Below are positions 1 through 64,000 of a stretch of DNA of 64,000 nt, in pieces. Source of the stretch: Defluviitalea saccharophila. GTDB lineage: Bacteria; Bacillota; Clostridia; Lachnospirales; Defluviitaleaceae. The stretch lies in the NCBI RefSeq assembly GCF_038396635.1, contig NZ_CP121687.1, forward strand, positions 1,488,001 through 1,552,000, given 5' to 3'. The notes beneath the pieces are model-generated. The model worked only from the letters and a program-made list of their open reading frames with translations, was not told the origin of the DNA and searched no databases. The position numbers and the translations under genes were made by a program. Numbering within the stretch: the stretch's first letter is position 1; every line of letters starts with the position of its first letter.

Positions 1-1
1 T

Positions 2-334
2 CATTTTGGAATTCTGCTTTCTATCCAAAATGCAATTGCTCCTTTAACAGAAGGATTCTTGAAACTGCCAAAAGAAGTGGCAACAGCTTTTATTATGGGG
101 ATTGTAAGGCGGGATTTTGGTGCCGCAGGACTCTTTAAATTGGCTGAAGACGGCATGTTAAATGCTGCACAGACTTTAATTTCTCTCGTTGTTATTACTT
201 TGTTTGTACCATGTATTGCCGCTATCTTGGTTATTTTTAAAGAAAGAAGCTGGAAAGAATCTCTCCTCATCTGGTTTGGAAGTATGTTTATTGCATTTTT
301 GGTGGGAGGAATGCTGGCATTTGTATTAGTATAA
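2..334 (+). CDS. feoB: Ferrous iron transport protein B, C-terminal fragment
   Basis: This is the last 110 codons of a gene that begins before the window; the frame is open from base 2. The segment GIVRRDFGAAGLF followed by a hydrophobic stretch containing LFVPCIAAILVIFKER matches the C-terminal membrane domain of FeoB, the GTPase-coupled Fe(II) importer of the cytoplasmic membrane. At least two membrane segments are visible, one around the LFVPC motif and one at the very C-terminus. The G domain and the first Gate domain lie outside the window, so intactness cannot be judged. A small Cys-rich protein gene follows 41 bases downstream and is probably co-transcribed. Related nucleoside-recognition (Gate) membrane proteins are the alternative, but the RRDFGAAG motif favours FeoB. 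Confidence 0.85.
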   Translation, partial: HFGILLSIQNAIAPLTEGFLKLPKEVATAFIMGIVRRDFGAAGLFKLAEDGMLNAAQTLISLVVITLFVPCIAAILVIFKERSWKESLLIWFGSMFIAFLVGGMLAFVLV

Positions 335-375
335 TAAGCCGCTCTCTCCTGATCTAAGATATAGAAGGTGATATA

Positions 376-531
376 ATGAAATGCCCCACTTGTGGCAATG
401 AAGTAGATGTAAAATTAGCCCCTCGGTGTCCCAGATGCAATACCATTGTTGAATATCCATATAAAAAATGTGAAGACTGTAAGGGCTGTTCTTTTTTCGG
501 CAAATGCCCCTCAGACACAAAGAAAAAGTAG
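376..531 (+). CDS. 51-residue Cys-rich protein downstream of feoB
   Basis: This short ORF has an AAGGTG ribosome binding site 6 bases before its ATG. The product starts MKCPTCGNEV and contains eight cysteines (residues 3, 6, 18, 21, 32, 35, 38, 44). The first four form two CPxC knuckles like a zinc ribbon. The last four form a CxxCxxC-x5-C cluster in the Lys-rich tail. There is no signal peptide or membrane helix. Its position behind feoB suggests a role in iron handling or metal sensing at the transporter, but that is inference. It is not an evident FeoC (no winged helix). The stop codon lies inside a terminator hairpin shared with the converging gene. Confidence 0.75.
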   Translation: MKCPTCGNEVDVKLAPRCPRCNTIVEYPYKKCEDCKGCSFFGKCPSDTKKK

Positions 532-550
532 GGAAATTCCCTACTTTTTT
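523..550. terminator. Bidirectional intrinsic terminator spanning two stop codons
   Basis: The arms AAAAAGTAGGG and CCCTACTTTTT flank a 5-base loop AAATT. The hairpin serves the plus-strand Cys-rich gene and the minus-strand rubrerythrin-like gene. The TAG stop codons of both genes fall inside the two arms. Confidence 0.85.
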
Positions 551-1008
551 AAATTGGATTTATATGATTTTAATTTAATATAATGTCCTTCTTCTTCAGC
601 AATTAATTTTTTTAATATCTCAGCAACCGGAGACTTCGCATGCTCCAATAAACTTTTATAGTATTCAATCGTAATTTTTTCTGTTTCGATGCCTAAATCA
701 ATCGCTTCTTCTAAAGAATCAGGAACTGCTTCTCTTTGCTCAAATCCTTTGCTCTTTGCGTAGTTATGGAAAAATAAATCTACACTTTCTTCAAAAAGAT
801 AATCGTCCCCTTGCTCTTCATTCGAATTATCATACCATTTCACAAAAATCTTTTTGTGTCTTTTTTCATCTTCAGCTAAGGAAAGCAATCCTTCTTTAAT
901 TTCTCCTTTAGTTTTTTGGGCTAATCCTTCATAAAACTTAATACCCTCTTCTTCCATGCTAATCGCAAGCTTTAAAATTTCTCTATAACTGTATGAATGT
1001 TCCCCCAT
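541..1008 (-). CDS. Rubrerythrin-like ferritin-family diiron protein (no rubredoxin domain)
   Basis: This is a 155-residue helical protein. Ligand-type motifs for a ferritin-like four-helix diiron site are visible: MEEEG in helix 1, AEDEKRH in helix 2, an ETEKITIEYY helix, and AEEEGHY in the last helix. Rubrerythrins reduce hydrogen peroxide in anaerobes. Most carry a fused rubredoxin domain, but this one ends after the diiron domain. A free-standing rubredoxin gene lies directly upstream in the same direction and may supply electrons (inference). The ATG at 1008 was chosen because GGAGTGA sits 7 bases upstream; an in-frame GTG 9 bases earlier overlaps that site. The gene converges on the feoB cluster and shares its terminator. 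Confidence 0.8.
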   Translation of the reverse strand: MGEHSYSYREILKLAISMEEEGIKFYEGLAQKTKGEIKEGLLSLAEDEKRHKKIFVKWYDNSNEEQGDDYLFEESVDLFFHNYAKSKGFEQREAVPDSLEEAIDLGIETEKITIEYYKSLLEHAKSPVAEILKKLIAEEEGHYIKLKSYKSNLKK

Positions 1009-1039
1009 TAATATCACTCCATTTTTTAATTAGTAAATG

Positions 1040-1066
1040 AAAAAATAAGTAGGGTATCCCCCTACT
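1040..1066 (-). terminator. Terminator/attenuator between rubredoxin and the rubrerythrin-like gene
   Basis: On the minus strand AGTAGGG pairs with CCCTACT around a short loop and is followed by TATTTTTT. It lies just after the rubredoxin stop and before the next ribosome binding site, so it may reduce downstream expression. Confidence 0.65.
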
Positions 1067-1071
1067 CATTT

Positions 1072-1230
1072 TTATTGTTCTTCAAATTCATCCTTGCCTA
1101 CTCCGCAAACAGGGCAAACCCAATCTTCAGGAACGTCTTCAAAAGCTGTTCCTGGTTGAACTCCGTTATCTGGGTCTCCTTCTTCTGGATCATAAACATA
1201 TCCACATACTAAACAAACCCATTTACTCAT
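1072..1230 (-). CDS. Rubredoxin
   Basis: This is a 52-residue protein beginning [19 protein letters not shown] and ending near [16 protein letters not shown]. It has the two CxxCG knuckles (residues 6-10 and 39-43) that bind a single Fe(Cys)4 centre, and the conserved Tyr/Trp and Asp/Glu-rich surface of rubredoxins. It is a soluble cytoplasmic one-electron carrier, commonly a donor to rubrerythrin or superoxide reductase. The ATG at 1230 has AAAAGGGG 7 bases upstream; an in-frame ATG two codons earlier is too close to that site. The gene is followed by the rubrerythrin-like gene and preceded by a good promoter and an inverted repeat. Length and motifs are normal for the family. Confidence 0.95.
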
Positions 1231-1269
1231 ATGCATACCCCTTTTCTTGATAGTATTTTATGTATATAC

Positions 1270-1296
1270 TATAGATTTTAAATATAAAAATCTATA
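1270..1296. promoter_or_regulatory. Inverted repeat in rubredoxin leader (possible operator)
   Basis: TATAGATTTT and AAAATCTATA are 10-base perfect arms separated by 7 bases. The repeat sits about 30 to 60 bases downstream of the predicted promoter and upstream of the rubredoxin start. It resembles a dimer-binding operator or an AT-rich RNA hairpin. It does not match a Fur or PerR consensus closely. Confidence 0.45.
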
Positions 1297-1326
1297 CTAT
1301 ATTAAATATGTCTTGCTCTTATGCAT

Positions 1327-1356
1327 AATATACCACCAAATTATTCCTCTTGTCAA
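1327..1356 (-). promoter_or_regulatory. SigmaA-type promoter for rubredoxin and the rubrerythrin-like gene
   Basis: On the minus strand there is a perfect -35 TTGACA (1356-1351), an 18-base spacer and TATATT (1332-1327). It lies just after the pyk stop codon, so the redox genes need not depend on glycolytic transcription. Confidence 0.6.
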
Positions 1357-1379
1357 ATGCTATTATTAAATAATTATTA

Positions 1380-3152
1380 TTATTTATGATTCCTTGTTTT
1401 TTCGGGCATGCCATTATAAACGAATCCATTTTTGCTGTCTACTGTGATTAAAGTACCGCTTCTAATTAAGGTTACTGCGTTTTTCGCACCAATTATAACA
1501 GGAATATCCAAGGCTCTTGCCACTATGGCTGCGTGGCTGTTTTCTCCTTCTTCTCCTTCTTCTACAACAATAGCAGAAGCTTTTTTAATGTATGGAAGGA
1601 AATCATTGTTCGTTCTATAAGTAACTAAAATATCGCCTTTTTTGAAATATTTTTCAGCTTCTTCAACGACTTTAATGACGCTGGCTGTTCCTGCAACCAC
1701 CTTATTTCCTATGCCTTCTCCTTTTACCAATACGTTTCCTACAATATGAACTTTTAGAATGTTTGTTGTACCTGATACGCCAACAGGTACTCCGGCTGTA
1801 ATGACGATAATGTCTCCAGTCTTTGCAACGCCTGTTTCTACAGACTTGTCTACAGCTAAACTAAACAGTTCATCTGTTGTAGATTTTAATTCTGTTTTAA
1901 CCGGTATGCAGCCCCAAACTAAATTGAGTTGTCTCCAGGTCTGTTCGTCAATGGTACAACCTAAAACTGGAGAAGAAGGTCTGAACTTAGAAACCATTCT
2001 TGCTGTTCCGCCGGATTTTGTAACCGTTACGATACAAGCGGCATTCAAATCTGCTGCCGTGGTACAGGTTGCATGGCTTATTGCATTGGTAATATCCGTT
2101 TGAATGGTTCTATGGAATTCACTCATATTCTTAATATAATCAATTGAACTTTCCGTTCTTTTTGCAATAGTTGACATCATGATCACACTTTCTACAGGAT
2201 AGGAACCTTTTGCAGTTTCTCCCGAAAGCATGATCGCATCTGTTCCATCAAAAATAGCGTTGGCAACATCATTGGCTTCCGCCCTTGTAGGTCTTGGATT
2301 TCTAACCATGGAATCCAACATTTGAGTCGCCGTAATAACAGGCTTTCCTGCCTGGTTTGCTTTTTGTATAAGCATTTTTTGTACAAGAGGTACTTCTTCT
2401 GTTGCAATTTCAACCCCTAAATCTCCTCTTGCTACCATAATGCCGTCAGCCACTTCCAAGATTTCATCAATATTATTTACGCCATCTCTATTTTCTATTT
2501 TTGCAATGATGGAAATATTGTTTCCGCCATTTTCTTCTAATATTTTTCTAATTTTAATAACGTCATTGGCAGAGCGGACAAAAGATGCGGCGATATAATC
2601 AAATCCCATCTTAATACCAAATTTGATGTCTTCAATATCTTTTTCTGTCAATGAGGGCAGGTTTACATACACATCCGGAATGTTCACGCCTTTTTTAGAG
2701 CTTAAAGGTCCTCCATTTATAACTTCACACTCAACTTCCGTGTCGGTTATATTTTTAACCCTAAGCTCAATCAATCCGTCATCTAAAAGCACTCTGCTTC
2801 CACGTCTTAAATCGTAAGGAAGGTTTTTATAAGTAACGCTGACTCTGGTTTCGTCCCCTTCTATATCTTCTGTTGTCAGAGTAAAGGTTTGTCCTTGTTT
2901 TAAGAAAACCACTTCTTTTGAAAAGTTTTGAATACGTATTTCAGGTCCCTTTGTATCCAAAACCAATGGTATAGGGGCATTAAGCTCCTCCCTTGCAGCA
3001 ATGAGATTTTTAATAATCTCCCCATGGGATTCATAGGTTCCATGGGAAAAATTAATTCTTGCAGCATTCATCCCATTTTTTATAAGCTTTTTAATCGTTT
3101 CAATATCACCGGATGCAGGACCTAAAGTACATACAATTTTCGTTTTCCTCAT
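1380..3152 (-). CDS. pyk: Pyruvate kinase with C-terminal PEP-utiliser domain
   Basis: This 590-residue protein converts phosphoenolpyruvate and ADP to pyruvate and ATP, the last step of glycolysis. The N-terminus RKTKIVCTLGPAS, the metal/PEP region VADGIMVARGDLGVE and the MLSGETAKG loop are all present, so the barrel looks intact. Residues from about 480 to the end form the extra swivelling PEP-utiliser-type domain found in many Firmicutes pyruvate kinases, with GENSHAAIVAR where the phosphohistidine domain keeps its His. This explains a length well above the roughly 470 residues of E. coli Pyk. It lies 11 bases behind pfkA and shares that promoter. The start has GGGGAGATCAAT before the ATG. 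Confidence 0.96.
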   Translation of the reverse strand: MRKTKIVCTLGPASGDIETIKKLIKNGMNAARINFSHGTYESHGEIIKNLIAAREELNAPIPLVLDTKGPEIRIQNFSKEVVFLKQGQTFTLTTEDIEGDETRVSVTYKNLPYDLRRGSRVLLDDGLIELRVKNITDTEVECEVINGGPLSSKKGVNIPDVYVNLPSLTEKDIEDIKFGIKMGFDYIAASFVRSANDVIKIRKILEENGGNNISIIAKIENRDGVNNIDEILEVADGIMVARGDLGVEIATEEVPLVQKMLIQKANQAGKPVITATQMLDSMVRNPRPTRAEANDVANAIFDGTDAIMLSGETAKGSYPVESVIMMSTIAKRTESSIDYIKNMSEFHRTIQTDITNAISHATCTTAADLNAACIVTVTKSGGTARMVSKFRPSSPVLGCTIDEQTWRQLNLVWGCIPVKTELKSTTDELFSLAVDKSVETGVAKTGDIIVITAGVPVGVSGTTNILKVHIVGNVLVKGEGIGNKVVAGTASVIKVVEEAEKYFKKGDILVTYRTNNDFLPYIKKASAIVVEEGEEGENSHAAIVARALDIPVIIGAKNAVTLIRSGTLITVDSKNGFVYNGMPEKTRNHK

Positions 3153-3163
3153 ATTGATCTCCC

Positions 3164-4138
3164 CTAAATAGAAAGGATTTTCGCTACTTCATACATTCTT
3201 TCATCAATTGATTTTTGCATCTTTAATGCTTCGTTAATATCATAATCTACATATTGTCCGCCTCTATACGCAATAACACGGTTGCTCTTTCCTTCACAAA
3301 GAAGGTCAACTGCCATTGCTCCCATCATTGACGCATGCATACGGTCAACTGCCGATGGACTTCCTCCTCTTTGAAGGTATCCTAAAATAGTTGCTCTGGT
3401 TTCAATTCCTGTTAATTTTTCGATTTTAACCGCTAAATCTTGAGATCCACCTACACCTTCTGCCGTAATAATGAGGAAATGCTTTTTACCTCTTTGCTTG
3501 TTTTGAAGGATTTCTCTTATAATTTCTTCATCGGTAGGTCTCTCTTTTTCAGGAATAAGTACCATTTCGGCTCCATTGGTAATTCCGCACCAAAGAGCAA
3601 TAAATCCAGCGTTTCTTCCCATTACTTCTACGATACTACATCTTTCATGGGAGGTGGATGTATCCCTGATTTTATTAATAGCTTCCATGGCTGTATTTAC
3701 TGCCGTGTCAAAACCAATAGTATAATCTGTACATGCAATATCTAAGTCAATAGTTCCCGGAATTCCTATTGTGTTGATTCCTAAGTTCGCTAATTTTTCT
3801 GCTCCCTGGAAGGATCCGTCTCCACCAATAACGATAAGACCATCGATACCGAACACTTTACAAATCTGAGCACCTTGCTGTTGTCCTTCTGGTGTCATAA
3901 ACTCCGGACATCTTGCAGTTTGAAGGATGGTACCTCCTCTTTGGATGGTATCGGATACACTTCTTGGACTCATTTCGAAAATGTCCCCATGAATCAGTCC
4001 GTTATAACCCTTTCTTACGCCCATTACCCTAAGACCTCTTGCAATAGCCGTACGTACAACAGAACGAATCGTTGCATTCATTCCTGGTGCATCTCCACCG
4101 CTTGTTAATACACCAATCGTTTTGATCTCTTTGCTCAT
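3164..4138 (-). CDS. pfkA: ATP-dependent 6-phosphofructokinase
   Basis: This 324-residue enzyme phosphorylates fructose 6-phosphate and commits sugar to glycolysis. The N-terminal TSGGDAPGMNA loop is present. GGDGS at residues 105-109 has Gly where PPi-dependent enzymes have Asp, which argues for ATP use. The catalytic region reads GTIDLDIACTDY near residues 128-139. The catalytic Asp of TID is kept, but Leu replaces the Asn usual in E. coli and Bacillus (TIDND). The later MGRNAGFIA and GGSPSAVDR motifs are intact. The gene has its own promoter in the 139-base gap behind dnaE and leads a two-gene operon with pyk. Confidence 0.96.
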   Translation of the reverse strand: MSKEIKTIGVLTSGGDAPGMNATIRSVVRTAIARGLRVMGVRKGYNGLIHGDIFEMSPRSVSDTIQRGGTILQTARCPEFMTPEGQQQGAQICKVFGIDGLIVIGGDGSFQGAEKLANLGINTIGIPGTIDLDIACTDYTIGFDTAVNTAMEAINKIRDTSTSHERCSIVEVMGRNAGFIALWCGITNGAEMVLIPEKERPTDEEIIREILQNKQRGKKHFLIITAEGVGGSQDLAVKIEKLTGIETRATILGYLQRGGSPSAVDRMHASMMGAMAVDLLCEGKSNRVIAYRGGQYVDYDINEALKMQKSIDERMYEVAKILSI

Positions 4139-4222
4139 TTTTTTCCCTCCATAATTTTTATTTTAAGTTTTTATTATGATTAAGCTGCATGAAAAAAAAT
4201 TATACCCATGTTACCATATATC

Positions 4223-4251
4223 ATTGTAATAAATTTGTTTTTTCATTGCAA
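4223..4251 (-). promoter_or_regulatory. SigmaA-type promoter of pfkA-pyk
   Basis: On the minus strand TTGCAA (4251-4246), a 17-base spacer and TACAAT (4228-4223) lie about 85 bases upstream of the pfkA start. This implies a leader of roughly 75-80 bases, in which no known riboswitch was recognised. Confidence 0.6.
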
Positions 4252-4277
4252 TAAAAATATCTGCTACATTGCTTATT

Positions 4278-7200
4278 TTATCTAATTACGACATTTTTAT
4301 CTCCTAAAATACGCTTTAATTTAGACATTAATTCCTCACTTGGGTCTATCCATAAGCCCTTAGAGGCTTTCATGGTTTTATTAATTCCTTCAATGTGTAT
4401 AATAACCGGCACATCACCTCTGTTCATCTGCAAAAGAGGTTTTATATCTTCTACAACTTCCAAATTGCCTTTTTCCCTTGGGATTTTCAAATAAAGCTTT
4501 GCAGTATTCTCTTCTTTTGAAACACGCATTTTTTCAAATGGTGTGATGGCCTCACATATTAATTTTGCGTCTTCATCTTCTCGAATAGCTGCTCTGCCTT
4601 TTACATAAATAATTTCATCTTCTCTTAAATAGTCTGCAGCACTTTCGTATATATTGGGAAATACAATGACTTCCACGCTTCCGTACAGATCTTCTAATGT
4701 AATAAAAGCCATCATTTGATTGTTTCTAGTCGTTTTAACACTTTTGGCAGTAATCATTCCCCCTATGGTCACGATCTGCCCATCAAATATGGACGCTGGA
4801 CCTTCTTCCTCTTCTCTTTTTATAAAATCCAAACTTGAGGCATCCGTATGCTTTTTCAATTCTTCTTCATACTCATCCAGGGGGTGTCCGCTTAAATACA
4901 TACCCAAAACTTCCTTTTCCATGGATAGAAGTATTTTAGGTGGGTACTCTTCTATATTGGGCAGAATGTCTTGTTTAACCTTTTCAGTTGGACCAAAATC
5001 AAACAAATTCATTTGTCCCTCTATATTTTTCTTCTTTTGCTGAGCTATTTGGTCTAAAATTTGTTTATAAACCGCTAAATACTGACTTCTTTTGCCTCCT
5101 AAGGAATCAAAGACTCCGGCTTTTATTAAGCTTTCAACACTTCTTTTATTTAAATCTCCGCTGTCCATACGCTCAAAGAAGTCTGTTAAACTGGTAAACT
5201 TCCCATTCTCATTTCGCTCTTTTACAATAGCATGGATCATATTTTTCCCCACATTTTTAACGGCAGCCAATCCATACCTGATTTTTCCCTTGGATACGGA
5301 AAAATCACAAAAACCTTCATTAATATCCGGCGGCATTAACTCTATTCCCATTTTTTTGCAGGCGTAAATATATTCTTTAATCTTATCGGTATTGTCCATA
5401 ACCGAGGTCATGAGGGCTGCCATAAATTCTACAGGATAATGGGTTTTTAACCATGCCGTTTGATAGGCAACTACTGCGTATGCTGCGGCGTGGGATTTGT
5501 TAAATGCATACTTTGCAAAATCCGTCATTTCATCGAAGATTTTTTCAGCGGTCTGTACCGGAATCCCTCTATTGACGCACCCTGGCACTTCTTTTCCATT
5601 GCCGTATACAAAGTTTTTTCTTTCTTCTGCCATCACATCTGCTTTTTTCTTGGACATGGCTCTTCTCACCAAATCGCTTCGTCCAAGACTATACCCTGCC
5701 AAATCCCTTACAATCTGCATTACCTGTTCTTGATACACAATACAGCCATAAGTCGTTTTTAAGATAGGTTCTAAGGCCTCACAGGTATATTCAATCGCCT
5801 CCGGGTTCTTTTTCCCTTTAATGTATTTTGGTATAAAGTCCATAGGTCCCGGGCGGTAAAGGGCATTGCCCGCAATAATATCTTCTAAGTTTCTTGGCTG
5901 AAGTTCCTTCAAAAAGTTTCTCATTCCGGTACTTTCCAGCTGGAAGACCCCTTCCGTCTGAGCTGCGGAAATCAAATCATATACCTTCTGATCATTAAAG
6001 TCGATTTTATCTATGTCTATTTTAATGTTATGATTAGCTTCGATCTGTTCTAAGGCACTGCGAATAACTGTCAAGGTTCTAAGTCCCAAGAAGTCCATTT
6101 TAAGAAGGCCTAATTCTTCCAGGGTAGTCATCGTAAACTGAGTTGTGATTACTCCGTCATTGGCATGTAGGGGGACGTATTCCACGACAGGGTCCTTTGA
6201 TATTACAACCCCTGCTGCATGGGTCGAGGAGTGCCTTGGAAGTCCTTCCAGTCTTTTTGACATATCAATGAGATAATGAATTCTTTCATCGTTTTCATAT
6301 AAATTTCTTAGTTCGCCGTTGACTTCCAATGCCCTATCAATCGTAATGCCCAGTTCTGCAGGAATCATCTTTGCCACTTTGTCCACTTCTGCATAAGGCA
6401 TATTAATAGCCCGTCCTACATCACGAATCACAGCTCTTGCAGACATGGTTCCAAAGGTAATAATCTGTGCCACTCTGTCTTCCCCATATTTTCTTATGAC
6501 ATAGTCTATGACTTCCTGCCTTCTTTCGTAGCAAAAATCTATGTCTATATCGGGCATACTGATTCTTTCAGGATTTAAAAATCTCTCAAAGAGCAGCTGG
6601 TACTCTATCGGGTCAATATTCGTAATCTGTAAACAATAAGAAACCATGCTGCCTGCTGCCGAACCTCTTCCCGGTCCAACCATAATGCCATGATCCTTAG
6701 CATATTTAATAAAATCCCATACAATTAAGAAATAGTCTACATACCCCATCTGTTCAATGGTAGACAATTCATATTCCAGTCTTTCTTTAAGTTCAGGATT
6801 GGGATTTGGATATCTTAGATTAAAACCTTCCAAACATAGTTTCCTGAGATATTCACTGGCTGTATACCCTTCAGGAACATCGTATTTTGGAAGTTTTAAT
6901 TCATGGAAAGTAAATTCTACATTGCATCTTTTTGCAATCTCATAAGTGTTTTCCATAGCTTCTCTGGCGTAAGGAAATCTTTCCAGCATTTCTTCGGGAG
7001 ATTTTAAATAAAATTCTCCTCCCGGATAGATCATTCTGTCCTCGTCATCCATGGTTTTTGCCGTTTGAATACATAGAAGAATCTCATGGGCCTTATTATC
7101 TTCTTTAAAAGTATAATGCACATCATTTGTGACCACCAACGGGATGCCTGTTTCTTTGCTCATGCGAATTAAGTTCTGATTCACTTCTCCTTGTTCTCTC

Positions 7201-7754
7201 ATGCCGTGGTCCTGAAGTTCAAGGTAGAAATTTCCTTTGCCTAAGATGCTTTCATATTGAAGGGCTATTTCAACTGCTTTCTCATAGGAAACCTCTCTGA
7301 TCGTCTTTGCCACCGGTCCTGCGAGACAAGCACTAAGACCAATGAGTCCTTTTGAGTGCTTTTCCAGAAGTTCCAAATCAATTCTGGGCTTATGATAGAA
7401 CCCTTCTATAAATCCATAGGAAACCAGCTTAATTAAGTTCTTATAGCCTTCCATACTTTCTGCTAACAGCACAAGGTGAAAATAGTTTGCATCCTGTTTT
7501 TCTTTATCAAAACGACTGCGTGGAGCAACATACACCTCGCAGCCGATAATTGGTTTTATCCCCTGTTTTTTAGCCTCTTTATAAAAATCAATGACTCCAT
7601 ACATAGAGCCATGATCCGTTATTGCAACACTATCCATACCCAACTCTTTTGTTCTCGCAATAAGTTCTTTAACCTTAGAAGAGCCGTCAAGGAGACTGTA
7701 CTCTGTATGGACATGAAGATGGGTAAAGGGAATCGAATGAACTGCTCTCTCCAT
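4278..7754 (-). CDS. dnaE: DNA polymerase III subunit alpha (DnaE type)
   Basis: This is a 1158-residue replicative-type polymerase. It begins with a PHP domain (HLHVHTEYSLLDG at about residues 12-24). It continues with the C-family polymerase core, including PDIDIDFCYERR near residue 400, fingers and helix-hairpin-helix regions, and a C-terminal OB-fold near residue 995 (GQIVTIGGMI). The layout is the DnaE1/DnaE3 type without an inserted exonuclease, unlike PolC. In low-GC Gram-positives such an enzyme usually works beside PolC in lagging-strand synthesis and repair. The ATG follows GGGAG by 5 bases. pfkA and pyk downstream is a common clostridial order. No frameshift or missing motif was seen. 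Confidence 0.95.
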   Translation of the reverse strand: MERAVHSIPFTHLHVHTEYSLLDGSSKVKELIARTKELGMDSVAITDHGSMYGVIDFYKEAKKQGIKPIIGCEVYVAPRSRFDKEKQDANYFHLVLLAESMEGYKNLIKLVSYGFIEGFYHKPRIDLELLEKHSKGLIGLSACLAGPVAKTIREVSYEKAVEIALQYESILGKGNFYLELQDHGMREQGEVNQNLIRMSKETGIPLVVTNDVHYTFKEDNKAHEILLCIQTAKTMDDEDRMIYPGGEFYLKSPEEMLERFPYAREAMENTYEIAKRCNVEFTFHELKLPKYDVPEGYTASEYLRKLCLEGFNLRYPNPNPELKERLEYELSTIEQMGYVDYFLIVWDFIKYAKDHGIMVGPGRGSAAGSMVSYCLQITNIDPIEYQLLFERFLNPERISMPDIDIDFCYERRQEVIDYVIRKYGEDRVAQIITFGTMSARAVIRDVGRAINMPYAEVDKVAKMIPAELGITIDRALEVNGELRNLYENDERIHYLIDMSKRLEGLPRHSSTHAAGVVISKDPVVEYVPLHANDGVITTQFTMTTLEELGLLKMDFLGLRTLTVIRSALEQIEANHNIKIDIDKIDFNDQKVYDLISAAQTEGVFQLESTGMRNFLKELQPRNLEDIIAGNALYRPGPMDFIPKYIKGKKNPEAIEYTCEALEPILKTTYGCIVYQEQVMQIVRDLAGYSLGRSDLVRRAMSKKKADVMAEERKNFVYGNGKEVPGCVNRGIPVQTAEKIFDEMTDFAKYAFNKSHAAAYAVVAYQTAWLKTHYPVEFMAALMTSVMDNTDKIKEYIYACKKMGIELMPPDINEGFCDFSVSKGKIRYGLAAVKNVGKNMIHAIVKERNENGKFTSLTDFFERMDSGDLNKRSVESLIKAGVFDSLGGKRSQYLAVYKQILDQIAQQKKKNIEGQMNLFDFGPTEKVKQDILPNIEEYPPKILLSMEKEVLGMYLSGHPLDEYEEELKKHTDASSLDFIKREEEEGPASIFDGQIVTIGGMITAKSVKTTRNNQMMAFITLEDLYGSVEVIVFPNIYESAADYLREDEIIYVKGRAAIREDEDAKLICEAITPFEKMRVSKEENTAKLYLKIPREKGNLEVVEDIKPLLQMNRGDVPVIIHIEGINKTMKASKGLWIDPSEELMSKLKRILGDKNVVIR

Positions 7755-7914
7755 AATAAGCTCCCTTCCATAAACTACATAAATATAATCCCATTATATC
7801 ATATTATTATAAGAATTACTTCCCAAGCTTTATATGAATATTTTGTATAATTCTTATATTTTTTTCAAATAATATATTTCAAATCCTTTCATGCATAAAA
7901 AAGGAGGTTTGCCT

Positions 7915-8145
7915 ATGGATTCAAAATCTAAAATCGTAAAGGTAAAGAAAAACAGCGAGGGAGACATTACAGATGTAATGCTCGATAATGGAAGTGTTCA
8001 TTCTATCGATGATGCCATCACGATGGCTAAAAATGATTTAATCGATGGAGTGAATGTAGGAAAAGCTAAAAATGGCCGAGAATTTTTAAGAAGCAATCCA
8101 AATGGTGAAGAAAGCGATAATCTGGACAATCTTCCTATGTTTTAA
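7915..8145 (+). CDS. DUF3892-type small protein
   Basis: This 76-residue protein starts MDSKSKIVKVKKN and contains the pattern ITDVMLDNGSVHSIDDAI followed by GVNVGKAKNGREFLRS. That matches the short DUF3892 family, whose role is unknown. A strong AAAGGAGG lies 7 bases before the ATG at 7915; an upstream in-frame ATG overlaps the ribosome site and was rejected. It is a lone plus-strand gene, divergent from dnaE and convergent with the chemoreceptor gene, and ends in a perfect terminator. No membrane or signal sequence is visible, so it is cytoplasmic. It marks one edge of the accessory region between dnaE and crh. Confidence 0.75.
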   Translation: MDSKSKIVKVKKNSEGDITDVMLDNGSVHSIDDAITMAKNDLIDGVNVGKAKNGREFLRSNPNGEESDNLDNLPMF

Positions 8146-8175
8146 AAGAGTAGACCTATGTCTACTCTTTTAAAA
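8140..8175. terminator. Bidirectional intrinsic terminator
   Basis: The 16-base perfect arms TTTTAAAAGAGTAGAC and GTCTACTCTTTTAAAA enclose a CTAT loop, with T-runs on both strands. It ends the DUF3892 gene and the converging chemoreceptor operon. Confidence 0.85.
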
Positions 8176-8229
8176 TATCACCATATCATGGAACTCAAAT
8201 ATTTTTCATCATTTAATCTATGATTTAAA

Positions 8230-9999
8230 CTACAGTTGAAACTTCATAATCGTATTCGTTAAGACTTCAGCGATTTCTGCTTGTCCTTGGGTCGCTTTTG
8301 CAATTTCTTCAATAGAAAATGCAGTCATTCCTATATTCGTTGAAATATCCTTGGCATTGATATTGGATTTATTAATGATGCCTACTACATCTTCTATACG
8401 CCGGTTCATTTCACTTATAAGCTCTCCTATTGTATTAGAATCGCTTTCAAATTTTGTGAAGATATCACTAATCACTATACTATCCTTTTCATACTGTATA
8501 CTGGTGTCCACTAACTGATCATAATCTTTTGTAACATCTTCTTCAATAAAATGAATTAAATCATTGGCATTATGGGATAAATCGTAAAAGACCAATTTGA
8601 CTTCCTGTATCGAAGTTTTTATTTTATCTACAAGCATTTTGGTCTCTTCCGCCAATGCTTTGACCTCATCCGCAACAACTGCAAAACCTTGTCCGGATTT
8701 TCCAGCTCTGGCAGCTTCTATTGCTGCATTGAGAGCCAATAAATTGGTTTGCTCAGAGATCTTAGATATTGTATTGGACATTTTAACGATTTCTTCTACA
8801 ACATAACCTTTCTCAATAGCCTTGATAATGTTTTTTTGTTTTTCCTGATAGGTACCAATGGCTTGTTCTTTAGATTTATTTGCATTGTCTTTCATATTTA
8901 ATGCACGGCATTTTACTTCTTTAATAATATCCACACTATTTCTAGCTTTTTCTCTTAGTTGAGTTGAGTAGGAAAGTATCTCATAGTTGGCTTTATCGAC
9001 CACCTTTATGATTTCTGCAGTGCTTTCCACGCCCTCGGCAATTTCTTTTGCACTCATATTAATCGTTTTAGTTTTATCATTGATTCCATCTATCGTTGCA
9101 GCTAATTCTTCACTGGAAGCAGTAACTTCCATACTGCTTAATTGTATATCCTTTATCATGTTTTTTAATAAGTTTCTCATATCTTCAAAAGCACTTGCCA
9201 AAAGTCCGATTTCATCCCTACGGGACCTATCCTTTTTCAATAAATCTGAATTTAGATCGTATTCTGATAGAAGTTTAGCTTGTTTAATGCATCTGGTTAA
9301 ACCTTTGTTGATCGATAAAGTAATCAAAAAGGTTATTAATAAAGATAGTATTATAGTAGTGATTATAAAAGTTAAAACAATATTCTCTGATGTCTTTACG
9401 AATTCTTTGCCGCCTTCATTGAGAGAGTTTGCTACGATAAAATTTATTTGCTTTAACTCAGCAATATCTGATCCGATGACACTTCTTAAGTTCTCACTTT
9501 TATAATTAATCTCTAATGCGGTTTCTAAATCATCCTTTTCTAAAGCATCAATAATTTCCACTTGAACCGTATATAATTTCTCGTAAATCTTTGCGAAGCT
9601 ATCAATTAATTTCTTTTCCAACGGGGTCAGTTCAATGTCGTTAATATCATTTAATAACTCTTGAATTTGATTATAATACTGATCATTTTCTGCTTTTGTT
9701 TCCTTTACATAGTTACTATTGTGATCTTTGCTATACTTAAGAAGTCCTCCTGAAACATTATTAATAGACTTCTGCACTAAAGTTTCAATGGTAGATATTT
9801 TGTCATTAGGTGTCATTCTGTTAACGAAAAGATTGTCCATATTATCAGAAATTTTATTCATGTAATTAATAGATATTAGTGATAAAGCTGTCATAAAGGT
9901 AATGATAACCGCGATCAATAATATTATTCTTGTCCTTATTTTTAAGTTGCTAAAAACACTAACCCTGATTTTATTATTTGGCTTAGTTTTAACCCCCAC
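8230..9999 (-). CDS. Methyl-accepting chemotaxis protein
   Basis: This 589-residue chemoreceptor has an N-terminal membrane helix (about residues 23-47), a helical extracellular segment resembling the four-helix-bundle MCP sensor, and a second membrane helix near 205-230. A HAMP linker and a long cytoplasmic coiled coil follow. The signalling hairpin tip contains [19 protein letters not shown] and [15 protein letters not shown]. It would feed CheA/CheW, which are not in this window. The start is a GTG at 9999 with AGGAGGGG 6 bases upstream. It is the last gene of a run that starts with a solute-binding protein and includes a two-component system, so its ligand may be the same solute (inference). 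Confidence 0.93.
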
Positions 10000-10097
10000 A
10001 GCTGACCCCTCCTATTTGTGCATAAAGAAAATAATTGAAAGCTTCAATATTATTTCCTGATATTAATCCATGATCTTTTAATAAAGTATAATTTAAG

Positions 10098-10925
10098 TCA
10101 GCTACTGCCAGTTATATCATTTTCTGCATCTGCTCCTCTTATCAGAACATTGGATTTCAAAAATTCCATAGGGGAACAGTGCATATAAGACTTGAATACA
10201 TAAGAAAAATACTTATAGTCGCTAAACCCTACCATCTCTGCTATCTCATATACCTTATAATTTCCTTCAGTAAGTAAATTAATTGCTTTTTGGATCCTAT
10301 AACTATTTAAAAAATCATTAAATGTATGACAAGTATCATCCTTAAATTTTTTGCTCAGATAACTAGAGCTAACCTCCAGCTTCTCGGCAATATCTTCTAT
10401 ACTGATTTTATTAGAATAATTTTGAGCAATATAATCAATCATGACAGGTGTATTCTTATACTTGTAAGAAGATTTTTGACAGTAAATTTCTGTATCTAAA
10501 ACCTTAATATTTTCTATATTTTTAACCGTATTTTTGAGTTTGCGAAGAATCTCCTTTTCAGAGATTTTTTTAATCACTTCTCCAACAACCTCATAAAGTT
10601 TGTTTTCATCAATTGGCTTAAGGAGATAGTCGAATACATTTAACTCAATTGCTTTTTTGGCATATTCAAATTCTCCATAGCCCGTTACAATAATGACTTC
10701 AAATTCTCTCTCTTTAAAGTTCTGAAGCATTTGAAGTCCATCCTTTATCGGCATTTTTATATCCGTTAACACCAAATCCGGATGAAGCTCCTCAATTTTT
10801 TTAATCCCTTCCTCACCATTGACAGCTTCCCCTATGACCATACACCCCATTTTTGCCCAGTCAATGGTATAGGCGAGTCCTTTCCTGATTAAATCCTCAT
10901 CCTCTACAATTAATACCTTAATCAT
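10098..10925 (-). CDS. YesN-type response regulator with AraC DNA-binding domain
   Basis: This 275-residue protein has an N-terminal receiver domain: IKVLIVEDEDLIRKGL, the phosphoacceptor region DLVLTDIKMPIKDG, and the conserved Lys in YLLKPIDE. The C-terminus carries an AraC/XylS double helix-turn-helix (SIEDIAEKLEVSSSYLSKKFK and YKVYEIAEMVGFSDYKYFS). It overlaps the histidine kinase gene by 8 bases and pairs with it. Regulators of this group typically activate adjacent transport genes, here the upstream ABC transporter. The ATG at 10925 sits behind AGAGGTGAGG; an in-frame GTG three codons earlier lies inside that site. The receiver catalytic residues look intact. Confidence 0.92.
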   Translation of the reverse strand: MIKVLIVEDEDLIRKGLAYTIDWAKMGCMVIGEAVNGEEGIKKIEELHPDLVLTDIKMPIKDGLQMLQNFKEREFEVIIVTGYGEFEYAKKAIELNVFDYLLKPIDENKLYEVVGEVIKKISEKEILRKLKNTVKNIENIKVLDTEIYCQKSSYKYKNTPVMIDYIAQNYSNKISIEDIAEKLEVSSSYLSKKFKDDTCHTFNDFLNSYRIQKAINLLTEGNYKVYEIAEMVGFSDYKYFSYVFKSYMHCSPMEFLKSNVLIRGADAENDITGSS

Positions 10926-12639
10926 TATCCTCACCTCTTATTATAGGTAGATAAATCGTTACATTTGTTCCTTCATTGTAAACACTATTAATATGTATTC
11001 CATAATCCGTACCATATAGTAATTGAATTCTTCTATGGACATTATAAAGTCCTATATGATTGGATTCTAAATTCTCCTGTTTTAAAGCAGTTAGTATTTC
11101 TTCTAACCTTGCTTTAGAAATCCCATCGCCATCATCTACAATTTCCAGAACTAACTTCCCTTTTTCAATAAATATCCTAAGGGATATTTTTAAATTTTCT
11201 TTCCTGGAGTATCCATGACTAATAGAATTTTCAATGATAGGCTGAATAATCAATTTAGGAACCGTGCAATCCATAGCTTCCTCTTGAATCTCAATGGTAT
11301 ATTCCAGTCTTTTATTAAATCTATATTTCTGTATCATTAAATAATCTTCTATATACCGAATATCTCTTTGAATAGATACATTTCCATCTTCATAATTTAT
11401 ACTGTACCTTAATAGATTGGCTAGTCCTACAACGATTTGTACTGCTTTTTGTGTATCGATTTTAATCATATATTTTAGTGTTTCTAAAGTGTTAAATAAA
11501 AAATGAGGATTAAACTGAGCTTCTAACTGCATGATTTCTGACATTCGATTTCTATTAACTAACTCATTATTTTTACTAATAAGTTGTTTTAATTTTATGA
11601 TCATATCATTGAAATAATTTCCTATTAACTCAAATTCGTCATTGGAATCTATATGAACACAAAATTCTAAGTCTCCCTCTTGAACTTTCTTTATGGCATA
11701 AAGCAATTCATCAATGGATTTCGTTTTATTGGCAGATATCCCTTTCGATATATATATAATGACTATGGACAACATTAAAAAAAGCATGAGCAGAAATATA
11801 AGTCCCACCAAATAAAAACGGTCAATAAATCTCATAGAAGTAAGGGTAAAAATCAAAATATTTCCATTTGCCAATTTAGACTGATGAATATAGTACTTTT
11901 CCTCATCTCTTATATAAATGTATTTATTTTTATATAGTTTAAATCTAAATTTCCCCAGGCTGTCTAATATTAAATTATTAGTAGATATAATGGCATTCTT
12001 ATGTCGATCAGTAATTACAACTATATCCAGATCATATTTGTATATGATATTATTCCAGTCGTTTTCTAATAAATCAAAGACTATGTATCCAACGATCTTT
12101 CCTTCGTGAACGATAGCCTTACCTATGGAATAGATTGTTCTGATATTACTGTCTAATTGGACACGATTAATCATTGCTATGGTTTCGTCCGGTCTTTGTT
12201 TCATCTGCTTAAATATTCCAGATAAGAATATCTCATAAGTGTTATAGGGAGATTCACAAAAGCTATTATCAATAATTGTATTGCCATTATTATCCGTTAT
12301 ATAAAAAATACTCCTTATCTTTTGATTATTAATAAAACTATACAGCATTTCATAAATACTGGCTTGATTATTAATCTTATCTGCATTATTAATATAATTT
12401 ACAATCAGTGGAGAAGAAGATAATTCTTCGACTTGAGCAATATAATGGGTAATTTCTTCTTCAATCATTGTAGAAATGACGGAATTAATTTCAATATTTT
12501 GATTTTTAATTACCCTTTCACCATAAAACATAATAAAGTTGTAAGAAAGAATGGAAAAAATTAAAATAGGAGTAACTGCATATAAAATAAAAGTTTTCCT
12601 AATCTCTTCTTTGAAGACTTTTCTTTTATTCTCTATCAT
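10918..12639 (-). CDS. YesM-type sensor histidine kinase
   Basis: This 573-residue membrane kinase has one membrane helix near residues 17-38, an extracellular sensor of about 220 residues, and a second helix near 275-300. A HAMP linker follows, then a His_kinase domain with the phosphoacceptor in QFNPHFLFNTLETLKYM. The ATPase domain shows IIENSISHGYSRKEN and DDGDGIS. This architecture is that of YesM/LytS-type kinases, which usually sense sugars or other nutrients. It sits between the permease gene and its cognate regulator and overlaps the regulator. The ATG at 12639 has AAGGAG 8 bases upstream; a GTG three codons earlier is less likely. Confidence 0.92.
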   Translation of the reverse strand: MIENKRKVFKEEIRKTFILYAVTPILIFSILSYNFIMFYGERVIKNQNIEINSVISTMIEEEITHYIAQVEELSSSPLIVNYINNADKINNQASIYEMLYSFINNQKIRSIFYITDNNGNTIIDNSFCESPYNTYEIFLSGIFKQMKQRPDETIAMINRVQLDSNIRTIYSIGKAIVHEGKIVGYIVFDLLENDWNNIIYKYDLDIVVITDRHKNAIISTNNLILDSLGKFRFKLYKNKYIYIRDEEKYYIHQSKLANGNILIFTLTSMRFIDRFYLVGLIFLLMLFLMLSIVIIYISKGISANKTKSIDELLYAIKKVQEGDLEFCVHIDSNDEFELIGNYFNDMIIKLKQLISKNNELVNRNRMSEIMQLEAQFNPHFLFNTLETLKYMIKIDTQKAVQIVVGLANLLRYSINYEDGNVSIQRDIRYIEDYLMIQKYRFNKRLEYTIEIQEEAMDCTVPKLIIQPIIENSISHGYSRKENLKISLRIFIEKGKLVLEIVDDGDGISKARLEEILTALKQENLESNHIGLYNVHRRIQLLYGTDYGIHINSVYNEGTNVTIYLPIIRGEDND

Positions 12640-12711
12640 ATACAGCACTCCTTACATAAGGATTTTAAATTATAAAGGCACTACTCTAAATATATAATAT
12701 TCGACGTTGCT

Positions 12712-14367
12712 TTACAAACTAATTTCTTTGTTGCCAGTAAATTTATAAAAGATGATTAAGGATATGATTGTAGTTAAGGTTAAAAGGGATGATAATGCTG
12801 CTGCCGTTCCATAACTGGCTCTAATAACTTCTGTATAAATGGCAACAGACATTGTCTTGGTTGAGCCTGTATAAAGTATAACAGAAGCACTCAATTCATT
12901 TATAACCGTAATCCAGCTAAGAATGGCTCCTGCAAGTACACCTGGCATCATCATAACAGCGGTTACTTTAAAAAAGGTTTTAACCGGAGATGAGCCTAAA
13001 CTGATCGAAGCCTCCTCCATACTAGGACTAATCTGATAAAGTATGGCTGCACTTGAACGAAGTGTATAAGGTAATCTTCTAATAACAAAGGCAACAATAA
13101 TAATAGCTGCTGTTCCGCTTAATAATATTGGCTTCTTATTAAAAGCAAGAAGAAGCGTAATCCCTAATACAGATCCTGGGATAATATAGGGGAACATCGT
13201 AATTGTATCGATGATACTGGTTAAATAATTCTTTCTTCTCGTGGAAAGATAAGCGATAAACATTCCTAATAAAATAATCACTATAATGGCCGCAAGCCCA
13301 AATAAATAGGTATTGGCAATGGCTTTTCCTGCGGTTTTAAAGATTTTTTGATAACTTTCTAATGAAAATCCGGATGCAAACATAGAACCTTTGGTCTTTA
13401 AAAATGAAGTATATATAACTGTAATTTGAGGTATTATGGATAAAAATACTAAGATATAGATAAATCCATGAACAAATACACTTTTAATACCCTTTATTTC
13501 TTTAGGTTTTATAGGTCTTAGGGAACTCATTGTGAAAGACTTTTTATTCACTACATATTTTTGAGCCATGAATAAAATCGCAGTAATGAAAACCATAATA
13601 GCTGCCATAGCTGCTGCGAAATTTGCCTGCCCACCTACTTCACTGATAAATTCTGAGTAGATAATAACCGGCATAACATTAAATCCTTCTCCAATTAACA
13701 TCGGTGTACCAAAATCTGCAAGGGCATTCATAAATACCAGTAGAGAACCTGCTAAAACAGTGGGAAGTATTAAAGGTAATATAACGGTTACAACTTTTTT
13801 AGCAGAGCTGCATCCTAAGCTTTCGGCTGCTTCACTTAATGACACGTCAATTTTTTTAAGTGCTCCTGAGACATATAGATAAATAAAGGAATAAAGCTTT
13901 AGGGTAAAAACAAGTAAAATTCCACCGAACCCGTAGATAGAAGGCATCTGAATACCAAGGAATTTAGATAAAAATTCAGTAAGAACTCCACTTCTGCCTA
14001 GAAGTAAAATCCATGAATAGGCTCCAATAAAAGGGGGTGAAAGCATAGAGATAATAATAAGCATCTCAACAAGTCCTTTGCCCTTTATCTTGTAAACTGT
14101 CATGAAATATGCCAAAGGCGCCCCTATGGCAATTGCAAGAATTGTAACACAAACAGTTACTGTAAAACTATTAATCATGGATTGATAATAGTATTTTTTC
14201 TTAAAAAACTGAGCAAAATTAGCCATTGTAAATGCGCCGGTACTAGAATCTTGAAAGCCGCTTATAAATAGGGCAAATAACGGATAAACCAGGAAGAGTG
14301 CAAAAATTGCTGCAATAACGAGTGTTATAACTCCCCAGAAGTCTAGTTTCCATTTTGTCTTATTCAT
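12712..14367 (-). CDS. Fused ABC importer permease (FbpB-like, two permease domains)
   Basis: This 551-residue membrane protein contains two binding-protein-dependent permease domains in one chain, about residues 1-270 and 285-551. Each has around six membrane helices and an EAA-type coupling loop (EAAESLGCSSAKK in the first, EASISLGSSPVKT in the second). Such tandem permeases occur in the FbpB/AfuB family, which imports ferric iron, sugar phosphates or phosphonates. It overlaps the ATPase gene by 8 bases (GTGAAAAAGTATGAAT). The permease functions as the membrane pore of the adjacent ATPase and binding lipoprotein. The substrate cannot be fixed from sequence alone. Confidence 0.9.
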   Translation of the reverse strand: MNKTKWKLDFWGVITLVIAAIFALFLVYPLFALFISGFQDSSTGAFTMANFAQFFKKKYYYQSMINSFTVTVCVTILAIAIGAPLAYFMTVYKIKGKGLVEMLIIISMLSPPFIGAYSWILLLGRSGVLTEFLSKFLGIQMPSIYGFGGILLVFTLKLYSFIYLYVSGALKKIDVSLSEAAESLGCSSAKKVVTVILPLILPTVLAGSLLVFMNALADFGTPMLIGEGFNVMPVIIYSEFISEVGGQANFAAAMAAIMVFITAILFMAQKYVVNKKSFTMSSLRPIKPKEIKGIKSVFVHGFIYILVFLSIIPQITVIYTSFLKTKGSMFASGFSLESYQKIFKTAGKAIANTYLFGLAAIIVIILLGMFIAYLSTRRKNYLTSIIDTITMFPYIIPGSVLGITLLLAFNKKPILLSGTAAIIIVAFVIRRLPYTLRSSAAILYQISPSMEEASISLGSSPVKTFFKVTAVMMMPGVLAGAILSWITVINELSASVILYTGSTKTMSVAIYTEVIRASYGTAAALSSLLTLTTIISLIIFYKFTGNKEISL

Positions 14368-15478
14368 ACTTTTTCACATCCTTAATGAGACTTTCGCTGC
14401 CATCCTCTGTAAATACATTAATCTTATATTTATTAGGTTTTAAAATAATTTCATCTCCTACTTCATAGATCTTTTCAGCATGGCCAACGTCCTGTGAAAA
14501 TTCTATAGAAGGTTGTTCAGGGAAAATCATTTGATCTTCGAAGTTTAATTCGTAATTGATATATTTCCCTAAGAATGTTTTGTTTTTTATTTTTGTCTTT
14601 ATTCCTTCTGTGCAGATAGAAAACTCCTCTGGTCTTATAGAAATGCAAACTTCCATTTGATCATGTACTCGTTCTGTTAAGTTATCCATCTTGATTTTGT
14701 AACCATTTTTAAATTCAATAAATTTTTCCTGACCAATGAGTGAAATCTTTCCTCTAAATAAATTAGAATGACCTATAAAAGTGGAAACAAAAACATTGGC
14801 TGGACGGGTGTATATGGTATGGGGTTTACCTACCTGCTGAATAATTCCATCTTTCATAACGGCTATTCTATCGGATATAGCCAGTGCTTCTTCCTGGTCG
14901 TGAGTAACATAAACCGTTGTTATGCCTACTTTTTCTTGAACATCTCTTATAGCACTGCGCATCTCAACACGAAGTTTAGCATCCAAATTTGAAAGTGGTT
15001 CATCCATCAAAAGGACACTTGGATGGATCACTATTGCCCTGGCAAGAGCCACCCTTTGCTGCTGACCTCCTGAAAGCCTTTCTGGGAGCCTGTCTTGATA
15101 TTCTTCTATCTTTACAACTTTTAATATCTCATCTACTTTTTTGTCCATTTCTTCTTTTTTAACTTTGCGAAGTTTTAACCCATATTCTACGTTTTCTCTA
15201 ACAGTAAGATGAGGGAAAATTGCATAGTTTTGGAATACCATACCGATATTACGCTTATGAGCCGGTATATTATTGATGATAGTGTCATCAAACTTGATAT
15301 GCCCTTCCTCTATACTATTAAATCCCACAATCATTCTTAAAAGAGTCGTTTTGCCGCAGCCCGAAGGGCCTAGTAAGGTAAAAAACTCACCGTTCTTTAT
15401 ATTTACTGATAAATTAGGTATAATCGTTAGATCTCCGTATTTCTTCACTACATTCTCCACATTAATCGCTACACTCAT
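14360..15478 (-). CDS. ABC importer ATPase (PotA/FbpC-like)
   Basis: This 372-residue ATPase has Walker A GPSGCGKTT, Q-loop VFQNYAIFPH, signature LSGGQQQRVALARA, Walker B VLLMDEPLSNLDA and the switch His in TVYVTHDQEEA. About 130 C-terminal residues form a TOBE-type regulatory domain. It energises the fused permease encoded next. The ATG at 15478 follows AGGAGGG by 8 bases; an upstream in-frame start has no ribosome site. It lies 76 bases behind the binding-protein gene, with a stable hairpin in the gap that may lower its expression relative to the binding protein. Confidence 0.93.
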   Translation of the reverse strand: MSVAINVENVVKKYGDLTIIPNLSVNIKNGEFFTLLGPSGCGKTTLLRMIVGFNSIEEGHIKFDDTIINNIPAHKRNIGMVFQNYAIFPHLTVRENVEYGLKLRKVKKEEMDKKVDEILKVVKIEEYQDRLPERLSGGQQQRVALARAIVIHPSVLLMDEPLSNLDAKLRVEMRSAIRDVQEKVGITTVYVTHDQEEALAISDRIAVMKDGIIQQVGKPHTIYTRPANVFVSTFIGHSNLFRGKISLIGQEKFIEFKNGYKIKMDNLTERVHDQMEVCISIRPEEFSICTEGIKTKIKNKTFLGKYINYELNFEDQMIFPEQPSIEFSQDVGHAEKIYEVGDEIILKPNKYKINVFTEDGSESLIKDVKKYE

Positions 15479-15501
15479 TTTCAAGCCCTCCTTATAAAAT
15501 G

Positions 15502-15530
15502 AGCCCACAAGGAAGCAATCATTGTGGGCT
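15502..15530 (-). promoter_or_regulatory. Intercistronic hairpin between binding protein and ATPase genes
   Basis: The arms AGCCCACAA and TTGTGGGCT (9 bp) enclose 11 bases. On the minus strand the stem is followed by only an interrupted T-run (TCATTTTAT). It may act as a partial terminator or as a 3' stabiliser that favours binding-protein mRNA. Confidence 0.55.
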
Positions 15531-15554
15531 TCTAGCTATATGCTTTTCATCGTA

Positions 15555-16562
15555 TTATTGCGCATTTGTAAATATTTCTTTAAATTTGTCTAACCATTCT
15601 TGTTTTTTCTCAATAACAACTTCTTCTTCATCATAAATCAGATTAATATCTTCAAACTTTTCAAGTCCGTTAGGAGCAGGAACATCTTTTCTAACAGAAC
15701 GTCTATTGAGCTTTTCTATAATAATAGTTTGTGCGTCTTTTCCTGTAATAAAGTCGATAAACTTCTTAGCGTTTTCCATGTTCTTAGCATTTTTTATAAT
15801 ATAAACGCCATCTGGTTTAGAAATAACTCCTTCCTTCATATACACAAGCTTTACAGGAGCTCCATCGGCTACATACTTTGCTCCTCCTTCTTCAAAGGTA
15901 AGACCTACTGTATATTCGCCATCAGCTACACCTTTATAAACAGCTGAAGAACCACTGAGCAATTTACCATCAAGATTTTCACAGAATTTTTCTACATAAT
16001 CCCAACCTTTTTCCGGATCTCCATTTCCCATTGCATAGAGCATATTAATCAGGTGCTCATAAGAAGAGGAAGATTTGGAAGGATCACAGTGAGCAATTTT
16101 TCCTTTTAATTCAGGATTAAGTAAGTCTTCATAACCTTCTACTTTGATATCTCCTATCAAATCTGTGTTAACCATAATAACGCTTGGTATATTTGTGAAT
16201 CTTGTTAAAGGACCTTCTACGTTTTTCATTTCATCATATACGTACTCTTCGTTTGCAGATTGATAATTTTCAAATAAGTGCTGTTGAGGTTTCATTGTAG
16301 AAAGGGAACCACCCCAGAAAATATCCCCTAAAGGATTGTCTTGTTCAGATTCAACTCTTTTCAAAAGTTCACCAGTGCCGGCAGCTACTACTTCTACGGA
16401 AATACCTGTTTGAGTCTCAAATTCACTTACTAGAGGATTGATGAATTCTAACGGATGAGGACAATATATTACTAAATTATTTGACTCCTCCGTCTTAGCA
16501 CCACAACCTACTGCTGATACCATTAATGAAAATAACAAGATAAACGCTATAACCTTCTTCAT
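15555..16562 (-). CDS. Extracellular solute-binding lipoprotein (AfuA/FbpA-like)
   Basis: This 335-residue protein has a lipoprotein signal peptide ending SAVGC (Cys20), so it is anchored outside the membrane. The mature part starts LVIYCPHPLEFINPLVSEFE and has the two-lobed binding-protein pattern (FTNIPSVIMVNTDL, LLNPELKGKIAHCDPS). This is close to ferric-iron, sugar-phosphate and phosphonate binders of the same family. It leads a co-directional run of importer ATPase, fused permease, YesM/YesN pair and chemoreceptor, and has its own promoter. The substrate is undecided. The YesM/YesN company favours an organic solute such as a sugar phosphate over iron, but this is inference. Confidence 0.9.
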   Translation of the reverse strand: MKKVIAFILLFSLMVSAVGCGAKTEESNNLVIYCPHPLEFINPLVSEFETQTGISVEVVAAGTGELLKRVESEQDNPLGDIFWGGSLSTMKPQQHLFENYQSANEEYVYDEMKNVEGPLTRFTNIPSVIMVNTDLIGDIKVEGYEDLLNPELKGKIAHCDPSKSSSSYEHLINMLYAMGNGDPEKGWDYVEKFCENLDGKLLSGSSAVYKGVADGEYTVGLTFEEGGAKYVADGAPVKLVYMKEGVISKPDGVYIIKNAKNMENAKKFIDFITGKDAQTIIIEKLNRRSVRKDVPAPNGLEKFEDINLIYDEEEVVIEKKQEWLDKFKEIFTNAQ

Positions 16563-16597
16563 TATTGCTTTCCCCCTTGGTTTAATAGTATAGCTAA

Positions 16598-16626
16598 AGT
16601 ATAATTTAATGCCCTAACCTAAACAA
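16598..16626 (-). promoter_or_regulatory. SigmaA-type promoter of the binding-protein operon
   Basis: On the minus strand TTGTTT (16626-16621), a 17-base spacer and TATACT (16603-16598) lie about 35 bases before the AAGGGGG ribosome site and the ATG of the binding-protein gene. Confidence 0.45.
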
Positions 16627-16675
16627 TCCAAAAATAGAGTTATATTATCAGAAATACTGAACTCTGCCGGTATAC

Positions 16676-16830
16676 TTTTTGATTATGGAATCAAAAAAGA
16701 GTTTCGCTTGCGAAACTCTCGTGCCGCGCGGTCGGCAAAGCCGACAAAATGCAATACGCGCGAGTGTACATCCCTGCAGGTTTTTTATTGCATAGGAAAT
16801 TCGGAGGAATTTCCTATGCAATAAAAAACC
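16676..16830 (-). repeat. Dispersed terminator-associated element, full copy A
   Basis: This copy has several stem-loops. A 24-bp perfect palindrome (16779-16802 with 16807-16830, loop GGAG on plus) has the core ATTGCATAGGAAATTC. A body holds CCTGCAGG, GTCGGC-AAA-GCCGAC (16731-16745) and GAGTTTCG-CTTG-CGAAACTC (16699-16718). An outer 9-bp stem lies at 16676-16697. The body is clearly GC-richer than the flanks. In the minus direction the palindrome starts at the U-tract of the terminator behind the core-binding-domain gene. Related copies lie at about 28.3, 53.5 and 63.2 kb. No ORF in it is credible. It fills most of the 320-base gap between its neighbours. Confidence 0.8.
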
Positions 16831-16849
16831 AACTATCCTTGATAGTTGG
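16823..16849 (-). terminator. Intrinsic terminator of the core-binding-domain gene
   Basis: On the minus strand the arms CCAACTATC and GATAGTTGG (loop of 3) are followed by TTTTTTATT. The T-run doubles as the outer arm of the adjoining dispersed palindrome. Confidence 0.75.
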
Positions 16850-16882
16850 CTTGTATTGCAAATGATATTTAGTTTAATGAAT

Positions 16883-17173
16883 CTAAAAGAACCTATTTTC
16901 ACTGAGGTAGTCCTGGTTTTTCTGGTAAGAAAAATATTTTCTTACAGCTTTTAAATTATTGTTTATAAATACCTCCGGATAACCAGAAGACTTTAATTCA
17001 TTGGCATAATCTTCGATTACGGATTCTCCCACTTCATCGAGCTCTATATTATTTTTATCTAAATACTCTGCAAAGTGCTTCATTCCTGAGATATATCTGA
17101 TTCGCTTCTCCATAGATGTTTCATAGGTGCTAAAAGTGCTGGCTATTTCTTGTTCAACCATTTGTAAATTCAT
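16883..17173 (-). CDS. Orphan SAM-like core-binding domain of a tyrosine recombinase
   Basis: This 96-residue helical protein has LEVEL features of the N-terminal core-binding fold of XerC/XerD-type recombinases. These are TSMEKRIRYISGMKHFAEYLDKNNIELDEV, summarised by the AEYLDKNNIEL turn, then VIEDYANELKSSGYPEVFINN and a final helix NNLKAVRKYFSYQ. The protein stops there; the catalytic domain with the Arg-His-Arg-Tyr set is absent, and the bases downstream encode a terminator and a repeat instead. AGGAGG lies 7 bases before the ATG at 17173. A healthy ribosome site and terminator suggest it is expressed as a stand-alone DNA-binding protein rather than being a decayed integrase. Function unknown. 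Confidence 0.6.
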   Translation of the reverse strand: MNLQMVEQEIASTFSTYETSMEKRIRYISGMKHFAEYLDKNNIELDEVGESVIEDYANELKSSGYPEVFINNNLKAVRKYFSYQKNQDYLSENRFF

Positions 17174-17316
17174 ACGCACTCCTCCTTTTTTTAAATATTA
17201 TTCCCTTTTATTTACAATCCATTCAATCACTAATGTTATTATAACATTTTTTCTAAACATTTTCAAAAGAAAATTAATTTTGCTTTTTCGATCATTTTTG
17301 ACATATATAAATTATT

Positions 17317-17958
17317 TTATAAATAATTAAGAATGAACCAAAAGTGGCATATACTGCCCCCTAATACAAAGAGGTGAAATATTTCGTGGAAACCAAAAAA
17401 TTTCAAATTTATCTTAGGCCTTTTAGTGGCATAGATAATGCCGCCTATGGTGTATAATATTCCTCCGGTTACCAGCCAAGCCAATCCCTGAGGTGAAAGA
17501 GCATTCATTAAGGGATAAAAAGCCACTATGACCAGCCAACCCATTGCAATATAAAATAAAGTGGATAACCATCTGGGGGCATCAAACCAAAAGATTTTAA
17601 GCAAAATTCCAACTATAGCTATCGTCCAAATGGATATAAGCAAACTCCAACCCCATACCCCTCTTAAGGGCAATAAGCATACCGGGGTATATGTTCCTGC
17701 AATGAGTACATAAATCATCATATGATCAATTCTGTGAAGAATTTCTGTTTTCTTTTCCGATACTTTAAGGGCATGGTACAGGGTGCTTGCCGTATAAAGT
17801 AAAATCAAGCTCACTCCAAATACACTAAAAGATACGATGTGCCAAGGAGTCCCTCTGACAATCGCATAATAAAGCAAAAATACCAATCCGATGACAGAAA
17901 GTATATCCCCTATAAGATGGGTCAATGCATTCATGGGTTCTTTCATTTTTGTAAACAT
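17317..17958 (-). CDS. Hemolysin III family (PAQR/YqfA-type) membrane protein
   Basis: This 213-residue protein has about seven membrane helices. It opens MFTKMKEPMNALTHLIGDILS and ends with FFGFHEIFHLFVLGGSICHFWFI. The His/Ser/Asp residues of the PAQR fold are visible: HLIGD near the start, YHALKVSEKKTEILHRIDHMMIY in the middle as SEKKTEILHRIDH, and HEIFHLF with a later H near the end. Members are proposed metal-dependent membrane hydrolases; true hemolytic activity is unproven for most. The ATG at 17958 has GGAGTGA 5-6 bases upstream, which rules out an upstream ORF extension. It is divergent from the DUF1836 gene. Confidence 0.88.
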   Translation of the reverse strand: MFTKMKEPMNALTHLIGDILSVIGLVFLLYYAIVRGTPWHIVSFSVFGVSLILLYTASTLYHALKVSEKKTEILHRIDHMMIYVLIAGTYTPVCLLPLRGVWGWSLLISIWTIAIVGILLKIFWFDAPRWLSTLFYIAMGWLVIVAFYPLMNALSPQGLAWLVTGGILYTIGGIIYATKRPKINLKFFGFHEIFHLFVLGGSICHFWFILNYL

Positions 17959-18099
17959 ACAATCACTCCTTATATAGTGTTTAATACTACTTGTAATATA
18001 TATAAGTATGATAATATATATTATTGACAAATGCAATACATATTATTAATAGTTTAATATGCATTAACCATCACCTTTTTACTCTATGTATTAAATCTA

Positions 18100-18127
18100 T
18101 TGTAATGGTTTGCAGTTGTGATATAAT
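18100..18127 (+). promoter_or_regulatory. Extended -10 promoter of the DUF1836 gene
   Basis: TTGTAA (18100-18105), a 16-base spacer and TATAAT (18122-18127) preceded by TGA gives an extended -10 element. The start codon lies 31 bases downstream. Confidence 0.65.
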
Positions 18128-18158
18128 AATATTAAAACTACATATTGGAGAGATGATT

Positions 18159-18773
18159 ATGGATTTTAATAAAGATGCCTTAGACGCACTCATTAAAGAA
18201 TTTAGCTCTTTAGATGTTATTGAATTGTCGGATATTCCGAATATAGACTTATACATGGATCAAATAACCACTTTCTTCGATGACAAGTTAGGACCTTGGA
18301 AATTAGACGAAAAAGATAAAGTGCTTACAAAAACGATGGTTAATAATTACACGAAAGCAGATGTTCTTTTTCCGCCGATTAAAAAGAAATATTCTAAAGA
18401 GCATATCATTTTGCTTGTACTTATTTATCATTTAAAACAAGTGCTTTCAATCAATGAAATTCACACTGTATTATTTCCCATAATCCAGAAGAATATGTCT
18501 AAAACCTCTGAGGGCAATCATAAACTTCACTCTTTGTATGAAGAATTTATAAAGATTCAAAAGGAAGAAATGGGAGCTTTTGAAGAGAGCTTTTCTAAAA
18601 AAATTAATGCGCTTTTTGATAAGATCGATGGAGAAGATAAAGACAGCTACTCTGAGTTGTTTATGATCCTCATGAATTTAATTGTAAGCTCAAGTATTCA
18701 AAAACACTTTGCTCAAAAACTCATTCGCCAGTTTCCGGATATTTTTGCACAAAAAAAGATGCCAAATAAATAA
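18159..18773 (+). CDS. DUF1836 family putative regulator
   Basis: This 204-residue soluble protein carries ELSDIPNIDLYMDQITTFFD, then LTKTMVNNYTKADVLFPP and KKYSKEHIILLVLIYHLKQ. Together these form the DUF1836 signature (residues about 20-130), a helix-rich region resembling MerR-like DNA-binding modules. The C-terminal 70 residues are helical and unassigned. GGAG lies 10 bases before the ATG; an in-frame ATG two codons earlier is too close to it. The gene is plus-strand and monocistronic, with an extended -10 promoter and its own terminator. It forms the crh-proximal edge of the accessory region. A transcription role is family-based inference; targets are unknown. Confidence 0.8.
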   Translation: MDFNKDALDALIKEFSSLDVIELSDIPNIDLYMDQITTFFDDKLGPWKLDEKDKVLTKTMVNNYTKADVLFPPIKKKYSKEHIILLVLIYHLKQVLSINEIHTVLFPIIQKNMSKTSEGNHKLHSLYEEFIKIQKEEMGAFEESFSKKINALFDKIDGEDKDSYSELFMILMNLIVSSSIQKHFAQKLIRQFPDIFAQKKMPNK

Positions 18774-18783
18774 TGGCATCTTT
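18755..18783. terminator. Bidirectional terminator between the DUF1836 gene and crh
   Basis: AAAGATGCCA pairs with TGGCATCTTT across a 9-base loop that contains the DUF1836 stop codon. A-rich and T-rich flanks suit both converging genes. Confidence 0.75.
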
Positions 18784-18799
18784 CTTCGTATGCTAAATT

Positions 18800-19060
18800 T
18801 TATTCTTTATGGGATGTCAGAAATTCAACCAGTACGTCCACTGCTTCTTTTTCATCTTTTCCTTCCGCATGAATAGTTAACTCTTGTCCTTCTAAAGCGC
18901 CAAGAGACATCATTCCCATGATGCTTTTTGCATTTACTTGCTTGTCCTCCATCACAACATAAATCTGACTTTCATATTGGCTGGCAATCTGTACAAACAA
19001 TGCCGCAGGTCTTGCCTCTAAACCTGATTCGATTTGTACCTTAACTGTCTTTTCAATCAT
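18800..19060 (-). CDS. crh: Crh-like HPr paralogue with Glu15
   Basis: This 86-residue protein has the HPr fold. At the phosphohistidine site it reads SGLEARPAA, so Glu replaces His15 and PTS phosphotransfer is impossible. The regulatory region NAKSIMGMMSLGA keeps Ser46, the residue phosphorylated by HprK. B. subtilis Crh has Gln15 and lies in the same place (yvcJ-yvcK-whiA-crh), so this is most likely the Crh equivalent, a carbon-catabolite signalling partner of CcpA and, in Bacillus, of methylglyoxal synthase. The gene overlaps whiA by 4 bases (ATGA) and is thus translated with it. HprK is encoded 5 kb upstream in the same direction. Confidence 0.88.
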   Translation of the reverse strand: MIEKTVKVQIESGLEARPAALFVQIASQYESQIYVVMEDKQVNAKSIMGMMSLGALEGQELTIHAEGKDEKEAVDVLVEFLTSHKE

Positions 19061-20019
19061 AATGATCCTCCTTTTTCTTCTCTTAATCGATCCGCAATAA
19101 TACTAATTTTCCTCAATCTATGATTAACCCCCGACTTTCCAACAGGTGGATTTAACATAGCGCCCAATTCTTTTAAGCTGGCTTCAGCATACTGCACCCT
19201 TAATCTCGCCACTTCTTCCAATGATTGAGGAAGGCTGCCAAGTCCCATATGCTGCTCAATATATTCTATATCCTCAAGATGTTTTACAGCAGCCGAAACG
19301 GTCTTGTTTAAATTTGCGGTTTCGCAATTCACAATACGGTTTACATTGTTACGCATTTCCTTAATAATGCGTACATTTTCCAAATCCATTAATGCGAGAT
19401 GCGCCCCCATAATATTAAGAAGATCAACAATTTGTGATCCTTCTTTTAAATAAACGATATAATGCTTTTTTCTTTCTACAATCTTTGAGTCCATTTGGAA
19501 TAAATTAATGAGTTTTTTTAATTCCTGACTATGTACATAGTCTTGATTGACAAATTCTAAATGATATGCCTTTTCGGGATCACTTAGAGAACCCGCTCCT
19601 AAAAAAGAACCTCTGATGTATGCCCTTTTGCAGCAGGTACTTTGAATAATCAAAGGATATATTCCCCGTCTTCTAACAAGCCTTCCTTCCTGCTCCGTAA
19701 TCAATCCTGTTGCTTTTAATAACTTAAGGGATTGTTCCGTATTTGTAACAAAAAGAAAGTAAGTCTGATTTTTTTTAAGCTGGGTATTTTTTCTTATTAA
19801 TACTTCTGTATTTATATTAAAAGTTTTCTTAAGCAAAGTAAAGTATTTTCGAGCAACTGCTGCATTCTCCGTTTGAAATTTAATGGATATCTTTTGTTCT
19901 TCATGTATAAGAATTTCTCCGCACATATTGATAAGAGCTGCTATTTCCGCTATTCTGCAATGTCTTGAATTCTCTATCTGGCGAGCTAATTCATTCTTAA
20001 CTTGTGAAGAAAATGACAA
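19057..20019 (-). CDS. whiA: Sporulation/cell-division regulator WhiA
   Basis: This 320-residue protein has an N-terminal LAGLIDADG-like fold without nuclease activity in this family (GSLSDPEKAYHLEFV region) and a C-terminal helix-turn-helix (SLPQSLEEVARLRVQYAEA). WhiA binds DNA and influences cell division, chromosome segregation or sporulation depending on the host. The start is a TTG at 20019, giving MSFSSQVKNELAR, the usual N-terminus, with GGAGGTG 6 bases upstream; a longer GTG start would place that site inside the gene. It sits between yvcK and crh, as in Bacillus. Confidence 0.94.
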   Translation of the reverse strand: MSFSSQVKNELARQIENSRHCRIAEIAALINMCGEILIHEEQKISIKFQTENAAVARKYFTLLKKTFNINTEVLIRKNTQLKKNQTYFLFVTNTEQSLKLLKATGLITEQEGRLVRRRGIYPLIIQSTCCKRAYIRGSFLGAGSLSDPEKAYHLEFVNQDYVHSQELKKLINLFQMDSKIVERKKHYIVYLKEGSQIVDLLNIMGAHLALMDLENVRIIKEMRNNVNRIVNCETANLNKTVSAAVKHLEDIEYIEQHMGLGSLPQSLEEVARLRVQYAEASLKELGAMLNPPVGKSGVNHRLRKISIIADRLREEKGGSL

Positions 20020-20020
20020 A

Positions 20021-21025
20021 TTATTCACCTCCACAAGAGTTATTAGTATTTCCTGTGATAATGTCTACGACTACTTGTGCTAATTTTCGAGGATCGTGCC
20101 TTACTAGCCCCCTTTCAGGATATGCTTTAAGAACAGAAGCCTCTACAAGATGAAATCCTTCTTTCATTATAGAATCCATATCCCATTTAACTACGTCTGC
20201 TCCATCTTCAAGGTATCCTTTTAGCAAATCTTCAGGCACTTCATCCGTATTTGCAACAACATAATTGATGATCCCTTTGCCTCCATAACGCTCTAGTTCT
20301 TTAATATGCCTTAATAAATCAAATCCATCGGTTTCTCCCGGCTGGGTCATGATATTTGAAATGTAAATTTTAATCGCTTTCGTTCTTTGCAGTGCCTCAG
20401 GAACTTCTTTAACCAAAAGATTAGGTATAATGCTTGTATACAAACTTCCTGGTCCAAGAATAATCGCATCGGCATGTTCAATAGCTTCCAGTACCTCATA
20501 AAGGGGCTCCGGATTGGAAGGAGATAAATATACATTTTTAATTGGGATACGGCTTTCTTTACTTTTTTCTACAATTTCACTTTCGCCGCAAATGATTTCG
20601 CCATTTTTTAGCTCGGCACAAAGCTGAATATCTTGCTTCGTTACAGGCAGAACCTTTCCCGTCACTGCCAATACCTCACTCATACGCTGTACCGCTTCTT
20701 CAAAATTTCCGCAGATTCCCGTCATGGCAGCCAAAAATAAATTACCGAAACTTTGTCCTGTTAGACTTCCTTCTTTGAAGCGATATTGAAGCAGCTTTTC
20801 CATAATAGGCTCGGTATTTGCCAAAGCTAAAATACAGTTTCTAATATCTCCTGGAGGCAGCATTTTCATTTCCTGCCTTAGAACACCCGAACCGCCACCA
20901 TTATCAGCAACAGTCACAACGGCAGTTATATCAGTTGTAAACCGTTTGAGCCCTCGAAGCATGGTGGAGAGTCCTGTGCCTCCTCCAATAGCAACGATTT
21001 TAGGCATATTTTTCGATATATTCAT
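20021..21025 (-). CDS. yvcK: YvcK/GlmR gluconeogenesis and wall-precursor factor
   Basis: This 334-residue protein belongs to the CofD-like UPF0052 family. The N-terminus VAIGGGTGLSTMLRGLK and AVVTVADNGGGSGVLR form the nucleotide-sugar binding loops, and ILGPGSLYTSIIPNLLV is intact. In B. subtilis YvcK (GlmR) binds UDP-GlcNAc and stimulates GlmS, so that carbon enters peptidoglycan on gluconeogenic media. The spacing to rapZ is 9 bases and to whiA 1 base, indicating one transcript. GAGGAG precedes the ATG by 5 bases. Confidence 0.94.
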   Translation of the reverse strand: MNISKNMPKIVAIGGGTGLSTMLRGLKRFTTDITAVVTVADNGGGSGVLRQEMKMLPPGDIRNCILALANTEPIMEKLLQYRFKEGSLTGQSFGNLFLAAMTGICGNFEEAVQRMSEVLAVTGKVLPVTKQDIQLCAELKNGEIICGESEIVEKSKESRIPIKNVYLSPSNPEPLYEVLEAIEHADAIILGPGSLYTSIIPNLLVKEVPEALQRTKAIKIYISNIMTQPGETDGFDLLRHIKELERYGGKGIINYVVANTDEVPEDLLKGYLEDGADVVKWDMDSIMKEGFHLVEASVLKAYPERGLVRHDPRKLAQVVVDIITGNTNNSCGGE

Positions 21026-21034
21026 ATTAACTCC

Positions 21035-21907
21035 TCATTTTCCCAATTTATTGTCTTTATCGATATCCCTGTGATTGATGATTGTACGGTGGCCTTTCTT
21101 TTTAAGAGTCTCATACAGTGCATTGGCTAAGGTAACGGATCTATGCTTTCCTCCGGTGCATCCAATGCTGATAACCAATTGATTTTTCCCTTCTTTAATA
21201 TAATTAGGAATTAAGAATTCCACTAAATCCTCCATTTTAGATAAAAATATCTGGCTTTCTTCCCAATGCATCACATATTCCTGTACTTCTTTATCATTTC
21301 CTGTTTTATGCCTCATATCAGGAATATAATAGGGATTGGGAATAAATCTTACATCAAAAACCAAATCAGAGTCATTAGGAATGCCATATTTAAAGCCAAA
21401 GGATAAGACTGTAATCATTAGGCTTTCAAAAGGTTTTTCTTCTACAAAAATGTGATACAGCTCTTCTTTTAACTGCCTTGTTAAAATATTGCTTGTATCA
21501 ATGATATAATCCGATTTCTCTTTTACTTCTTTTAAGATTTCCCTTTCCTTTTCAATACCTACATTAATTCTCTCACTATCTATTAAAGGATGCTTTCTCC
21601 TGGTTTCTTTGAAACGTTTTATTAGAACATCGTCAGAGGCATCCAAGAAAAGTATTTCATAATTAAAGCCTTTAGATTTTAAGGCTTCCAAGCCATCAAA
21701 TAAATCGGAAAAAAGCTTGCCTCCCCTGGTATCAATTCCCACAACCACTTTGTCAATTTCACTGCCCGGGTTTGAACAAATTTCGGCGAATTTTGGAATG
21801 AGTGCTGGAGGAAGATTATCCACATAAAAGAATCCTAAATCTTCTAACATCTTTGCTGCCGTACTTTTCCCTGCTCCGGACATTCCTGTTACTATGACAA
21901 ACCGCAT
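21035..21907 (-). CDS. rapZ: RapZ/YvcJ nucleotide-binding protein
   Basis: This 290-residue P-loop protein has GMSGAGKST at residues 8-16, a Walker B-like region near VVGIDTRGG, and the C-terminal signature [15 protein letters not shown]. Enterobacterial RapZ adapts small RNAs for RNase E and senses GlcN6P. The Bacillus orthologue YvcJ hydrolyses GTP and affects competence; the role in Clostridia is uncertain. AAGGAGG lies 7 bases before the ATG. It is part of the conserved murB-rapZ-yvcK-whiA-crh run, whose members centre on amino-sugar metabolism. Confidence 0.94.
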
Positions 21908-21998
21908 GATAATCCTCCTTAATTAAAGCTTATCTTAAGTAATTTCAAACATTTTTATTATACCATAGCTTATTGTTGCGACCAAAGTATAAAATTAC

Positions 21999-22913
21999 CT
22001 ATTCTTCTCCTATAATACGTACTTCCGGCTCCATTAAAACCCCAAATTTTTCTTTAACAGTGTTTTGAATATGATGAATCAATCTGATAATATCTCCTGC
22101 ACTGGCGTTCCCCTTATTAACCACAAAACCACAGTGTTTTTCTGATACTTGAGCATCTCCTATGGAATATCCTCTTAGCCCTGCGTCCATAATGAGTTTC
22201 CCTGCATAATACCCTTGAGGTCTTTTGAAAGTACTTCCGGCGCTGGGCAGCTCCAAAGGTTGTTTCGCCTTCCTTTGCGCTGTTAAATAGTTTATTCTTT
22301 CTCTGATTTCATCTATATTGCCTTTTTTAAGTTTAAGTTTCGCACTCAGTACGATATATTTTTTTTCCTGAAGGATACTGCTTCTGTAGCCTAATTTTAA
22401 TTCTTCATTGGTTAAAGTTACAATATTGCCATCTTCATCGATCACATCAGCAGATACAAGAACCTGTTTCATTTCTCCGTCATAGGCTCCGGCATTCATG
22501 TAAATGGCTCCTCCCAGCGTTCCCGGGATACCGCTGGCGAATTCAAATCCAGTAAGGTGGCTGTTCATCACTTTAGTCGATAAAGTAGAAAGCAAGATGC
22601 CTGCCTCTGCCCAGACTTCTTCTCCTTCAATTCTAACACCACTCATATTTTTATAAATTTGGACGATTACCCCTCTGAATCCTTTATCCCGAACCAAAAG
22701 ATTGCTTCCGTTGCCCATGATATAATAAGGAACTTGATTATCTTTCAGAAATTGTACAAGTCTGATAAGCTGATCGATATTTTGGGGAGCAATAAAGAAA
22801 TCCGTACACCCTCCAGCTTTAAATGAAGTATGGTCTTTCATAGGTTCATTTATTTTAATTAAATCCTTCGGAATTATTTCCGACATCTTTTCAAGCAATT
22901 GATTGTTATTCAA
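21999..22913 (-). CDS. murB: UDP-N-acetylenolpyruvoylglucosamine reductase
   Basis: This 304-residue flavoenzyme makes UDP-MurNAc with NADPH, the second committed step of peptidoglycan precursor synthesis. It shows the FAD-binding pattern YYIMGNGSNLLV, then GIPGTLGGAIYMNAGAY, the catalytic Ser in LPSAGSTFKRP, and the closing Glu in LMEPEVRIIG. The length and the absence of the long E. coli-type loop fit Gram-positive MurB. The chosen start is TTG at 22913 with AGAGGTG 6 bases upstream; a GTG three codons earlier overlaps that site. The 91-base gap to rapZ holds no clear terminator. Confidence 0.94.
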   Translation of the reverse strand: MNNNQLLEKMSEIIPKDLIKINEPMKDHTSFKAGGCTDFFIAPQNIDQLIRLVQFLKDNQVPYYIMGNGSNLLVRDKGFRGVIVQIYKNMSGVRIEGEEVWAEAGILLSTLSTKVMNSHLTGFEFASGIPGTLGGAIYMNAGAYDGEMKQVLVSADVIDEDGNIVTLTNEELKLGYRSSILQEKKYIVLSAKLKLKKGNIDEIRERINYLTAQRKAKQPLELPSAGSTFKRPQGYYAGKLIMDAGLRGYSIGDAQVSEKHCGFVVNKGNASAGDIIRLIHHIQNTVKEKFGVLMEPEVRIIGEE

Positions 22914-23016
22914 ATTTTTCACCTCTATACATATATAGATTATTATTTCATAGTATATGAATATATTTTTATCTTACTGCCCCTACATTATAATATATGT
23001 TATGCATAATACAAAG

Positions 23017-23052
23017 AAAAATCTCACCTATGCATACATGGGTGAGATTTTT
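23017..23052 (-). terminator. Intrinsic terminator after the glucokinase gene
   Basis: AAAAATCTCACC pairs with GGTGAGATTTTT, extended by an inner TATG/CATG stem. It separates glcK from murB, so murB probably has its own promoter in the 100 bases that follow. Confidence 0.8.
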
Positions 23053-23075
23053 ATGCGTCTTATACATACTTATTG

Positions 23076-24020
23076 CTATTTTCCAAGCATTGCAGCGCCA
23101 ATGATTCCTGCATCATTTCCAAGCTCTGCAATACGCAATTGAGTTTTCAAGGTGCCGTCTGCATATACATTTTTCTGCACAACTTCTTTTAAAGGATTAA
23201 GGAGATTGTCTCCTTGGGCACATACCCCTCCCCCGATTACAACAATTTCAGGCTGCAGAATATTAATCATATTAGCGATTCCTATTCCAAGGTAGTTTAT
23301 ATACTGATCTACTAATTCTTGTCCAACAGGATCTCCGCTTTGAGCTGCATCAAAAGGTATTTTGGCATTAATTAAATTAATGTCCCCTCCTACTAATTTA
23401 GCAACTCCTGATTCAGGATGTCTTATCACAGCAATTCTGGCTTCCCTGATAAGAGCAGTAGCAGAAGCATAGGCTTCCCAGCAGCCTTTTCTTCCACAGG
23501 TACATTGTTCTCCATCTGCAACAATTACATGATGTCCTATTTCAGCCCCACCATAATAACTGCCGCTGAAAATTTTACCGTCTATTATGATTCCTCCACC
23601 TACTCCGGTGCCTAAGGTGACGGTAACAGAATTTTTATATCCTTTTGCAGCCCCTGCAACTGCTTCTCCTAAAGCAGCACAATTGGCATCGTTTTCTAAG
23701 TAAATTGGAACATTGATGTATTTTTGAAGTTCTGTACGGATAGGTACATTATGGAATTTTAAATTATTGGCATAAACCAATATTCCATTTACCGGGTCTG
23801 GAGTTCCCGGACTTCCTACTCCAACAGAGGCAACTTCTTCTAAAGGAATGCCTTCTTCTTTAACAATATTTGCGCATAATTCCCCCATGTCTTTTAGAAT
23901 CTCTTGATATTCTCTATGACGAAGGGTTGGAATACTTCTCTTTTTAATTAATTTACCTTCTTCTGTAACAATCCCCACTGCAATATTGGTTCCCCCAAGA
24001 TCTACTCCTATATAATACAT
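23076..24020 (-). CDS. glcK: ROK-family glucokinase
   Basis: This 314-residue sugar kinase begins MYYIGVDLGGTNIAVGIV (phosphate-1 motif). It has LENDANCAALGEA with catalytic Asp111, VTLGTGVGGG (phosphate-2), and the ROK zinc motif CTCGRKGC near residues 173-180 with a preceding GHH. It lacks an N-terminal helix-turn-helix, so it is an enzyme rather than a NagC-type repressor. It most likely phosphorylates glucose from non-PTS uptake. It lies between hprK and murB in a carbon-control block. GGAGGAAAG precedes the ATG by about 7 bases, and a terminator follows the gene. Confidence 0.9.
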   Translation of the reverse strand: MYYIGVDLGGTNIAVGIVTEEGKLIKKRSIPTLRHREYQEILKDMGELCANIVKEEGIPLEEVASVGVGSPGTPDPVNGILVYANNLKFHNVPIRTELQKYINVPIYLENDANCAALGEAVAGAAKGYKNSVTVTLGTGVGGGIIIDGKIFSGSYYGGAEIGHHVIVADGEQCTCGRKGCWEAYASATALIREARIAVIRHPESGVAKLVGGDINLINAKIPFDAAQSGDPVGQELVDQYINYLGIGIANMINILQPEIVVIGGGVCAQGDNLLNPLKEVVQKNVYADGTLKTQLRIAELGNDAGIIGAAMLGK

Positions 24021-24056
24021 AATCTTTCCTCCATCTTTAAAGATATTGTTTATATA

Positions 24057-25007
24057 TTAATTATTATTTTCTTTCTGTTCCTCTTTTTTTCTTTGGATAT
24101 TCTCCATAATGCGATTGTTCAATTCTTCTGCAGCATTATAACCCATTTTCTTTTGTCTGTGGTTAATCGCTGCTGTTTCACAGATCAATGCTAAATTTCT
24201 TCCGGGGCGAATCGGAATAGAATGGCAAACTACCTTATTGCCTAAAAGTTCCGTATACTCTTCCGTTAAGCCCAAGCGGTCGTATTCTTTCTGATTGTCC
24301 CATAATTCCATTTTAATGACCAAATCAATATTGTGAACGTCTTTTACGGATTCGACCCCATAGAGTTTTTTAACATCTACGATACCAATCCCTCTTAATT
24401 CTATAAAGTGCCTGATAACCTCCGGAGATGTACCAATTAAAGTTTGAGTAGAAACTTTCTTGATTTCTACGACATCGTCTGCTACCAGCCGATGTCCTCT
24501 TTTGATGAGCTCAAGGGCGGTTTCGCTTTTTCCAACACCGCTTTCTCCTGTGATGAGCACCCCTTCTCCGAAAACATCGACTAAAACACCGTGAATGGAT
24601 ATCCTGGGAGCCAATTCTACCTTAAGCCATCGAATCAACTCCGACATGAATGCGGATGTCGCTTCATTCGTTCTTAAAACAGGCACACCATACTTATTGG
24701 CATAAAAAATCATTTCAGGAAACGCTTCTAACTCTCTGCATAAAATTAAACAGGGTATGTGAAATTGGAATAACTTTTCCAGAATTTGTTCCCTTAATTC
24801 CTGTTCCATCCTGCTAAGGTATGTATGCTCTACTTTACCGATAATCTGTACTCTCTCTTCATCAAAATAATCAAAATATCCTGCTAGCTGCAGAGCTGGC
24901 CTGTTCACATCCGATTGAGTCACTCGAATATGTTCAAACTCAACATCAGGTGTAATATTTTCAAGATTAAATTTATCATAGATCTGCTTAACACTCACAT
25001 TGTACAA
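24057..25007 (-). CDS. hprK: HPr kinase/phosphorylase
   Basis: This 316-residue bifunctional enzyme phosphorylates and dephosphorylates Ser46 of HPr and Crh, and so controls carbon catabolite repression. The P-loop GESGVGKS is at residues 154-161, preceded by HGVLVDVFGEG with the catalytic His near 139. The HprK signature IELRGIGIVDVKKLYG is intact. The start is TTG at 25007 (MYNVSVKQIYDKF) with AGAGGG 6 bases upstream; this gives the usual family length, while the longest ORF adds 25 residues not typical of HprK. Its Crh substrate is encoded at 18.8-19.1 kb; a true HPr is not in this window. Confidence 0.93.
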   Translation of the reverse strand: MYNVSVKQIYDKFNLENITPDVEFEHIRVTQSDVNRPALQLAGYFDYFDEERVQIIGKVEHTYLSRMEQELREQILEKLFQFHIPCLILCRELEAFPEMIFYANKYGVPVLRTNEATSAFMSELIRWLKVELAPRISIHGVLVDVFGEGVLITGESGVGKSETALELIKRGHRLVADDVVEIKKVSTQTLIGTSPEVIRHFIELRGIGIVDVKKLYGVESVKDVHNIDLVIKMELWDNQKEYDRLGLTEEYTELLGNKVVCHSIPIRPGRNLALICETAAINHRQKKMGYNAAEELNNRIMENIQRKKEEQKENNN

Positions 25008-25144
25008 GGATATCCCTCTTTTCCATACAAATCTTTTTTTAATTTTATCATATTTTGGAGTAAAATCAATGGAGTATATCAATTCGTTTTAACTCTTTTA
25101 GAAAGAACATTAATATCATTGTAAGACGAGCTTATTTATTTCAT

Positions 25145-25174
25145 AAAAAAAACAGAGAAATAAAATTTTCTCCG
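25145..25174 (-). terminator. Intrinsic terminator upstream of hprK
   Basis: On the minus strand CGGAGAAA pairs with TTTCTCTG (one G-U pair) and is followed by eight T. It ends transcription of the small unknown gene at 25180-25485. The remaining 140 bases before hprK hold no clear gene. Confidence 0.7.
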
Positions 25175-25179
25175 TTTTA

Positions 25180-25485
25180 TTATTCCTTAATTGTGAAATT
25201 TTCATCTATAAATTCAACTTTTTTAAAACGACTGGGATCTTCAGCATCCAGTATATAAACTTCACAGTCGTCTATAACATTTAAATTTACTCGGGATAAC
25301 TGGTTTTTCTCAAGCTGCTTTAAGATTTCAGGCAGATCATTCTCGATCTTCTGCTGCTCATTGGGCTTTATAAAAACCTTCATCTTATTGCTCCCAACGC
25401 TTAAACTCACTTCTACGGTAGAAATTTCTCCCGTATCTTGTGCAACATATGCGTAAGTAAACTTATTATTATTAGAGTTTCCCAT
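25180..25485 (-). CDS. Unknown 101-residue protein between uvrC and hprK
   Basis: I do not recognise the family. The product starts MGNSNNNKFTYAYVAQDTG and is soluble, acidic and beta-rich with one helical middle (QQKIENDLPEILKQLEKNQ). It has no Cys, signal peptide or membrane helix. The ATG at 25485 has GGGGTG 6 bases upstream; the longer ORF lacks a ribosome site. It lies 92 bases behind uvrC and ends at its own terminator, so it may be transcribed with uvrC. Codon use resembles the neighbours, so it is probably a real, native gene. Confidence 0.6.
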   Translation of the reverse strand: MGNSNNNKFTYAYVAQDTGEISTVEVSLSVGSNKMKVFIKPNEQQKIENDLPEILKQLEKNQLSRVNLNVIDDCEVYILDAEDPSRFKKVEFIDENFTIKE

Positions 25486-25577
25486 GCTTTCACCCCATTT
25501 TTGATCAATCTCATAAATCAAGCATATCAAGATTTATTTAGAATTTCAATCATTATATTTAAATTGAATCAAAATAC

Positions 25578-27443
25578 CTATCTCTGGTGAAAAAAGTTAA
25601 AAATTTGCTCAGCGATATTATTTGGAATTCCCTCCACTTGGCGTATCTCTTCAATAGACGCTTCTTTTAACCTTTGTACACTGCCAAAATGTTCGAGGAG
25701 TGCTTTTTTTCTAACGCTTCCCACTCCTGGTATCTCATCCAATACCGACTGAATCTGTGCCTTACTCCTTAGTTTTCTATGGTATTCAATTGCAAAGCGA
25801 TGGGCTTCGTCTTGAATTCGGGTAATGAGTTTAAACCCTTCGGTTCCTAAGGGAGGGCCTATTTCTTCATCATTATAAAGAAGCCCTCTTGTTCTGTGTT
25901 TATCGTCTTTAACCATTCCACAAACAGGAATAGAGATATTCAGTTCTTCTAATACCTTTTGTGCAGCATGAATTTGTCCTTTGCCTCCATCAATGAGAAT
26001 CAGCTGAGGCAGTTTTGTAAATTTACCTTCATCCACTGTTAATCCTTTTTCTTTAAGCCCTTCCAGTTCTTCTTTAGCATGAGTAAACCGCCTTCTGATG
26101 ACTTCTTCCATGCTGGCATAATCATTGGGCCCCAGAACCGACTTGATCTTAAACTTTCTATAATCACTTCTCTTAGGCTTGCCGCCTTCAAATACAACCA
26201 TGGAACCTACCGATTCTATCCCTTGAGTATTTGAAATATCATATGCTTCTATTCGGTGAATGGTTTCTTCAATCCCTATGGCATTTTGAATTTCTTCTAC
26301 GGCCCCTTTCGTTCTTTGTTCTTTTCTTTTCATTTCTTCTCCAAATTGATTAAGGGTGAGCTCTGCGTTCTTCTCCGCCATTTCCACTAATTTTGATTTT
26401 TCTCCTTTTTTAGGAACCTTGATATAAACCTTATGTCCTTTACGGTCGCTAAGCCATGACTGTATGATTTCTAATTCATCAATTTCTTCCTGAAGAATAA
26501 TTTCTTTCGGAATAAATGTAGTGCCAGCATAAAACTGCTTGATAAACGACGTCATAATATCTGTTGGGCTGGTTTCATCCACCCCGTCCAATAGAAAATG
26601 TTCTCTGCCGACTACTTTGCCTCCTCGAACAAAGTATACTTGTACTAAAGCTTCGTCTTCTTTTTTTGCGAAGGCAATGACATCCTGGTCTTCCATGGAG
26701 GCGTTAATCATATTTTGCTTTTGGGCAATTCTTTTTATACTCAGAATTTGATCTCTTAATTGGGCTGCTTTTTCAAAATTGAGCTCCTCTGAAGCAACCT
26801 GCATTTGGTTTTCTAATTCTTTTATCACATCTTCATATTTCCCATCTAAGAATGAAATTATTTCTGCAATCATTTTTTTATAGTCTTCTTCAGAAATGAG
26901 TCCCGCGCAAGGGGCTTTGCACTGTCCTATATGATACTGCAGACAAGGTCTTTCTTTGCCTATATCCCTTGGAAGTACCCTGTTGCAGGTACGAATTGGC
27001 CAATGTTTTTTAATAAGCTCCAGGGTTTCTTTTAAAGCCAATCCATCTGTATAGGGACCAAAGTACTTTGCTTTATCTTTTAAAAGCTTTCGCGTCATAA
27101 ATACCTTAGGATAAGCTTCATTCACGGTAATCTTAATATAAGGATAATGTTTATCGTCTTTTAAGCGTATATTATACTTGGGACGGTATTTTTTAATCAG
27201 ATTACATTCAAGAATCAGGGCTTCAACTTCTGAATCAGTAACAATATATTCAAATTCTTTAATATGAAGAACCATTTTTTGTACCTTTGGAGAATGGTTC
27301 CTGGAACTTTGGAAATATTGTCTGACTCTGTTTCTTAAATTAACCGCTTTACCCACGTATATGATATTCTCAAATTGATCCTTCATAAGATAAACCCCAG
27401 GCTTTTGGGGTAATTTCTTTAATTCTTCCTGTATATCAAACAT
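25578..27443 (-). CDS. uvrC: Excinuclease ABC subunit C
   Basis: This 621-residue nuclease makes both incisions in nucleotide excision repair with UvrA and UvrB. It has an N-terminal GIY-YIG domain (KPGVYLMKDQFENIIYVGKA, residues 14-33), a UVR motif near 200-235 for UvrB contact, the RNase H-like 5' incision domain (RIEAYDISNTQG, LILIDGGKGQIHAA), and C-terminal helix-hairpin-helix repeats (LDEIPGVGSVRKKALLEHFG). All are intact and the length is normal. GGAGTG precedes the ATG. uvrA and uvrB lie 3-8 kb away in the same orientation. Confidence 0.96.
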   Translation of the reverse strand: MFDIQEELKKLPQKPGVYLMKDQFENIIYVGKAVNLRNRVRQYFQSSRNHSPKVQKMVLHIKEFEYIVTDSEVEALILECNLIKKYRPKYNIRLKDDKHYPYIKITVNEAYPKVFMTRKLLKDKAKYFGPYTDGLALKETLELIKKHWPIRTCNRVLPRDIGKERPCLQYHIGQCKAPCAGLISEEDYKKMIAEIISFLDGKYEDVIKELENQMQVASEELNFEKAAQLRDQILSIKRIAQKQNMINASMEDQDVIAFAKKEDEALVQVYFVRGGKVVGREHFLLDGVDETSPTDIMTSFIKQFYAGTTFIPKEIILQEEIDELEIIQSWLSDRKGHKVYIKVPKKGEKSKLVEMAEKNAELTLNQFGEEMKRKEQRTKGAVEEIQNAIGIEETIHRIEAYDISNTQGIESVGSMVVFEGGKPKRSDYRKFKIKSVLGPNDYASMEEVIRRRFTHAKEELEGLKEKGLTVDEGKFTKLPQLILIDGGKGQIHAAQKVLEELNISIPVCGMVKDDKHRTRGLLYNDEEIGPPLGTEGFKLITRIQDEAHRFAIEYHRKLRSKAQIQSVLDEIPGVGSVRKKALLEHFGSVQRLKEASIEEIRQVEGIPNNIAEQIFNFFHQR

Positions 27444-27493
27444 AGTGTCACTCCATTCTAAACGTAGAGTAGTTGGCCGCCTGTATTTTATGT

Positions 27494-27499
27494 TATAAT
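27494..27499 (+). promoter_or_regulatory. Probable extended -10 element upstream of plsC
   Basis: TGT followed by TATAAT forms an extended -10. A weak TTGGCC lies 15 bases upstream. The uvrC start is only about 50 bases away on the other strand. Confidence 0.4.
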
Positions 27500-27570
27500 G
27501 AAAAATATTTCAGATTTTAAGGGGTGTATATGTTTCTTTCCTAAAAAAATTTTAAAGTCGAGGTGAGTAT

Positions 27571-28293
27571 ATGTTCCGTACGATTGTGTGGTTTATTTAT
27601 TTTTGGCTGTATCAAATAATCGCTCTATTCTTCCTGATAAAAATTTATTTTCTTAAAAAATTCAGCACTCCCGATCAAACCAATGCATACATTCATAAAG
27701 TAACCCATAATTGGGCAAAAGCAATGGTTAGAGCTACCGGCAGTAAAATTCATGTAAAAGGGCTTGAAAACGTCCCAAGCCACGGTCCTGTGCTTTTTGT
27801 AAGCAATCATCAGGGTAACTTTGATATTCCTATACTTATGGGATTTATCGATAAACCCAAAGGCTTTATCGCCAAAATTGAACTGTCTAAGCTTCCTCTT
27901 GTACATACATGGATGAAATTAATCCAATGTGTATTCATGGATCGAAAGGACTTAAGGCAATCCCTTAAAGCAATGGATCAAGGTATTCAAATATTAAAGT
28001 CAGGGCAATCCATGGTCATCTTCCCTGAAGGTACCAGAAGCAAAGGAGGTCCCATGGGAGAATTCAAAAAAGGAAGCCTGCGCCTTGCCCAAAAAACCAA
28101 TGTACCTATTGTTCCGATTGCAATTTCTGGCTCGTATAAGATAATGGAAGAAAGAGGATTCCGCATTACTCCTGCCGAGGTAGATGTTCGTATTGGGAAG
28201 CCTATCCTTCTTCAGGAACTTCCTCAGGATATGGCTAAAAATGCTATTGAATTTGTAGAATCTACTATTAAAGATTTACTTTATAATTCTTAA
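27571..28293 (+). CDS. plsC: 1-acyl-sn-glycerol-3-phosphate acyltransferase
   Basis: This 240-residue membrane-associated enzyme adds the second acyl chain to make phosphatidic acid for phospholipid synthesis. One or two N-terminal hydrophobic helices (residues 5-28) precede the acyltransferase motifs: NHQGNFD at 79-85 (the NHxxxxD catalytic box) and FPEGTRS at 151-157. The pattern PIVPIAISGSYKI completes the family. GAGGTGAG lies 4-5 bases before the ATG. The gene is monocistronic, with a terminator directly after it that is itself abutted by a dispersed palindrome. Confidence 0.93.
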   Translation: MFRTIVWFIYFWLYQIIALFFLIKIYFLKKFSTPDQTNAYIHKVTHNWAKAMVRATGSKIHVKGLENVPSHGPVLFVSNHQGNFDIPILMGFIDKPKGFIAKIELSKLPLVHTWMKLIQCVFMDRKDLRQSLKAMDQGIQILKSGQSMVIFPEGTRSKGGPMGEFKKGSLRLAQKTNVPIVPIAISGSYKIMEERGFRITPAEVDVRIGKPILLQELPQDMAKNAIEFVESTIKDLLYNS

Positions 28294-28304
28294 TATTGTT
28301 ATTT

Positions 28305-28333
28305 AAAGAGTGGTCTATGACCATTCTTTTTTT
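28305..28333 (+). terminator. Intrinsic terminator of plsC
   Basis: AAGAGTGGTC pairs with GACCATTCTT (one G-U pair, loop TAT) and runs into seven T. The T-run is immediately followed by, and shared with, dispersed palindrome copy C. Confidence 0.8.
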
Positions 28334-28373
28334 ATTGCATAGGAAATTCCTCCGAATTTCCTATGCAATAAAA
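28330..28373 (+). repeat. Dispersed terminator-associated palindrome, copy C (hairpin only)
   Basis: The 20-bp perfect stem with core ATTGCATAGGAAATTC and loop CTCC is the reverse orientation of copy A, as expected because the gene it follows is on the plus strand. The GC-rich body of copies A and B is missing. No ORF is affected. Confidence 0.8.
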
Positions 28374-28467
28374 TTATACCATAATCTATTGGTTTAAGTC
28401 TCTATCAGGTATAAGGCACTTCAAACTAAGATATAATAAGTACATTAACTAAGAAGGAGTGCTAAAG

Positions 28468-28878
28468 ATGAACTTAAATTACAGACCTCTTAATGTTAAT
28501 AATCATCATATTCATGTTGCTTTTTCAGATCATGCGATTCATTTAAAAAACAATCAGGTTTTAAATGAACTGCTTAAAAATGAGGCTTTAGTATGCAGAG
28601 AAATCGCACAAACTTTAAAACAAAACTATCAAGAGTATATGGATAGAGGGTTAAACATTCCTACGGATTCCATAGCCCTGGAAATTTTAGGTCATGTATA
28701 TCCCCATAAGATTTCCTCAATATTATACACCATTCTGCCTGCTCTTAAATCCGTACCGGGATTTATATTAGATAAAACCGATATTATTGATATAGGTGAA
28801 TCAGGATATGATTCCAATCGTTGGATTTGGGACAGATTAGAACCTCTTTATACTGCTATTGTGGATCGCTTACATTAA
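28468..28878 (+). CDS. Unknown 136-residue protein
   Basis: I do not recognise this family. The product starts MNLNYRPLNVNNHHIHVAF, is soluble, and has a helical centre (NELLKNEALVCREIAQTLKQ) and a C-terminus ending with RLEPLYTAIVDRLH. It is rich in His near the N-terminus (HHIH) but shows no known metal motif. AAGGAG lies 8 bases before the ATG at 28468; an in-frame GTG three codons earlier overlaps that site. A TATAAT at about 28431 may be its -10. It stands alone between plsC and the copper-amine-oxidase-domain gene. Confidence 0.65.
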   Translation: MNLNYRPLNVNNHHIHVAFSDHAIHLKNNQVLNELLKNEALVCREIAQTLKQNYQEYMDRGLNIPTDSIALEILGHVYPHKISSILYTILPALKSVPGFILDKTDIIDIGESGYDSNRWIWDRLEPLYTAIVDRLH

Positions 28879-28915
28879 ATTTATGTTACAGTTTTCCAAT
28901 TCATCCTCCATCTCC

Positions 28916-28944
28916 TTGAAAAATAATAGGAAGTCTTTTATAAT
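28916..28944 (+). promoter_or_regulatory. SigmaA-type promoter of the 355-residue secreted protein
   Basis: TTGAAA (28916-28921), a 17-base spacer and TATAAT (28939-28944) lie 36 bases before the ATG at 28980. Confidence 0.7.
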
Positions 28945-28979
28945 AGTCATTGATAATAAAAATCAAAGGAGGATGAAAG

Positions 28980-30047
28980 ATGATTAATAATAAGAAGAAA
29001 CGTCTGGTGGCATTGGCAACAACTGCTGTATTTTGCTTCTCTTCTGCTATATATGCCGCTCCTACGACTAAAACATTAAATGCGATATTTAATGGTATTA
29101 AAATTAGCTATAACGGTCAGATTAAAACAGATGAAAAAGAACCGTTTATTGTGGATAATACTACATATGTTCCTTTAAGATTGGTAGCAGAATTAGTTGG
29201 TAAAAATGTAACATGGGATGGCGTAAACAAACAGATTGCAATTACCGATAATGGTCCCTCTACTTCTGATCAGGCCCAACAAATCTCTACTCTAACTGCT
29301 CAATTGGCACAAAAGAGCTTTGAAATCGCTCAGTTAAAGCAAGAAAAAGCAGCTTTGGAACAACAGATTAAAACCTTACAAGAGAACCAAAAGAATACAA
29401 CTACCGATTTGTCTAAGCTGGAAGAACAGCTTATAAAAGACTATGAAGAATATAAAAATATTGAATTTGATATTCAGCTTAGCGGCAATAAAGACAAAAT
29501 CACTTTAAAAATAAAAGTTGATTTAGATGACTTTGCAAGAGCATGGAGCAAACTATCACAAAAAGATATCGAAAAATATATTCAAGACATTTGCGATGAT
29601 ATCTGGGATAGTTTCAAAGATGCGAAAATAGAAGGATATATATACGATACGGATGCTCGAGAAGATGTGGTTGAATTTAAAAGCGATTCCAAACAAAAGC
29701 TTAAATTTGATTTTGTAGGCAACACAGATATTGCTGATTTAGAAGATGAGCTTAACTATGATTATAAAAATTATTTCACAGGCATTCGCCTATCTGTTGA
29801 ATTAGACGGGGATAAAAAAGATATAGTTTATGAAGTTAGAATAGACTATAATGCATACGGTGATGAGTGGGATGATTTAACCGATTCTCAAATCAGAAAC
29901 TTTATGTCTGAGATCTATGACGACATAGAAGATGAATTCCCAGGTGCTGACATTGAAGGATATGTGTATACTTCATCCAACAAAACCATGCTTGCTAAGT
30001 ATTATCGTTCTTCTTCTGGAAGCCATAGATTTGAAAGATTCGATTAA
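28980..30047 (+). CDS. Secreted protein with copper amine oxidase N-domain and a duplicated C-terminal module
   Basis: This 355-residue protein has a signal peptide (residues 1-26, cleavage near AIYAAP). A copper amine oxidase-like N-terminal domain follows (about 32-90, with YVPLRLVAELVGKNVTWD), a common extracellular module in Clostridia with no catalytic role. Residues 95-140 are a Gln-rich coiled coil. The rest is two similar halves, about 147-243 and 254-353. Both halves carry a Tyr-rich helix, a beta hairpin, a W/D-rich helix and an IEGYxY strand. The product is exported, very acidic and probably wall-associated; its function is unknown. AAAGGAGG lies about 8 bases before the ATG. It has its own promoter and terminator. 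Confidence 0.8.
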   Translation: MINNKKKRLVALATTAVFCFSSAIYAAPTTKTLNAIFNGIKISYNGQIKTDEKEPFIVDNTTYVPLRLVAELVGKNVTWDGVNKQIAITDNGPSTSDQAQQISTLTAQLAQKSFEIAQLKQEKAALEQQIKTLQENQKNTTTDLSKLEEQLIKDYEEYKNIEFDIQLSGNKDKITLKIKVDLDDFARAWSKLSQKDIEKYIQDICDDIWDSFKDAKIEGYIYDTDAREDVVEFKSDSKQKLKFDFVGNTDIADLEDELNYDYKNYFTGIRLSVELDGDKKDIVYEVRIDYNAYGDEWDDLTDSQIRNFMSEIYDDIEDEFPGADIEGYVYTSSNKTMLAKYYRSSSGSHRFERFD

Positions 30048-30082
30048 TAAATAAAACAGCCTTTAGGGCTGTTTTATTTATT
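30046..30082. terminator. Bidirectional intrinsic terminator
   Basis: AATAAATAAAACAGCC pairs perfectly with GGCTGTTTTATTTATT around TTTAG. It overlaps the stop codons of both converging genes. Confidence 0.85.
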
Positions 30083-30427
30083 ATCGCCAAATCTTTTTTG
30101 AAACCATTCCGTTTTATCTTTAGGATCCATAATATTTATGAAGAAACTTCCCAGTTGTTTATTATAGTCTGTATGCTCATTGTCATAGTATTCTAAATCC
30201 GCCTGGATTTCCACCATATCTGGTTTTTCGCTTTGTTTGATGACAATATTCTTAGGCTTTCCGTCGTCTCCACGCATCTCTAAATAATATGTTAAAATAT
30301 CTGCCGCATTTTCATTGCTATAATTGCCGTCATAAATCAGTTCGTATTCGTCTTTGGGAAGTTTTAAAAAAATGTGGTAGTGTCCGTCTTCACGTCTTAC
30401 TCTGGTGTCCATAATGCTGTTAATCAT
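30074..30427 (-). CDS. Unknown 117-residue protein downstream of uvrA
   Basis: The family is not recognised. The product begins MINSIMDTRVRREDGHYHI and has alternating beta strands (YHIFLKLPKDEYELIYDG, NIVIKQSEKPDMVEIQADL) and a short C-terminal basic/aromatic tail (TEWFQKRFGDNK). It is soluble, without signal or Cys. The ATG at 30427 has AGGGTG 6 bases upstream; an in-frame GTG overlaps that site. It lies 82 bases behind uvrA and probably shares its transcript, ending at the bidirectional terminator. No link to repair can be shown from sequence. Confidence 0.6.
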   Translation of the reverse strand: MINSIMDTRVRREDGHYHIFLKLPKDEYELIYDGNYSNENAADILTYYLEMRGDDGKPKNIVIKQSEKPDMVEIQADLEYYDNEHTDYNKQLGSFFINIMDPKDKTEWFQKRFGDNK

Positions 30428-30509
30428 TATTATCACCCTGCCTTCTTATTTTTGATTAGTTTTTTCTATTCGCAGGGTATTCATTCAAAAAAGTTTTTGG
30501 TAAAATATT

Positions 30510-33341
30510 CTATTTGTTTAATATCTTCTTTAAAAATTTTCCTGTGTAGGAACCTTCAATTTGAGCAACTTCCTCAGGGGTTCCTGTGGCAATCACTTCT
30601 CCCCCTCTGTCTCCCCCTTCAGGTCCTAAATCAATGATATAATCCGCTGTTTTGATCACATCCAGATTATGCTCTATCACTAAAATGGAGTTGCCGCCTT
30701 CTGCCAATCTCTGAAGGATCTCTATCAGTTTATGCACATCTGCAAAATGAAGTCCTGTTGTGGGTTCATCCAAAATATACATTGTTCTTCCGGTACTTCT
30801 CTTGCTTAATTCCGTAGCCAATTTTACCCTTTGGGCTTCTCCTCCCGAAAGAGTGGTAGAAGGTTGTCCCAGTTTAATATAAGATAAACCTACATCGTTT
30901 AAGGTTTCAAGTTTTCTTTTAATCTTAGGATGATTTTCAAAAAACTCCAGTGCCTCTTCCACTGTCATATCCAGCACATCTGCAATGGATTTTCCTTTGT
31001 AATGTACATCCAAAGTATCTCTGTTGTAGCGTTTGCCATGACACACCTCACAGGGTACATAAACATCCGGCAAGAAGTGCATTTCGATTTTTAAAATTCC
31101 GTCTCCATGACAGGCTTCGCATCTTCCACCTTTTACATTGAAGCTGAAGCGTCCCTTTTGGTAACCCCTCATCTTTGATTCCTGAGTGTTGGCAAAGACT
31201 TCTCTTATATCGTCGAACACTCCGGTATATGTGGCAGGATTAGACCTTGGCGTTCTTCCGATAGGGGATTGATCGATGCTAATCACCTTATCTAAATGTT
31301 CTATTCCTAAGATATCATCATGAAGTCCCGGTTTTAACTTGGCTCTGTTTAAATCTCTCGCCAATCTTTTAAGTAAGATTTCATTGACAAAAGAACTTTT
31401 TCCTGAACCTGAAACCCCTGTAACACAGGTAAATATCCCTAAAGGTATATTAATGTCAATATTTTTTAAATTGTTTTCTCTGGCACCTTTAATGGATAAC
31501 CACTTACCGTTGGTTTTTCTTCTCTCTTTTGGTACCTCTATTTTTTTCCTTCCGCTAAGATATGCACCGGTTTCTGATTCAGGGCAAGCCATGATTTCCT
31601 GAACCGTTCCGGCACAAACCACTTCTCCGCCGTGGGAACCGGCTTTAGGCCCTATATCCACAATATAATCCGCTGCAAACATGGTATCTTCATCATGTTC
31701 AACAACAATCAGTGTATTGCCTAAATCCCTTAAACGCTCCAAAGTTTTTATCAGTCTTTCATTATCCCTTTGATGAAGCCCAATACTTGGCTCGTCCAGG
31801 ATATACACAACCCCTACCAAGCCTGAGCCGATTTGGGTAGCCAATCTAATGCGTTGTGCCTCTCCCCCTGAAAGGGTTCCTGCTTGTCTTGAAAGGGTTA
31901 AATAATCCAGTCCAACATTCACCAAAAATCCAATGCGGGCATGTATTTCTTTTAAAATTTGCTCTCCGATGAGTTTTTGCCTGTCACTGATATCCATGGA
32001 GTTAAAAAACTTCTGTAATTCTATAATTGACATATCTGTAATTTCGGAGATATTCTTTCCGCCTACTTTTACCGCTAAAGCTTCCGGTTTTAATCTGGCG
32101 CCATGGCAAGTAGGACAAGGAATATTGGTCATATAGCTTTCATACTCTTGTTTCATATAGTCTGAAGAGGTTTCTGAATATCTTCTGTGCATGTTCGGAA
32201 TGATCCCTTCAAAGGCATACATATAGGAACCTCTTCCATTGGCATTCTGATATTCTACTTTAATTTTTTCTCCTTTTGAGCCATATAAAATAATATCCTT
32301 AATCTCTTCATCCAAATCTTTAAAGGGAGTATTTAAGTCAAAATGATAATGCTTTGCCAAAGCCTTAAAGAAATTATGGCCGTAGCTTTCGGCATTATCT
32401 ATGGCATTCCATCCGGGCGCGCTGATTGCCCCTTGCATAATGCTAAGATTGGGATTTGGAATAATAAGATCAGGATCTATTTTCATTTGAAATCCAAGAC
32501 CTGTACAGGACGGGCAAGCCCCAAAAGGTGTATTAAAGGAAAAAAGTCTTGGCTCGATTTCATCGATGCTGATTCCGCAGTCGGGGCAGGCAAAGTTTTG
32601 ACTAAAGGTGAGTTCTTCTCCCCCAATGACATCTACTAATAAAAGACCACCTGAAAGATTCATAACCGTTTCTATGGAATCGCTTAGCCTCTTTGCCATA
32701 TCCTCTTTGACAACCAATCTGTCTACGACGATTTCAATGGAATGCTTTTTATTTTTTTCTAACTTAATGTCTTCAGACAGCTCATATATGATGCCGTCGA
32801 CTCTTACCCGTACATAACCGCTTTTCTTGGCATTCTCAAGAACCTTAACATGCTCACCTTTTCTTCCTCTGACAACCGGAGCTAAAAGTTGAATCTTCGT
32901 TCTTGGAGGCAGCTCCATAATATGGTCTACAATTTGGTCCAATGTCTGTCTTTTAATTTCTTTACCGCATTTAGGACAGTGGGGGATGCCTATTCTGGCG
33001 AACAGAAGTCTAAGGTAATCATAAATTTCTGTTACCGTACCTACTGTTGATCTTGGATTTCTGCTCGTTGTCTTCTGGTCAATGGAAATAGCAGGGGATA
33101 AACCTTCTATCTGCTCTACATTAGGCTTTTCCATTTGTCCTAAGAACTGTCTAGCATAGGCAGAAAGAGACTCTACGTACCTTCTTTGTCCTTCTGCATA
33201 AATGGTATCAAAAGCTAAAGAAGACTTCCCAGAGCCGCTTAAGCCTGTAAATACTACAAACTTATCTCTAGGAATTTCTAAAGTGATATTTTTTAGATTA
33301 TGCTCCTTTGCTCCTCTGATGATGATTTTATCCTTTGACAT
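30510..33341 (-). CDS. uvrA: Excinuclease ABC subunit A
   Basis: This 943-residue damage-sensing ATPase has two ABC modules: Walker [10 protein letters not shown] near residue 33 and GVSGSGKSS near residue 642. It has two [10 protein letters not shown] signatures and the zinc fingers [17 protein letters not shown] and [17 protein letters not shown]-driven dimers load UvrB on lesions. The length and every motif are normal, so it is intact. TAGAGGTG precedes the ATG, and uvrB is 9 bases upstream, forming a uvrB-uvrA operon. Confidence 0.97.
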
Positions 33342-33350
33342 AGTTCACCT

Positions 33351-35339
33351 CTATAATAACTCTTGCAGATATTTTTTTAACTCGATCAGTTCATCTCTTA
33401 GTTGTGCAGCCCGTTCAAATTGCAAATCGGAAGCTGCTTGTTTCATCTCTTTGGTTACTTTTGCAATTCTTTCTTCCAGTTCTTTTCTGTCCATGGATTC
33501 CGGATCTTTTTCTGTAGTATATTTTCCTTCTTCTTCTGCTGTCTTCGTTGCACGAATTAAGTCTCTAACTTTCTTTTCAATGGTTTTTGGAACAATACCG
33601 TGAGCTTGATTATAGGCATCCTGAATCTGTCGTCTTCTATTGGTTTCCGATAGCGCTTTTCTCATAGAATCCGTAATCTTATCGGCATACATAATCACGC
33701 AGCCTTCGGCATTTCTCGCTGCACGGCCTATGGTTTGAATTAAAGATGTTTCTGAACGTAAGAAGCCTTCCTTATCGGCATCTAAAATAGCCACTAAAGA
33801 GACTTCAGGTATATCTAAACCTTCTCTAAGTAAGTTAATGCCCACCAAAACATCAAATACATCCATTCTTAAGTCTCTGACAATTTCAATACGCTCCAAA
33901 GTATCGATGTCCGAGTGAAGATATCTTACTTTGACACCCATTTCTTTCATATAATCCGTTAAATCTTCTGCCATTTTTTTGGTTAGGGTGGTGACCAGCA
34001 CCTTTTGATTTTTTTCTACTCTCTTTTGAATTTCATGGAACAAATCATCAATTTGTCCCTTAACCGGGCGAACATCAACAATAGGATCTAAAAGTCCCGT
34101 AGGTCTTATAATCTGCTCTGCAACAATATTAGAGTGTTCGTATTCATAAGTTGACGGTGTCGCCGACACAAATAAGATTTGATTAATCTTGCTTTCAAAT
34201 TCCTCGAACTTTAAAGGTCTATTGTCTAAAGCCGATGGAAGTCTGAATCCATACTCGACTAAGGTTGTTTTTCTTGCTCTGTCTCCATTGTACATGCCTC
34301 TAATTTGAGGAACTGTAATATGGGATTCATCCACTATGATTAAAAAATCCTCCGGAAAATAGTCAATTAAGGTATGGGGGGTGCTTCCTGCAGCTCTTCC
34401 GGAAAGATGTCTTGAATAGTTTTCAATACCGGAACAATAGCCCACTTCCCGCATCATTTCTATATCAAAATTCGTTCTCTGAGCAAGTCTCTGAGCTTCT
34501 AAAAGCTTATCCTCTTCCTTTAATTCTTTTACTCTTTGAATCAATTCTTCTTCTATGGCTTTAATGGCTATCTCCAGTTTATCCTGAGGAATGGCATAGT
34601 GGGAAGCGGGAAAAATTGACACATGATCTCTAATGCCTATGATTTCTCCTGTTAAGGTATCTATTTCAGAAATCCTGTCTATCTCATCTCCGAAAAATTC
34701 CACTCGAATAGCTCTTTCAGAGGAAGCTGCAGGGATAATTTCCACCACATCCCCTCTTACTCTAAAAGTGCTTCTCGTAAATTCCATATCATTTCTTGTG
34801 TATTGAATCTCTACTAACTTTCTTAAAACCTCGTCTCTTCCCTTTTCCATTCCAGGTCTTAAGGAAAGTACCTGTGTGCTGTAATCAATAGGGTCTCCTA
34901 ATCCATATATACACGAAACACTGGCAACGATGATGACATCTCTTCTCTCTGCCAGGGCAGCAGTTGCCGAGTGGCGAAGTTTATCTATTTCTTCATTGAT
35001 GGATGAATCTTTTTCTATAAATGTATCCGTTTGAGGAATGTATGCTTCCGGTTGATAATAGTCATAATAACTCACAAAATATTCTACTGCATTATTTGGA
35101 AAAAACTCTTTGAATTCACTGTAAAGCTGTGCTGCTAAGGTCTTATTATGTGCAATGATTAGTGTGGGTTTTTGGACATTTTGAATGATATTTGCCATCG
35201 TAAAGGTTTTTCCCGAACCGGTCACGCCAAGAAGTGTCTGAAACTTATTTCCTTTTTGGATTGCTTTTGAAAGTTTTTCGATTGCTTCCGGCTGATCCCC
35301 CGTCGGTTTATATTCGGATATAAGTTGAAATTCTGCCAT
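33351..35339 (-). CDS. uvrB: Excinuclease ABC subunit B
   Basis: This 662-residue helicase-like protein verifies lesions and recruits UvrC. It shows Walker [11 protein letters not shown] near residue 40, the beta-hairpin region [20 protein letters not shown] in [12 protein letters not shown], helicase motif [14 protein letters not shown], and the C-terminal UVR motif (about 625-660) that contacts UvrC. Nothing is missing. AAGGTGGG lies before the ATG. It leads the uvrBA pair and is divergent from the mscS-like gene. Confidence 0.97.
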
Positions 35340-35452
35340 ACCATACCCACCTTCTACATTTATTTAATAATCATTATTAATAACTAAATCATTATAGCAT
35401 ATGTTTGAGTATTTGAAAACATATGTTTGCAAAAAATAAGTCCATATAGGAT

Positions 35453-35481
35453 TTGACTAACAAGGGAAAAAGAGACATAAT
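35453..35481 (+). promoter_or_regulatory. SigmaA-type promoter of the mscS-like gene
   Basis: TTGACT (35453-35458), a 17-base spacer and CATAAT (35476-35481) lie 28 bases before the start codon. Confidence 0.6.
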
Positions 35482-35509
35482 AAATTAAACTAAAAAATGA
35501 GGTGATATG

Positions 35510-36310
35510 ATGAGCTGGATGGATTTTATTAAGGATAAAGCCCTGGAATTCGGACCAAGACTTCTTGGAAGTATAGTATTGCTTGTTGTTGGATTATGGG
35601 TAATTAAATTTTTAGTTAAAATAATCGATCGTTCTTTAGAAAAAAGTAAAACCGATCAGTCTCTCCATTCTTTTATAATTTCTTTATCAAGGTTTGGGTT
35701 AAAAATAATCCTTTATATTACTGTAGCCGCCACTCTGGGAGTTAAAGAAACTTCTCTGATTACTGCTCTTGGTGCTGCAGGCTTAGCAATAGGTCTCGCC
35801 CTTCAAGGGAGTCTTGCCAATTTTGCAGGCGGGGTTTTAATCTTAGCCTTTAGACCTTTTAATGTGGGAGATTACATAGAGGCACAAGGCGTGGGAGGAA
35901 CTGTAAAAGAAATTCAAATCTTATACACTGTGCTTTTAACTTCGGATAATAAAAAGATAGTTATTCCCAATGGGGAACTGTCTAATCATAGTGTTGTAAA
36001 TTATTCTGCTCAAGATACAAGAAGGCTGGATTTTGTCTTTGGAGTAAGTTACAACAGCGATATTTTAAAGGTAAAAGAAATCTTAACCAATATTGCAAAA
36101 AATCATCCTATGGTTCTTACAGAGCCTGCATGGGTGATTGGGGTATCGGAATTAGGAAATAATGCCATAAACTTTGATGTAAAGCTATGGTGTAAAAGTA
36201 CGGATTATTGGAATCTCTACTATGATTTTAGAGAAAAAGTGAAATTAGAATTCGATAAAGAAAATATCACGATTCCCTATCCTCAAATGGATGTCCATAT
36301 TCATCAATAA
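35510..36310 (+). CDS. mscS: Small-conductance mechanosensitive channel (MscS family)
   Basis: This 266-residue channel has three N-terminal membrane helices (about 15-40, 60-80 and 85-110). The pore helix is rich in Gly/Ala (GAAGLAIGLALQGSLANFAGG) and is followed by the MscS beta domain (FNVGDYIEAQGVGGTVKEI) and a mixed C-terminal domain ending YPQMDVHIHQ. It releases solutes on hypo-osmotic shock. Two adjacent ATG codons follow GAGGTGAT; the second gives better spacing. It is followed 12 bases later by the rhomboid-like gene, so the two are probably one operon. Confidence 0.93.
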   Translation: MSWMDFIKDKALEFGPRLLGSIVLLVVGLWVIKFLVKIIDRSLEKSKTDQSLHSFIISLSRFGLKIILYITVAATLGVKETSLITALGAAGLAIGLALQGSLANFAGGVLILAFRPFNVGDYIEAQGVGGTVKEIQILYTVLLTSDNKKIVIPNGELSNHSVVNYSAQDTRRLDFVFGVSYNSDILKVKEILTNIAKNHPMVLTEPAWVIGVSELGNNAINFDVKLWCKSTDYWNLYYDFREKVKLEFDKENITIPYPQMDVHIHQ

Positions 36311-36322
36311 AGGAGAATTACT

Positions 36323-37108
36323 ATGCGATGGTTGGATCAATTAGAAAGAAAACTAGGACGTTTTGCTGTCCGTAATTTAATGCTATACATTATAGGCTTA
36401 AATGCCATTGTTTTTGTGATGACGTATCTTTCTCAGGAAAGTTTATATTTTCTTATGCTCGATCCCACATCAGTGCTTAACGGAGAAGTCTGGCGGCTGA
36501 TTACCTTTATATTTATACCGCCTACCCTTTCTCCCCTATGGGCAGCTTTTGTATTGTATTTTTATTATATGATCGGTTCCTCCCTGGAACATGAATGGGG
36601 AACTTTTAGATTTAATCTGTTTTATTTATTAGGTATGCTTGGAACCATTTTATCTGCTTTTATATCGAATTCCATTGTATCTTCGACTTATATTAATTTA
36701 TCCCTATTTCTGGCTTTTGCAAGAATCTATCCTGATTATCAAATACTGTTATTCTTTCTTCTTCCCATAAAAATCCGGTATTTAGCTTGGCTTGACTGGT
36801 TTATTTTTATTCTTACTATTTTAGTTTATCCTCTGCCCTATAAACTTGCAGCCATCGCTTCTTTAATCAATTATTTTATTTTCTTCGGCAAGGATATTGT
36901 AACCAATGCCAAGACCAGCAGAGTGGTTCATCAAAACAGGCAACAGTTTAAAGCTCAGATGCCTAAAGACTTTACCATTCACAAATGTACAATATGCGGA
37001 ATTACCGAAAAAGATGATCCGGATATGGAGTTTAGATACTGCTCCACCTGTGAAGGAGATTATGAATACTGCATGAATCACTTAAAAAATCATGAGCACA
37101 TAAGATAG
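36323..37108 (+). CDS. Rhomboid-like membrane protein, probable pseudoprotease with Cys/His tail
   Basis: This 261-residue protein has about six membrane helices. GEVWRLITFIFIPP and the loop GSSLEHEWGTFRFNLFYLLG match the rhomboid L1/TM2-TM3 region. At the position of the catalytic GxSG serine the sequence reads YINLSLFLAFARIYPDY, and no catalytic His is seen in the last helix. So proteolysis is unlikely (inference). Residues 220-261 form a soluble tail with CTIC (222, 225), CSTC (240, 243), Cys250 and His253, 257 and 259, resembling a zinc-binding module. Translation probably couples to the mscS-like gene 12 bases upstream, with AAAGGAG before the ATG. Confidence 0.75.
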   Translation: MRWLDQLERKLGRFAVRNLMLYIIGLNAIVFVMTYLSQESLYFLMLDPTSVLNGEVWRLITFIFIPPTLSPLWAAFVLYFYYMIGSSLEHEWGTFRFNLFYLLGMLGTILSAFISNSIVSSTYINLSLFLAFARIYPDYQILLFFLLPIKIRYLAWLDWFIFILTILVYPLPYKLAAIASLINYFIFFGKDIVTNAKTSRVVHQNRQQFKAQMPKDFTIHKCTICGITEKDDPDMEFRYCSTCEGDYEYCMNHLKNHEHIR

Positions 37109-37131
37109 CGACTACATCTCACTTATGAAAT

Positions 37132-37176
37132 AAAAAAATAGAAATAGACGTTAAAGACGTTCTATTTCTATTTTTT
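37132..37176. terminator. Bidirectional terminator
   Basis: Long A/T-rich arms (AAAAAATAGAAATAGACG with its complement, one bulged T) lie between the converging rhomboid-like and PDZ-protein genes, with A and T runs at both ends. Confidence 0.8.
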
Positions 37177-38430
37177 ACCTGAAAACATTCTAAAAAGGCC
37201 TACGCTTTCCATGTTTTCTAATCTATATACCGCCAAAGGTTCCTCAATGAGTGGAATAATACCTAAATCATTTACTCCTGAGGGATAGGCTTGATGTTCT
37301 ATGCATCTATGCTTACCGTCTATCCCCAAAATATCCACCCATAAAAATGTGAAATAATTATTAAGAATCGCTTTCATATGAAGATAGTTTTCTATTTCTG
37401 TGCCATTAATCTTTAATATAACATCCCCTCGTCTGAGTCCTAGCTTTTCTCCTAAGCCCTCCGGCTTTAAATCTAAAACTCTAACCCCTTTATCCGGATA
37501 AACATATAAAGGTTTAGAATATCTTTCTCTTTTCTGCCCTTGAACAATAAGAATCTCATGTAAAAGGGGCATTAGAATTACTCCTAAGCCTTGAAGCCAA
37601 ATCCTGTTGGGCGCAAATATGGCTGTCACTAAAAGGAATAAACTATATGCCATAAGAGATAAGGCAGTTCTTCTGGATTTTTGTTCCGGAGTGGTGGATA
37701 CCGCAATATCTCCGTATCCCAGGACTGCCGTAATGGGATAAATGGAGTATACGAGTACGCCACCGGGATTGTCGATGATATTTTTCATAAGAGGCCACCA
37801 ATCCGGCATTTCTATGCTGCCTTGAGGTACTGCAGTCATAACCTCCATAACCAGCAGGGCAAAGGGCAGGGGCCAATATTTCTGCATCATGTATGCCGAA
37901 GCAAACTTCCCTTCTTTCTTGATGATAATCGGAATACTGTCATCGGCACCTTCCAGTAAAATAAGAAGCGATTCCATAAAATGCAGGATTCCCACCAGGG
38001 CAATGATTCCCGGAATATCCATGTTCATATCCGGAAGCTTATATCCTAAAAACATTTGCCCTTGAAAAATAAAGGATAAGATGCCTAAGATCCCTCCTGC
38101 ATAGGAAAAACATAAATACCTGAAATTTATCATCGCAAGCAGAATGGCAACCGGAAGAAGAAACACCATATATTCTGAAAGATGTATGGGAAATCCTATA
38201 ACAACAAGAAGAATACTGGCTCCTATACCGATTAAAATGCCGCTTAGTATAGACTGAACCATCTTGTTGCTGATCTTTTGTCTCATAAAAAGCAGGGTCT
38301 CTACTTCCATATCCCCATTTTTTTTATACATTTTATACATTAAATAAATTACAATCAAAAACCAAGGATGAAAAATGGCGGTTGCCACCGCCTGTAGTGT
38401 TGTATAAACAACTTGAAAAAAGGAATGCAT
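37168..38430 (-). CDS. Polytopic membrane protein with C-terminal PDZ domain
   Basis: This 420-residue protein has about eight hydrophobic helices up to residue 310. A PDZ domain then runs from about 330 to 415 (VRVLDLKPEGLGEKLGLRRGDVILKING compressed: GLRRGDVILKINGTEI). The plan recalls MinJ, the B. subtilis topological determinant that bridges DivIVA and MinD, but sequence alone does not prove that role. It follows ctpA and the ftsEX-pcsB genes in the same direction, a conserved clostridial arrangement. AGGTGAT precedes a double ATG; the second codon was chosen. A function in division or septal protein placement is inference from context. Confidence 0.8.
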   Translation of the reverse strand: MHSFFQVVYTTLQAVATAIFHPWFLIVIYLMYKMYKKNGDMEVETLLFMRQKISNKMVQSILSGILIGIGASILLVVIGFPIHLSEYMVFLLPVAILLAMINFRYLCFSYAGGILGILSFIFQGQMFLGYKLPDMNMDIPGIIALVGILHFMESLLILLEGADDSIPIIIKKEGKFASAYMMQKYWPLPFALLVMEVMTAVPQGSIEMPDWWPLMKNIIDNPGGVLVYSIYPITAVLGYGDIAVSTTPEQKSRRTALSLMAYSLFLLVTAIFAPNRIWLQGLGVILMPLLHEILIVQGQKRERYSKPLYVYPDKGVRVLDLKPEGLGEKLGLRRGDVILKINGTEIENYLHMKAILNNYFTFLWVDILGIDGKHRCIEHQAYPSGVNDLGIIPLIEEPLAVYRLENMESVGLFRMFSGKK

Positions 38431-38452
38431 CATATCACCTATTCTTAAAACT

Positions 38453-39637
38453 TTATAACTGCTCTTTGATTACTTCTACTGCTTTCTTAAGCTGAATATC
38501 TTCGTCTTCTTCCAAAGTTAACTTAGATTTTAATTCATCACTTAATTCTACTACATAATCTGGCTCGATCCCTATTCCTTGGATACATACCCCACTGGGC
38601 GTGTAATATTTTGAAATAGTAATTTTGACTGCAGAACCGTCTCCCAAAGGATAGATGGACTGAACCAAACCTTTTCCAAAGGTTGTGGTTCCTACTAATT
38701 TGCCCTTATTATGGTCTTTTATCGCTCCCGATAATATTTCCGAAGCACTGGCACTGTTTTCGTTGACAAGAAGCACCAGTGGTACTTTGATCTCGTTGGC
38801 ATCAGATAAATACGTGTCTTTCTTTCCGTTCTTATCTTCCGTATAAACAATCATTCCTTCAGGAAGAAGCTGATCTGCAATTTTGGTTACGGTAGAGAGA
38901 AGCCCTCCGGGGTTATTTCTAAGATCAATAATAAGTCCTTTTTGTCCTTTACTATTTAAATCTTTATAGGCAGTCATAAACTGATTGTAGGTTACTTCAT
39001 CAAAAGAAACAATCTTTATATATCCTATTTGGTTATCTAACATTCTATGGGAAACTGTAGGATAGTCAATATTGGCTCTGGTAATTTCCACTTCAAAGGT
39101 CTTAAAGTCAGATTTTCTATAAACCGTTAATTTCACTTTGGTGCCTGCCGGACCTTTCATCATGGATACCGCCTCGTTTAAATCATCCCCTGTCACTTCA
39201 AAATCATTTACTTTAATAATTTTATCACCTGGAAGCAGTCCTGCTTTCGCCCCGGGGGAACCTTCAAAGGGTGAAACAACGGTAATGAGTTGATCCGTTT
39301 GGTCCACAGATACAACAACTCCAATGCCGGCATAACGGCCTGAAGTTTCTGTCTGGAAATTCTCAAACTCCTCTTTGCTCATATATGTAGTATAAGGGTC
39401 TCCTACACCACTGACGAGTCCTTTATACATGCCTTCTTCTAAAGAATCTTCATCTATTTTATCCACATAGAATTTATTGAGGTAAGCAAGAATTTTATTG
39501 ACCTTTTGGTTCATTCCTAAATTAGAATTACCTGTCATTCCCATGACAATGCGAAAGCCGAAGAAAAAGATATTGATAAAAATAACAATCGACATCCCTA
39601 CAGCTAAACCGCTCAAAAATGATTTTTTATTGTTCAT
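38453..39637 (-). CDS. ctpA: C-terminal processing peptidase (S41 family)
   Basis: This 394-residue serine protease has an N-terminal membrane anchor (residues 9-33), a PDZ domain (about 100-175, SPGAKAGLLPGDKIIKV) and the S41 catalytic core. The likely nucleophile is Ser297 in NENSASASEI, and the general base is Lys322 in TTFGKGLVQ. The 25-residue spacing between them matches B. subtilis CtpB. The protease faces outside. CtpA-type enzymes trim envelope proteins or activate sporulation factors. It lies behind pcsB, with a terminator between, so it may be transcribed partly independently. AAGGGAG precedes the ATG, about 9 bases away. Confidence 0.94.
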   Translation of the reverse strand: MNNKKSFLSGLAVGMSIVIFINIFFFGFRIVMGMTGNSNLGMNQKVNKILAYLNKFYVDKIDEDSLEEGMYKGLVSGVGDPYTTYMSKEEFENFQTETSGRYAGIGVVVSVDQTDQLITVVSPFEGSPGAKAGLLPGDKIIKVNDFEVTGDDLNEAVSMMKGPAGTKVKLTVYRKSDFKTFEVEITRANIDYPTVSHRMLDNQIGYIKIVSFDEVTYNQFMTAYKDLNSKGQKGLIIDLRNNPGGLLSTVTKIADQLLPEGMIVYTEDKNGKKDTYLSDANEIKVPLVLLVNENSASASEILSGAIKDHNKGKLVGTTTFGKGLVQSIYPLGDGSAVKITISKYYTPSGVCIQGIGIEPDYVVELSDELKSKLTLEEDEDIQLKKAVEVIKEQL

Positions 39638-39730
39638 GCAATCGGCACTCCCTTAGTGATTATATTTTCATTGTATTATAAACTATTTATTATTATACCA
39701 TAGTTAAACGATTAAAGTCATTTTCTTGAT

Positions 39731-39759
39731 AAAAAAATAAAGGACTAAGTCCTTTATTT
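39731..39759 (-). terminator. Intrinsic terminator after the PcsB-like gene
   Basis: On the minus strand AAATAAAGGAC pairs with GTCCTTTATTT (loop TTA), followed by five more T. It overlaps the stop codon of the murein hydrolase activator gene and separates it from ctpA. Confidence 0.8.
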
Positions 39760-40896
39760 AGATAAATAGGGTATAGGATTTGTATGGCTTCCGTTAACTC
39801 TCACTTCGAAATGGCTATGATTACCAGTTGATTTTCCTGTACTTCCCACTTTTGCAACCACTTGTCCTCGCTGAACAAACTGGCCAACCGATGCAACCAA
39901 TTGAGAGTTATGGCCGTATAAAGTGGTCAAACCACTGCCGTGATCAATGATGATGGTATAGCCATAGCCGTTAACATATCCTGAAACAATTACTTCTCCA
40001 TCGGCTGCTGCTATTACATTGGTTCCTTTTGGGGCAGGAATGTCTATACCGTTATGGAAGGCATAGCCTCCGTATACCGGGTCAGTTCTTCCTCCATAAT
40101 TGGAGCTTAGAGTGTAATACCCCGGAACCGGCCATTCAAATTTCCCTCCACTGTATATTCTGGTACTTTTTCTTGTCAGTTCTTTGATTTCCTTCTCTAA
40201 TTGCTTGGAGATTTCTTCTTCTTCTTTGATGAGTTCCATATAAGCGACTTCATCATCACTAAGCTGCGCAATTAATGTTTCTTTCTCCTTCATTGCTTCT
40301 TCTATACTGTGCTTAACACCCAGTTGATGTTTTTTAACAAGAGTAACCTCTTCTTTCTTGTTCTCCAATTCCTTTTTCTGCTCTTCTATTTTTGCTTCGT
40401 TCTCTTTCATCTCTTTGATTAAATTTTGATCATATTCCACAATTTTAGAGATGACATCCGCTCTGTTTAGAAAATCAGAAAAATCTTTTGAGTGAAGAAG
40501 AACTTGCATATAACCGACTCTTTTATTCATATACATATACTTAAAGCGTTCCTTAAAGGCCTCATATTGCGCTTGCCTTTCTTCTTCTGCCTTAATAAGC
40601 TCTTCTTCCTTTTGTTGAACTTCAGCTTCTAACTCTTCAAGTTGCCCATTAATCTCTTCAAGATATTCATCAACTTTTGCTAAATCACTGTCAAGAGCTT
40701 CAATGTTTTGCATAATATTTTCTTTTTCTTCTTTAGTCTTTTTAAGCTTTTCTTTTGCGTTTTTTAAGTTCTTTTGTACGTCTTCCAGTTTATTTTTCTT
40801 CTCTTTTAGGCTGTCTGCAGCTACAGAGAAAAAGGGACCGCATCCCAGGATAATAACAAATAATAGAATTATCCCCCGTTTTATAACTTTATACAT
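39754..40896 (-). CDS. Murein hydrolase activator/peptidase, EnvC/PcsB-like with M23 domain
   Basis: This 380-residue exported protein has a signal peptide (1-27) and a long Lys/Glu-rich coiled coil (about 28-240). The C-terminal M23 (LytM) domain has both zinc motifs, HNGID (280-284) and HSHFE (360-364), so unlike EnvC it looks catalytically competent. FtsEX, encoded immediately upstream, typically drives such a coiled-coil protein to open peptidoglycan at the septum. The ftsE-ftsX-pcsB order supports that role. AATAGGGGG lies about 7 bases before the ATG. A terminator follows. Confidence 0.92.
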   Translation of the reverse strand: MYKVIKRGIILLFVIILGCGPFFSVAADSLKEKKNKLEDVQKNLKNAKEKLKKTKEEKENIMQNIEALDSDLAKVDEYLEEINGQLEELEAEVQQKEEELIKAEEERQAQYEAFKERFKYMYMNKRVGYMQVLLHSKDFSDFLNRADVISKIVEYDQNLIKEMKENEAKIEEQKKELENKKEEVTLVKKHQLGVKHSIEEAMKEKETLIAQLSDDEVAYMELIKEEEEISKQLEKEIKELTRKSTRIYSGGKFEWPVPGYYTLSSNYGGRTDPVYGGYAFHNGIDIPAPKGTNVIAAADGEVIVSGYVNGYGYTIIIDHGSGLTTLYGHNSQLVASVGQFVQRGQVVAKVGSTGKSTGNHSHFEVRVNGSHTNPIPYLSK

Positions 40897-40922
40897 ACAA
40901 TTCCCCCTATTATATAACAGAA

Positions 40923-41819
40923 CTAAACTTTAAGATATCTTCTAATCGATATCGCACTTCCTATAACCCCAATTCCAATGCCTATTACCAGTGAAATTGG
41001 AGTAAGCACATTAAAGATTTCCCCTGTTGTTCTAAAGACTAATATTTTTTGAATAAATGTATTTCTTTCGTAGATCAGTTCTGTAATAAAACTATAGGAA
41101 AACCAAATGATGATAAGAGGAAGTATGGAACCAATAATGCCAATGATGATGCCTTCAATGACAAAAGGCCATCTGATGAACCAGTCCGTGGCACCGATAT
41201 ATTTCATAATATTAATCTCATTTTTTCTAACATAGACTGTAAGGCGAATAGTATTATCCATAAGCATTACGCCAATAAAGCCCAAAATGAGAATCAGTAC
41301 CAGACTAATAATCCGTATCATATTATTAAAGCCTATAAGAATTTTTGTTTCTTCCTCCAGATATCTGATTTCTATTCCACTTATTCTATTTAATTGTGCA
41401 ATAACATCTTTTTGATACCTTATATCGTCGAGGGTAATTTCAAAGGAAGGAGGCAGAGGATTGTCGTTTTCTAATCCTTCCAATAGTGAGCCATATTCTC
41501 CCCACTCTTCTTTTTCTTTGTTTAAAGCTTCTTCCGGAGAAATATAGACTATTTTTTCAATATGGTCTATTTGATTTAATCGATTTTCTAAAGCTTGGAT
41601 TTTTTCTTCCGAGATTTCTTCGGTGTAAAAAACCGTAATTCCTGTAGTTTCTTCTAAAGTTTCTAACATATAGTCCACATTTACAGCAATGCAGTAAAAT
41701 ATGCCTACAATCATTAAACAGGAAGCAATCGTTCCGATTGAGGCCAACGACATTAACCTATTTCTCCAAATGCCGCGCAAGCCTTGACCTGCAAAATATT
41801 TCATGGTTCTAATCTTCAT
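40923..41819 (-). CDS. ftsX: Cell division protein FtsX
   Basis: This 298-residue permease-like protein has four membrane helices (about 23-48, 173-198, 220-245, 270-292). A large extracellular loop follows helix 1 (TGITVFYTEEISEEKIQAL) and contacts the hydrolase activator. The C-terminal FtsX domain has RKNEINIMKYIGATDWFIRWPF. The ATG at 41819 has AAGGGTGG 7 bases upstream and overlaps the ftsE stop by 11 bases, so translation is coupled. FtsX transmits ATP-driven change from FtsE to the PcsB-like protein outside. Confidence 0.93.
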   Translation of the reverse strand: MKIRTMKYFAGQGLRGIWRNRLMSLASIGTIASCLMIVGIFYCIAVNVDYMLETLEETTGITVFYTEEISEEKIQALENRLNQIDHIEKIVYISPEEALNKEKEEWGEYGSLLEGLENDNPLPPSFEITLDDIRYQKDVIAQLNRISGIEIRYLEEETKILIGFNNMIRIISLVLILILGFIGVMLMDNTIRLTVYVRKNEINIMKYIGATDWFIRWPFVIEGIIIGIIGSILPLIIIWFSYSFITELIYERNTFIQKILVFRTTGEIFNVLTPISLVIGIGIGVIGSAISIRRYLKV

Positions 41820-42495
41820 CGCTGTATCCACCCTTTTGCAAATCTCGAATCAGTATACCCTCTTTTATTTCAATGACTCTTTTCTTCATTCTATCTACTA
41901 TGTCTTTTTCATGGGTTGCTATAATGACCGTAGTGCCCCGATCATTGATATCTTTTAATAACTTCATGATTTCCCATGAAGTAACCGGGTCCAGGTTCCC
42001 CGTAGGCTCGTCACATATAAGAATAGGAGGATTGTTTACAATGGCTCTTGCTAAAGCTGTTCTTTGCTGTTCTCCTCCCGATAACTGGTTAGGATAACAC
42101 CTGGCTTTTTTAGCCAATCCTACCATGGAAAGCACTGTAGGTACATTTCTTCTTATTTCTTTAGGTGTTGCTTCTACGATTTGCATGGCAAAGGCAACAT
42201 TCTCGTATACTGTTTTATTAGGAAGTAATCTAAAGTCTTGAAATACAACCCCTAATTTCCTTCTTAAAAAAGGAATTTCCTTTTTTCTCAAATTGGTTAT
42301 ATTTTTTTCATTGATAATAATTTCTCCATGGCTTGGTTCTATTTCTTTTAATAAGAGTTTTAATAACGTGGATTTTCCAGAACCACTACTTCCTATAATA
42401 AAAACGAACTCTCCCTTTTCAATCGAAAGGGATATATTTTTTAGAGCCGTTACATTATTCGGATAAGTTTTTGTAATATTATGCAATTTAATCAA
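41809..42495 (-). CDS. ftsE: Cell division ATP-binding protein FtsE
   Basis: This 228-residue ABC ATPase has Walker A GSSGSGKST, Q-loop VFQDFRLLPNKT, signature LSGGEQQRTALARA, Walker B ILICDEPTGNLDP and the switch His in VIIATHEKDIV. The FtsE-specific ITNLRKKEIPFLRRKLG is present. The start is TTG at 42495 (MIKLHNITKTYPN) behind GGAGGGG with 5 bases spacing; the longest ORF starts upstream of that site. It forms a complex with FtsX at the division septum. Confidence 0.94.
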   Translation of the reverse strand: MIKLHNITKTYPNNVTALKNISLSIEKGEFVFIIGSSGSGKSTLLKLLLKEIEPSHGEIIINEKNITNLRKKEIPFLRRKLGVVFQDFRLLPNKTVYENVAFAMQIVEATPKEIRRNVPTVLSMVGLAKKARCYPNQLSGGEQQRTALARAIVNNPPILICDEPTGNLDPVTSWEIMKLLKDINDRGTTVIIATHEKDIVDRMKKRVIEIKEGILIRDLQKGGYSDED

Positions 42496-42587
42496 GTTAT
42501 CCCCTCCCATAAGAGGCATAAAATCTATTTTATTTTACAATAATCTATATTAAATAGCAATATACATTACGCCCTAGGGAGATAAAA

Positions 42588-43679
42588 CTAATATGACATT
42601 TTTTCCATATAATTCATGTATTTGCTTACCATCAAAGTGATTTTAAATGTAATTGCATCTTCAAAATTTCTTAAATCTAAACCTGTCATTTTTTGAAGTT
42701 TATCCAGTCTATATACCAGAGTATTTCTATGAATATAGAGCTGTCTTGATGTCTCTGAAACATTTAAATTGTTTTCAAAGAACTTATGAACAGTCGTTAG
42801 AATTTCTTCGTCAAATTCTTCTACGGTTCTTCCGTGAAGCACTTCTTTAACATACATATTGCAAAGAGGTACTGGCAATTGATAAATTAAACGGCCAATG
42901 CCTAATTGATTATAGCTTATTATATGCTTTTCGCTATAGAAAATTTTACCTACTTCCAGAGCCATCTTAGCTTCTTTATAAGATTTCGATACATCCTTTA
43001 AGTCTTCAACCATGGTACCCACCGCAACGGAAATAGTGCTCATGGCTTCACTGCTTAATGTATCATAGATCATTCTTGCGATCTTTTCTTTATCTTCTAT
43101 AAGTTCTTTTTCCCTTACTTCTTTTACTAATATAATATTTCTTTCATCGACTGCTGTAACAAAATCCTTTGATTTGGAAGGGAACATGCTGCGCACAACT
43201 TCCCTGAGATTGATATCTTTATCCGGTTGCGTTTCGATGAGATATACAATCCGTGGAACATTGTTTTCAATATGAAGTTTTTTAGCTCTGTTGTATATAT
43301 CCACTAAGAGCAAATTGTCCAACAGAAGATTTTTAATAAAATTATCTTTGTCATATCTTTCTTTGTATGCAACCAAAAGGCTTTGAATCTGGAATACTGC
43401 AAGCTTTCCGATTCTATAAACTTCTTCATCTTCTCCTCGGACAGAAACGATGTATTCTGCCGTGTTTTCATCAAATACTTTGAAATAATGGTATCCTTGA
43501 ATGAGTTGACTTTCTGCTTGGGAATTCACGAAATCTTCTACGATTTCCATGTGCATTCCGATTTGATTTTCTTCTGTAGACGCCACTACTTTAGCTTCTA
43601 TATCTGTTATAAAAAAGTCCCGTCTTGTAATAGATTTTAATCCATCAATTGTACTTTGTAGAATTTGATTTGAAATCAT
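42588..43679 (-). CDS. CdaR/PucR-type transcriptional regulator
   Basis: This 363-residue regulator has an N-terminal sugar-diacid-recognition-like domain (about 1-130, MISNQILQSTIDGLKSITR). A GGDEF-like or diacid middle region follows. The C-terminal PucR helix-turn-helix reads ETSRQLYIHRNTLVYRLDKLQKMTG (in part: LYIHRNTLVYRLDKLQ). CdaR-type proteins respond to sugar acids. It sits just downstream of the MsmX/UgpC-type ATPase gene on the same strand, separated by a terminator. The pairing suggests control of carbohydrate uptake, but no target can be read from sequence. TAGGAG precedes the ATG. Confidence 0.88.
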   Translation of the reverse strand: MISNQILQSTIDGLKSITRRDFFITDIEAKVVASTEENQIGMHMEIVEDFVNSQAESQLIQGYHYFKVFDENTAEYIVSVRGEDEEVYRIGKLAVFQIQSLLVAYKERYDKDNFIKNLLLDNLLLVDIYNRAKKLHIENNVPRIVYLIETQPDKDINLREVVRSMFPSKSKDFVTAVDERNIILVKEVREKELIEDKEKIARMIYDTLSSEAMSTISVAVGTMVEDLKDVSKSYKEAKMALEVGKIFYSEKHIISYNQLGIGRLIYQLPVPLCNMYVKEVLHGRTVEEFDEEILTTVHKFFENNLNVSETSRQLYIHRNTLVYRLDKLQKMTGLDLRNFEDAITFKITLMVSKYMNYMEKMSY

Positions 43680-43745
43680 AGCATCAACGCTCCTAAATAA
43701 ATTAATTGTACTTTATTTTATATTATAGTAGAATTTCAAAAAAAT

Positions 43746-43782
43746 AAAGAGAAAATACACAAATTATGTGCACTTTCTCTTA
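43746..43782 (-). terminator. Intrinsic terminator of the ugpC/msmX-type gene
   Basis: AAGAGAAA pairs with TTTCTCTT, with an inner CACA/TGTG stem. On the minus strand it is followed by a T-rich run that reads TTATTTTTTT. Confidence 0.7.
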
Positions 43783-43802
43783 TCTTTTTTATTTCTTAAA
43801 AT

Positions 43803-44915
43803 TTAGTTTGTAATAGTTGTTTCTGTATCTTTATCAAATACATGAATTCTATTTACATCCAATGCAACTTTAATAATATCTCCTGGTTTTGCTTGGCTTC
43901 TTGGATCAACACGAGCGGTTAAGTTTTGTCCATTGCAGGTCATGTATAAGAATATTTCAGCCCCAAGCATTTCTGTTACTTCTACTTTACATTTAATAAT
44001 ACTGTCAGGAGATGCTTCAAGGAAAGGTTGTTCATCATGGAGATCTTCTGGACGAATTCCCATGATAACGTCTTTGCCTACATAGCCTCCATCAATAAGC
44101 TTCTTAGCTTTTTCTTTTGGAAGTTTGATTTCTTCGCTTCCGAAGGAAAGGAGTATATCATCTCCACTCTTAGTAACTTTCGTTTCAATAAAGTTCATTT
44201 GAGGAGATCCAATAAATCCTGCAACGAATAAATTGTTTGGTTTTGTATATAAATTATTTGGTGTATCTACTTGTTGGATAATACCATCTTTTAATACAAC
44301 GATTCTTGTACCCAATGTCATCGCTTCTGTTTGGTCATGGGTAACATAGATGAATGTTGTTTTAAGTCTTTGATGCAGTTTAGAGATCTCTGTTCTCATC
44401 TGTACTCTTAATTTTGCATCCAAGTTTGACAAAGGTTCGTCCATTAAGAATACTTTTGGTTCACGAACGATCGCACGACCCATCGCTACACGTTGTCTTT
44501 GTCCTCCGGATAATGCTTTTGGTTTTCTATCTAATAAATGATCTATATCAAGAATTTTAGCTGCTTCACGAACACGCTTATCTATTTCTTCTTTAGGTGT
44601 TTTACGAAGCTTTAATCCAAATGCCATATTATCATATACAGACATATGAGGATACAAAGCATAGTTTTGGAATACCATGGCAATGTCCCTGTCTTTTGGA
44701 GCAACATCATTACAAAGCTTGTCTCCTATCCATAATTCCCCTGAAGAGATTTCTTCAAGTCCAGCAATCATTCGAAGCGTTGTTGACTTTCCGCATCCAG
44801 ATGGTCCAACAAAGATAATAAATTCTTTGTCATCGATATCCAGATTGAAGTCTTTTACTGCAACGAATCCATTGTTATATTTCTTACAGATATTCTTTAA
44901 CTTTAATTCGGCCAT
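43803..44915 (-). CDS. ugpC: Carbohydrate ABC transporter ATPase (UgpC/MsmX family)
   Basis: This 370-residue ATPase has Walker A GPSGCGKST, Q-loop VFQNYALYPHMSV, signature LSGGQRQRVAMGRA, Walker B VFLMDEPLSNLDA and switch His in FIYVTHDQTEA. A C-terminal MalK-like TOBE domain ends with DPRSQAKPGDIIKVALDVNRI. There is no permease or binding protein beside it. In Firmicutes a single such ATPase (MsmX) often powers several sugar importers, which would explain the isolation (established pattern; its use here is inference). AAGGGGGC precedes the ATG. The 248-base gap upstream holds no gene or clear promoter that I could assign. Confidence 0.92.
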   Translation of the reverse strand: MAELKLKNICKKYNNGFVAVKDFNLDIDDKEFIIFVGPSGCGKSTTLRMIAGLEEISSGELWIGDKLCNDVAPKDRDIAMVFQNYALYPHMSVYDNMAFGLKLRKTPKEEIDKRVREAAKILDIDHLLDRKPKALSGGQRQRVAMGRAIVREPKVFLMDEPLSNLDAKLRVQMRTEISKLHQRLKTTFIYVTHDQTEAMTLGTRIVVLKDGIIQQVDTPNNLYTKPNNLFVAGFIGSPQMNFIETKVTKSGDDILLSFGSEEIKLPKEKAKKLIDGGYVGKDVIMGIRPEDLHDEQPFLEASPDSIIKCKVEVTEMLGAEIFLYMTCNGQNLTARVDPRSQAKPGDIIKVALDVNRIHVFDKDTETTITN

Positions 44916-45163
44916 TACAATTTGCCCCCTTATAAATAATTATCAAATAATCTCTCATGTATAAATACTATACTATATTTGGATAATTTGTACTATTGCT
45001 CTTTTTAACAAATCCAAAAAAATGCATTTGTCTAATTTGTATATGTGCTTGTCTTTAAAAAAAATTTTTGGTTATTATTCTACACGATTCAACATGGTCA
45101 TAATGTAATTTGACGATAAAAACCTTGTTTTTAATGGGAAAAATTGTAATGTTTACTGATATT

Positions 45164-46033
45164 CTATTGATGTTCTATAAAGCCTTCTCCTAAAACTTCC
45201 CTTACATCCCCCACAATTACAAAAGCTCTGGGATCTATATCCCTTACAATTTCTTTTAACTGAAAAATCTCTTTTTGAGAAACCACACAGAAAAGTATTT
45301 CTTTTTCCTGTTTTGTATACATTCCTCTTCCATTTAACCCTGTTATGCCTCTATCCATCTTTTTCATAATCTCATCTGCAATAATTTCGGCTTTATTGGA
45401 AATAATATAAGCTGCTTTGGAAAAATTAATCCCTTCGAGCATATTATCAAGAACTTTGCCTGAAATGTATACAGAAATAATGGCATACATCGCTTTAATA
45501 GGGCCAAAGATAAATACACCTGTAGCAATAATTACTGCATCTAAAATCATCATCGTACGCCCTACAGGGAAATGTTTAAAATAATGCTGAATAATACTTG
45601 CAGCAAGATCTGTACCTCCGGTCGTTGCAGAAGCAATAAAGACTAAACCAATACCTATACCGGCTAATACCCCTCCGAATAAACTGGAAAGCAAAATGTC
45701 TGCAGGGATTTCCGGCAGAAATTTTGTATAATATAGAGCAAAAGAAAGATAGAAGGTAGCAAATAAGGTTTTGGCTCCAAACATTTTTCCTCTTAACATG
45801 GTGCCAATTAAAAACAGGGGAATATTTAAGGCAATATTCGTAAGCCATAAAGGAATCCCACCTGCAAAGTAAGGTTCACTAAGGGCTTTTATTGCAATGG
45901 CAAGCCCAGTTACGCCCCCTGTAACAAGGTCTTGCTTTTCAAAAAACAGATTAATGGCACAAGCTAAAAGGGTTGTTCCCACAATAATAAGCAAATATTC
46001 TTTTATTACCTTTTGTTTCAGCGGTTGTCCCAT
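45164..46033 (-). CDS. YitT family membrane protein (DUF161/DUF2179)
   Basis: This 289-residue protein has five or six membrane helices in the first 200 residues. They contain GTTLLACAINLFFEKQDLVTGGVTGLA and the second half-repeat SATTGGTDLAASIIQHYF, an internal duplication typical of the family. The C-terminal 80 residues form the soluble DUF2179 domain (GMYTKQEKEILFCVVSQKEI). The substrate is unknown; transport of small molecules is suspected for relatives. GAGGATGGG precedes the ATG. It lies 35 bases after the TagA/WecG glycosyltransferase gene in the same direction and may be the end of that transcript. Confidence 0.9.
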   Translation of the reverse strand: MGQPLKQKVIKEYLLIIVGTTLLACAINLFFEKQDLVTGGVTGLAIAIKALSEPYFAGGIPLWLTNIALNIPLFLIGTMLRGKMFGAKTLFATFYLSFALYYTKFLPEIPADILLSSLFGGVLAGIGIGLVFIASATTGGTDLAASIIQHYFKHFPVGRTMMILDAVIIATGVFIFGPIKAMYAIISVYISGKVLDNMLEGINFSKAAYIISNKAEIIADEIMKKMDRGITGLNGRGMYTKQEKEILFCVVSQKEIFQLKEIVRDIDPRAFVIVGDVREVLGEGFIEHQ

Positions 46034-46068
46034 ATGTTTCCCATCCTCACGATTATCTTCTTTAGTGT

Positions 46069-46836
46069 CTATTTGTCCTTATTTTTAGCGGAAATCTTTA
46101 GCACTTCCCAGGCAAATACAGGAAGTTGAAGCATTCTTTTTGCTCTTGTAGGCTGAGTAATCAGGCGATAAAACCATTCCAAGCCCAGTTTTTGAAAAGC
46201 AACGGGTGCTCTTTTAACCTTTCCTGCCATAACATCAAAACTTCCGCCAACGCCTATACATGCTTTAGCAGGCAGTATCTTGCGATATTTTTCTATCCAT
46301 TTTTCTTGCTTTGGTGCTCCTAACCCTACTAACAGAAGGTCGGGCTTTGCTTCTTGAATTCTTTTGATGACTGCTTCTTCATCGGCTTCTTTGAAATAGC
46401 CATGGTCAGTCCCTACAATTTTTAAGCCTTTGTATTTATTGCTCATGGCTATGGCAGCTTCTTCTGTTACCCCTGGTGCTCCGCCTAAAAAGTAGACTGT
46501 ATAATCGGTAGATGCCATACGGGCAAATAAATTCTGAACCAAATCATATCCTGCCACTCTTTCCGGAAGACTTGGCCCTTTAAGCAGTCTTGAAGCCAAT
46601 ACTACTCCGATTCCGTCCGGTACGATTAATGAAGCATGATGAAGCGCCTTCATTAATGCTTTATCCTTTTGAGCTGCCATGATGATTTCCGGATTCGGAG
46701 TATAAACTGAGTGGCATCCTGTTGTTTCAAAAAAGCTCATTACCCTGGATACTGCTTGCTCCATTGTGATGTAATCAACTGGTACATCCATTATATTGAT
46801 TTTATTTTCTACGGTTTTTACCCCATTCTTAAACAA
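46069..46836 (-). CDS. tagA: WecG/TagA/CpsF-family glycosyltransferase
   Basis: This 255-residue enzyme matches the GT26 family: IMDVPVDYITMEQAV, VYTPNPEIIMAAQKD, LIVPDGIGVVLASRLL, FLGGAPGVTEEAA and VGLGAPKQEKWI. Members transfer ManNAc (or a related sugar) to undecaprenyl-PP-GlcNAc, the committed step of wall teichoic acid or secondary polymer linkage units, at the inner membrane face. The preferred start is TTG at 46836 behind AAGGAG; the longest ORF (to 46878) lacks a site. Lying after csaB, it supports a pyruvylated wall-polymer pathway. Confidence 0.88.
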   Translation of the reverse strand: MFKNGVKTVENKINIMDVPVDYITMEQAVSRVMSFFETTGCHSVYTPNPEIIMAAQKDKALMKALHHASLIVPDGIGVVLASRLLKGPSLPERVAGYDLVQNLFARMASTDYTVYFLGGAPGVTEEAAIAMSNKYKGLKIVGTDHGYFKEADEEAVIKRIQEAKPDLLLVGLGAPKQEKWIEKYRKILPAKACIGVGGSFDVMAGKVKRAPVAFQKLGLEWFYRLITQPTRAKRMLQLPVFAWEVLKISAKNKDK

Positions 46837-46931
46837 TCTTCCCCACTCCTTACTATCATTAATCCCCATATGTATCAATTCTATGTATTTCTATTATAAA
46901 AACGAAAACTCGTACCTAACAGCTCACAGTA

Positions 46932-48011
46932 CTATGAAATACAATCTTTTATAAATTCCACCGCCATATTTTTCTGCTCCAGCAATTGATTTCTTCTGGA
47001 CTTTACGGTTGCTTTAAGTTCATCTAAATTAGTGATAGCAGATTCTAAGTAGTTTATAACTTCTTTTTCATCCAATTGATGGATGTCTATAACTTTTCCA
47101 GCTTTCATGGTCTCTACAAAACTTTTTACCTTTGGATCATAGGATAAGCCCAGATGAGGCACACCGGCAGCGGCAGCCATAATAAGAGAATGAAGCCGCA
47201 TACCAATCACATAGTCCATGGTGCCTGTAAACTCTAAAATGCTTTGGGGAGAACGATCTCCTGCATATACAATAGAACCGGGTAAAGAATGAGAGATTTT
47301 TTTCGAGATCTCAACATCCTCCGGATCATGCATAGGAATAAATACAATTTCCCACCCTTTTTGAGAAAACCAATTTAGAATCTCTTTTATTTTATCAAAG
47401 AAATGATCTTCTACATTCCAATTTCTTAGATATACCCCGAGACGTTTTTGATCGGCCTTTGGGCTTTCTTTAGGGCTTTCTTTAGAACTTACTTTAAGAG
47501 TCAAAACAGGGTCTGCTACAACTTCAATTTTTTTGTTTTTTACCCCCATTTTTATGAGCTCTTCTTTGGAATGCTCGTCCCGAACAGAAATATAATCTAC
47601 TCTGTTGGCAATCCATCCGATTAAAAATCGGTTGAATTTCATGTTTACAGGACCAATTCCTTGCGCATAAAAAACAACTTTTTTACGAAGCAGCTTTGCA
47701 ATAACAACAATAGAAAGATAATACACGACACTTTTCCAGCCGGTAATATCCTGAAGAAGACTTCCTCCGCCGCTGATTAATACATCGGACTTCTTTATGG
47801 CGTCTATAATCTGTTTATACTTCCACCTGTTCACAGCCTCTACATGATATGCAGAGGCTGTCTTTTCAGGTTCATTGGATAATACAGTAATTTCAGTATT
47901 ATCTCCTATTTCTTCTTTTAGAGTTTTTATGATTGAATACATGACTGCTTCGTCACCTATATTATCAAATCCGTAATAACCCGATAAAACTATTCTTCCC
48001 ATAGATTCCAT
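46932..48011 (-). CDS. csaB: Polysaccharide pyruvyl transferase CsaB
   Basis: This protein of about 359 residues begins (M)ESMGRIVLSGYYGFDNIGDEA, the conserved CsaB start, and has YAQGIGPVN, VSVRDEHS-type SVRDEHSKEEL and the C-terminal GMRLHSLIMAAAAGVPHLGLSYD. CsaB adds ketal pyruvate to secondary cell-wall polymer so that SLH-domain proteins can bind. Its start overlaps the end of the DUF5693 gene. Two in-frame ATG codons (48011, 48002) follow GGGGAG; the first was chosen. A short repeat KESPKESPK occurs near the middle. No SLH protein gene is in the window, so the ligand proteins are elsewhere. Confidence 0.92.
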   Translation of the reverse strand: MESMGRIVLSGYYGFDNIGDEAVMYSIIKTLKEEIGDNTEITVLSNEPEKTASAYHVEAVNRWKYKQIIDAIKKSDVLISGGGSLLQDITGWKSVVYYLSIVVIAKLLRKKVVFYAQGIGPVNMKFNRFLIGWIANRVDYISVRDEHSKEELIKMGVKNKKIEVVADPVLTLKVSSKESPKESPKADQKRLGVYLRNWNVEDHFFDKIKEILNWFSQKGWEIVFIPMHDPEDVEISKKISHSLPGSIVYAGDRSPQSILEFTGTMDYVIGMRLHSLIMAAAAGVPHLGLSYDPKVKSFVETMKAGKVIDIHQLDEKEVINYLESAITNLDELKATVKSRRNQLLEQKNMAVEFIKDCIS

Positions 48012-49927
48012 CGTCTCCCCAGTTTTATAATCCAATTGACCATAAGAATAAGAATGACTCCTCCGATGATGCCAATCCAAATACCGTGAAAGCTTCTAAT
48101 AAGAGAAATCATTATTGGTGTATGAATATGCGCATAGGTATTCACTAAAGATATCTGTCCTATAACAGCACCTAATAACAATGGGAAATACTTTTCTTTA
48201 TATCCGTAATACAGCATCATAAGCATCAAAGGATGTCCTATTAAGAATTCTTTTGTGCGAGGGCGAACACCAAGGATTTTACGCAGGGCATTTCTAAACA
48301 TCACTTCATAAGCCGATGTTTGTCCCGTATTGCCTGTCCTTTGAACATATATAATAAGCGCAATACCTAATATCCCAACAACTACAAGGGTCAAATAGGT
48401 AATAGGATTACGAAGAAATTTTTTAATTTTATGAACTTCCAATCCACCTCTTTTGTATTCAAGCAGTAAAAGTACAAGGACAAGCGGAATCACATGGGCC
48501 ACTTTAGCTCCTCTAAACATGTCTATGGTCAGTACGGAAGAGGTTTGAGACAATAGCCCGATAATCGTCAAGGCTCCTCCTAAGGATATAAAGCAAATCT
48601 TAAGGAATGTAACTATAGCTTCTTTCCATGATCTATGCTCTTGATCAATACTGGTTACCACAGCCCAGGTCGGATAAAGTATGGAAGCAGCTAATGCCAT
48701 TAATTGTCTTGCCAGTATGGGACGAAGTTTTAATAGTCCTGTCCATACAAAAAGTCCTCCAAGAACAAGAATCCATGACCATTTTTCCTTATCCATCCAT
48801 CTTCCAAAAAGAACAAGCAGGAAAATCGGTCCAAAGCCTATAAACCAAATAATAAACGGATTGGCTACGGGAATATTTATAGCCTTTGGATTCGCCCCAA
48901 CGGTATATCCCTTTTGACCTAATTCCTTACGAATATCTTCTACTATTTTAAACCAATCGGCAAAATCCTTCTGGGGCTCCCCGCTGTTGGGCATTTTTAC
49001 AAGCAATGCTTTTAAGTTTCTTTCCGTAGCAGCCAAAAGATATCGATCTACTACCTGATCCGGGGTTAGGGTCGATGTTTCTCCATCGGTCATAGTATGA
49101 AGGCGGATGGTATTAAAATCTTCTCCTCCATGGCTTGCCTTACGAATCAAGGTATAAAGTCCTTTTTGCTTTTCTGAGAAGAATTCAATAATCCCCACCT
49201 TATGGTTTTGAGCAAACTCAAGCATTAAAGGCATATCGTATCCGGGAACCGTAGCATCGTTAAAGTAAACCGTTCCTAAGTTCGGAATACTTTCCACATC
49301 CTTTAGTACATACGCTAACGCTTCTTCCGTTACATTGGTCCACGAACGAATTTGGGGAGAAATGGTTAGCCCCTGGTCAGCAATAATTTTTAAGTCATCC
49401 ATGGGATACCCTGTTCCCAAGGTTAAAATGGCGTTATTGGAGACTCCTGCATCCAAAAACACTTCATTGTTTATGGTGATTTCATCATATTCCCCTAATT
49501 TATATCCCAAATGTTCTTTAATGGTATTGCGAACCGAATCGTCTGAAATCCATATATAATAATGGCTTGGAATAATGGTAGCTAAGTCTATGCCATCCAT
49601 CATTCCTAAAATCTTTAATTCCGCTCCGGTGAAGGCAGTTACCTCTCCCTGTTCTTCCCAACTGGTCATGGAACCTGGAACTGCAGTTTTAATCGTTTGC
49701 TCTTTGATTAAAACCCCTGTTACGCCGGCATCTTTTAATTTTTGCGTCACGGTTTCAATAGATTCTTCATAGGTTTCTGCAGCTTTTTTGATATCGCTGT
49801 AATTCGCAAGTATCTCTACTTCTTTTTGGTTTTTTTCGGTTGAAAATCTGATAACCCCTTGTATCCCTGATAAAATCAGGGACACAATAACAATTATTGC
49901 AGGCAGTAGTCCAAGTTTCTTTTTCAT
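47990..49927 (-). CDS. DUF5693 family polytopic membrane protein
   Basis: This 645-residue protein has one N-terminal helix (residues 6-24), an extracytoplasmic region to about 360 (YYIWISDDSVRNTIKEHLGY, then NAILTLGTGYPMDDLK), and about eight C-terminal helices. DUF5693 proteins regularly sit beside csaB, which fits the overlap seen here. No enzymatic motif is evident; a role in export or processing of wall polymer is only inference. TAGGAGGC precedes the ATG. Its last codons overlap the csaB start, so the two are translationally coupled. Confidence 0.85.
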   Translation of the reverse strand: MKKKLGLLPAIIVIVSLILSGIQGVIRFSTEKNQKEVEILANYSDIKKAAETYEESIETVTQKLKDAGVTGVLIKEQTIKTAVPGSMTSWEEQGEVTAFTGAELKILGMMDGIDLATIIPSHYYIWISDDSVRNTIKEHLGYKLGEYDEITINNEVFLDAGVSNNAILTLGTGYPMDDLKIIADQGLTISPQIRSWTNVTEEALAYVLKDVESIPNLGTVYFNDATVPGYDMPLMLEFAQNHKVGIIEFFSEKQKGLYTLIRKASHGGEDFNTIRLHTMTDGETSTLTPDQVVDRYLLAATERNLKALLVKMPNSGEPQKDFADWFKIVEDIRKELGQKGYTVGANPKAINIPVANPFIIWFIGFGPIFLLVLFGRWMDKEKWSWILVLGGLFVWTGLLKLRPILARQLMALAASILYPTWAVVTSIDQEHRSWKEAIVTFLKICFISLGGALTIIGLLSQTSSVLTIDMFRGAKVAHVIPLVLVLLLLEYKRGGLEVHKIKKFLRNPITYLTLVVVGILGIALIIYVQRTGNTGQTSAYEVMFRNALRKILGVRPRTKEFLIGHPLMLMMLYYGYKEKYFPLLLGAVIGQISLVNTYAHIHTPIMISLIRSFHGIWIGIIGGVILILMVNWIIKLGRRWNLWEE

Positions 49928-49953
49928 CGTTTGCCTCCTAATATATCTTTTAT

Positions 49954-50433
49954 TTATGGCAGAATTTCATATTCTCCTCTTATCATAAATACGCAGTCTG
50001 TCTCCGCATATACTCCTCTTCCATCGTCTCTCGGTATAATAAGCAGATGATATTTAGGAATAATCTGCCCACCACTAATATCTACTCCATCCGTAATATC
50101 CTGAATGCCTCCCATTTCAGAAGTGATCGCTAATCCTTTTCCACCTCTTAAAATAATTTCAGCACTCTTGCCTCCAATCAAATTTTGTCCTGCAGCTACG
50201 TTGACCACTTCATAAGTCATGGAGCCTCCTTTTGGTGAGGAATTGGTATTAGATAAAATACCTCCAATTAAATCCATGACTTCTTTCATCTGTGCATCCA
50301 CATAACTTTTGGATACTAAAGGATCTTGATTGCTTCCGGGATCAATCCCCATTGCCTTTCCCGTTTGTAAAGCCAGGGCACATATAAAGAATACGGATAA
50401 TGTAAAAGCTATACGTCTCCATTTTTTATTCAT
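49954..50433 (-). CDS. Unknown exported 159-residue protein in the wall cluster
   Basis: The product begins MNKKWRRIAFTLSVFFICAL, with an uncleaved or cleaved signal helix (about 8-27). DPLVSKSYVDAQMKEVMDL and a Gly-rich beta region (MTYEVVNVAAGQNLIGGKSA to ILRGGKGLAI) follow. I have no named family for it. It lies 26 bases from the DUF5693 gene and 11 bases from the phosphodiester glycosidase gene, so it belongs to the same operon. AGGGGGG precedes the ATG at 50433. An extracellular beta-rich partner of the glycosidase is possible but unproven. Confidence 0.65.
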   Translation of the reverse strand: MNKKWRRIAFTLSVFFICALALQTGKAMGIDPGSNQDPLVSKSYVDAQMKEVMDLIGGILSNTNSSPKGGSMTYEVVNVAAGQNLIGGKSAEIILRGGKGLAITSEMGGIQDITDGVDISGGQIIPKYHLLIIPRDDGRGVYAETDCVFMIRGEYEILP

Positions 50434-50444
50434 CAAAAACCCCC

Positions 50445-53309
50445 CTAATCTACAATAACCGCAGGATATACCGGTTGAATATCATAATAAATCTCTGAAT
50501 CTTTAATTCTAAATCTTAAGATTGAAAAATCTTTATAGAGATTTACGTCATTACCAGAATACCATAATCCGTTAAGATTGGTGTATCTTATACCTTCTTT
50601 AACTTGAACGCTTGTAGCATAGCCTTCAGCTGTAACGACAAATATATTCTTATTCTGTTCTACCCGTACCTTTTTTAATACATTATGGAATAATTCTGCT
50701 TCCATAGAGTCCTTAAAACTTCCGGAATTTAAAGGATTCTTATCCATAACAATGATGATATGAGATTGGTTCGTTGCCAAATCCCTTTGCAAATTCTTCC
50801 ATTGCTCAGGATTGGTTGCTCTTATGCCGCCCTTGGACGCACTAAGCTGAATAATGCGTGTATTGTTTAAGTCTTTTACAGCATATTGGTTGTTCCAAAG
50901 CATATAAGGTACTTTGATGTCTGAAGTTTTAATCTCCGTACTGCCAGCATAGATGCTAAAAGAAGAATTCTTATTCATCTGGGTAATAACTTCTCTTTGA
51001 ACTACTTCATCAAGCAGGGTATTTTTGTTCGCCGTTGTACCAAAAACAGTGATGTCAAAAGTACTTTGGCCTGCATCTTTGGATAAGGGTTTCTCGTATT
51101 TATCTTTTAATTTGGTGCTTAAAGGCAAATTCTTTGAATTGATTTCCGGTGAAGCTATGGTAGACAAATGGTCTATGTATAGGGTATTTGTTCTCTCTGC
51201 AGTATTATTTAAGGTTACGGCATAAATTCTGTCTAAAGAAATCGGTGAAACAGCAGCTTTAGGTATTTCTGCCTGTACATATTTCCACCCATTCCAGTCA
51301 ATTTGGCTGGCAAAATTAATGGTATGGTTGGTTCCTTTACCGTCAATAATCCTTCCCCTTAGCCAATCCTTTGAAGAATCTCCATACACCCACATACCGA
51401 TGGCTTTAGGCTGATCTTTTAGAGTTAAAGGTTTCTTAAATTGTATGTAGGCTGCCTGGGTTTCGTTCGGCTTCGCTTTGAAGAAATAGGTCATCTTTAC
51501 TGAGTTTTTGCCTTCATAAGCTAAAGTGCTGTCAAGAGTAACTTCTCCGGTAACATAGTTCGGATAGCCCACCCATTCTGTGTTGGCTTGAGTTTCGAAG
51601 GATTCTATGGCAGTTACCTGTTCACCGATTGCCACAGGAATATATACTTTGATCTCTCCTAAACTTCCTTCCAACACCCCTTGGCCTGTACTATTTCCTG
51701 CAATAAATTTACCATCCTGTACTGTGCCTAAAGAAGCATTGATTTTCCATGTTAGCTTACTCCAGTCAATGGGGGCTTGGTAGCCTTCTCCATCTAAACC
51801 TTCTACTTTTATACCCACACTTTCGCCGGGTTTTAACCTAATGGACCCTGGGGTCACTTTTAACTCCTTAGGAGTTCCCATGCTGGTTAATGTGGTGCTT
51901 CCTTTAACATTCCCGATTTGTGCAGTAATGATTCCTGTTCCGATGGATTCAGGATAAAATACATTTCCGGACCATTTTCCGTACATTTTTTCTGTACCCC
52001 ATTTAATATCCCCCATGGAAATATTAACAGGATTTAAATTTTCATCGTATCCTATGACATTCATTTCAACCGGAGTATTTTGAAATACTCTGGTATATTT
52101 AGGTACAATACGGATTCCAAATAAATTACCGGTTGGTGCGTCTGAGAAAACCCCAAGGCCGTTCACAACTTTTCTTTCCGAACCGTCTGAAGGCACATTA
52201 AGAAGGGTTACTTCATTTTTACCAGCAAGCTTAGCTGCCACTGCCGTAGAACCGCCGCCGTCTAAATGAATGGCATCATATATACCATATTCCAAGAGTA
52301 TAGAGGTCATTTCACTATGGGTTGCCCCTAGACTATGATTTCTTCCGTCTACCGCTATTAAATATACAGTTTTTCCGTCTTTAGATATACCTAAAGCACT
52401 TCTTGGATTTCTTGCATTAGGAGACACTAAATGCCCTGGACTTGCAGGAACAGTACCCTTATCCACAATTTTCCCTGCGCCACCTAATGCCATTTTAATC
52501 TTGTTCAAATCAATAGATGTCTGTAAATCAAATCTTACGCCTTGTCCAATTTTAAATTGATTGATTTTAGGAACTGCCACTGATTCTTCTATAGCAATAA
52601 CATACCCGTCTTTTGGAATGTTAACGGTCTCCCCTTTTTTAGAGATATATGTAATCACGTCATTTTCCACAACAATTTTATACAGGGTTTGATTGATTTT
52701 ATCCACCTGAGCAGTTGTGGTATATGCATTTCGATCTAAGTATACGCCCTTCTTAAATGTGGTGACCTTATTAATGCCTGCAATTTCAAAGGAGATTTTA
52801 TCTTCGTTATAAAAATACATAGCAACTTTACAATAATCAATAAACGGAATACCGTTTTCATCTATAAAAAAGGTTGTCCATTGGTTTTCTTTTAGATTAA
52901 CATAGTTGCCGGCAGATATAAGGTTTCCGTCTCTTATTACCATTCCTAAAGAAGCTGTTGGGTTTTTGGACATATCAAAAAAGTCTCCGTTAATACCTGC
53001 TACAGCTCCATTGGACTTAACCAAATCGGTTGTTTTTTCTTTTAAATTATATTCATTGGTAGATTCGATAACATCCAGTCGTATATTGGGATTGGTTAAA
53101 TCTACTTTTAAAATATGGGTATCCAGCCACCCGTCTTCTGTTAAGCGCCTGTCCTTTATGTAAGAAACGCCTTTTCTAACTTCCTGCTCATCCACCTGCT
53201 TATGTAATACGTTTCTAAGAGATGCTTCTGCTGCTTGCGGAATTCCACTGGTTAATACAAAGCAAAAAATAAGAAATATGTAAAATATATTATTGTATTT
53301 TCGTTTCAT
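50445..53309 (-). CDS. Exported phosphodiester glycosidase (NAGPA family) with C-terminal accessory domains
   Basis: This 954-residue protein has a signal peptide (1-29). A NAGPA domain (about 65-395) contains VAGINGDFFDMSKNP, NPRSALGISKDGKTVYLIAV in part, and the hallmark YDAIHLDGGGSTAVAAK. NAGPA-type enzymes hydrolyse phosphodiester-linked sugars. Next come Ig-like segments (400-560) and a CBM-like beta sandwich (about 565-715, ESFETQANTEWVGYPNY). A C-terminal 230-residue region of unknown type follows. It probably acts on phosphodiester bonds of wall polymers outside the cell (inference). GAGGAGGG precedes the ATG. It leads the run into DUF5693, csaB and tagA. Confidence 0.85.
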   Translation of the reverse strand: MKRKYNNIFYIFLIFCFVLTSGIPQAAEASLRNVLHKQVDEQEVRKGVSYIKDRRLTEDGWLDTHILKVDLTNPNIRLDVIESTNEYNLKEKTTDLVKSNGAVAGINGDFFDMSKNPTASLGMVIRDGNLISAGNYVNLKENQWTTFFIDENGIPFIDYCKVAMYFYNEDKISFEIAGINKVTTFKKGVYLDRNAYTTTAQVDKINQTLYKIVVENDVITYISKKGETVNIPKDGYVIAIEESVAVPKINQFKIGQGVRFDLQTSIDLNKIKMALGGAGKIVDKGTVPASPGHLVSPNARNPRSALGISKDGKTVYLIAVDGRNHSLGATHSEMTSILLEYGIYDAIHLDGGGSTAVAAKLAGKNEVTLLNVPSDGSERKVVNGLGVFSDAPTGNLFGIRIVPKYTRVFQNTPVEMNVIGYDENLNPVNISMGDIKWGTEKMYGKWSGNVFYPESIGTGIITAQIGNVKGSTTLTSMGTPKELKVTPGSIRLKPGESVGIKVEGLDGEGYQAPIDWSKLTWKINASLGTVQDGKFIAGNSTGQGVLEGSLGEIKVYIPVAIGEQVTAIESFETQANTEWVGYPNYVTGEVTLDSTLAYEGKNSVKMTYFFKAKPNETQAAYIQFKKPLTLKDQPKAIGMWVYGDSSKDWLRGRIIDGKGTNHTINFASQIDWNGWKYVQAEIPKAAVSPISLDRIYAVTLNNTAERTNTLYIDHLSTIASPEINSKNLPLSTKLKDKYEKPLSKDAGQSTFDITVFGTTANKNTLLDEVVQREVITQMNKNSSFSIYAGSTEIKTSDIKVPYMLWNNQYAVKDLNNTRIIQLSASKGGIRATNPEQWKNLQRDLATNQSHIIIVMDKNPLNSGSFKDSMEAELFHNVLKKVRVEQNKNIFVVTAEGYATSVQVKEGIRYTNLNGLWYSGNDVNLYKDFSILRFRIKDSEIYYDIQPVYPAVIVD

Positions 53310-53446
53310 TAAAATTCCCTCCTCACATGAATGCTGTCATAAAATTGGCTTATATTTTTGCTCTAATTATCCCCCCTCGTTTTTGTATATTTTGTATAGC
53401 TACATATAGATTAACACCGAATGCTACTAGAAATCAATGGAACTAT

Positions 53447-53492
53447 TTTTTATTACATAGGAAAATCTTAGAAATTTTCTATGTAATGAAAA
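53447..53492 (-). repeat. Dispersed terminator-associated palindrome, copy D (decayed hairpin)
   Basis: ATTACATAG pairs with CTATGTAAT, with a partly matched inner stem and A/T flanks. This is the same design and position as copies A-C but with several mismatches. It sits in the 223-base gap between the NAGPA gene and the LCP gene, directly behind the LCP terminator. Confidence 0.65.
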
Positions 53493-53516
53493 ACTGTATT
53501 CGCATGAATACAGTTT
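53489..53516 (-). terminator. Intrinsic terminator of the LCP operon
   Basis: AAACTGTATTC pairs perfectly with GAATACAGTTT (loop of 4). On the minus strand it runs into TTTTTC and the copy D palindrome. Confidence 0.8.
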
Positions 53517-53532
53517 CCATACTAACTATATA

Positions 53533-54846
53533 TTACTTTTCGTCCAGGCCTAATACAATTTGTATGTCGACATTATCACTTAACTCAGAGTCATCTACGA
53601 TCACTGTACTGTTTTCAAAGTATGCCTTAAGGTCTTCTCCCCATCCCTTTTTACGGACGAAAATTCTTGTACTTTGTTCCTTAGTTCCTTCATAATTTCC
53701 TATTTTAACAACATTATATCCGTCTGCTTTTAATTTATCGCTGGTAGCCTGAGCCAGACCCGAAACGGAACCTCCGTTTAAGACTTCAATCCTTGCATCT
53801 TTACTATTTTCCACTGTGGATTCTTCGTCCGCCTCTTCTGTAAAGAATATTTTATCGATCAATTCTTTTGTACCTTGTTCATCGTGAATAAAATATGACT
53901 TTCCGCCAACCATTCTGGCTTCTCCGGGAATGGTACTCATTTCAATATTGTTAACATCAATATCATCTAAATATTGAACATACTGCAATGCACTATTCAA
54001 ATCTACATCTGTCTCTACATAATCAAATAGTATTTTTATAATGGACGGAGCATTTAATATATTTTGAGGGCTTAACATCTTCTTGGCAAAAGCTTTTAAG
54101 AATTTTTGCTGGGTTTCTATTCTTCCTAAGTCCCCATAGCCTCCGCCTCTATTATCTTTTCTAAAACGAACCAGCTGCTCCGCTTGCTCTCCATTTAATG
54201 TCTGTGGTCCTGCCTTTAGATTAATAAATAATCCACCTGCTCTGTCTACATAGTAGTAATCTCTGTCTAAAGTAATTTCAACACCGCCTATTTGGTCTAC
54301 AATCTTACGAAAAGCCTCAATATTTACTTTAACATAATAATCTATATCAATGCCTAAAAGTCTTTCTACTTCTTTAACAGAATATTCGTTAGCTTTTTCT
54401 TTGCCTGCATAAGCATGTACTTCGTTGATTTTTACTGTATCCGGTACGCCGGATATTCTGCTTCGCATATCTGCAAGCATGGATTCTGTTAAGAATACCC
54501 TTGTGTCTCTTGGAACAGAAACAAGATTGACCTTCTTAGTTTCACTGTTAAATGTAGCTACAATAATTACATCGGTTCTTGTTTGATCCTTATCAACCCC
54601 AAAGATGGCTACATTGGTTCTAATTTTTTTAGGCGTCTTTTTAAATAAATCTAAAACACTTTTTTTCCCTTGACTCTTTTGACTGGGTGTCATATCATCG
54701 GAATTCTTTGCTTTTGAAAAGTGAAGATATCCATAAGTTCCTATACCTGCTAACACTATAAATGAAAAAACCATTAAAAATACTATGGAGAAAAATCTTC
54801 TAACCAAATAATGCTTACCCTTTTCTTTTTTCTTTTTTTCAGCCAT
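53533..54846 (-). CDS. LytR-CpsA-Psr family wall polymer ligase with LytR_C domain
   Basis: This 437-residue protein has a short basic N-terminus, one membrane helix (about 18-40) and an LCP catalytic domain. Motifs include FGVDKDQTRTDVIIVATF, LVSVPRDTRVFL, INEVHAYAG, and GPQTLNGEQAEQLVRFRKD with RGGGYGDLGRIETQQ. The C-terminal 80 residues form a LytR_C domain (RIEVLNGGSVSGLAQATSDKL in part). LCP enzymes move undecaprenyl-linked anionic polymers onto peptidoglycan. The ATG at 54846 follows GAGGTG by 6 bases. A second LCP gene lies 31 bases upstream, so the pair is an operon. Confidence 0.93.
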   Translation of the reverse strand: MAEKKKKEKGKHYLVRRFFSIVFLMVFSFIVLAGIGTYGYLHFSKAKNSDDMTPSQKSQGKKSVLDLFKKTPKKIRTNVAIFGVDKDQTRTDVIIVATFNSETKKVNLVSVPRDTRVFLTESMLADMRSRISGVPDTVKINEVHAYAGKEKANEYSVKEVERLLGIDIDYYVKVNIEAFRKIVDQIGGVEITLDRDYYYVDRAGGLFINLKAGPQTLNGEQAEQLVRFRKDNRGGGYGDLGRIETQQKFLKAFAKKMLSPQNILNAPSIIKILFDYVETDVDLNSALQYVQYLDDIDVNNIEMSTIPGEARMVGGKSYFIHDEQGTKELIDKIFFTEEADEESTVENSKDARIEVLNGGSVSGLAQATSDKLKADGYNVVKIGNYEGTKEQSTRIFVRKKGWGEDLKAYFENSTVIVDDSELSDNVDIQIVLGLDEK

Positions 54847-54877
54847 TGATTTCACCTCAAAGTCTTTCTGCTATTTT

Positions 54878-55846
54878 CTACAATTCAAACAACTCATCCA
54901 ATATTTCCTTAGTTTTTTCTTCATCCTGCATTTCGTACCAAACTCCGTCGATCTTTTCTCCCCTGGTCGGAATGGTTACCATGTTTGCATCCTGTAAGAC
55001 AGTATCTATTTTAACTTCCAATAAATATTGTATATATTTCATGCCATCAAGAAGTCCAAAATCTGTCTCTACATATTTGTAGCCCTCTTTTATTACTTTA
55101 AATATATCAACAGGATTCTTCATTCCCATAATTTTCTTCGCTAAAGATTTGATCACCAATTGCTGCATTCTAATTCTTCCTAAATCACCATCAGCATGTC
55201 CATAACGATTTCTAACCAATTCTTCTGCCTGTTTACTGTCTAAGGTCTGTATACCTTGATTAGGCAGTTCTACCTCTAAGCCCTCTACCATATCAATGAT
55301 CGCTTTAAATCCATCTAAATCTACTTTTACATAGTAGTCAATGGGAAACCCTACGATTTCCTCTGCAATTGCTTCAACTGTTTTAACTGCCTCTTCTTTA
55401 TCTGCTATACGTACTATACGATTATATACTTCTGTAAGTTTACAATAATTAATATTTATATTCGGATTTTTTTCTTTAATCGAAGAAAATCTTGGTTCTT
55501 CAAAATTAACATAAAAATCCCTGGGAATAGAGATCAATTTTACTGTTTTGTTGGTGGGATTAAAGTGAGCTACCATAACGACATCTGTTAATACCTTTGA
55601 TTCATCCAAACCGATAATAAGACCCGTAATATCTTGGTCTTTTTGAGTTTTTTCTTCTTTTTTTAGCTCTTGTTTTTTCCCATCGCTATTTACTGCTCTT
55701 TCTTCTGGTATAGGTTCTTGTACTTTTGAATCGGAAATTCTTATTAAAAACAAAAAGGTTCCAATTACTGTGAATACAGCTATAATGATTGTTAATAACT
55801 TTTTTATATTTTTAGGATATTTTAAATCATTATTAGTATCTTCCAC
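54878..55846 (-). CDS. LytR-CpsA-Psr family protein, shorter paralogue
   Basis: This protein of about 322 residues has one membrane helix (about 15-36 from the chosen start) and a compact LCP domain: IIGLDESKVLTDVVMVAHF, LISIPRDFYVNF, GIQTLDSKQAEELVRNRYG and GDLGRIRMQQLVIKSL. It lacks the LytR_C tail of its neighbour. The catalytic Arg/Asp pattern appears intact, so redundancy or polymer selectivity is possible. GTG at 55846 has AGGGGGG 5-6 bases upstream; the longer ATG start (55861 or 55888) has no site. It is the first gene of the pair. Confidence 0.85.
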   Translation of the reverse strand: MEDTNNDLKYPKNIKKLLTIIIAVFTVIGTFLFLIRISDSKVQEPIPEERAVNSDGKKQELKKEEKTQKDQDITGLIIGLDESKVLTDVVMVAHFNPTNKTVKLISIPRDFYVNFEEPRFSSIKEKNPNININYCKLTEVYNRIVRIADKEEAVKTVEAIAEEIVGFPIDYYVKVDLDGFKAIIDMVEGLEVELPNQGIQTLDSKQAEELVRNRYGHADGDLGRIRMQQLVIKSLAKKIMGMKNPVDIFKVIKEGYKYVETDFGLLDGMKYIQYLLEVKIDTVLQDANMVTIPTRGEKIDGVWYEMQDEEKTKEILDELFEL

Positions 55847-56062
55847 AATTTCCCCCCTCATACCTATCAACTTTATATTATCATACATAAATTATAAAGT
55901 TGCAACAAAAGCATAAAATTTGCTACAAAATAATTGTAAATAGGCTTATAATAGCATTGAAATATCACCGTAGTATATAATAATCCAAAATAATTTAAAT
56001 GTAAATTAATTTTAATAATAAATCTTTCTTTATGAAAAGATTAATTATCTGAGGTGAATTCC

Positions 56063-56803
56063 ATGCAATTTAAGGATAAAGTTGTGGTTGTTACAGGTTC
56101 TTCCAGAGGAATCGGAAAAGAAATTGCCCTTTCCTTTGCAAAGGAAGGAGCAGTCGTGATTATTAACAGTTCTACAAACATTCAGGCTTTAGAAGACTTG
56201 CAAAAAGAGATACATCTTCTGGGGGGAAAATGTATTTACTTTTTAGGAGACGTATCTGACTATGATTTTGTTTCATTTATGTTTAAATCCATCCATGAAA
56301 AATTTGAGCAAGTTGATATACTTATCAACAATGCAGGCATTTCTCATATAGGGTTATTCACAGAAACCACACCCGAACAGTGGAAAAGAATTATTGATGT
56401 GAATTTGACATCTCTATATAACTGCTGTCATGTAGCTCTTCCTCCCATGATTAGAAATCATCACGGAACTATTTTAAATATCTCCTCGATTTGGGGGGTA
56501 AGTGGTGCTTCCTGTGAAGTGGCATACTCTGCTTCTAAGGGAGGGGTAAACAGCTTTACAAAGGCTCTGGCAAAAGAATTGGGTCCTTCAAATATACGGG
56601 TAAACGCCATAGCCTGCGGAGTGATTGATACACAAATGAATAATTGGCTGGATGAGGATGAAAAAAATAATCTCCTTGAACAAATACCTTTAATGAGAAT
56701 GGGAAGCCCAAGGGATGTTGCCAATCTATGTCTTTACCTTTGCTCTGATCGTGCAAATTATATGACAGGGCAAGTGATTACTCTAGATGGGGGCATGATT
56801 TAA
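56063..56803 (+). CDS. Short-chain dehydrogenase/reductase (FabG-like)
   Basis: This 246-residue classical SDR has TGSSRGIG at residues 11-18 (cofactor loop), NNAG at 89-92, and catalytic Ser142, Tyr155 and Lys159 in YSASK. The closing Ile/Leu-Gly DGGM pattern is LDGGMI. FabG-type 3-oxoacyl-ACP reductases and sugar or alcohol dehydrogenases share this pattern, and no fatty-acid genes are adjacent, so the substrate is open. The ATG at 56063 sits 6 bases after GAGGTG. The last 21 bases, including the stop codon, overlap the convergent ABC ATPase gene. Confidence 0.9.
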   Translation: MQFKDKVVVVTGSSRGIGKEIALSFAKEGAVVIINSSTNIQALEDLQKEIHLLGGKCIYFLGDVSDYDFVSFMFKSIHEKFEQVDILINNAGISHIGLFTETTPEQWKRIIDVNLTSLYNCCHVALPPMIRNHHGTILNISSIWGVSGASCEVAYSASKGGVNSFTKALAKELGPSNIRVNAIACGVIDTQMNNWLDEDEKNNLLEQIPLMRMGSPRDVANLCLYLCSDRANYMTGQVITLDGGMI

Positions 56804-57475
56804 GAGCCTTGTGATTTCTTCTTTTATGAACTGCATGTCATCCGGTTTTCTTTCTGCTTGAGGGATATTTATAGTAAACTTTTTAACTATCTTCGCCGGC
56901 TTTGGGGATAATATAAGGATTTCGTCCCCTAGTAAAAGAGCTTCATCTAAATCGTGGGTGACAAATAGAATGGTATTCTTCATAGATTGGTGGAGATTGT
57001 AAATCTCTTTTATAAGCTTGGTTTTTAATTTTAAATCCAGGGCTTGAAAAGGCTCGTCCATTAATAAAATCTCATGGGGATACAAAAAAGCTCTCATGAT
57101 CGCTACCCTTTGTTTCATTCCTCCGCTTAATTCTTTAGGGTATGCGTTAGAATAATCTTTTAGTTCCATAAGCTCTAAAATTTCATTTATCTTCTTAATT
57201 TCTTTTTTGGGACATACCAGTTCTAAATTTTTTCTGACAGTCTCCCAGGGCAGTAATCTTGGTTCTTGAAAAATATAACTTACCCTTTGCCCTTGTAAGT
57301 CAATGTTACCTTTACTCGGCTTTTCAAGCTCTGCAAGAATCCTAAGGATAGTGGTTTTCCCGCATCCTGAGGGACCAAGTAAGGAATATATTTTGCCCTT
57401 TTCTATAGAGTGACTTAAACCCTTAAAGACAATTACATCGTCATATTCCTTGGTTGCATTATTGAGTATAAGCAT
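56783..57475 (-). CDS. ABC transporter ATPase (SsuB/TauB-like)
   Basis: This 230-residue ATPase has Walker A GPSGCGKTT, Q-loop IFQEPRLLPWETV, signature LSGGMKQRVAIMRA, Walker B ILLMDEPFQALDL and switch His in LFVTHDLDEALL. The EPRLLPW Q-loop and length are typical of nitrate/sulfonate/taurine-type importers. The gene follows the permease by 4 bases. Its final six codons plus stop are read on the opposite strand from the SDR gene end. The substrate is unknown. Confidence 0.92.
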   Translation of the reverse strand: MLILNNATKEYDDVIVFKGLSHSIEKGKIYSLLGPSGCGKTTILRILAELEKPSKGNIDLQGQRVSYIFQEPRLLPWETVRKNLELVCPKKEIKKINEILELMELKDYSNAYPKELSGGMKQRVAIMRAFLYPHEILLMDEPFQALDLKLKTKLIKEIYNLHQSMKNTILFVTHDLDEALLLGDEILILSPKPAKIVKKFTINIPQAERKPDDMQFIKEEITRLLNHAPI

Positions 57476-57479
57476 CTTC

Positions 57480-58238
57480 TCACCGCCATTTTCTTGTAAA
57501 TGCTGACTCTAATCTTTTGATTAACCTACTTGAACCGTATCCTAAAAGTACCAAAACTCCTGACCATACAATGACTTGAGCAATCTCTAAATTAATCCGT
57601 GCCACCCCCATGGCAGCACCTATTCCAGTTCTTGCGGTTAAGAGTTCTGCCATGGCTACCCCTTTCCAGGTTAAGCCGCTGCCGATGGAACATCCCGCCA
57701 GCCAGTAAGGAAAAATTTGTGGAATATAAAAATGAAGAATCTTTTTCTTCAGAGGAATTCTAAAAACCTTGCTCATCTCCATTAATTGCGCATCCAATTG
57801 CTTTGTGCCTTCCATAACATTCACGATTATAAAAGGGATGACTATAATCCATATGATAAAGATTGCCGCTGCCCCATCCCCCGTTCCAAACCAAAGCCAT
57901 CCGAGAATAAGCCATGACACAGTGGGTGTCGTCTGGGTTAATACTAATAAAGGATAAAAAAATGCTTCTATTTCTTCTCTAAGTCCCATCCAAAAGCCTA
58001 AAGGAGTTCCAACAAGTACTGCAAGAAAAAATCCAATAAATCCTCTCCCCATAGAGATTGCGATATCTTTCCAAAAGTCTGGCTGTATGGCTAAATCAGC
58101 TAAGACTTTTACCGTTTCAATGGGAGAAGGCATGATTAAGGGTCCAACGATAATGGATGAAATCTGCCAAATTATTATAAATATAAAAATAGAAATAAGA
58201 AGGTAAGCCCTCTTATTTCTTATAATAGAATGGTTCAT
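57480..58238 (-). CDS. ABC transporter permease (SsuC/TauC-like)
   Basis: This 252-residue permease has six membrane helices and the EAA-like coupling loop KQLDAQLMEMSKVFRIPLKK. WKGVAMAELLTARTGIGAAM is typical of the SsuC/TauC branch. Its ATG overlaps the end of the binding-protein gene by 26 bases, so translation is coupled. It is the membrane pore for the neighbouring ATPase. The protein length is normal and no frameshift was seen. Confidence 0.92.
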   Translation of the reverse strand: MNHSIIRNKRAYLLISIFIFIIIWQISSIIVGPLIMPSPIETVKVLADLAIQPDFWKDIAISMGRGFIGFFLAVLVGTPLGFWMGLREEIEAFFYPLLVLTQTTPTVSWLILGWLWFGTGDGAAAIFIIWIIVIPFIIVNVMEGTKQLDAQLMEMSKVFRIPLKKKILHFYIPQIFPYWLAGCSIGSGLTWKGVAMAELLTARTGIGAAMGVARINLEIAQVIVWSGVLVLLGYGSSRLIKRLESAFTRKWR

Positions 58239-59199
58239 CGGGTAGTTTTCCCCCTATCATATCTCCTGATATTTCATTTAAAGCATTTAAATAGGTTTCC
58301 ACATCTTTTTTAGCTTCCTGGGCAGGAACAAATTCTAATTTTGTTCTTTCCATGGATTTTTCAAAAACTGCAGCCGGTATTTCAAGCTTTTCTTCTATTA
58401 ATGAAGATACGGAAGCTGGATCATTTACAACTGCTTCTAAGGCTTCTTTATAGGCATTTTGGAAAGCTTCTACTGCATCGGGATATTCACTGGCAAAGGA
58501 AGTTCTAACCGCAATACCTGTCTGAGGCAGTTTGCTTCCTTCTCCATTAATCTTTTCCCATTCTTTGCTGTAATCCATAGCAATCTGCATATTTTCTGCC
58601 TTGGTAAGACCTTGAGTTACCAAAGGCTCTGGTAATACCACCGTATCTGCCTTTCCGGCAATCATCCATTGAAGCATTTCCGGAGAAGTTCCATAGGAAA
58701 TGTTTATTTCATCTTCTTTAATTCCATTTTTATTTAATAAATATCTCGTAATAACATCCGGACTGGCACCCTGTGCACCAACAAATAAATCTTTACCTTT
58801 TAAATCCTCCCAGGACTTAACCTCCCCGTCCCTTGACAGCAGATAAAGAATGCCCCAGGTATTCACATTAAGCAAAGAGATATCCGCTTCTTTATTGTAT
58901 AATTTAGAAATCACATTAACAGGAAGTACTGTAAAGTCAGCTTCTCCCCGAGCAACCCTTGTAGTCGCTTCTTCGACGTTTTGGTAAATAATAAATTCAA
59001 TATTACCTTCGTCTACACTTCCTTCTAGCATCTTATCTTCTACTAATTTAATTAAAGGTGCTGTTGGCGGTGCGGAAGGTGCTTGAATCACGATTTTTTC
59101 AGACTTTTTAATTTCTTTCGTCGTTGTATCTGATTGCCCACAGCCTGTAGCCAGTATTATCATTATAAAAAGTAAAAAAACTGCTTGAAGCTTTTTCAT
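58213..59199 (-). CDS. Solute-binding lipoprotein (NMT1/SsuA-like)
   Basis: This 328-residue protein has a lipoprotein signal (LATGC, Cys20). The mature binding lobe starts KIVIQAPSAPPTAPLIKLVE and includes the family patterns ADFTVLPVNVISKLYN, LKGKDLFVGAQGASPDVITRY and WMIAGKADTVVLPEP. The pattern fits importers of sulfonates, thiamine-pyrimidine precursors or other small aromatics, but no operon gene reveals the ligand. AGGGGAG precedes the ATG. It is the first gene of an SsuABC-like importer. Confidence 0.9.
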   Translation of the reverse strand: MKKLQAVFLLFIMIILATGCGQSDTTTKEIKKSEKIVIQAPSAPPTAPLIKLVEDKMLEGSVDEGNIEFIIYQNVEEATTRVARGEADFTVLPVNVISKLYNKEADISLLNVNTWGILYLLSRDGEVKSWEDLKGKDLFVGAQGASPDVITRYLLNKNGIKEDEINISYGTSPEMLQWMIAGKADTVVLPEPLVTQGLTKAENMQIAMDYSKEWEKINGEGSKLPQTGIAVRTSFASEYPDAVEAFQNAYKEALEAVVNDPASVSSLIEEKLEIPAAVFEKSMERTKLEFVPAQEAKKDVETYLNALNEISGDMIGGKLPDEPFYYKK

Positions 59200-59361
59200 T
59201 GTATCTCCCCTTAATATATGTTAATTTATTAACTATAACAGTATAGTATATAGAATACCATTTGTCAAAAAAACTACTCATTTACTTTTACAATTGCTAA
59301 GAATAGGTTATGATGATTAAATAAAAATAGCAAAATATCAGATAAAGAATGGAGAATAAAA

Positions 59362-60546
59362 ATGGTTAACGAACATTCAAAACTACCGGGAATTATGTAT
59401 TCAGCTATTCAAGCAAATTTATGGATGGCATACTGCCTGGTGAGCAGTTTCATAAGTATCTATCTATTATATTTTGGATATTCCAATTCAGAAATAGGGT
59501 TTATAGTGTCCATAGGGAGTATTCTTGCGGTACTCATTCAGCTGGTGAGTGCACAAATACTTGACAGACACCCGAAAATACAATTATGGAAGTTTACTTG
59601 CTGTCAAATCCTTATCATTTTGCTCCCTGCAATTCTTCAGTTGTTTGGGAAAAAAGCAGGCGTTCTCATTACTGTAACGGTGATTTTAGTATATTCCCTG
59701 ACTACCTCTTTGCAGCCTCTTATTAATTCCTTATGTGTACAATTGGAAGACACACGTTTAAAAATTAATTTTGGCCTTGCAAGAGGAATTGGTTCCCTGG
59801 CTTATGCAGGGATCTCTTATGCAATGGGAAAAATACTCCTGAAACAAGCTCCTACAATCTTAACAAAATCTTATATTGTCCTTTTTGCGTCCTTGTTTTT
59901 ATGGATTCTTTTCTTTAGATATGAACCTACAAAAAAGGATACAAAAGAAGTGCAAATAAAAAAAGAAGCCGGCATCAGTCTTCTTAAAAAATATAAAAAG
60001 TTTCTTATATTTGTTGTAGGCTTAGTTTGTATTTTATTTGGACACAACTTGATTAATCAGTATATGATACAGATTGTTACATCTTTTGGGGCAAACAGTG
60101 ATGTAATGGGAAAAGGTATTTTTATTGCCGCCGTATTGGAACTGCCTGTTATGTTCGGATTTTCAAAAATCAAGTCAAAATTCAGCTGTGGCTGGCTTTT
60201 ATGTATTTCAGCCGTATTCTTTACGTTAAAACACATATTAACCTTTTTAGCAAACTCCGTTTTAATGTTCTATACAGCTCAATTTCTGCAAATTGGAGGA
60301 TTTTCACTTTTAGCTACGGCATCTGTTTTTTATGCCAAAGAAGCCATGGAAAAAGAAGATCAGGCAACAGGACAAGCACTGGTATCTGCCTCCATGACAG
60401 CAGCCGGCATCTTTGCCAGCTGCCTTGGAGGATTGCTTTTAGATTATACCAGTGTTAAAGGAATGCTTTTCGTTGGAATGATTGTGTCTATAATCGGTAT
60501 GATATTGGTTTTCGCCTTTACGGAAAAATCCAGGAAAGTAGAATAA
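59362..60546 (+). CDS. Major facilitator superfamily transporter
   Basis: This 394-residue protein has twelve predicted membrane helices. The N-half shows SEIGFIVSIGSILAVLIQLV and QILDRHPKIQLWKF at the loop between helices 2 and 3. The C-half includes GGFSLLATASVFYAKEAM and DQATGQALVSASMTAAG, resembling sugar/nucleoside-type MFS proteins (LacY-like MFS_1_like group). The substrate is not determined. GGAG precedes the ATG by 7 bases. It stands alone on the plus strand, convergent with the second chemoreceptor gene 4 bases later, and no obvious terminator fits in that gap. Confidence 0.88.
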   Translation: MVNEHSKLPGIMYSAIQANLWMAYCLVSSFISIYLLYFGYSNSEIGFIVSIGSILAVLIQLVSAQILDRHPKIQLWKFTCCQILIILLPAILQLFGKKAGVLITVTVILVYSLTTSLQPLINSLCVQLEDTRLKINFGLARGIGSLAYAGISYAMGKILLKQAPTILTKSYIVLFASLFLWILFFRYEPTKKDTKEVQIKKEAGISLLKKYKKFLIFVVGLVCILFGHNLINQYMIQIVTSFGANSDVMGKGIFIAAVLELPVMFGFSKIKSKFSCGWLLCISAVFFTLKHILTFLANSVLMFYTAQFLQIGGFSLLATASVFYAKEAMEKEDQATGQALVSASMTAAGIFASCLGGLLLDYTSVKGMLFVGMIVSIIGMILVFAFTEKSRKVE

Positions 60547-60550
60547 CTCA

Positions 60551-62242
60551 CTAGATTTTAAACTGGTCCATAGCCCCCATCATATCTTTAGATAATTCAT
60601 TTAAGTCTAAGGCTGAGGAGGCTACCTCCTGATTGGCCGCACTTAATTCCTGGGAGGATAATGCAATCTGTTTTGAAGCAGTAGAAATCTCTTCAGCTAC
60701 AGAAGCTGTTGCTTCAACACTTTGAATAATAGTCTCCTTCTCACTATTTATAGCATTCATATTATTGCTTACGGCATGGATCCTTGGAATAACATCTTCA
60801 ACATCATTAATAATTTCTTTAAAAGAATTAATAGAGTTGCTAATGACTCCAATTTGTGCATTGAATTGAGTATCCATATGATCTGAAGTTTCTATAACCA
60901 AATTGCTTTTTGTGATCACATTTTTAAGCAAGCTGCTGATATTTGAAGCCGAATTTTTAGATTGCTCTGCCAGCTTTCTAATCTCCTCTGCCACCACTGC
61001 GAATCCTTTCCCCGTTTCCCCTGCCCGTGCTGCTTCTATAGCAGCATTCAACGCCAGAAGATTGGTTTGTTCGGCAATATTATTGATAAGACCCGTAACC
61101 TCTCCAATTTGGGATAAATATACTCCAAGTCCTTTGATCTCCTTGCTTACATCAGAAAATGAACTATTTATATCCTTTATTACATCTTCAAGCACTGATA
61201 AATCTTTATTACTGATTTGGGCTTTAGAGTTAATATCCTCAATTTTGGAATTAATCTCTTCAATTGCTCTTACGGCTTCATATATTTTAGCTCCAAAGTC
61301 ATTCATAAGTCCATTGATCTTTGCCATTTCGTCAGATTGTGAATGTATTCCTTTAGCCACTTCTTCTATTGTTGCCGTAACTTCTTCAGAGGAGGCTGCC
61401 ATCTCTTCCGATAGGACGGATAAATTGTTAATGTGTTCAATGACGGATTCGCAAGCCTGTTTTAAACGGCTTAGGGTATCTCTAGTATTCGTTTGCACGG
61501 TATTAATCGATTCGGCAATTGCTTGGATCTCATCTCTTGTGTTTATGCTGAATGAAACTGTTAAATCTCCATCCGACATTAAGCTTAAACCGTTTTTTAA
61601 ACATTGAACCCCTGATGTAATTTTTCTGGAAAAAACAAGACACATTAAAATAGCAAAAATTAAAATAATTATTAAGGCAACGAGCGTAGTTTTAAAGAAA
61701 GTCGATTGTATATATAGAAAATTCGACACATCACTATCAATGCCTGCAATTGCGATGATCTCTCCGGAAGAATTTTTTATCGGTGCATAAGCAGAAATAA
61801 AGGTTCCTAAGTCATCCGAAACAGGTTCCTTTGTAAAAGATATACTGCCGTTAAATGCTTCTTCCATCGCATATTCTAAATCATACTCTTCTCCAATAGG
61901 AGATGTCCCGATCAGGGTTGCATCTACCATAATATATGCGTTATCATTTTCTCCTTTTATTAACGTATAAAAGTATTTAATATCTTCATCATTCTTAAAT
62001 TCTACCATGTCCTGCTGTATTTCCTTATATTCAGTGCTGTCCATAGAGCGACTGTCGATCACCTTTTGCAGCTTCTCACTGTCTATCACCCCTATAGCTT
62101 CACTGACAGTATTTTTTAAATCTGCCTGTAATTTCGAAAACATTGACCTAAAAATCCAAACGTTTACGCCTATAAAAAGAACCATCGCAAGAAGCGCTAT
62201 TGACACAACCATTTTTAAAATCTTTACACCTATTTTACTCAT
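60551..62242 (-). CDS. Methyl-accepting chemotaxis protein with extracellular single-Cache-like sensor
   Basis: This 563-residue receptor has a first membrane helix (about 9-29), an extracellular domain (30-175) with [20 protein letters not shown] and [20 protein letters not shown] typical of Cache folds, and a second helix near 185-208. HAMP and a signalling domain follow, with [19 protein letters not shown] and [15 protein letters not shown] at the tip. The chosen ATG at 62242 follows AGGTGG by 4 bases and places the helix near the N-terminus, as is usual; the longer ORF adds 25 residues with no site. The ligand is unknown. Confidence 0.92.
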
Positions 62243-62451
62243 AACCCACCTCATCTCATTATTAGCGCTACTAAGTTTTCGATTAATTATACCATATTTC
62301 GTGTCAATACCAAACAACTTAAGAATATTTTAACATTTTATTTGTGAATTTTTGCTATTTATGTATTATTTCTTTGAATTTATTAGAGTTTTATCTCATA
62401 ATGATAATGCTTTAATTTAATTGACAATTAATATCCCCACAAATAGTATAT

Positions 62452-62485
62452 AAAAAATCGCCAAGGATTGTTCCTTGACGATTTT
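62452..62485 (-). terminator. Intrinsic terminator of the 146-residue lipoprotein gene
   Basis: On the minus strand AAAATCG then CAAGGA pairs with TCCTTG then CGATTTT (one mismatch, loop of 4), with T-rich sequence after it. The remaining roughly 200 bases up to the chemoreceptor start contain no gene. Confidence 0.75.
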
Positions 62486-62493
62486 AACCTCTT

Positions 62494-62934
62494 TTATTGT
62501 TCATAAGTCTCACTAACTTTAGTAACTAAATCAGGCATTGCCCCTAAAATAACCTGATACTGCTCCACAACGGCATCCATATTCTCTTTGGAAATCTCCC
62601 CATACTCGCTTGGATCTTCCACACCGTGTTTCCCGGCATCAATTAAAGCATAAACGGTATTTAGCTCCTGAACCGTAGTCTCATCAGCTTCCCATCCATT
62701 TTCTATGGCCAATGCAGCCGCTTGATTATACAAAGGTTCCAGTTCAGCCAGTACATCAGAAATTGCCTGTATATGTTCTCTTGTCACATTCTCATAAGGC
62801 CATTCGGTTTCCTCTGTACTGTTTACCCCAGGAGTTGTATTCGTTTCTTCCCCCTCCTGGTTATCTGCTCCTCCACAGGCTGCAATGCTCAACATCATTA
62901 CAATCGCCATCATTAATACCAATAATTTTTTCAT
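62494..62934 (-). CDS. Small lipoprotein of unknown function
   Basis: This 146-residue protein has a lipoprotein signal ending SIAAC (Cys20), a low-complexity acidic linker (GGADNQEGEETNTTPG region) and a helical mature part (HIQAISDVLAELEPLYNQA, VQELNTVYALIDAGKHG). I do not recognise a named family. The ATG at 62934 has GGAGG 7 bases upstream, so the track-length extension is rejected. It is a single gene between the second chemoreceptor and a 470-base region that holds a repeat. A helical surface lipoprotein is all that can be supported. Confidence 0.75.
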   Translation of the reverse strand: MKKLLVLMMAIVMMLSIAACGGADNQEGEETNTTPGVNSTEETEWPYENVTREHIQAISDVLAELEPLYNQAAALAIENGWEADETTVQELNTVYALIDAGKHGVEDPSEYGEISKENMDAVVEQYQVILGAMPDLVTKVSETYEQ

Positions 62935-63164
62935 GATAAGTCCTCCATTCAAGTATATGTAATGTACAGGGAGTATTCCCTAGCATTTAAAGTACCATAT
63001 AATCTTCTTTAAAAACCGTCCGCTGCATGAAACATGATTTTTTCGACATGAAGCATGATTTTTTTACAGCAATATGGAAAGTGCTATTTCAATTTTGCCT
63101 TGAATAAGAATCTAAATCTATTAAATTGCGCCTATGCTGGGTAGCATCAAGGAAGCATTTGGCT

Positions 63165-63287
63165 TGTGAAACCCTTTCGCTGAGCACGATCGGCAAAGTC
63201 AACAAAATACAATATGCACGAGTGTACATCCGGCCCGTAGGACTTTTCATTTCATAGGAAATTAGGAGAAATTTCCTATGAAATAAA
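63165..63287 (-). repeat. Dispersed terminator-associated element, copy B (diverged full copy)
   Basis: It aligns over about 120 bases with copy A, including GCTTGTGAAAC, CGGCAAAGTCAACAAAAT, CGAGTGTACATCC and the palindrome ATTTCATAGGAAATT / AATTTCCTATGAAAT (63249-63263, 63270-63284, loop AGGAGA). The body stems of copy A have lost pairing, suggesting decay. It lies behind the terminator of the 77-residue gene at 63405. With that terminator it explains most of the 470-base gap before the lipoprotein gene. Confidence 0.75.
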
Positions 63288-63323
63288 AAAAGCTTTCATT
63301 CCTAAAAATAGGGACAAAAGCTT
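63285..63323 (-). terminator. Intrinsic terminator of the 77-residue gene
   Basis: On the minus strand AAGCTTT pairs with AAAGCTT, extended by CCTA/TAGG-type pairing, then seven T that run into repeat copy B. Confidence 0.7.
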
Positions 63324-63404
63324 AAAACTCTTGTTCATAATTTTACTTAATATATATTAAAACCATGCTGTCATTAAATATAAATATTATCTATATACTA
63401 TTTG

Positions 63405-63638
63405 TTAGCCTCTCATAAGAAAACCTATGAGTTTATCAAGATCTTCCGGTTCATATGCGATAATTTCCATTTCTGAAATGGTTAAATCACTAAAAATCTT
63501 AGTAAATGAAACATATTGAGATAACTTTGACTTTAAGTTTAATCTGTCTCCTTCAGCTGTTACTAATTCAACCTTTCCTTTACATTGATCCACAACTTCA
63601 AAAAATTTATCTACATCTTTTATGTTGGTTATTTTCAT
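63405..63638 (-). CDS. Small conserved protein of unknown role (often mislabelled poly(A) polymerase)
   Basis: This 77-residue protein begins MKITNIKDVDKFFEVVDQC and ends YEPEDLDKLIGFLMRG. I recall similar small proteins in Clostridia carrying a poly(A) polymerase label. The chain is too short and has no nucleotidyltransferase motif, so I do not accept that function. It is soluble and mixed alpha/beta. AAAGGAGG precedes the ATG by about 9 bases. It is followed by its own terminator and repeat copy B and preceded by a gap to rpsI. Confidence 0.7.
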   Translation of the reverse strand: MKITNIKDVDKFFEVVDQCKGKVELVTAEGDRLNLKSKLSQYVSFTKIFSDLTISEMEIIAYEPEDLDKLIGFLMRG

Positions 63639-63792
63639 AGATAACTACCTCCTTTACATTATAACCACTTTTATTTTATCATTTATTTCAAAAAATATCC
63701 ACTTTTATATATGTATTTTAATAAATAATTATAACTTTTAAATTTATAATACCTAACTTTATTTTCAAGACTATCAGATATCCGTATTCATC

Positions 63793-63828
63793 AAAAAACC
63801 GCCAATGGGATTTTTCCCACCGGCGGTT
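63793..63828 (-). terminator. Intrinsic terminator of the rplM-rpsI operon
   Basis: On the minus strand AACCGCC and TGGGA pair with TCCCA and GGCGGTT, followed by six T. It lies 62 bases after the rpsI stop. The intervening bases contain short AAC/TTG direct and inverted repeats without a clear role. Confidence 0.85.
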
Positions 63829-63889
63829 GATTTCCTCCACAAACAAACTTTGTAACTTTGAACAAACTTGTTTGTAAGTTGACAAAATA

Positions 63890-64000
63890 TTATCTCTTTG
63901 AGAATTGAGGAGCTCTTCTTGCTGCTTTGAGTCCGTATTTCTTTCTTTCTTTCATTCTTGGGTCTCTTGTTAAGAAACCTGCTTTTTTAAGAGCTGGTCT
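63890..64000 (-). CDS. rpsI: 30S ribosomal protein S9, C-terminal fragment
   Basis: The minus strand reads 36 residues to the stop, beginning [19 protein letters not shown] and ending [12 protein letters not shown]. The RAPQFSKR tail is the universally conserved C-terminus of S9 that reaches the ribosomal P site. The gene continues beyond the window. rplM is expected upstream, outside the window. The strong hairpin downstream terminates the operon. Confidence 0.96.

Follow-up and report, generated by a model that had tools for sequence, protein, structure and literature searches.

The 64,000-nt stretch of Defluviitalea saccharophila DNA analyzed here (the window) carries four palindromes lying directly behind intrinsic terminators, for which the initial annotation offered two readings, a mobile element aimed at terminator T-tracts or a second-stage terminator module. 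We asked which of these the palindromes represent, how they reached their positions, and whether the same arrangement recurs in other genomes.

The four palindromes of the window

An inverted-repeat search recovered all four palindromes at the places given by the initial annotation (copies A to D, Table 1). Each adjoins a terminator hairpin, the two having one T-run in common, the orientation follows the terminated gene (copy C, behind a plus-strand gene, points the opposite way from the other three), and the host genes are unrelated (integrase-like, a 77-aa ORF, PlsC-type, and LytR-CpsA-Psr); the neighbor of copy A is a small, phage-integrase SAM-like ORF. The palindromes are thus as described, but the annotation overlooked that in copies A and B the palindrome makes up no more than the terminator-side end of an element of ca. 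135 nt. Tails of ca. 90 to 110 nt follow the palindrome in A and B, while C and D have none.

Table 1. Coordinates of element copies and related features. Positions without a locus prefix refer to the window.
Feature	Location	Strand	Remarks
Copy A, terminator hairpin of minus-strand gene, CCAACTATC/GATAGTTGG	16829-16849	-	T-run 16823-16828; terminator score 26.1
Copy A, palindrome (left end)	16779-16830	-	24-bp arms, 100%
Copy A, core CATAGGAAAT-N8-ATTTCCTATG	16791-16818	-	arms extend via ATTG/CAAT and T6/A6
Copy A, structured tail	16693-16780	-	90% identity over query 15-96
Copy A, right-end hairpin GAGTTTCGCTTGCGAAACTC, then TTTTTT	16699-16718	-	scored as terminator at 16698
Copy B, terminator hairpin	63290-63323	-	behind 77-aa ORF (63405-63638, -)
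Copy B, palindrome	63244-63289	-	20-bp arms, 95%; core 63253-63280
Copy B, tail	63148-63243	-	78% identity to consensus
Copy C, terminator hairpin	28305-28329	+	behind PlsC-type acyltransferase gene (27571-28293, +)
Copy C, palindrome, without tail	28330-28373	+	20-bp arms, 100%; core 28338-28365
Copy D, terminator hairpin	53491-53516	-	behind LytR-CpsA-Psr gene (53533-54855, -)
Copy D, diverged palindrome, without tail	53446-53493	-	19-bp arms, 89%
Copy D, core	53456-53483	-	2 mismatches
Empty site, terminator GGCATCTTTTTTT|GTGCAAAAATATCC	18749-18789	-	congener carries a shortened-tail copy exactly here
IS200 copies behind terminators, window's genus and Konateibacter	L111, L112-L117, L256-L280		
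Second repeat family, copies	L043:1532-1605, L075:4068-4140, L052:1455-1506		remnant in window 37102-37137

Copy number and anatomy

Searching the window's genome (3.01 Mb, one contig) for CATAGGAAAT-N{2,20}-ATTTCCTATG gave 35 exact matches, with a middle of 8 nt in every one, and 76 copies when up to three mismatches were allowed around a fixed 8-nt middle. Since the reversed control pattern had no match in this genome, the palindromes form a family that is not due to chance.

Copies were oriented by the pyrimidine-rich loop of the palindrome. From the terminator T-run, a complete copy reads NNNN-CATAGGAAAT-N8-ATTTCCTATG-N'N'N'N'-A5, followed by a GC hairpin, a bulged hairpin, and a hairpin ending in TTTCTT. 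The four bases between T-run and core vary (ATTG, ATTA, GTTA, and others) and their complement appears on the far side, before the A5. The tail (ca. 100 nt), carried by over half of the copies, consists in order of the GC hairpin GCCCTCCGGGC, AGAATGCACACTCGCGCG..., the inner hairpin GTCGGCTTTGCCGAC, and the last hairpin GAGTTTCGCTTGCGAAACTC-TTTCTT. The full element measures ca. 135 nt, with the palindrome as its left, terminator-side end. About 40% of the copies miss part of the tail, and the palindrome is absent from only one of ca. 43 tails. In none of the copies did we find a gene. The left palindrome and the right hairpin are unlike in sequence, i.e., the element has end hairpins instead of terminal inverted repeats. 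The last hairpin of the tail is terminator-like, and on the opposite strand the GC hairpin with T5 has the form of a terminator.

Both hairpin regions appear to be maintained as structures. Arm positions 1 to 5 beside the core are complementary far beyond the level of a control in which the arms were shuffled among copies, near against far (z as high as 6.9 in the window's genome and 14.7 across genera), and the pairing fades by position 9 to 10. In a congener (G001) there are 13 compensated core pairs, and one site common to both species (L013) differs by a compensated pair, indicating that in-place correction or selection also acts. Tail stems were parsed directly, as a MAFFT-based covariance model aligned them badly and was dropped; 36 of 76 non-redundant tails, many of them truncated, form the outer stem, 5' bulge, and inner hairpin, whereas among shuffled tails 6% do. 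They include 23 distinct outer strands and 21 distinct inner ones.

Terminators as insertion sites

Among 74 examined copies in the window's genome, 66 have a scored hairpin and T-run on the loop-defined side. In another three (L047, L057, and L058), terminator and tail agree in direction and the 8-nt loop alone is turned around. At least 69 of the 74 therefore follow an intrinsic terminator directly on its 3' side, in a single orientation, and for several of the others long-loop terminators were seen by eye. The background rate was 8.5% for random T5 runs and 5% for random positions. Outside the genus, a terminator was found on one side in 69 of 73 copies and on the loop-defined side in 57 (random positions, 6.4%). 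At least one copy, C3_28148 in a congener, lacks a clear terminator. Neither of the patterns that the initial annotation had named as contrary to its reading, most copies lying apart from terminators or in random orientation to the gene, was borne out within this genome or outside the genus.

Copies are also located behind the terminators of T-box leaders (L025 and L053) and of a SAM riboswitch (L024), which argues that the terminator itself, and not the end of a gene, marks the site. At the latter locus (L024:5027-5436) two SAM riboswitches stand in tandem, the first being followed by its terminator, a full element copy, and then the second riboswitch.

Empty and filled sites in two species

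The congener G001, rated 100% complete, is syntenic with the window's genome at roughly 80 to 90% identity, and at about 12 of 20 syntenic sites only one of the two species carries the element. The empty terminator in the window (Table 1) corresponds in G001 to GGCATCTTTTTTTTATTG-element-AAAACTCTTTTTT|ATGCAAGAATATCC; the same pair can also be written GGCATCTTTTTTT|GTGCAAAAAT versus TTTATTG-element-AACTCTTTTTT|ATGCAAGAAT. A second site, GTACCTGCTTTTTT|GCGTTTAAAAGG (or GTACCTGCTTTTTT|GCGTTTAAAA), is likewise empty in the window's genome and filled in G001, while the reverse holds for GCGGTTTTTCTT|GCATTAAAAG, empty in G001 and filled at its counterpart L049_4520. L042 and L049_1501 are further empty/filled pairs. 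These orthologous sites place the insertion point at the 3' end of the terminator T-run, with the palindrome next to the terminator. The empty sites are clean. In the few clean pairs no evident duplication of the target is seen, as TTTCTT stands at the right end whatever the T-run on the left. Several copies are common to both species (L013, L018, L021, L023, and L025), indicating that activity has been old and repeated. G001 has lineage-specific insertions of its own.

The palindromes therefore belong to a dispersed, inserted, oriented, and structured element at terminator T-runs. Of the two initial readings, the mobile element targeting T-tracts is supported by the empty and filled orthologous sites and by insertion at the end of the T-run. 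A second-stage terminator function may be a side effect of the terminator-like tail hairpins, but it leaves the presence/absence between species unexplained.

Distribution

We scanned 84,980 species genomes for the exact palindrome. Among the matches listed, it occurs almost only in records labeled Lachnospirales, including Butyrivibrio, Konateibacter, Lachnoclostridium, a Blautia MAG, and many uncultured Lachnospiraceae, the label exceptions being one MAG assigned to Erysipelotrichaceae and one only to Clostridia. Also among the matches listed are “Candidatus Epulonipiscium” MAGs, in which the positions of the matches coincide with those in two genomes of the window's genus (G002 and G057). 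The 53 genomes of the order sampled outside the genus had at most one match each, and carriers outside the genus keep the layout and terminator association of the window's genome. As the scan required an exact core, conservation of the core across genera is ascertained, which does not affect flanks and tails. No real match to the element was found in Rfam (17 loci). Carriage by phages or plasmids was discarded, as there was no match to the exact pattern in IMG/VR viral contigs, nor in phage and plasmid collections; these negatives, like that in Rfam, apply at the search sensitivities employed. Among the papers searched, none described this repeat or terminator targeting by IS200.

IS200 and Y1 transposases in carrier genomes

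IS200 (PF01797) is represented by five near-identical copies in the window's genome and two in G001. Together with eight from Konateibacter, 15 IS200 copies were inspected. Each begins immediately 3' of a terminator hairpin with a T-rich run, its left end facing the terminator, as for the element. Two of the IS200 sites are exactly empty in the sister strain G057, without duplication. The right end of IS200 is itself a hairpin followed by ATATTTATT, and at two loci (L114 and L256) IS200 is inserted exactly between the T-run and the palindrome of an element copy. The ends of the resident IS200 share no sequence with the element beyond the target. We found neither a tnpA copy bearing the element ends nor any transposase tied to these ends, and for lack of such a relative we do not claim membership of IS200/IS605. 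No Y1 transposase was found in G002 or G057, nor in 3 of 12 further carriers; most of these assemblies are incomplete.

In the Konateibacter IS200 at L256, tnpA is followed on its 3' side by ca. 200 nt of structured non-coding sequence up to the right end, in which a stem with a GGAAG bulge and an inner hairpin bears an apparent likeness to the bulged-hairpin tail of the element. This likeness is given no weight below.

Mechanism and rival explanations

With slightly more confidence than doubt, we favor a non-autonomous element with terminators as its target, whose single-stranded DNA would be mobilized in trans by a transposase of the IS200/IS605 type (HUH Y1). In its favor are the constant anatomy of the 76 copies, their position behind terminators, the empty and filled pairs, the covarying arms, and the resident IS200, which uses such sites in the same orientation, has a right end of hairpin plus ATATTTATT, and is inserted at the T-run/palindrome junction of two element copies. 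The enzyme would accept a hairpin with a T-rich run, possibly because a terminator resembles the element's own right end (hairpin plus TTTCTT), and a guide role may fall to the A5 at the foot of the left hairpin, through pairing with the T-run of the target. The A5, a candidate guide on the 3' foot, is complementary to the target T5, and the flanking arms covary; no right-end guide was seen. Classical IS200/IS605 left ends have their guide 5' of the hairpin, so this position speaks against the IS200-type reading. So do the failure to find a gene in any copy, the lack of a transposase linked to the ends, the ends of IS200, which share no sequence with the element beyond the target, the lack of an evident right-end guide, the carriers without a Y1 match, and the partial tail loss, which IS200-type transposition does not predict, although deletions explain some cases (C1_300315 and C2_134872). 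More tentatively, and with doubt outweighing confidence, a Lachnospirales-wide class (at least two sequence families plus IS200) might read the terminator as a right-end mimic, selected by A-run/T-run pairing, making stop signals a genome-wide safe harbor for single-strand transposition.

A first rival is movement of the element by another enzyme, a RAYT-like Y1, another HUH protein, or a since-lost transposase, with the likeness to IS200 being convergence on terminators. We regard this as unlikely, yet the strongest of the rivals. The ends of the element differ from those of IS200, several carrier genomes show no Y1 gene, and the window's genome does encode a single-copy 293-aa RAYT-like Y1 protein (L118:1432-2313). 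However, no palindrome (up to five mismatches) or tail flanks this gene, and its protein has no match in G001, a genome rated complete and with insertions of its own; L118 was rejected as the driver on the absence of element copies around it. Quite improbable, in our judgment, is a retroelement, in which a structured RNA would be copied into the target, primed by the T-run or carried by the reverse transcriptase of a group IIC intron. The constant terminator-side end, the variable loss of the distal end, the conserved structured tail, and an A5 that could pair with T5 would suit it, as would shortened copies that keep their flanks whole (L042, L049_1501, and C3_29445). Retro-type truncation, which some copies fit, was nevertheless rejected as the explanation of tail loss, since others are microhomology deletions (C1_300315, across GTATTT repeats) or retain the right end (C2_134872, with half of the palindrome). 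Reverse transcriptase (PF00078), found in the window's genome, was not found in G002, G057, or G001, the last rated complete and with private insertions. Least probable of all, and very much so, is a non-mobile module kept by the host, for instance as a 3'-end stabilizer or as a terminator, either second-stage or bidirectional. In favor are the compensatory changes that conserve the arms of the palindrome and the stems of the tail, the terminator-like hairpin closing the tail, and the strict orientation to the gene; against this, sites differ between species as described above, only a minority of terminators is occupied (4 of roughly 25 in the window), the neighboring genes are unrelated, and copies are degenerate and truncated.

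Comparison with known systems

The preferred IS200-type reading agrees with several features of IS200/IS605 and their PATE-like derivatives, namely, the lack of terminal inverted repeats, the lack of an evident target duplication, a hairpin at either end, an orientation that is fixed with respect to a short, T-rich target, and the use of the same terminator sites by the resident IS200. The element differs in having no tnpA, a left palindrome abutting the target with a possible guide 3' of the hairpin, an extra conserved bulged hairpin, and no end sequence shared with the resident IS200. The bcr1 repeats of Bacillus cereus, roughly 150 nt, dispersed, and with conserved secondary structure, are likewise structured interspersed repeats, but they have a TTTAT target duplication, whereas none is evident here. 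Terminal inverted repeats and target duplication, both lacking, also separate the element from a classical MITE of a DDE insertion sequence. REP/RAYT systems, whose Y1 transposases process hairpins in single-stranded DNA (PMC6006769), likewise comprise short palindromes that are extragenic and present in tens of copies, but our element has no GTAG/GTGG tetranucleotide at the hairpin foot (the flanks being T-run and NNNN), is longer and asymmetric, does not occur in inverted pairs, and is absent around the RAYT-like gene.

Terminator targeting as such is already established for group IIC introns, which insert just 3' of intrinsic terminators in one orientation, the hairpin being recognized in single-stranded DNA (PMC3240598, citing Robart 2007). 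The element shares the position directly after the terminator and the single orientation. However, these introns are ribozymes with a reverse transcriptase, while the element has ca. 135 nt and G001 has no reverse transcriptase; no intron ribozyme core was detected at the loci searched, Rfam giving no group II intron match. A DNA-element family and its neighboring IS200 appear to use safe sites of the group IIC type across many genera. If demonstrated, this would account for some bacteria tolerating tens of insertions without broken genes and would provide a natural model of structure-guided targeting by hairpin and T-run. It would also mean that an unannotated class of repeats supplies intergenic regions and riboswitch leaders with additional terminator-like hairpins.

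A second repeat family

A second repeat family in the genus follows the same plan, with a long palindrome and then a hairpin, GCGACGTAGTCGC-TTTCTT, behind terminators (Table 1). Its sequence consists of a AAATAAGAAAGTT...AACTTTCTTATTT palindrome and a GTGCGACGTAGTCGC-TTTCTT tail. At one position of G001 (C3:27309), the palindrome of the first element is joined to an apparent tail of this second family, a possible chimera.
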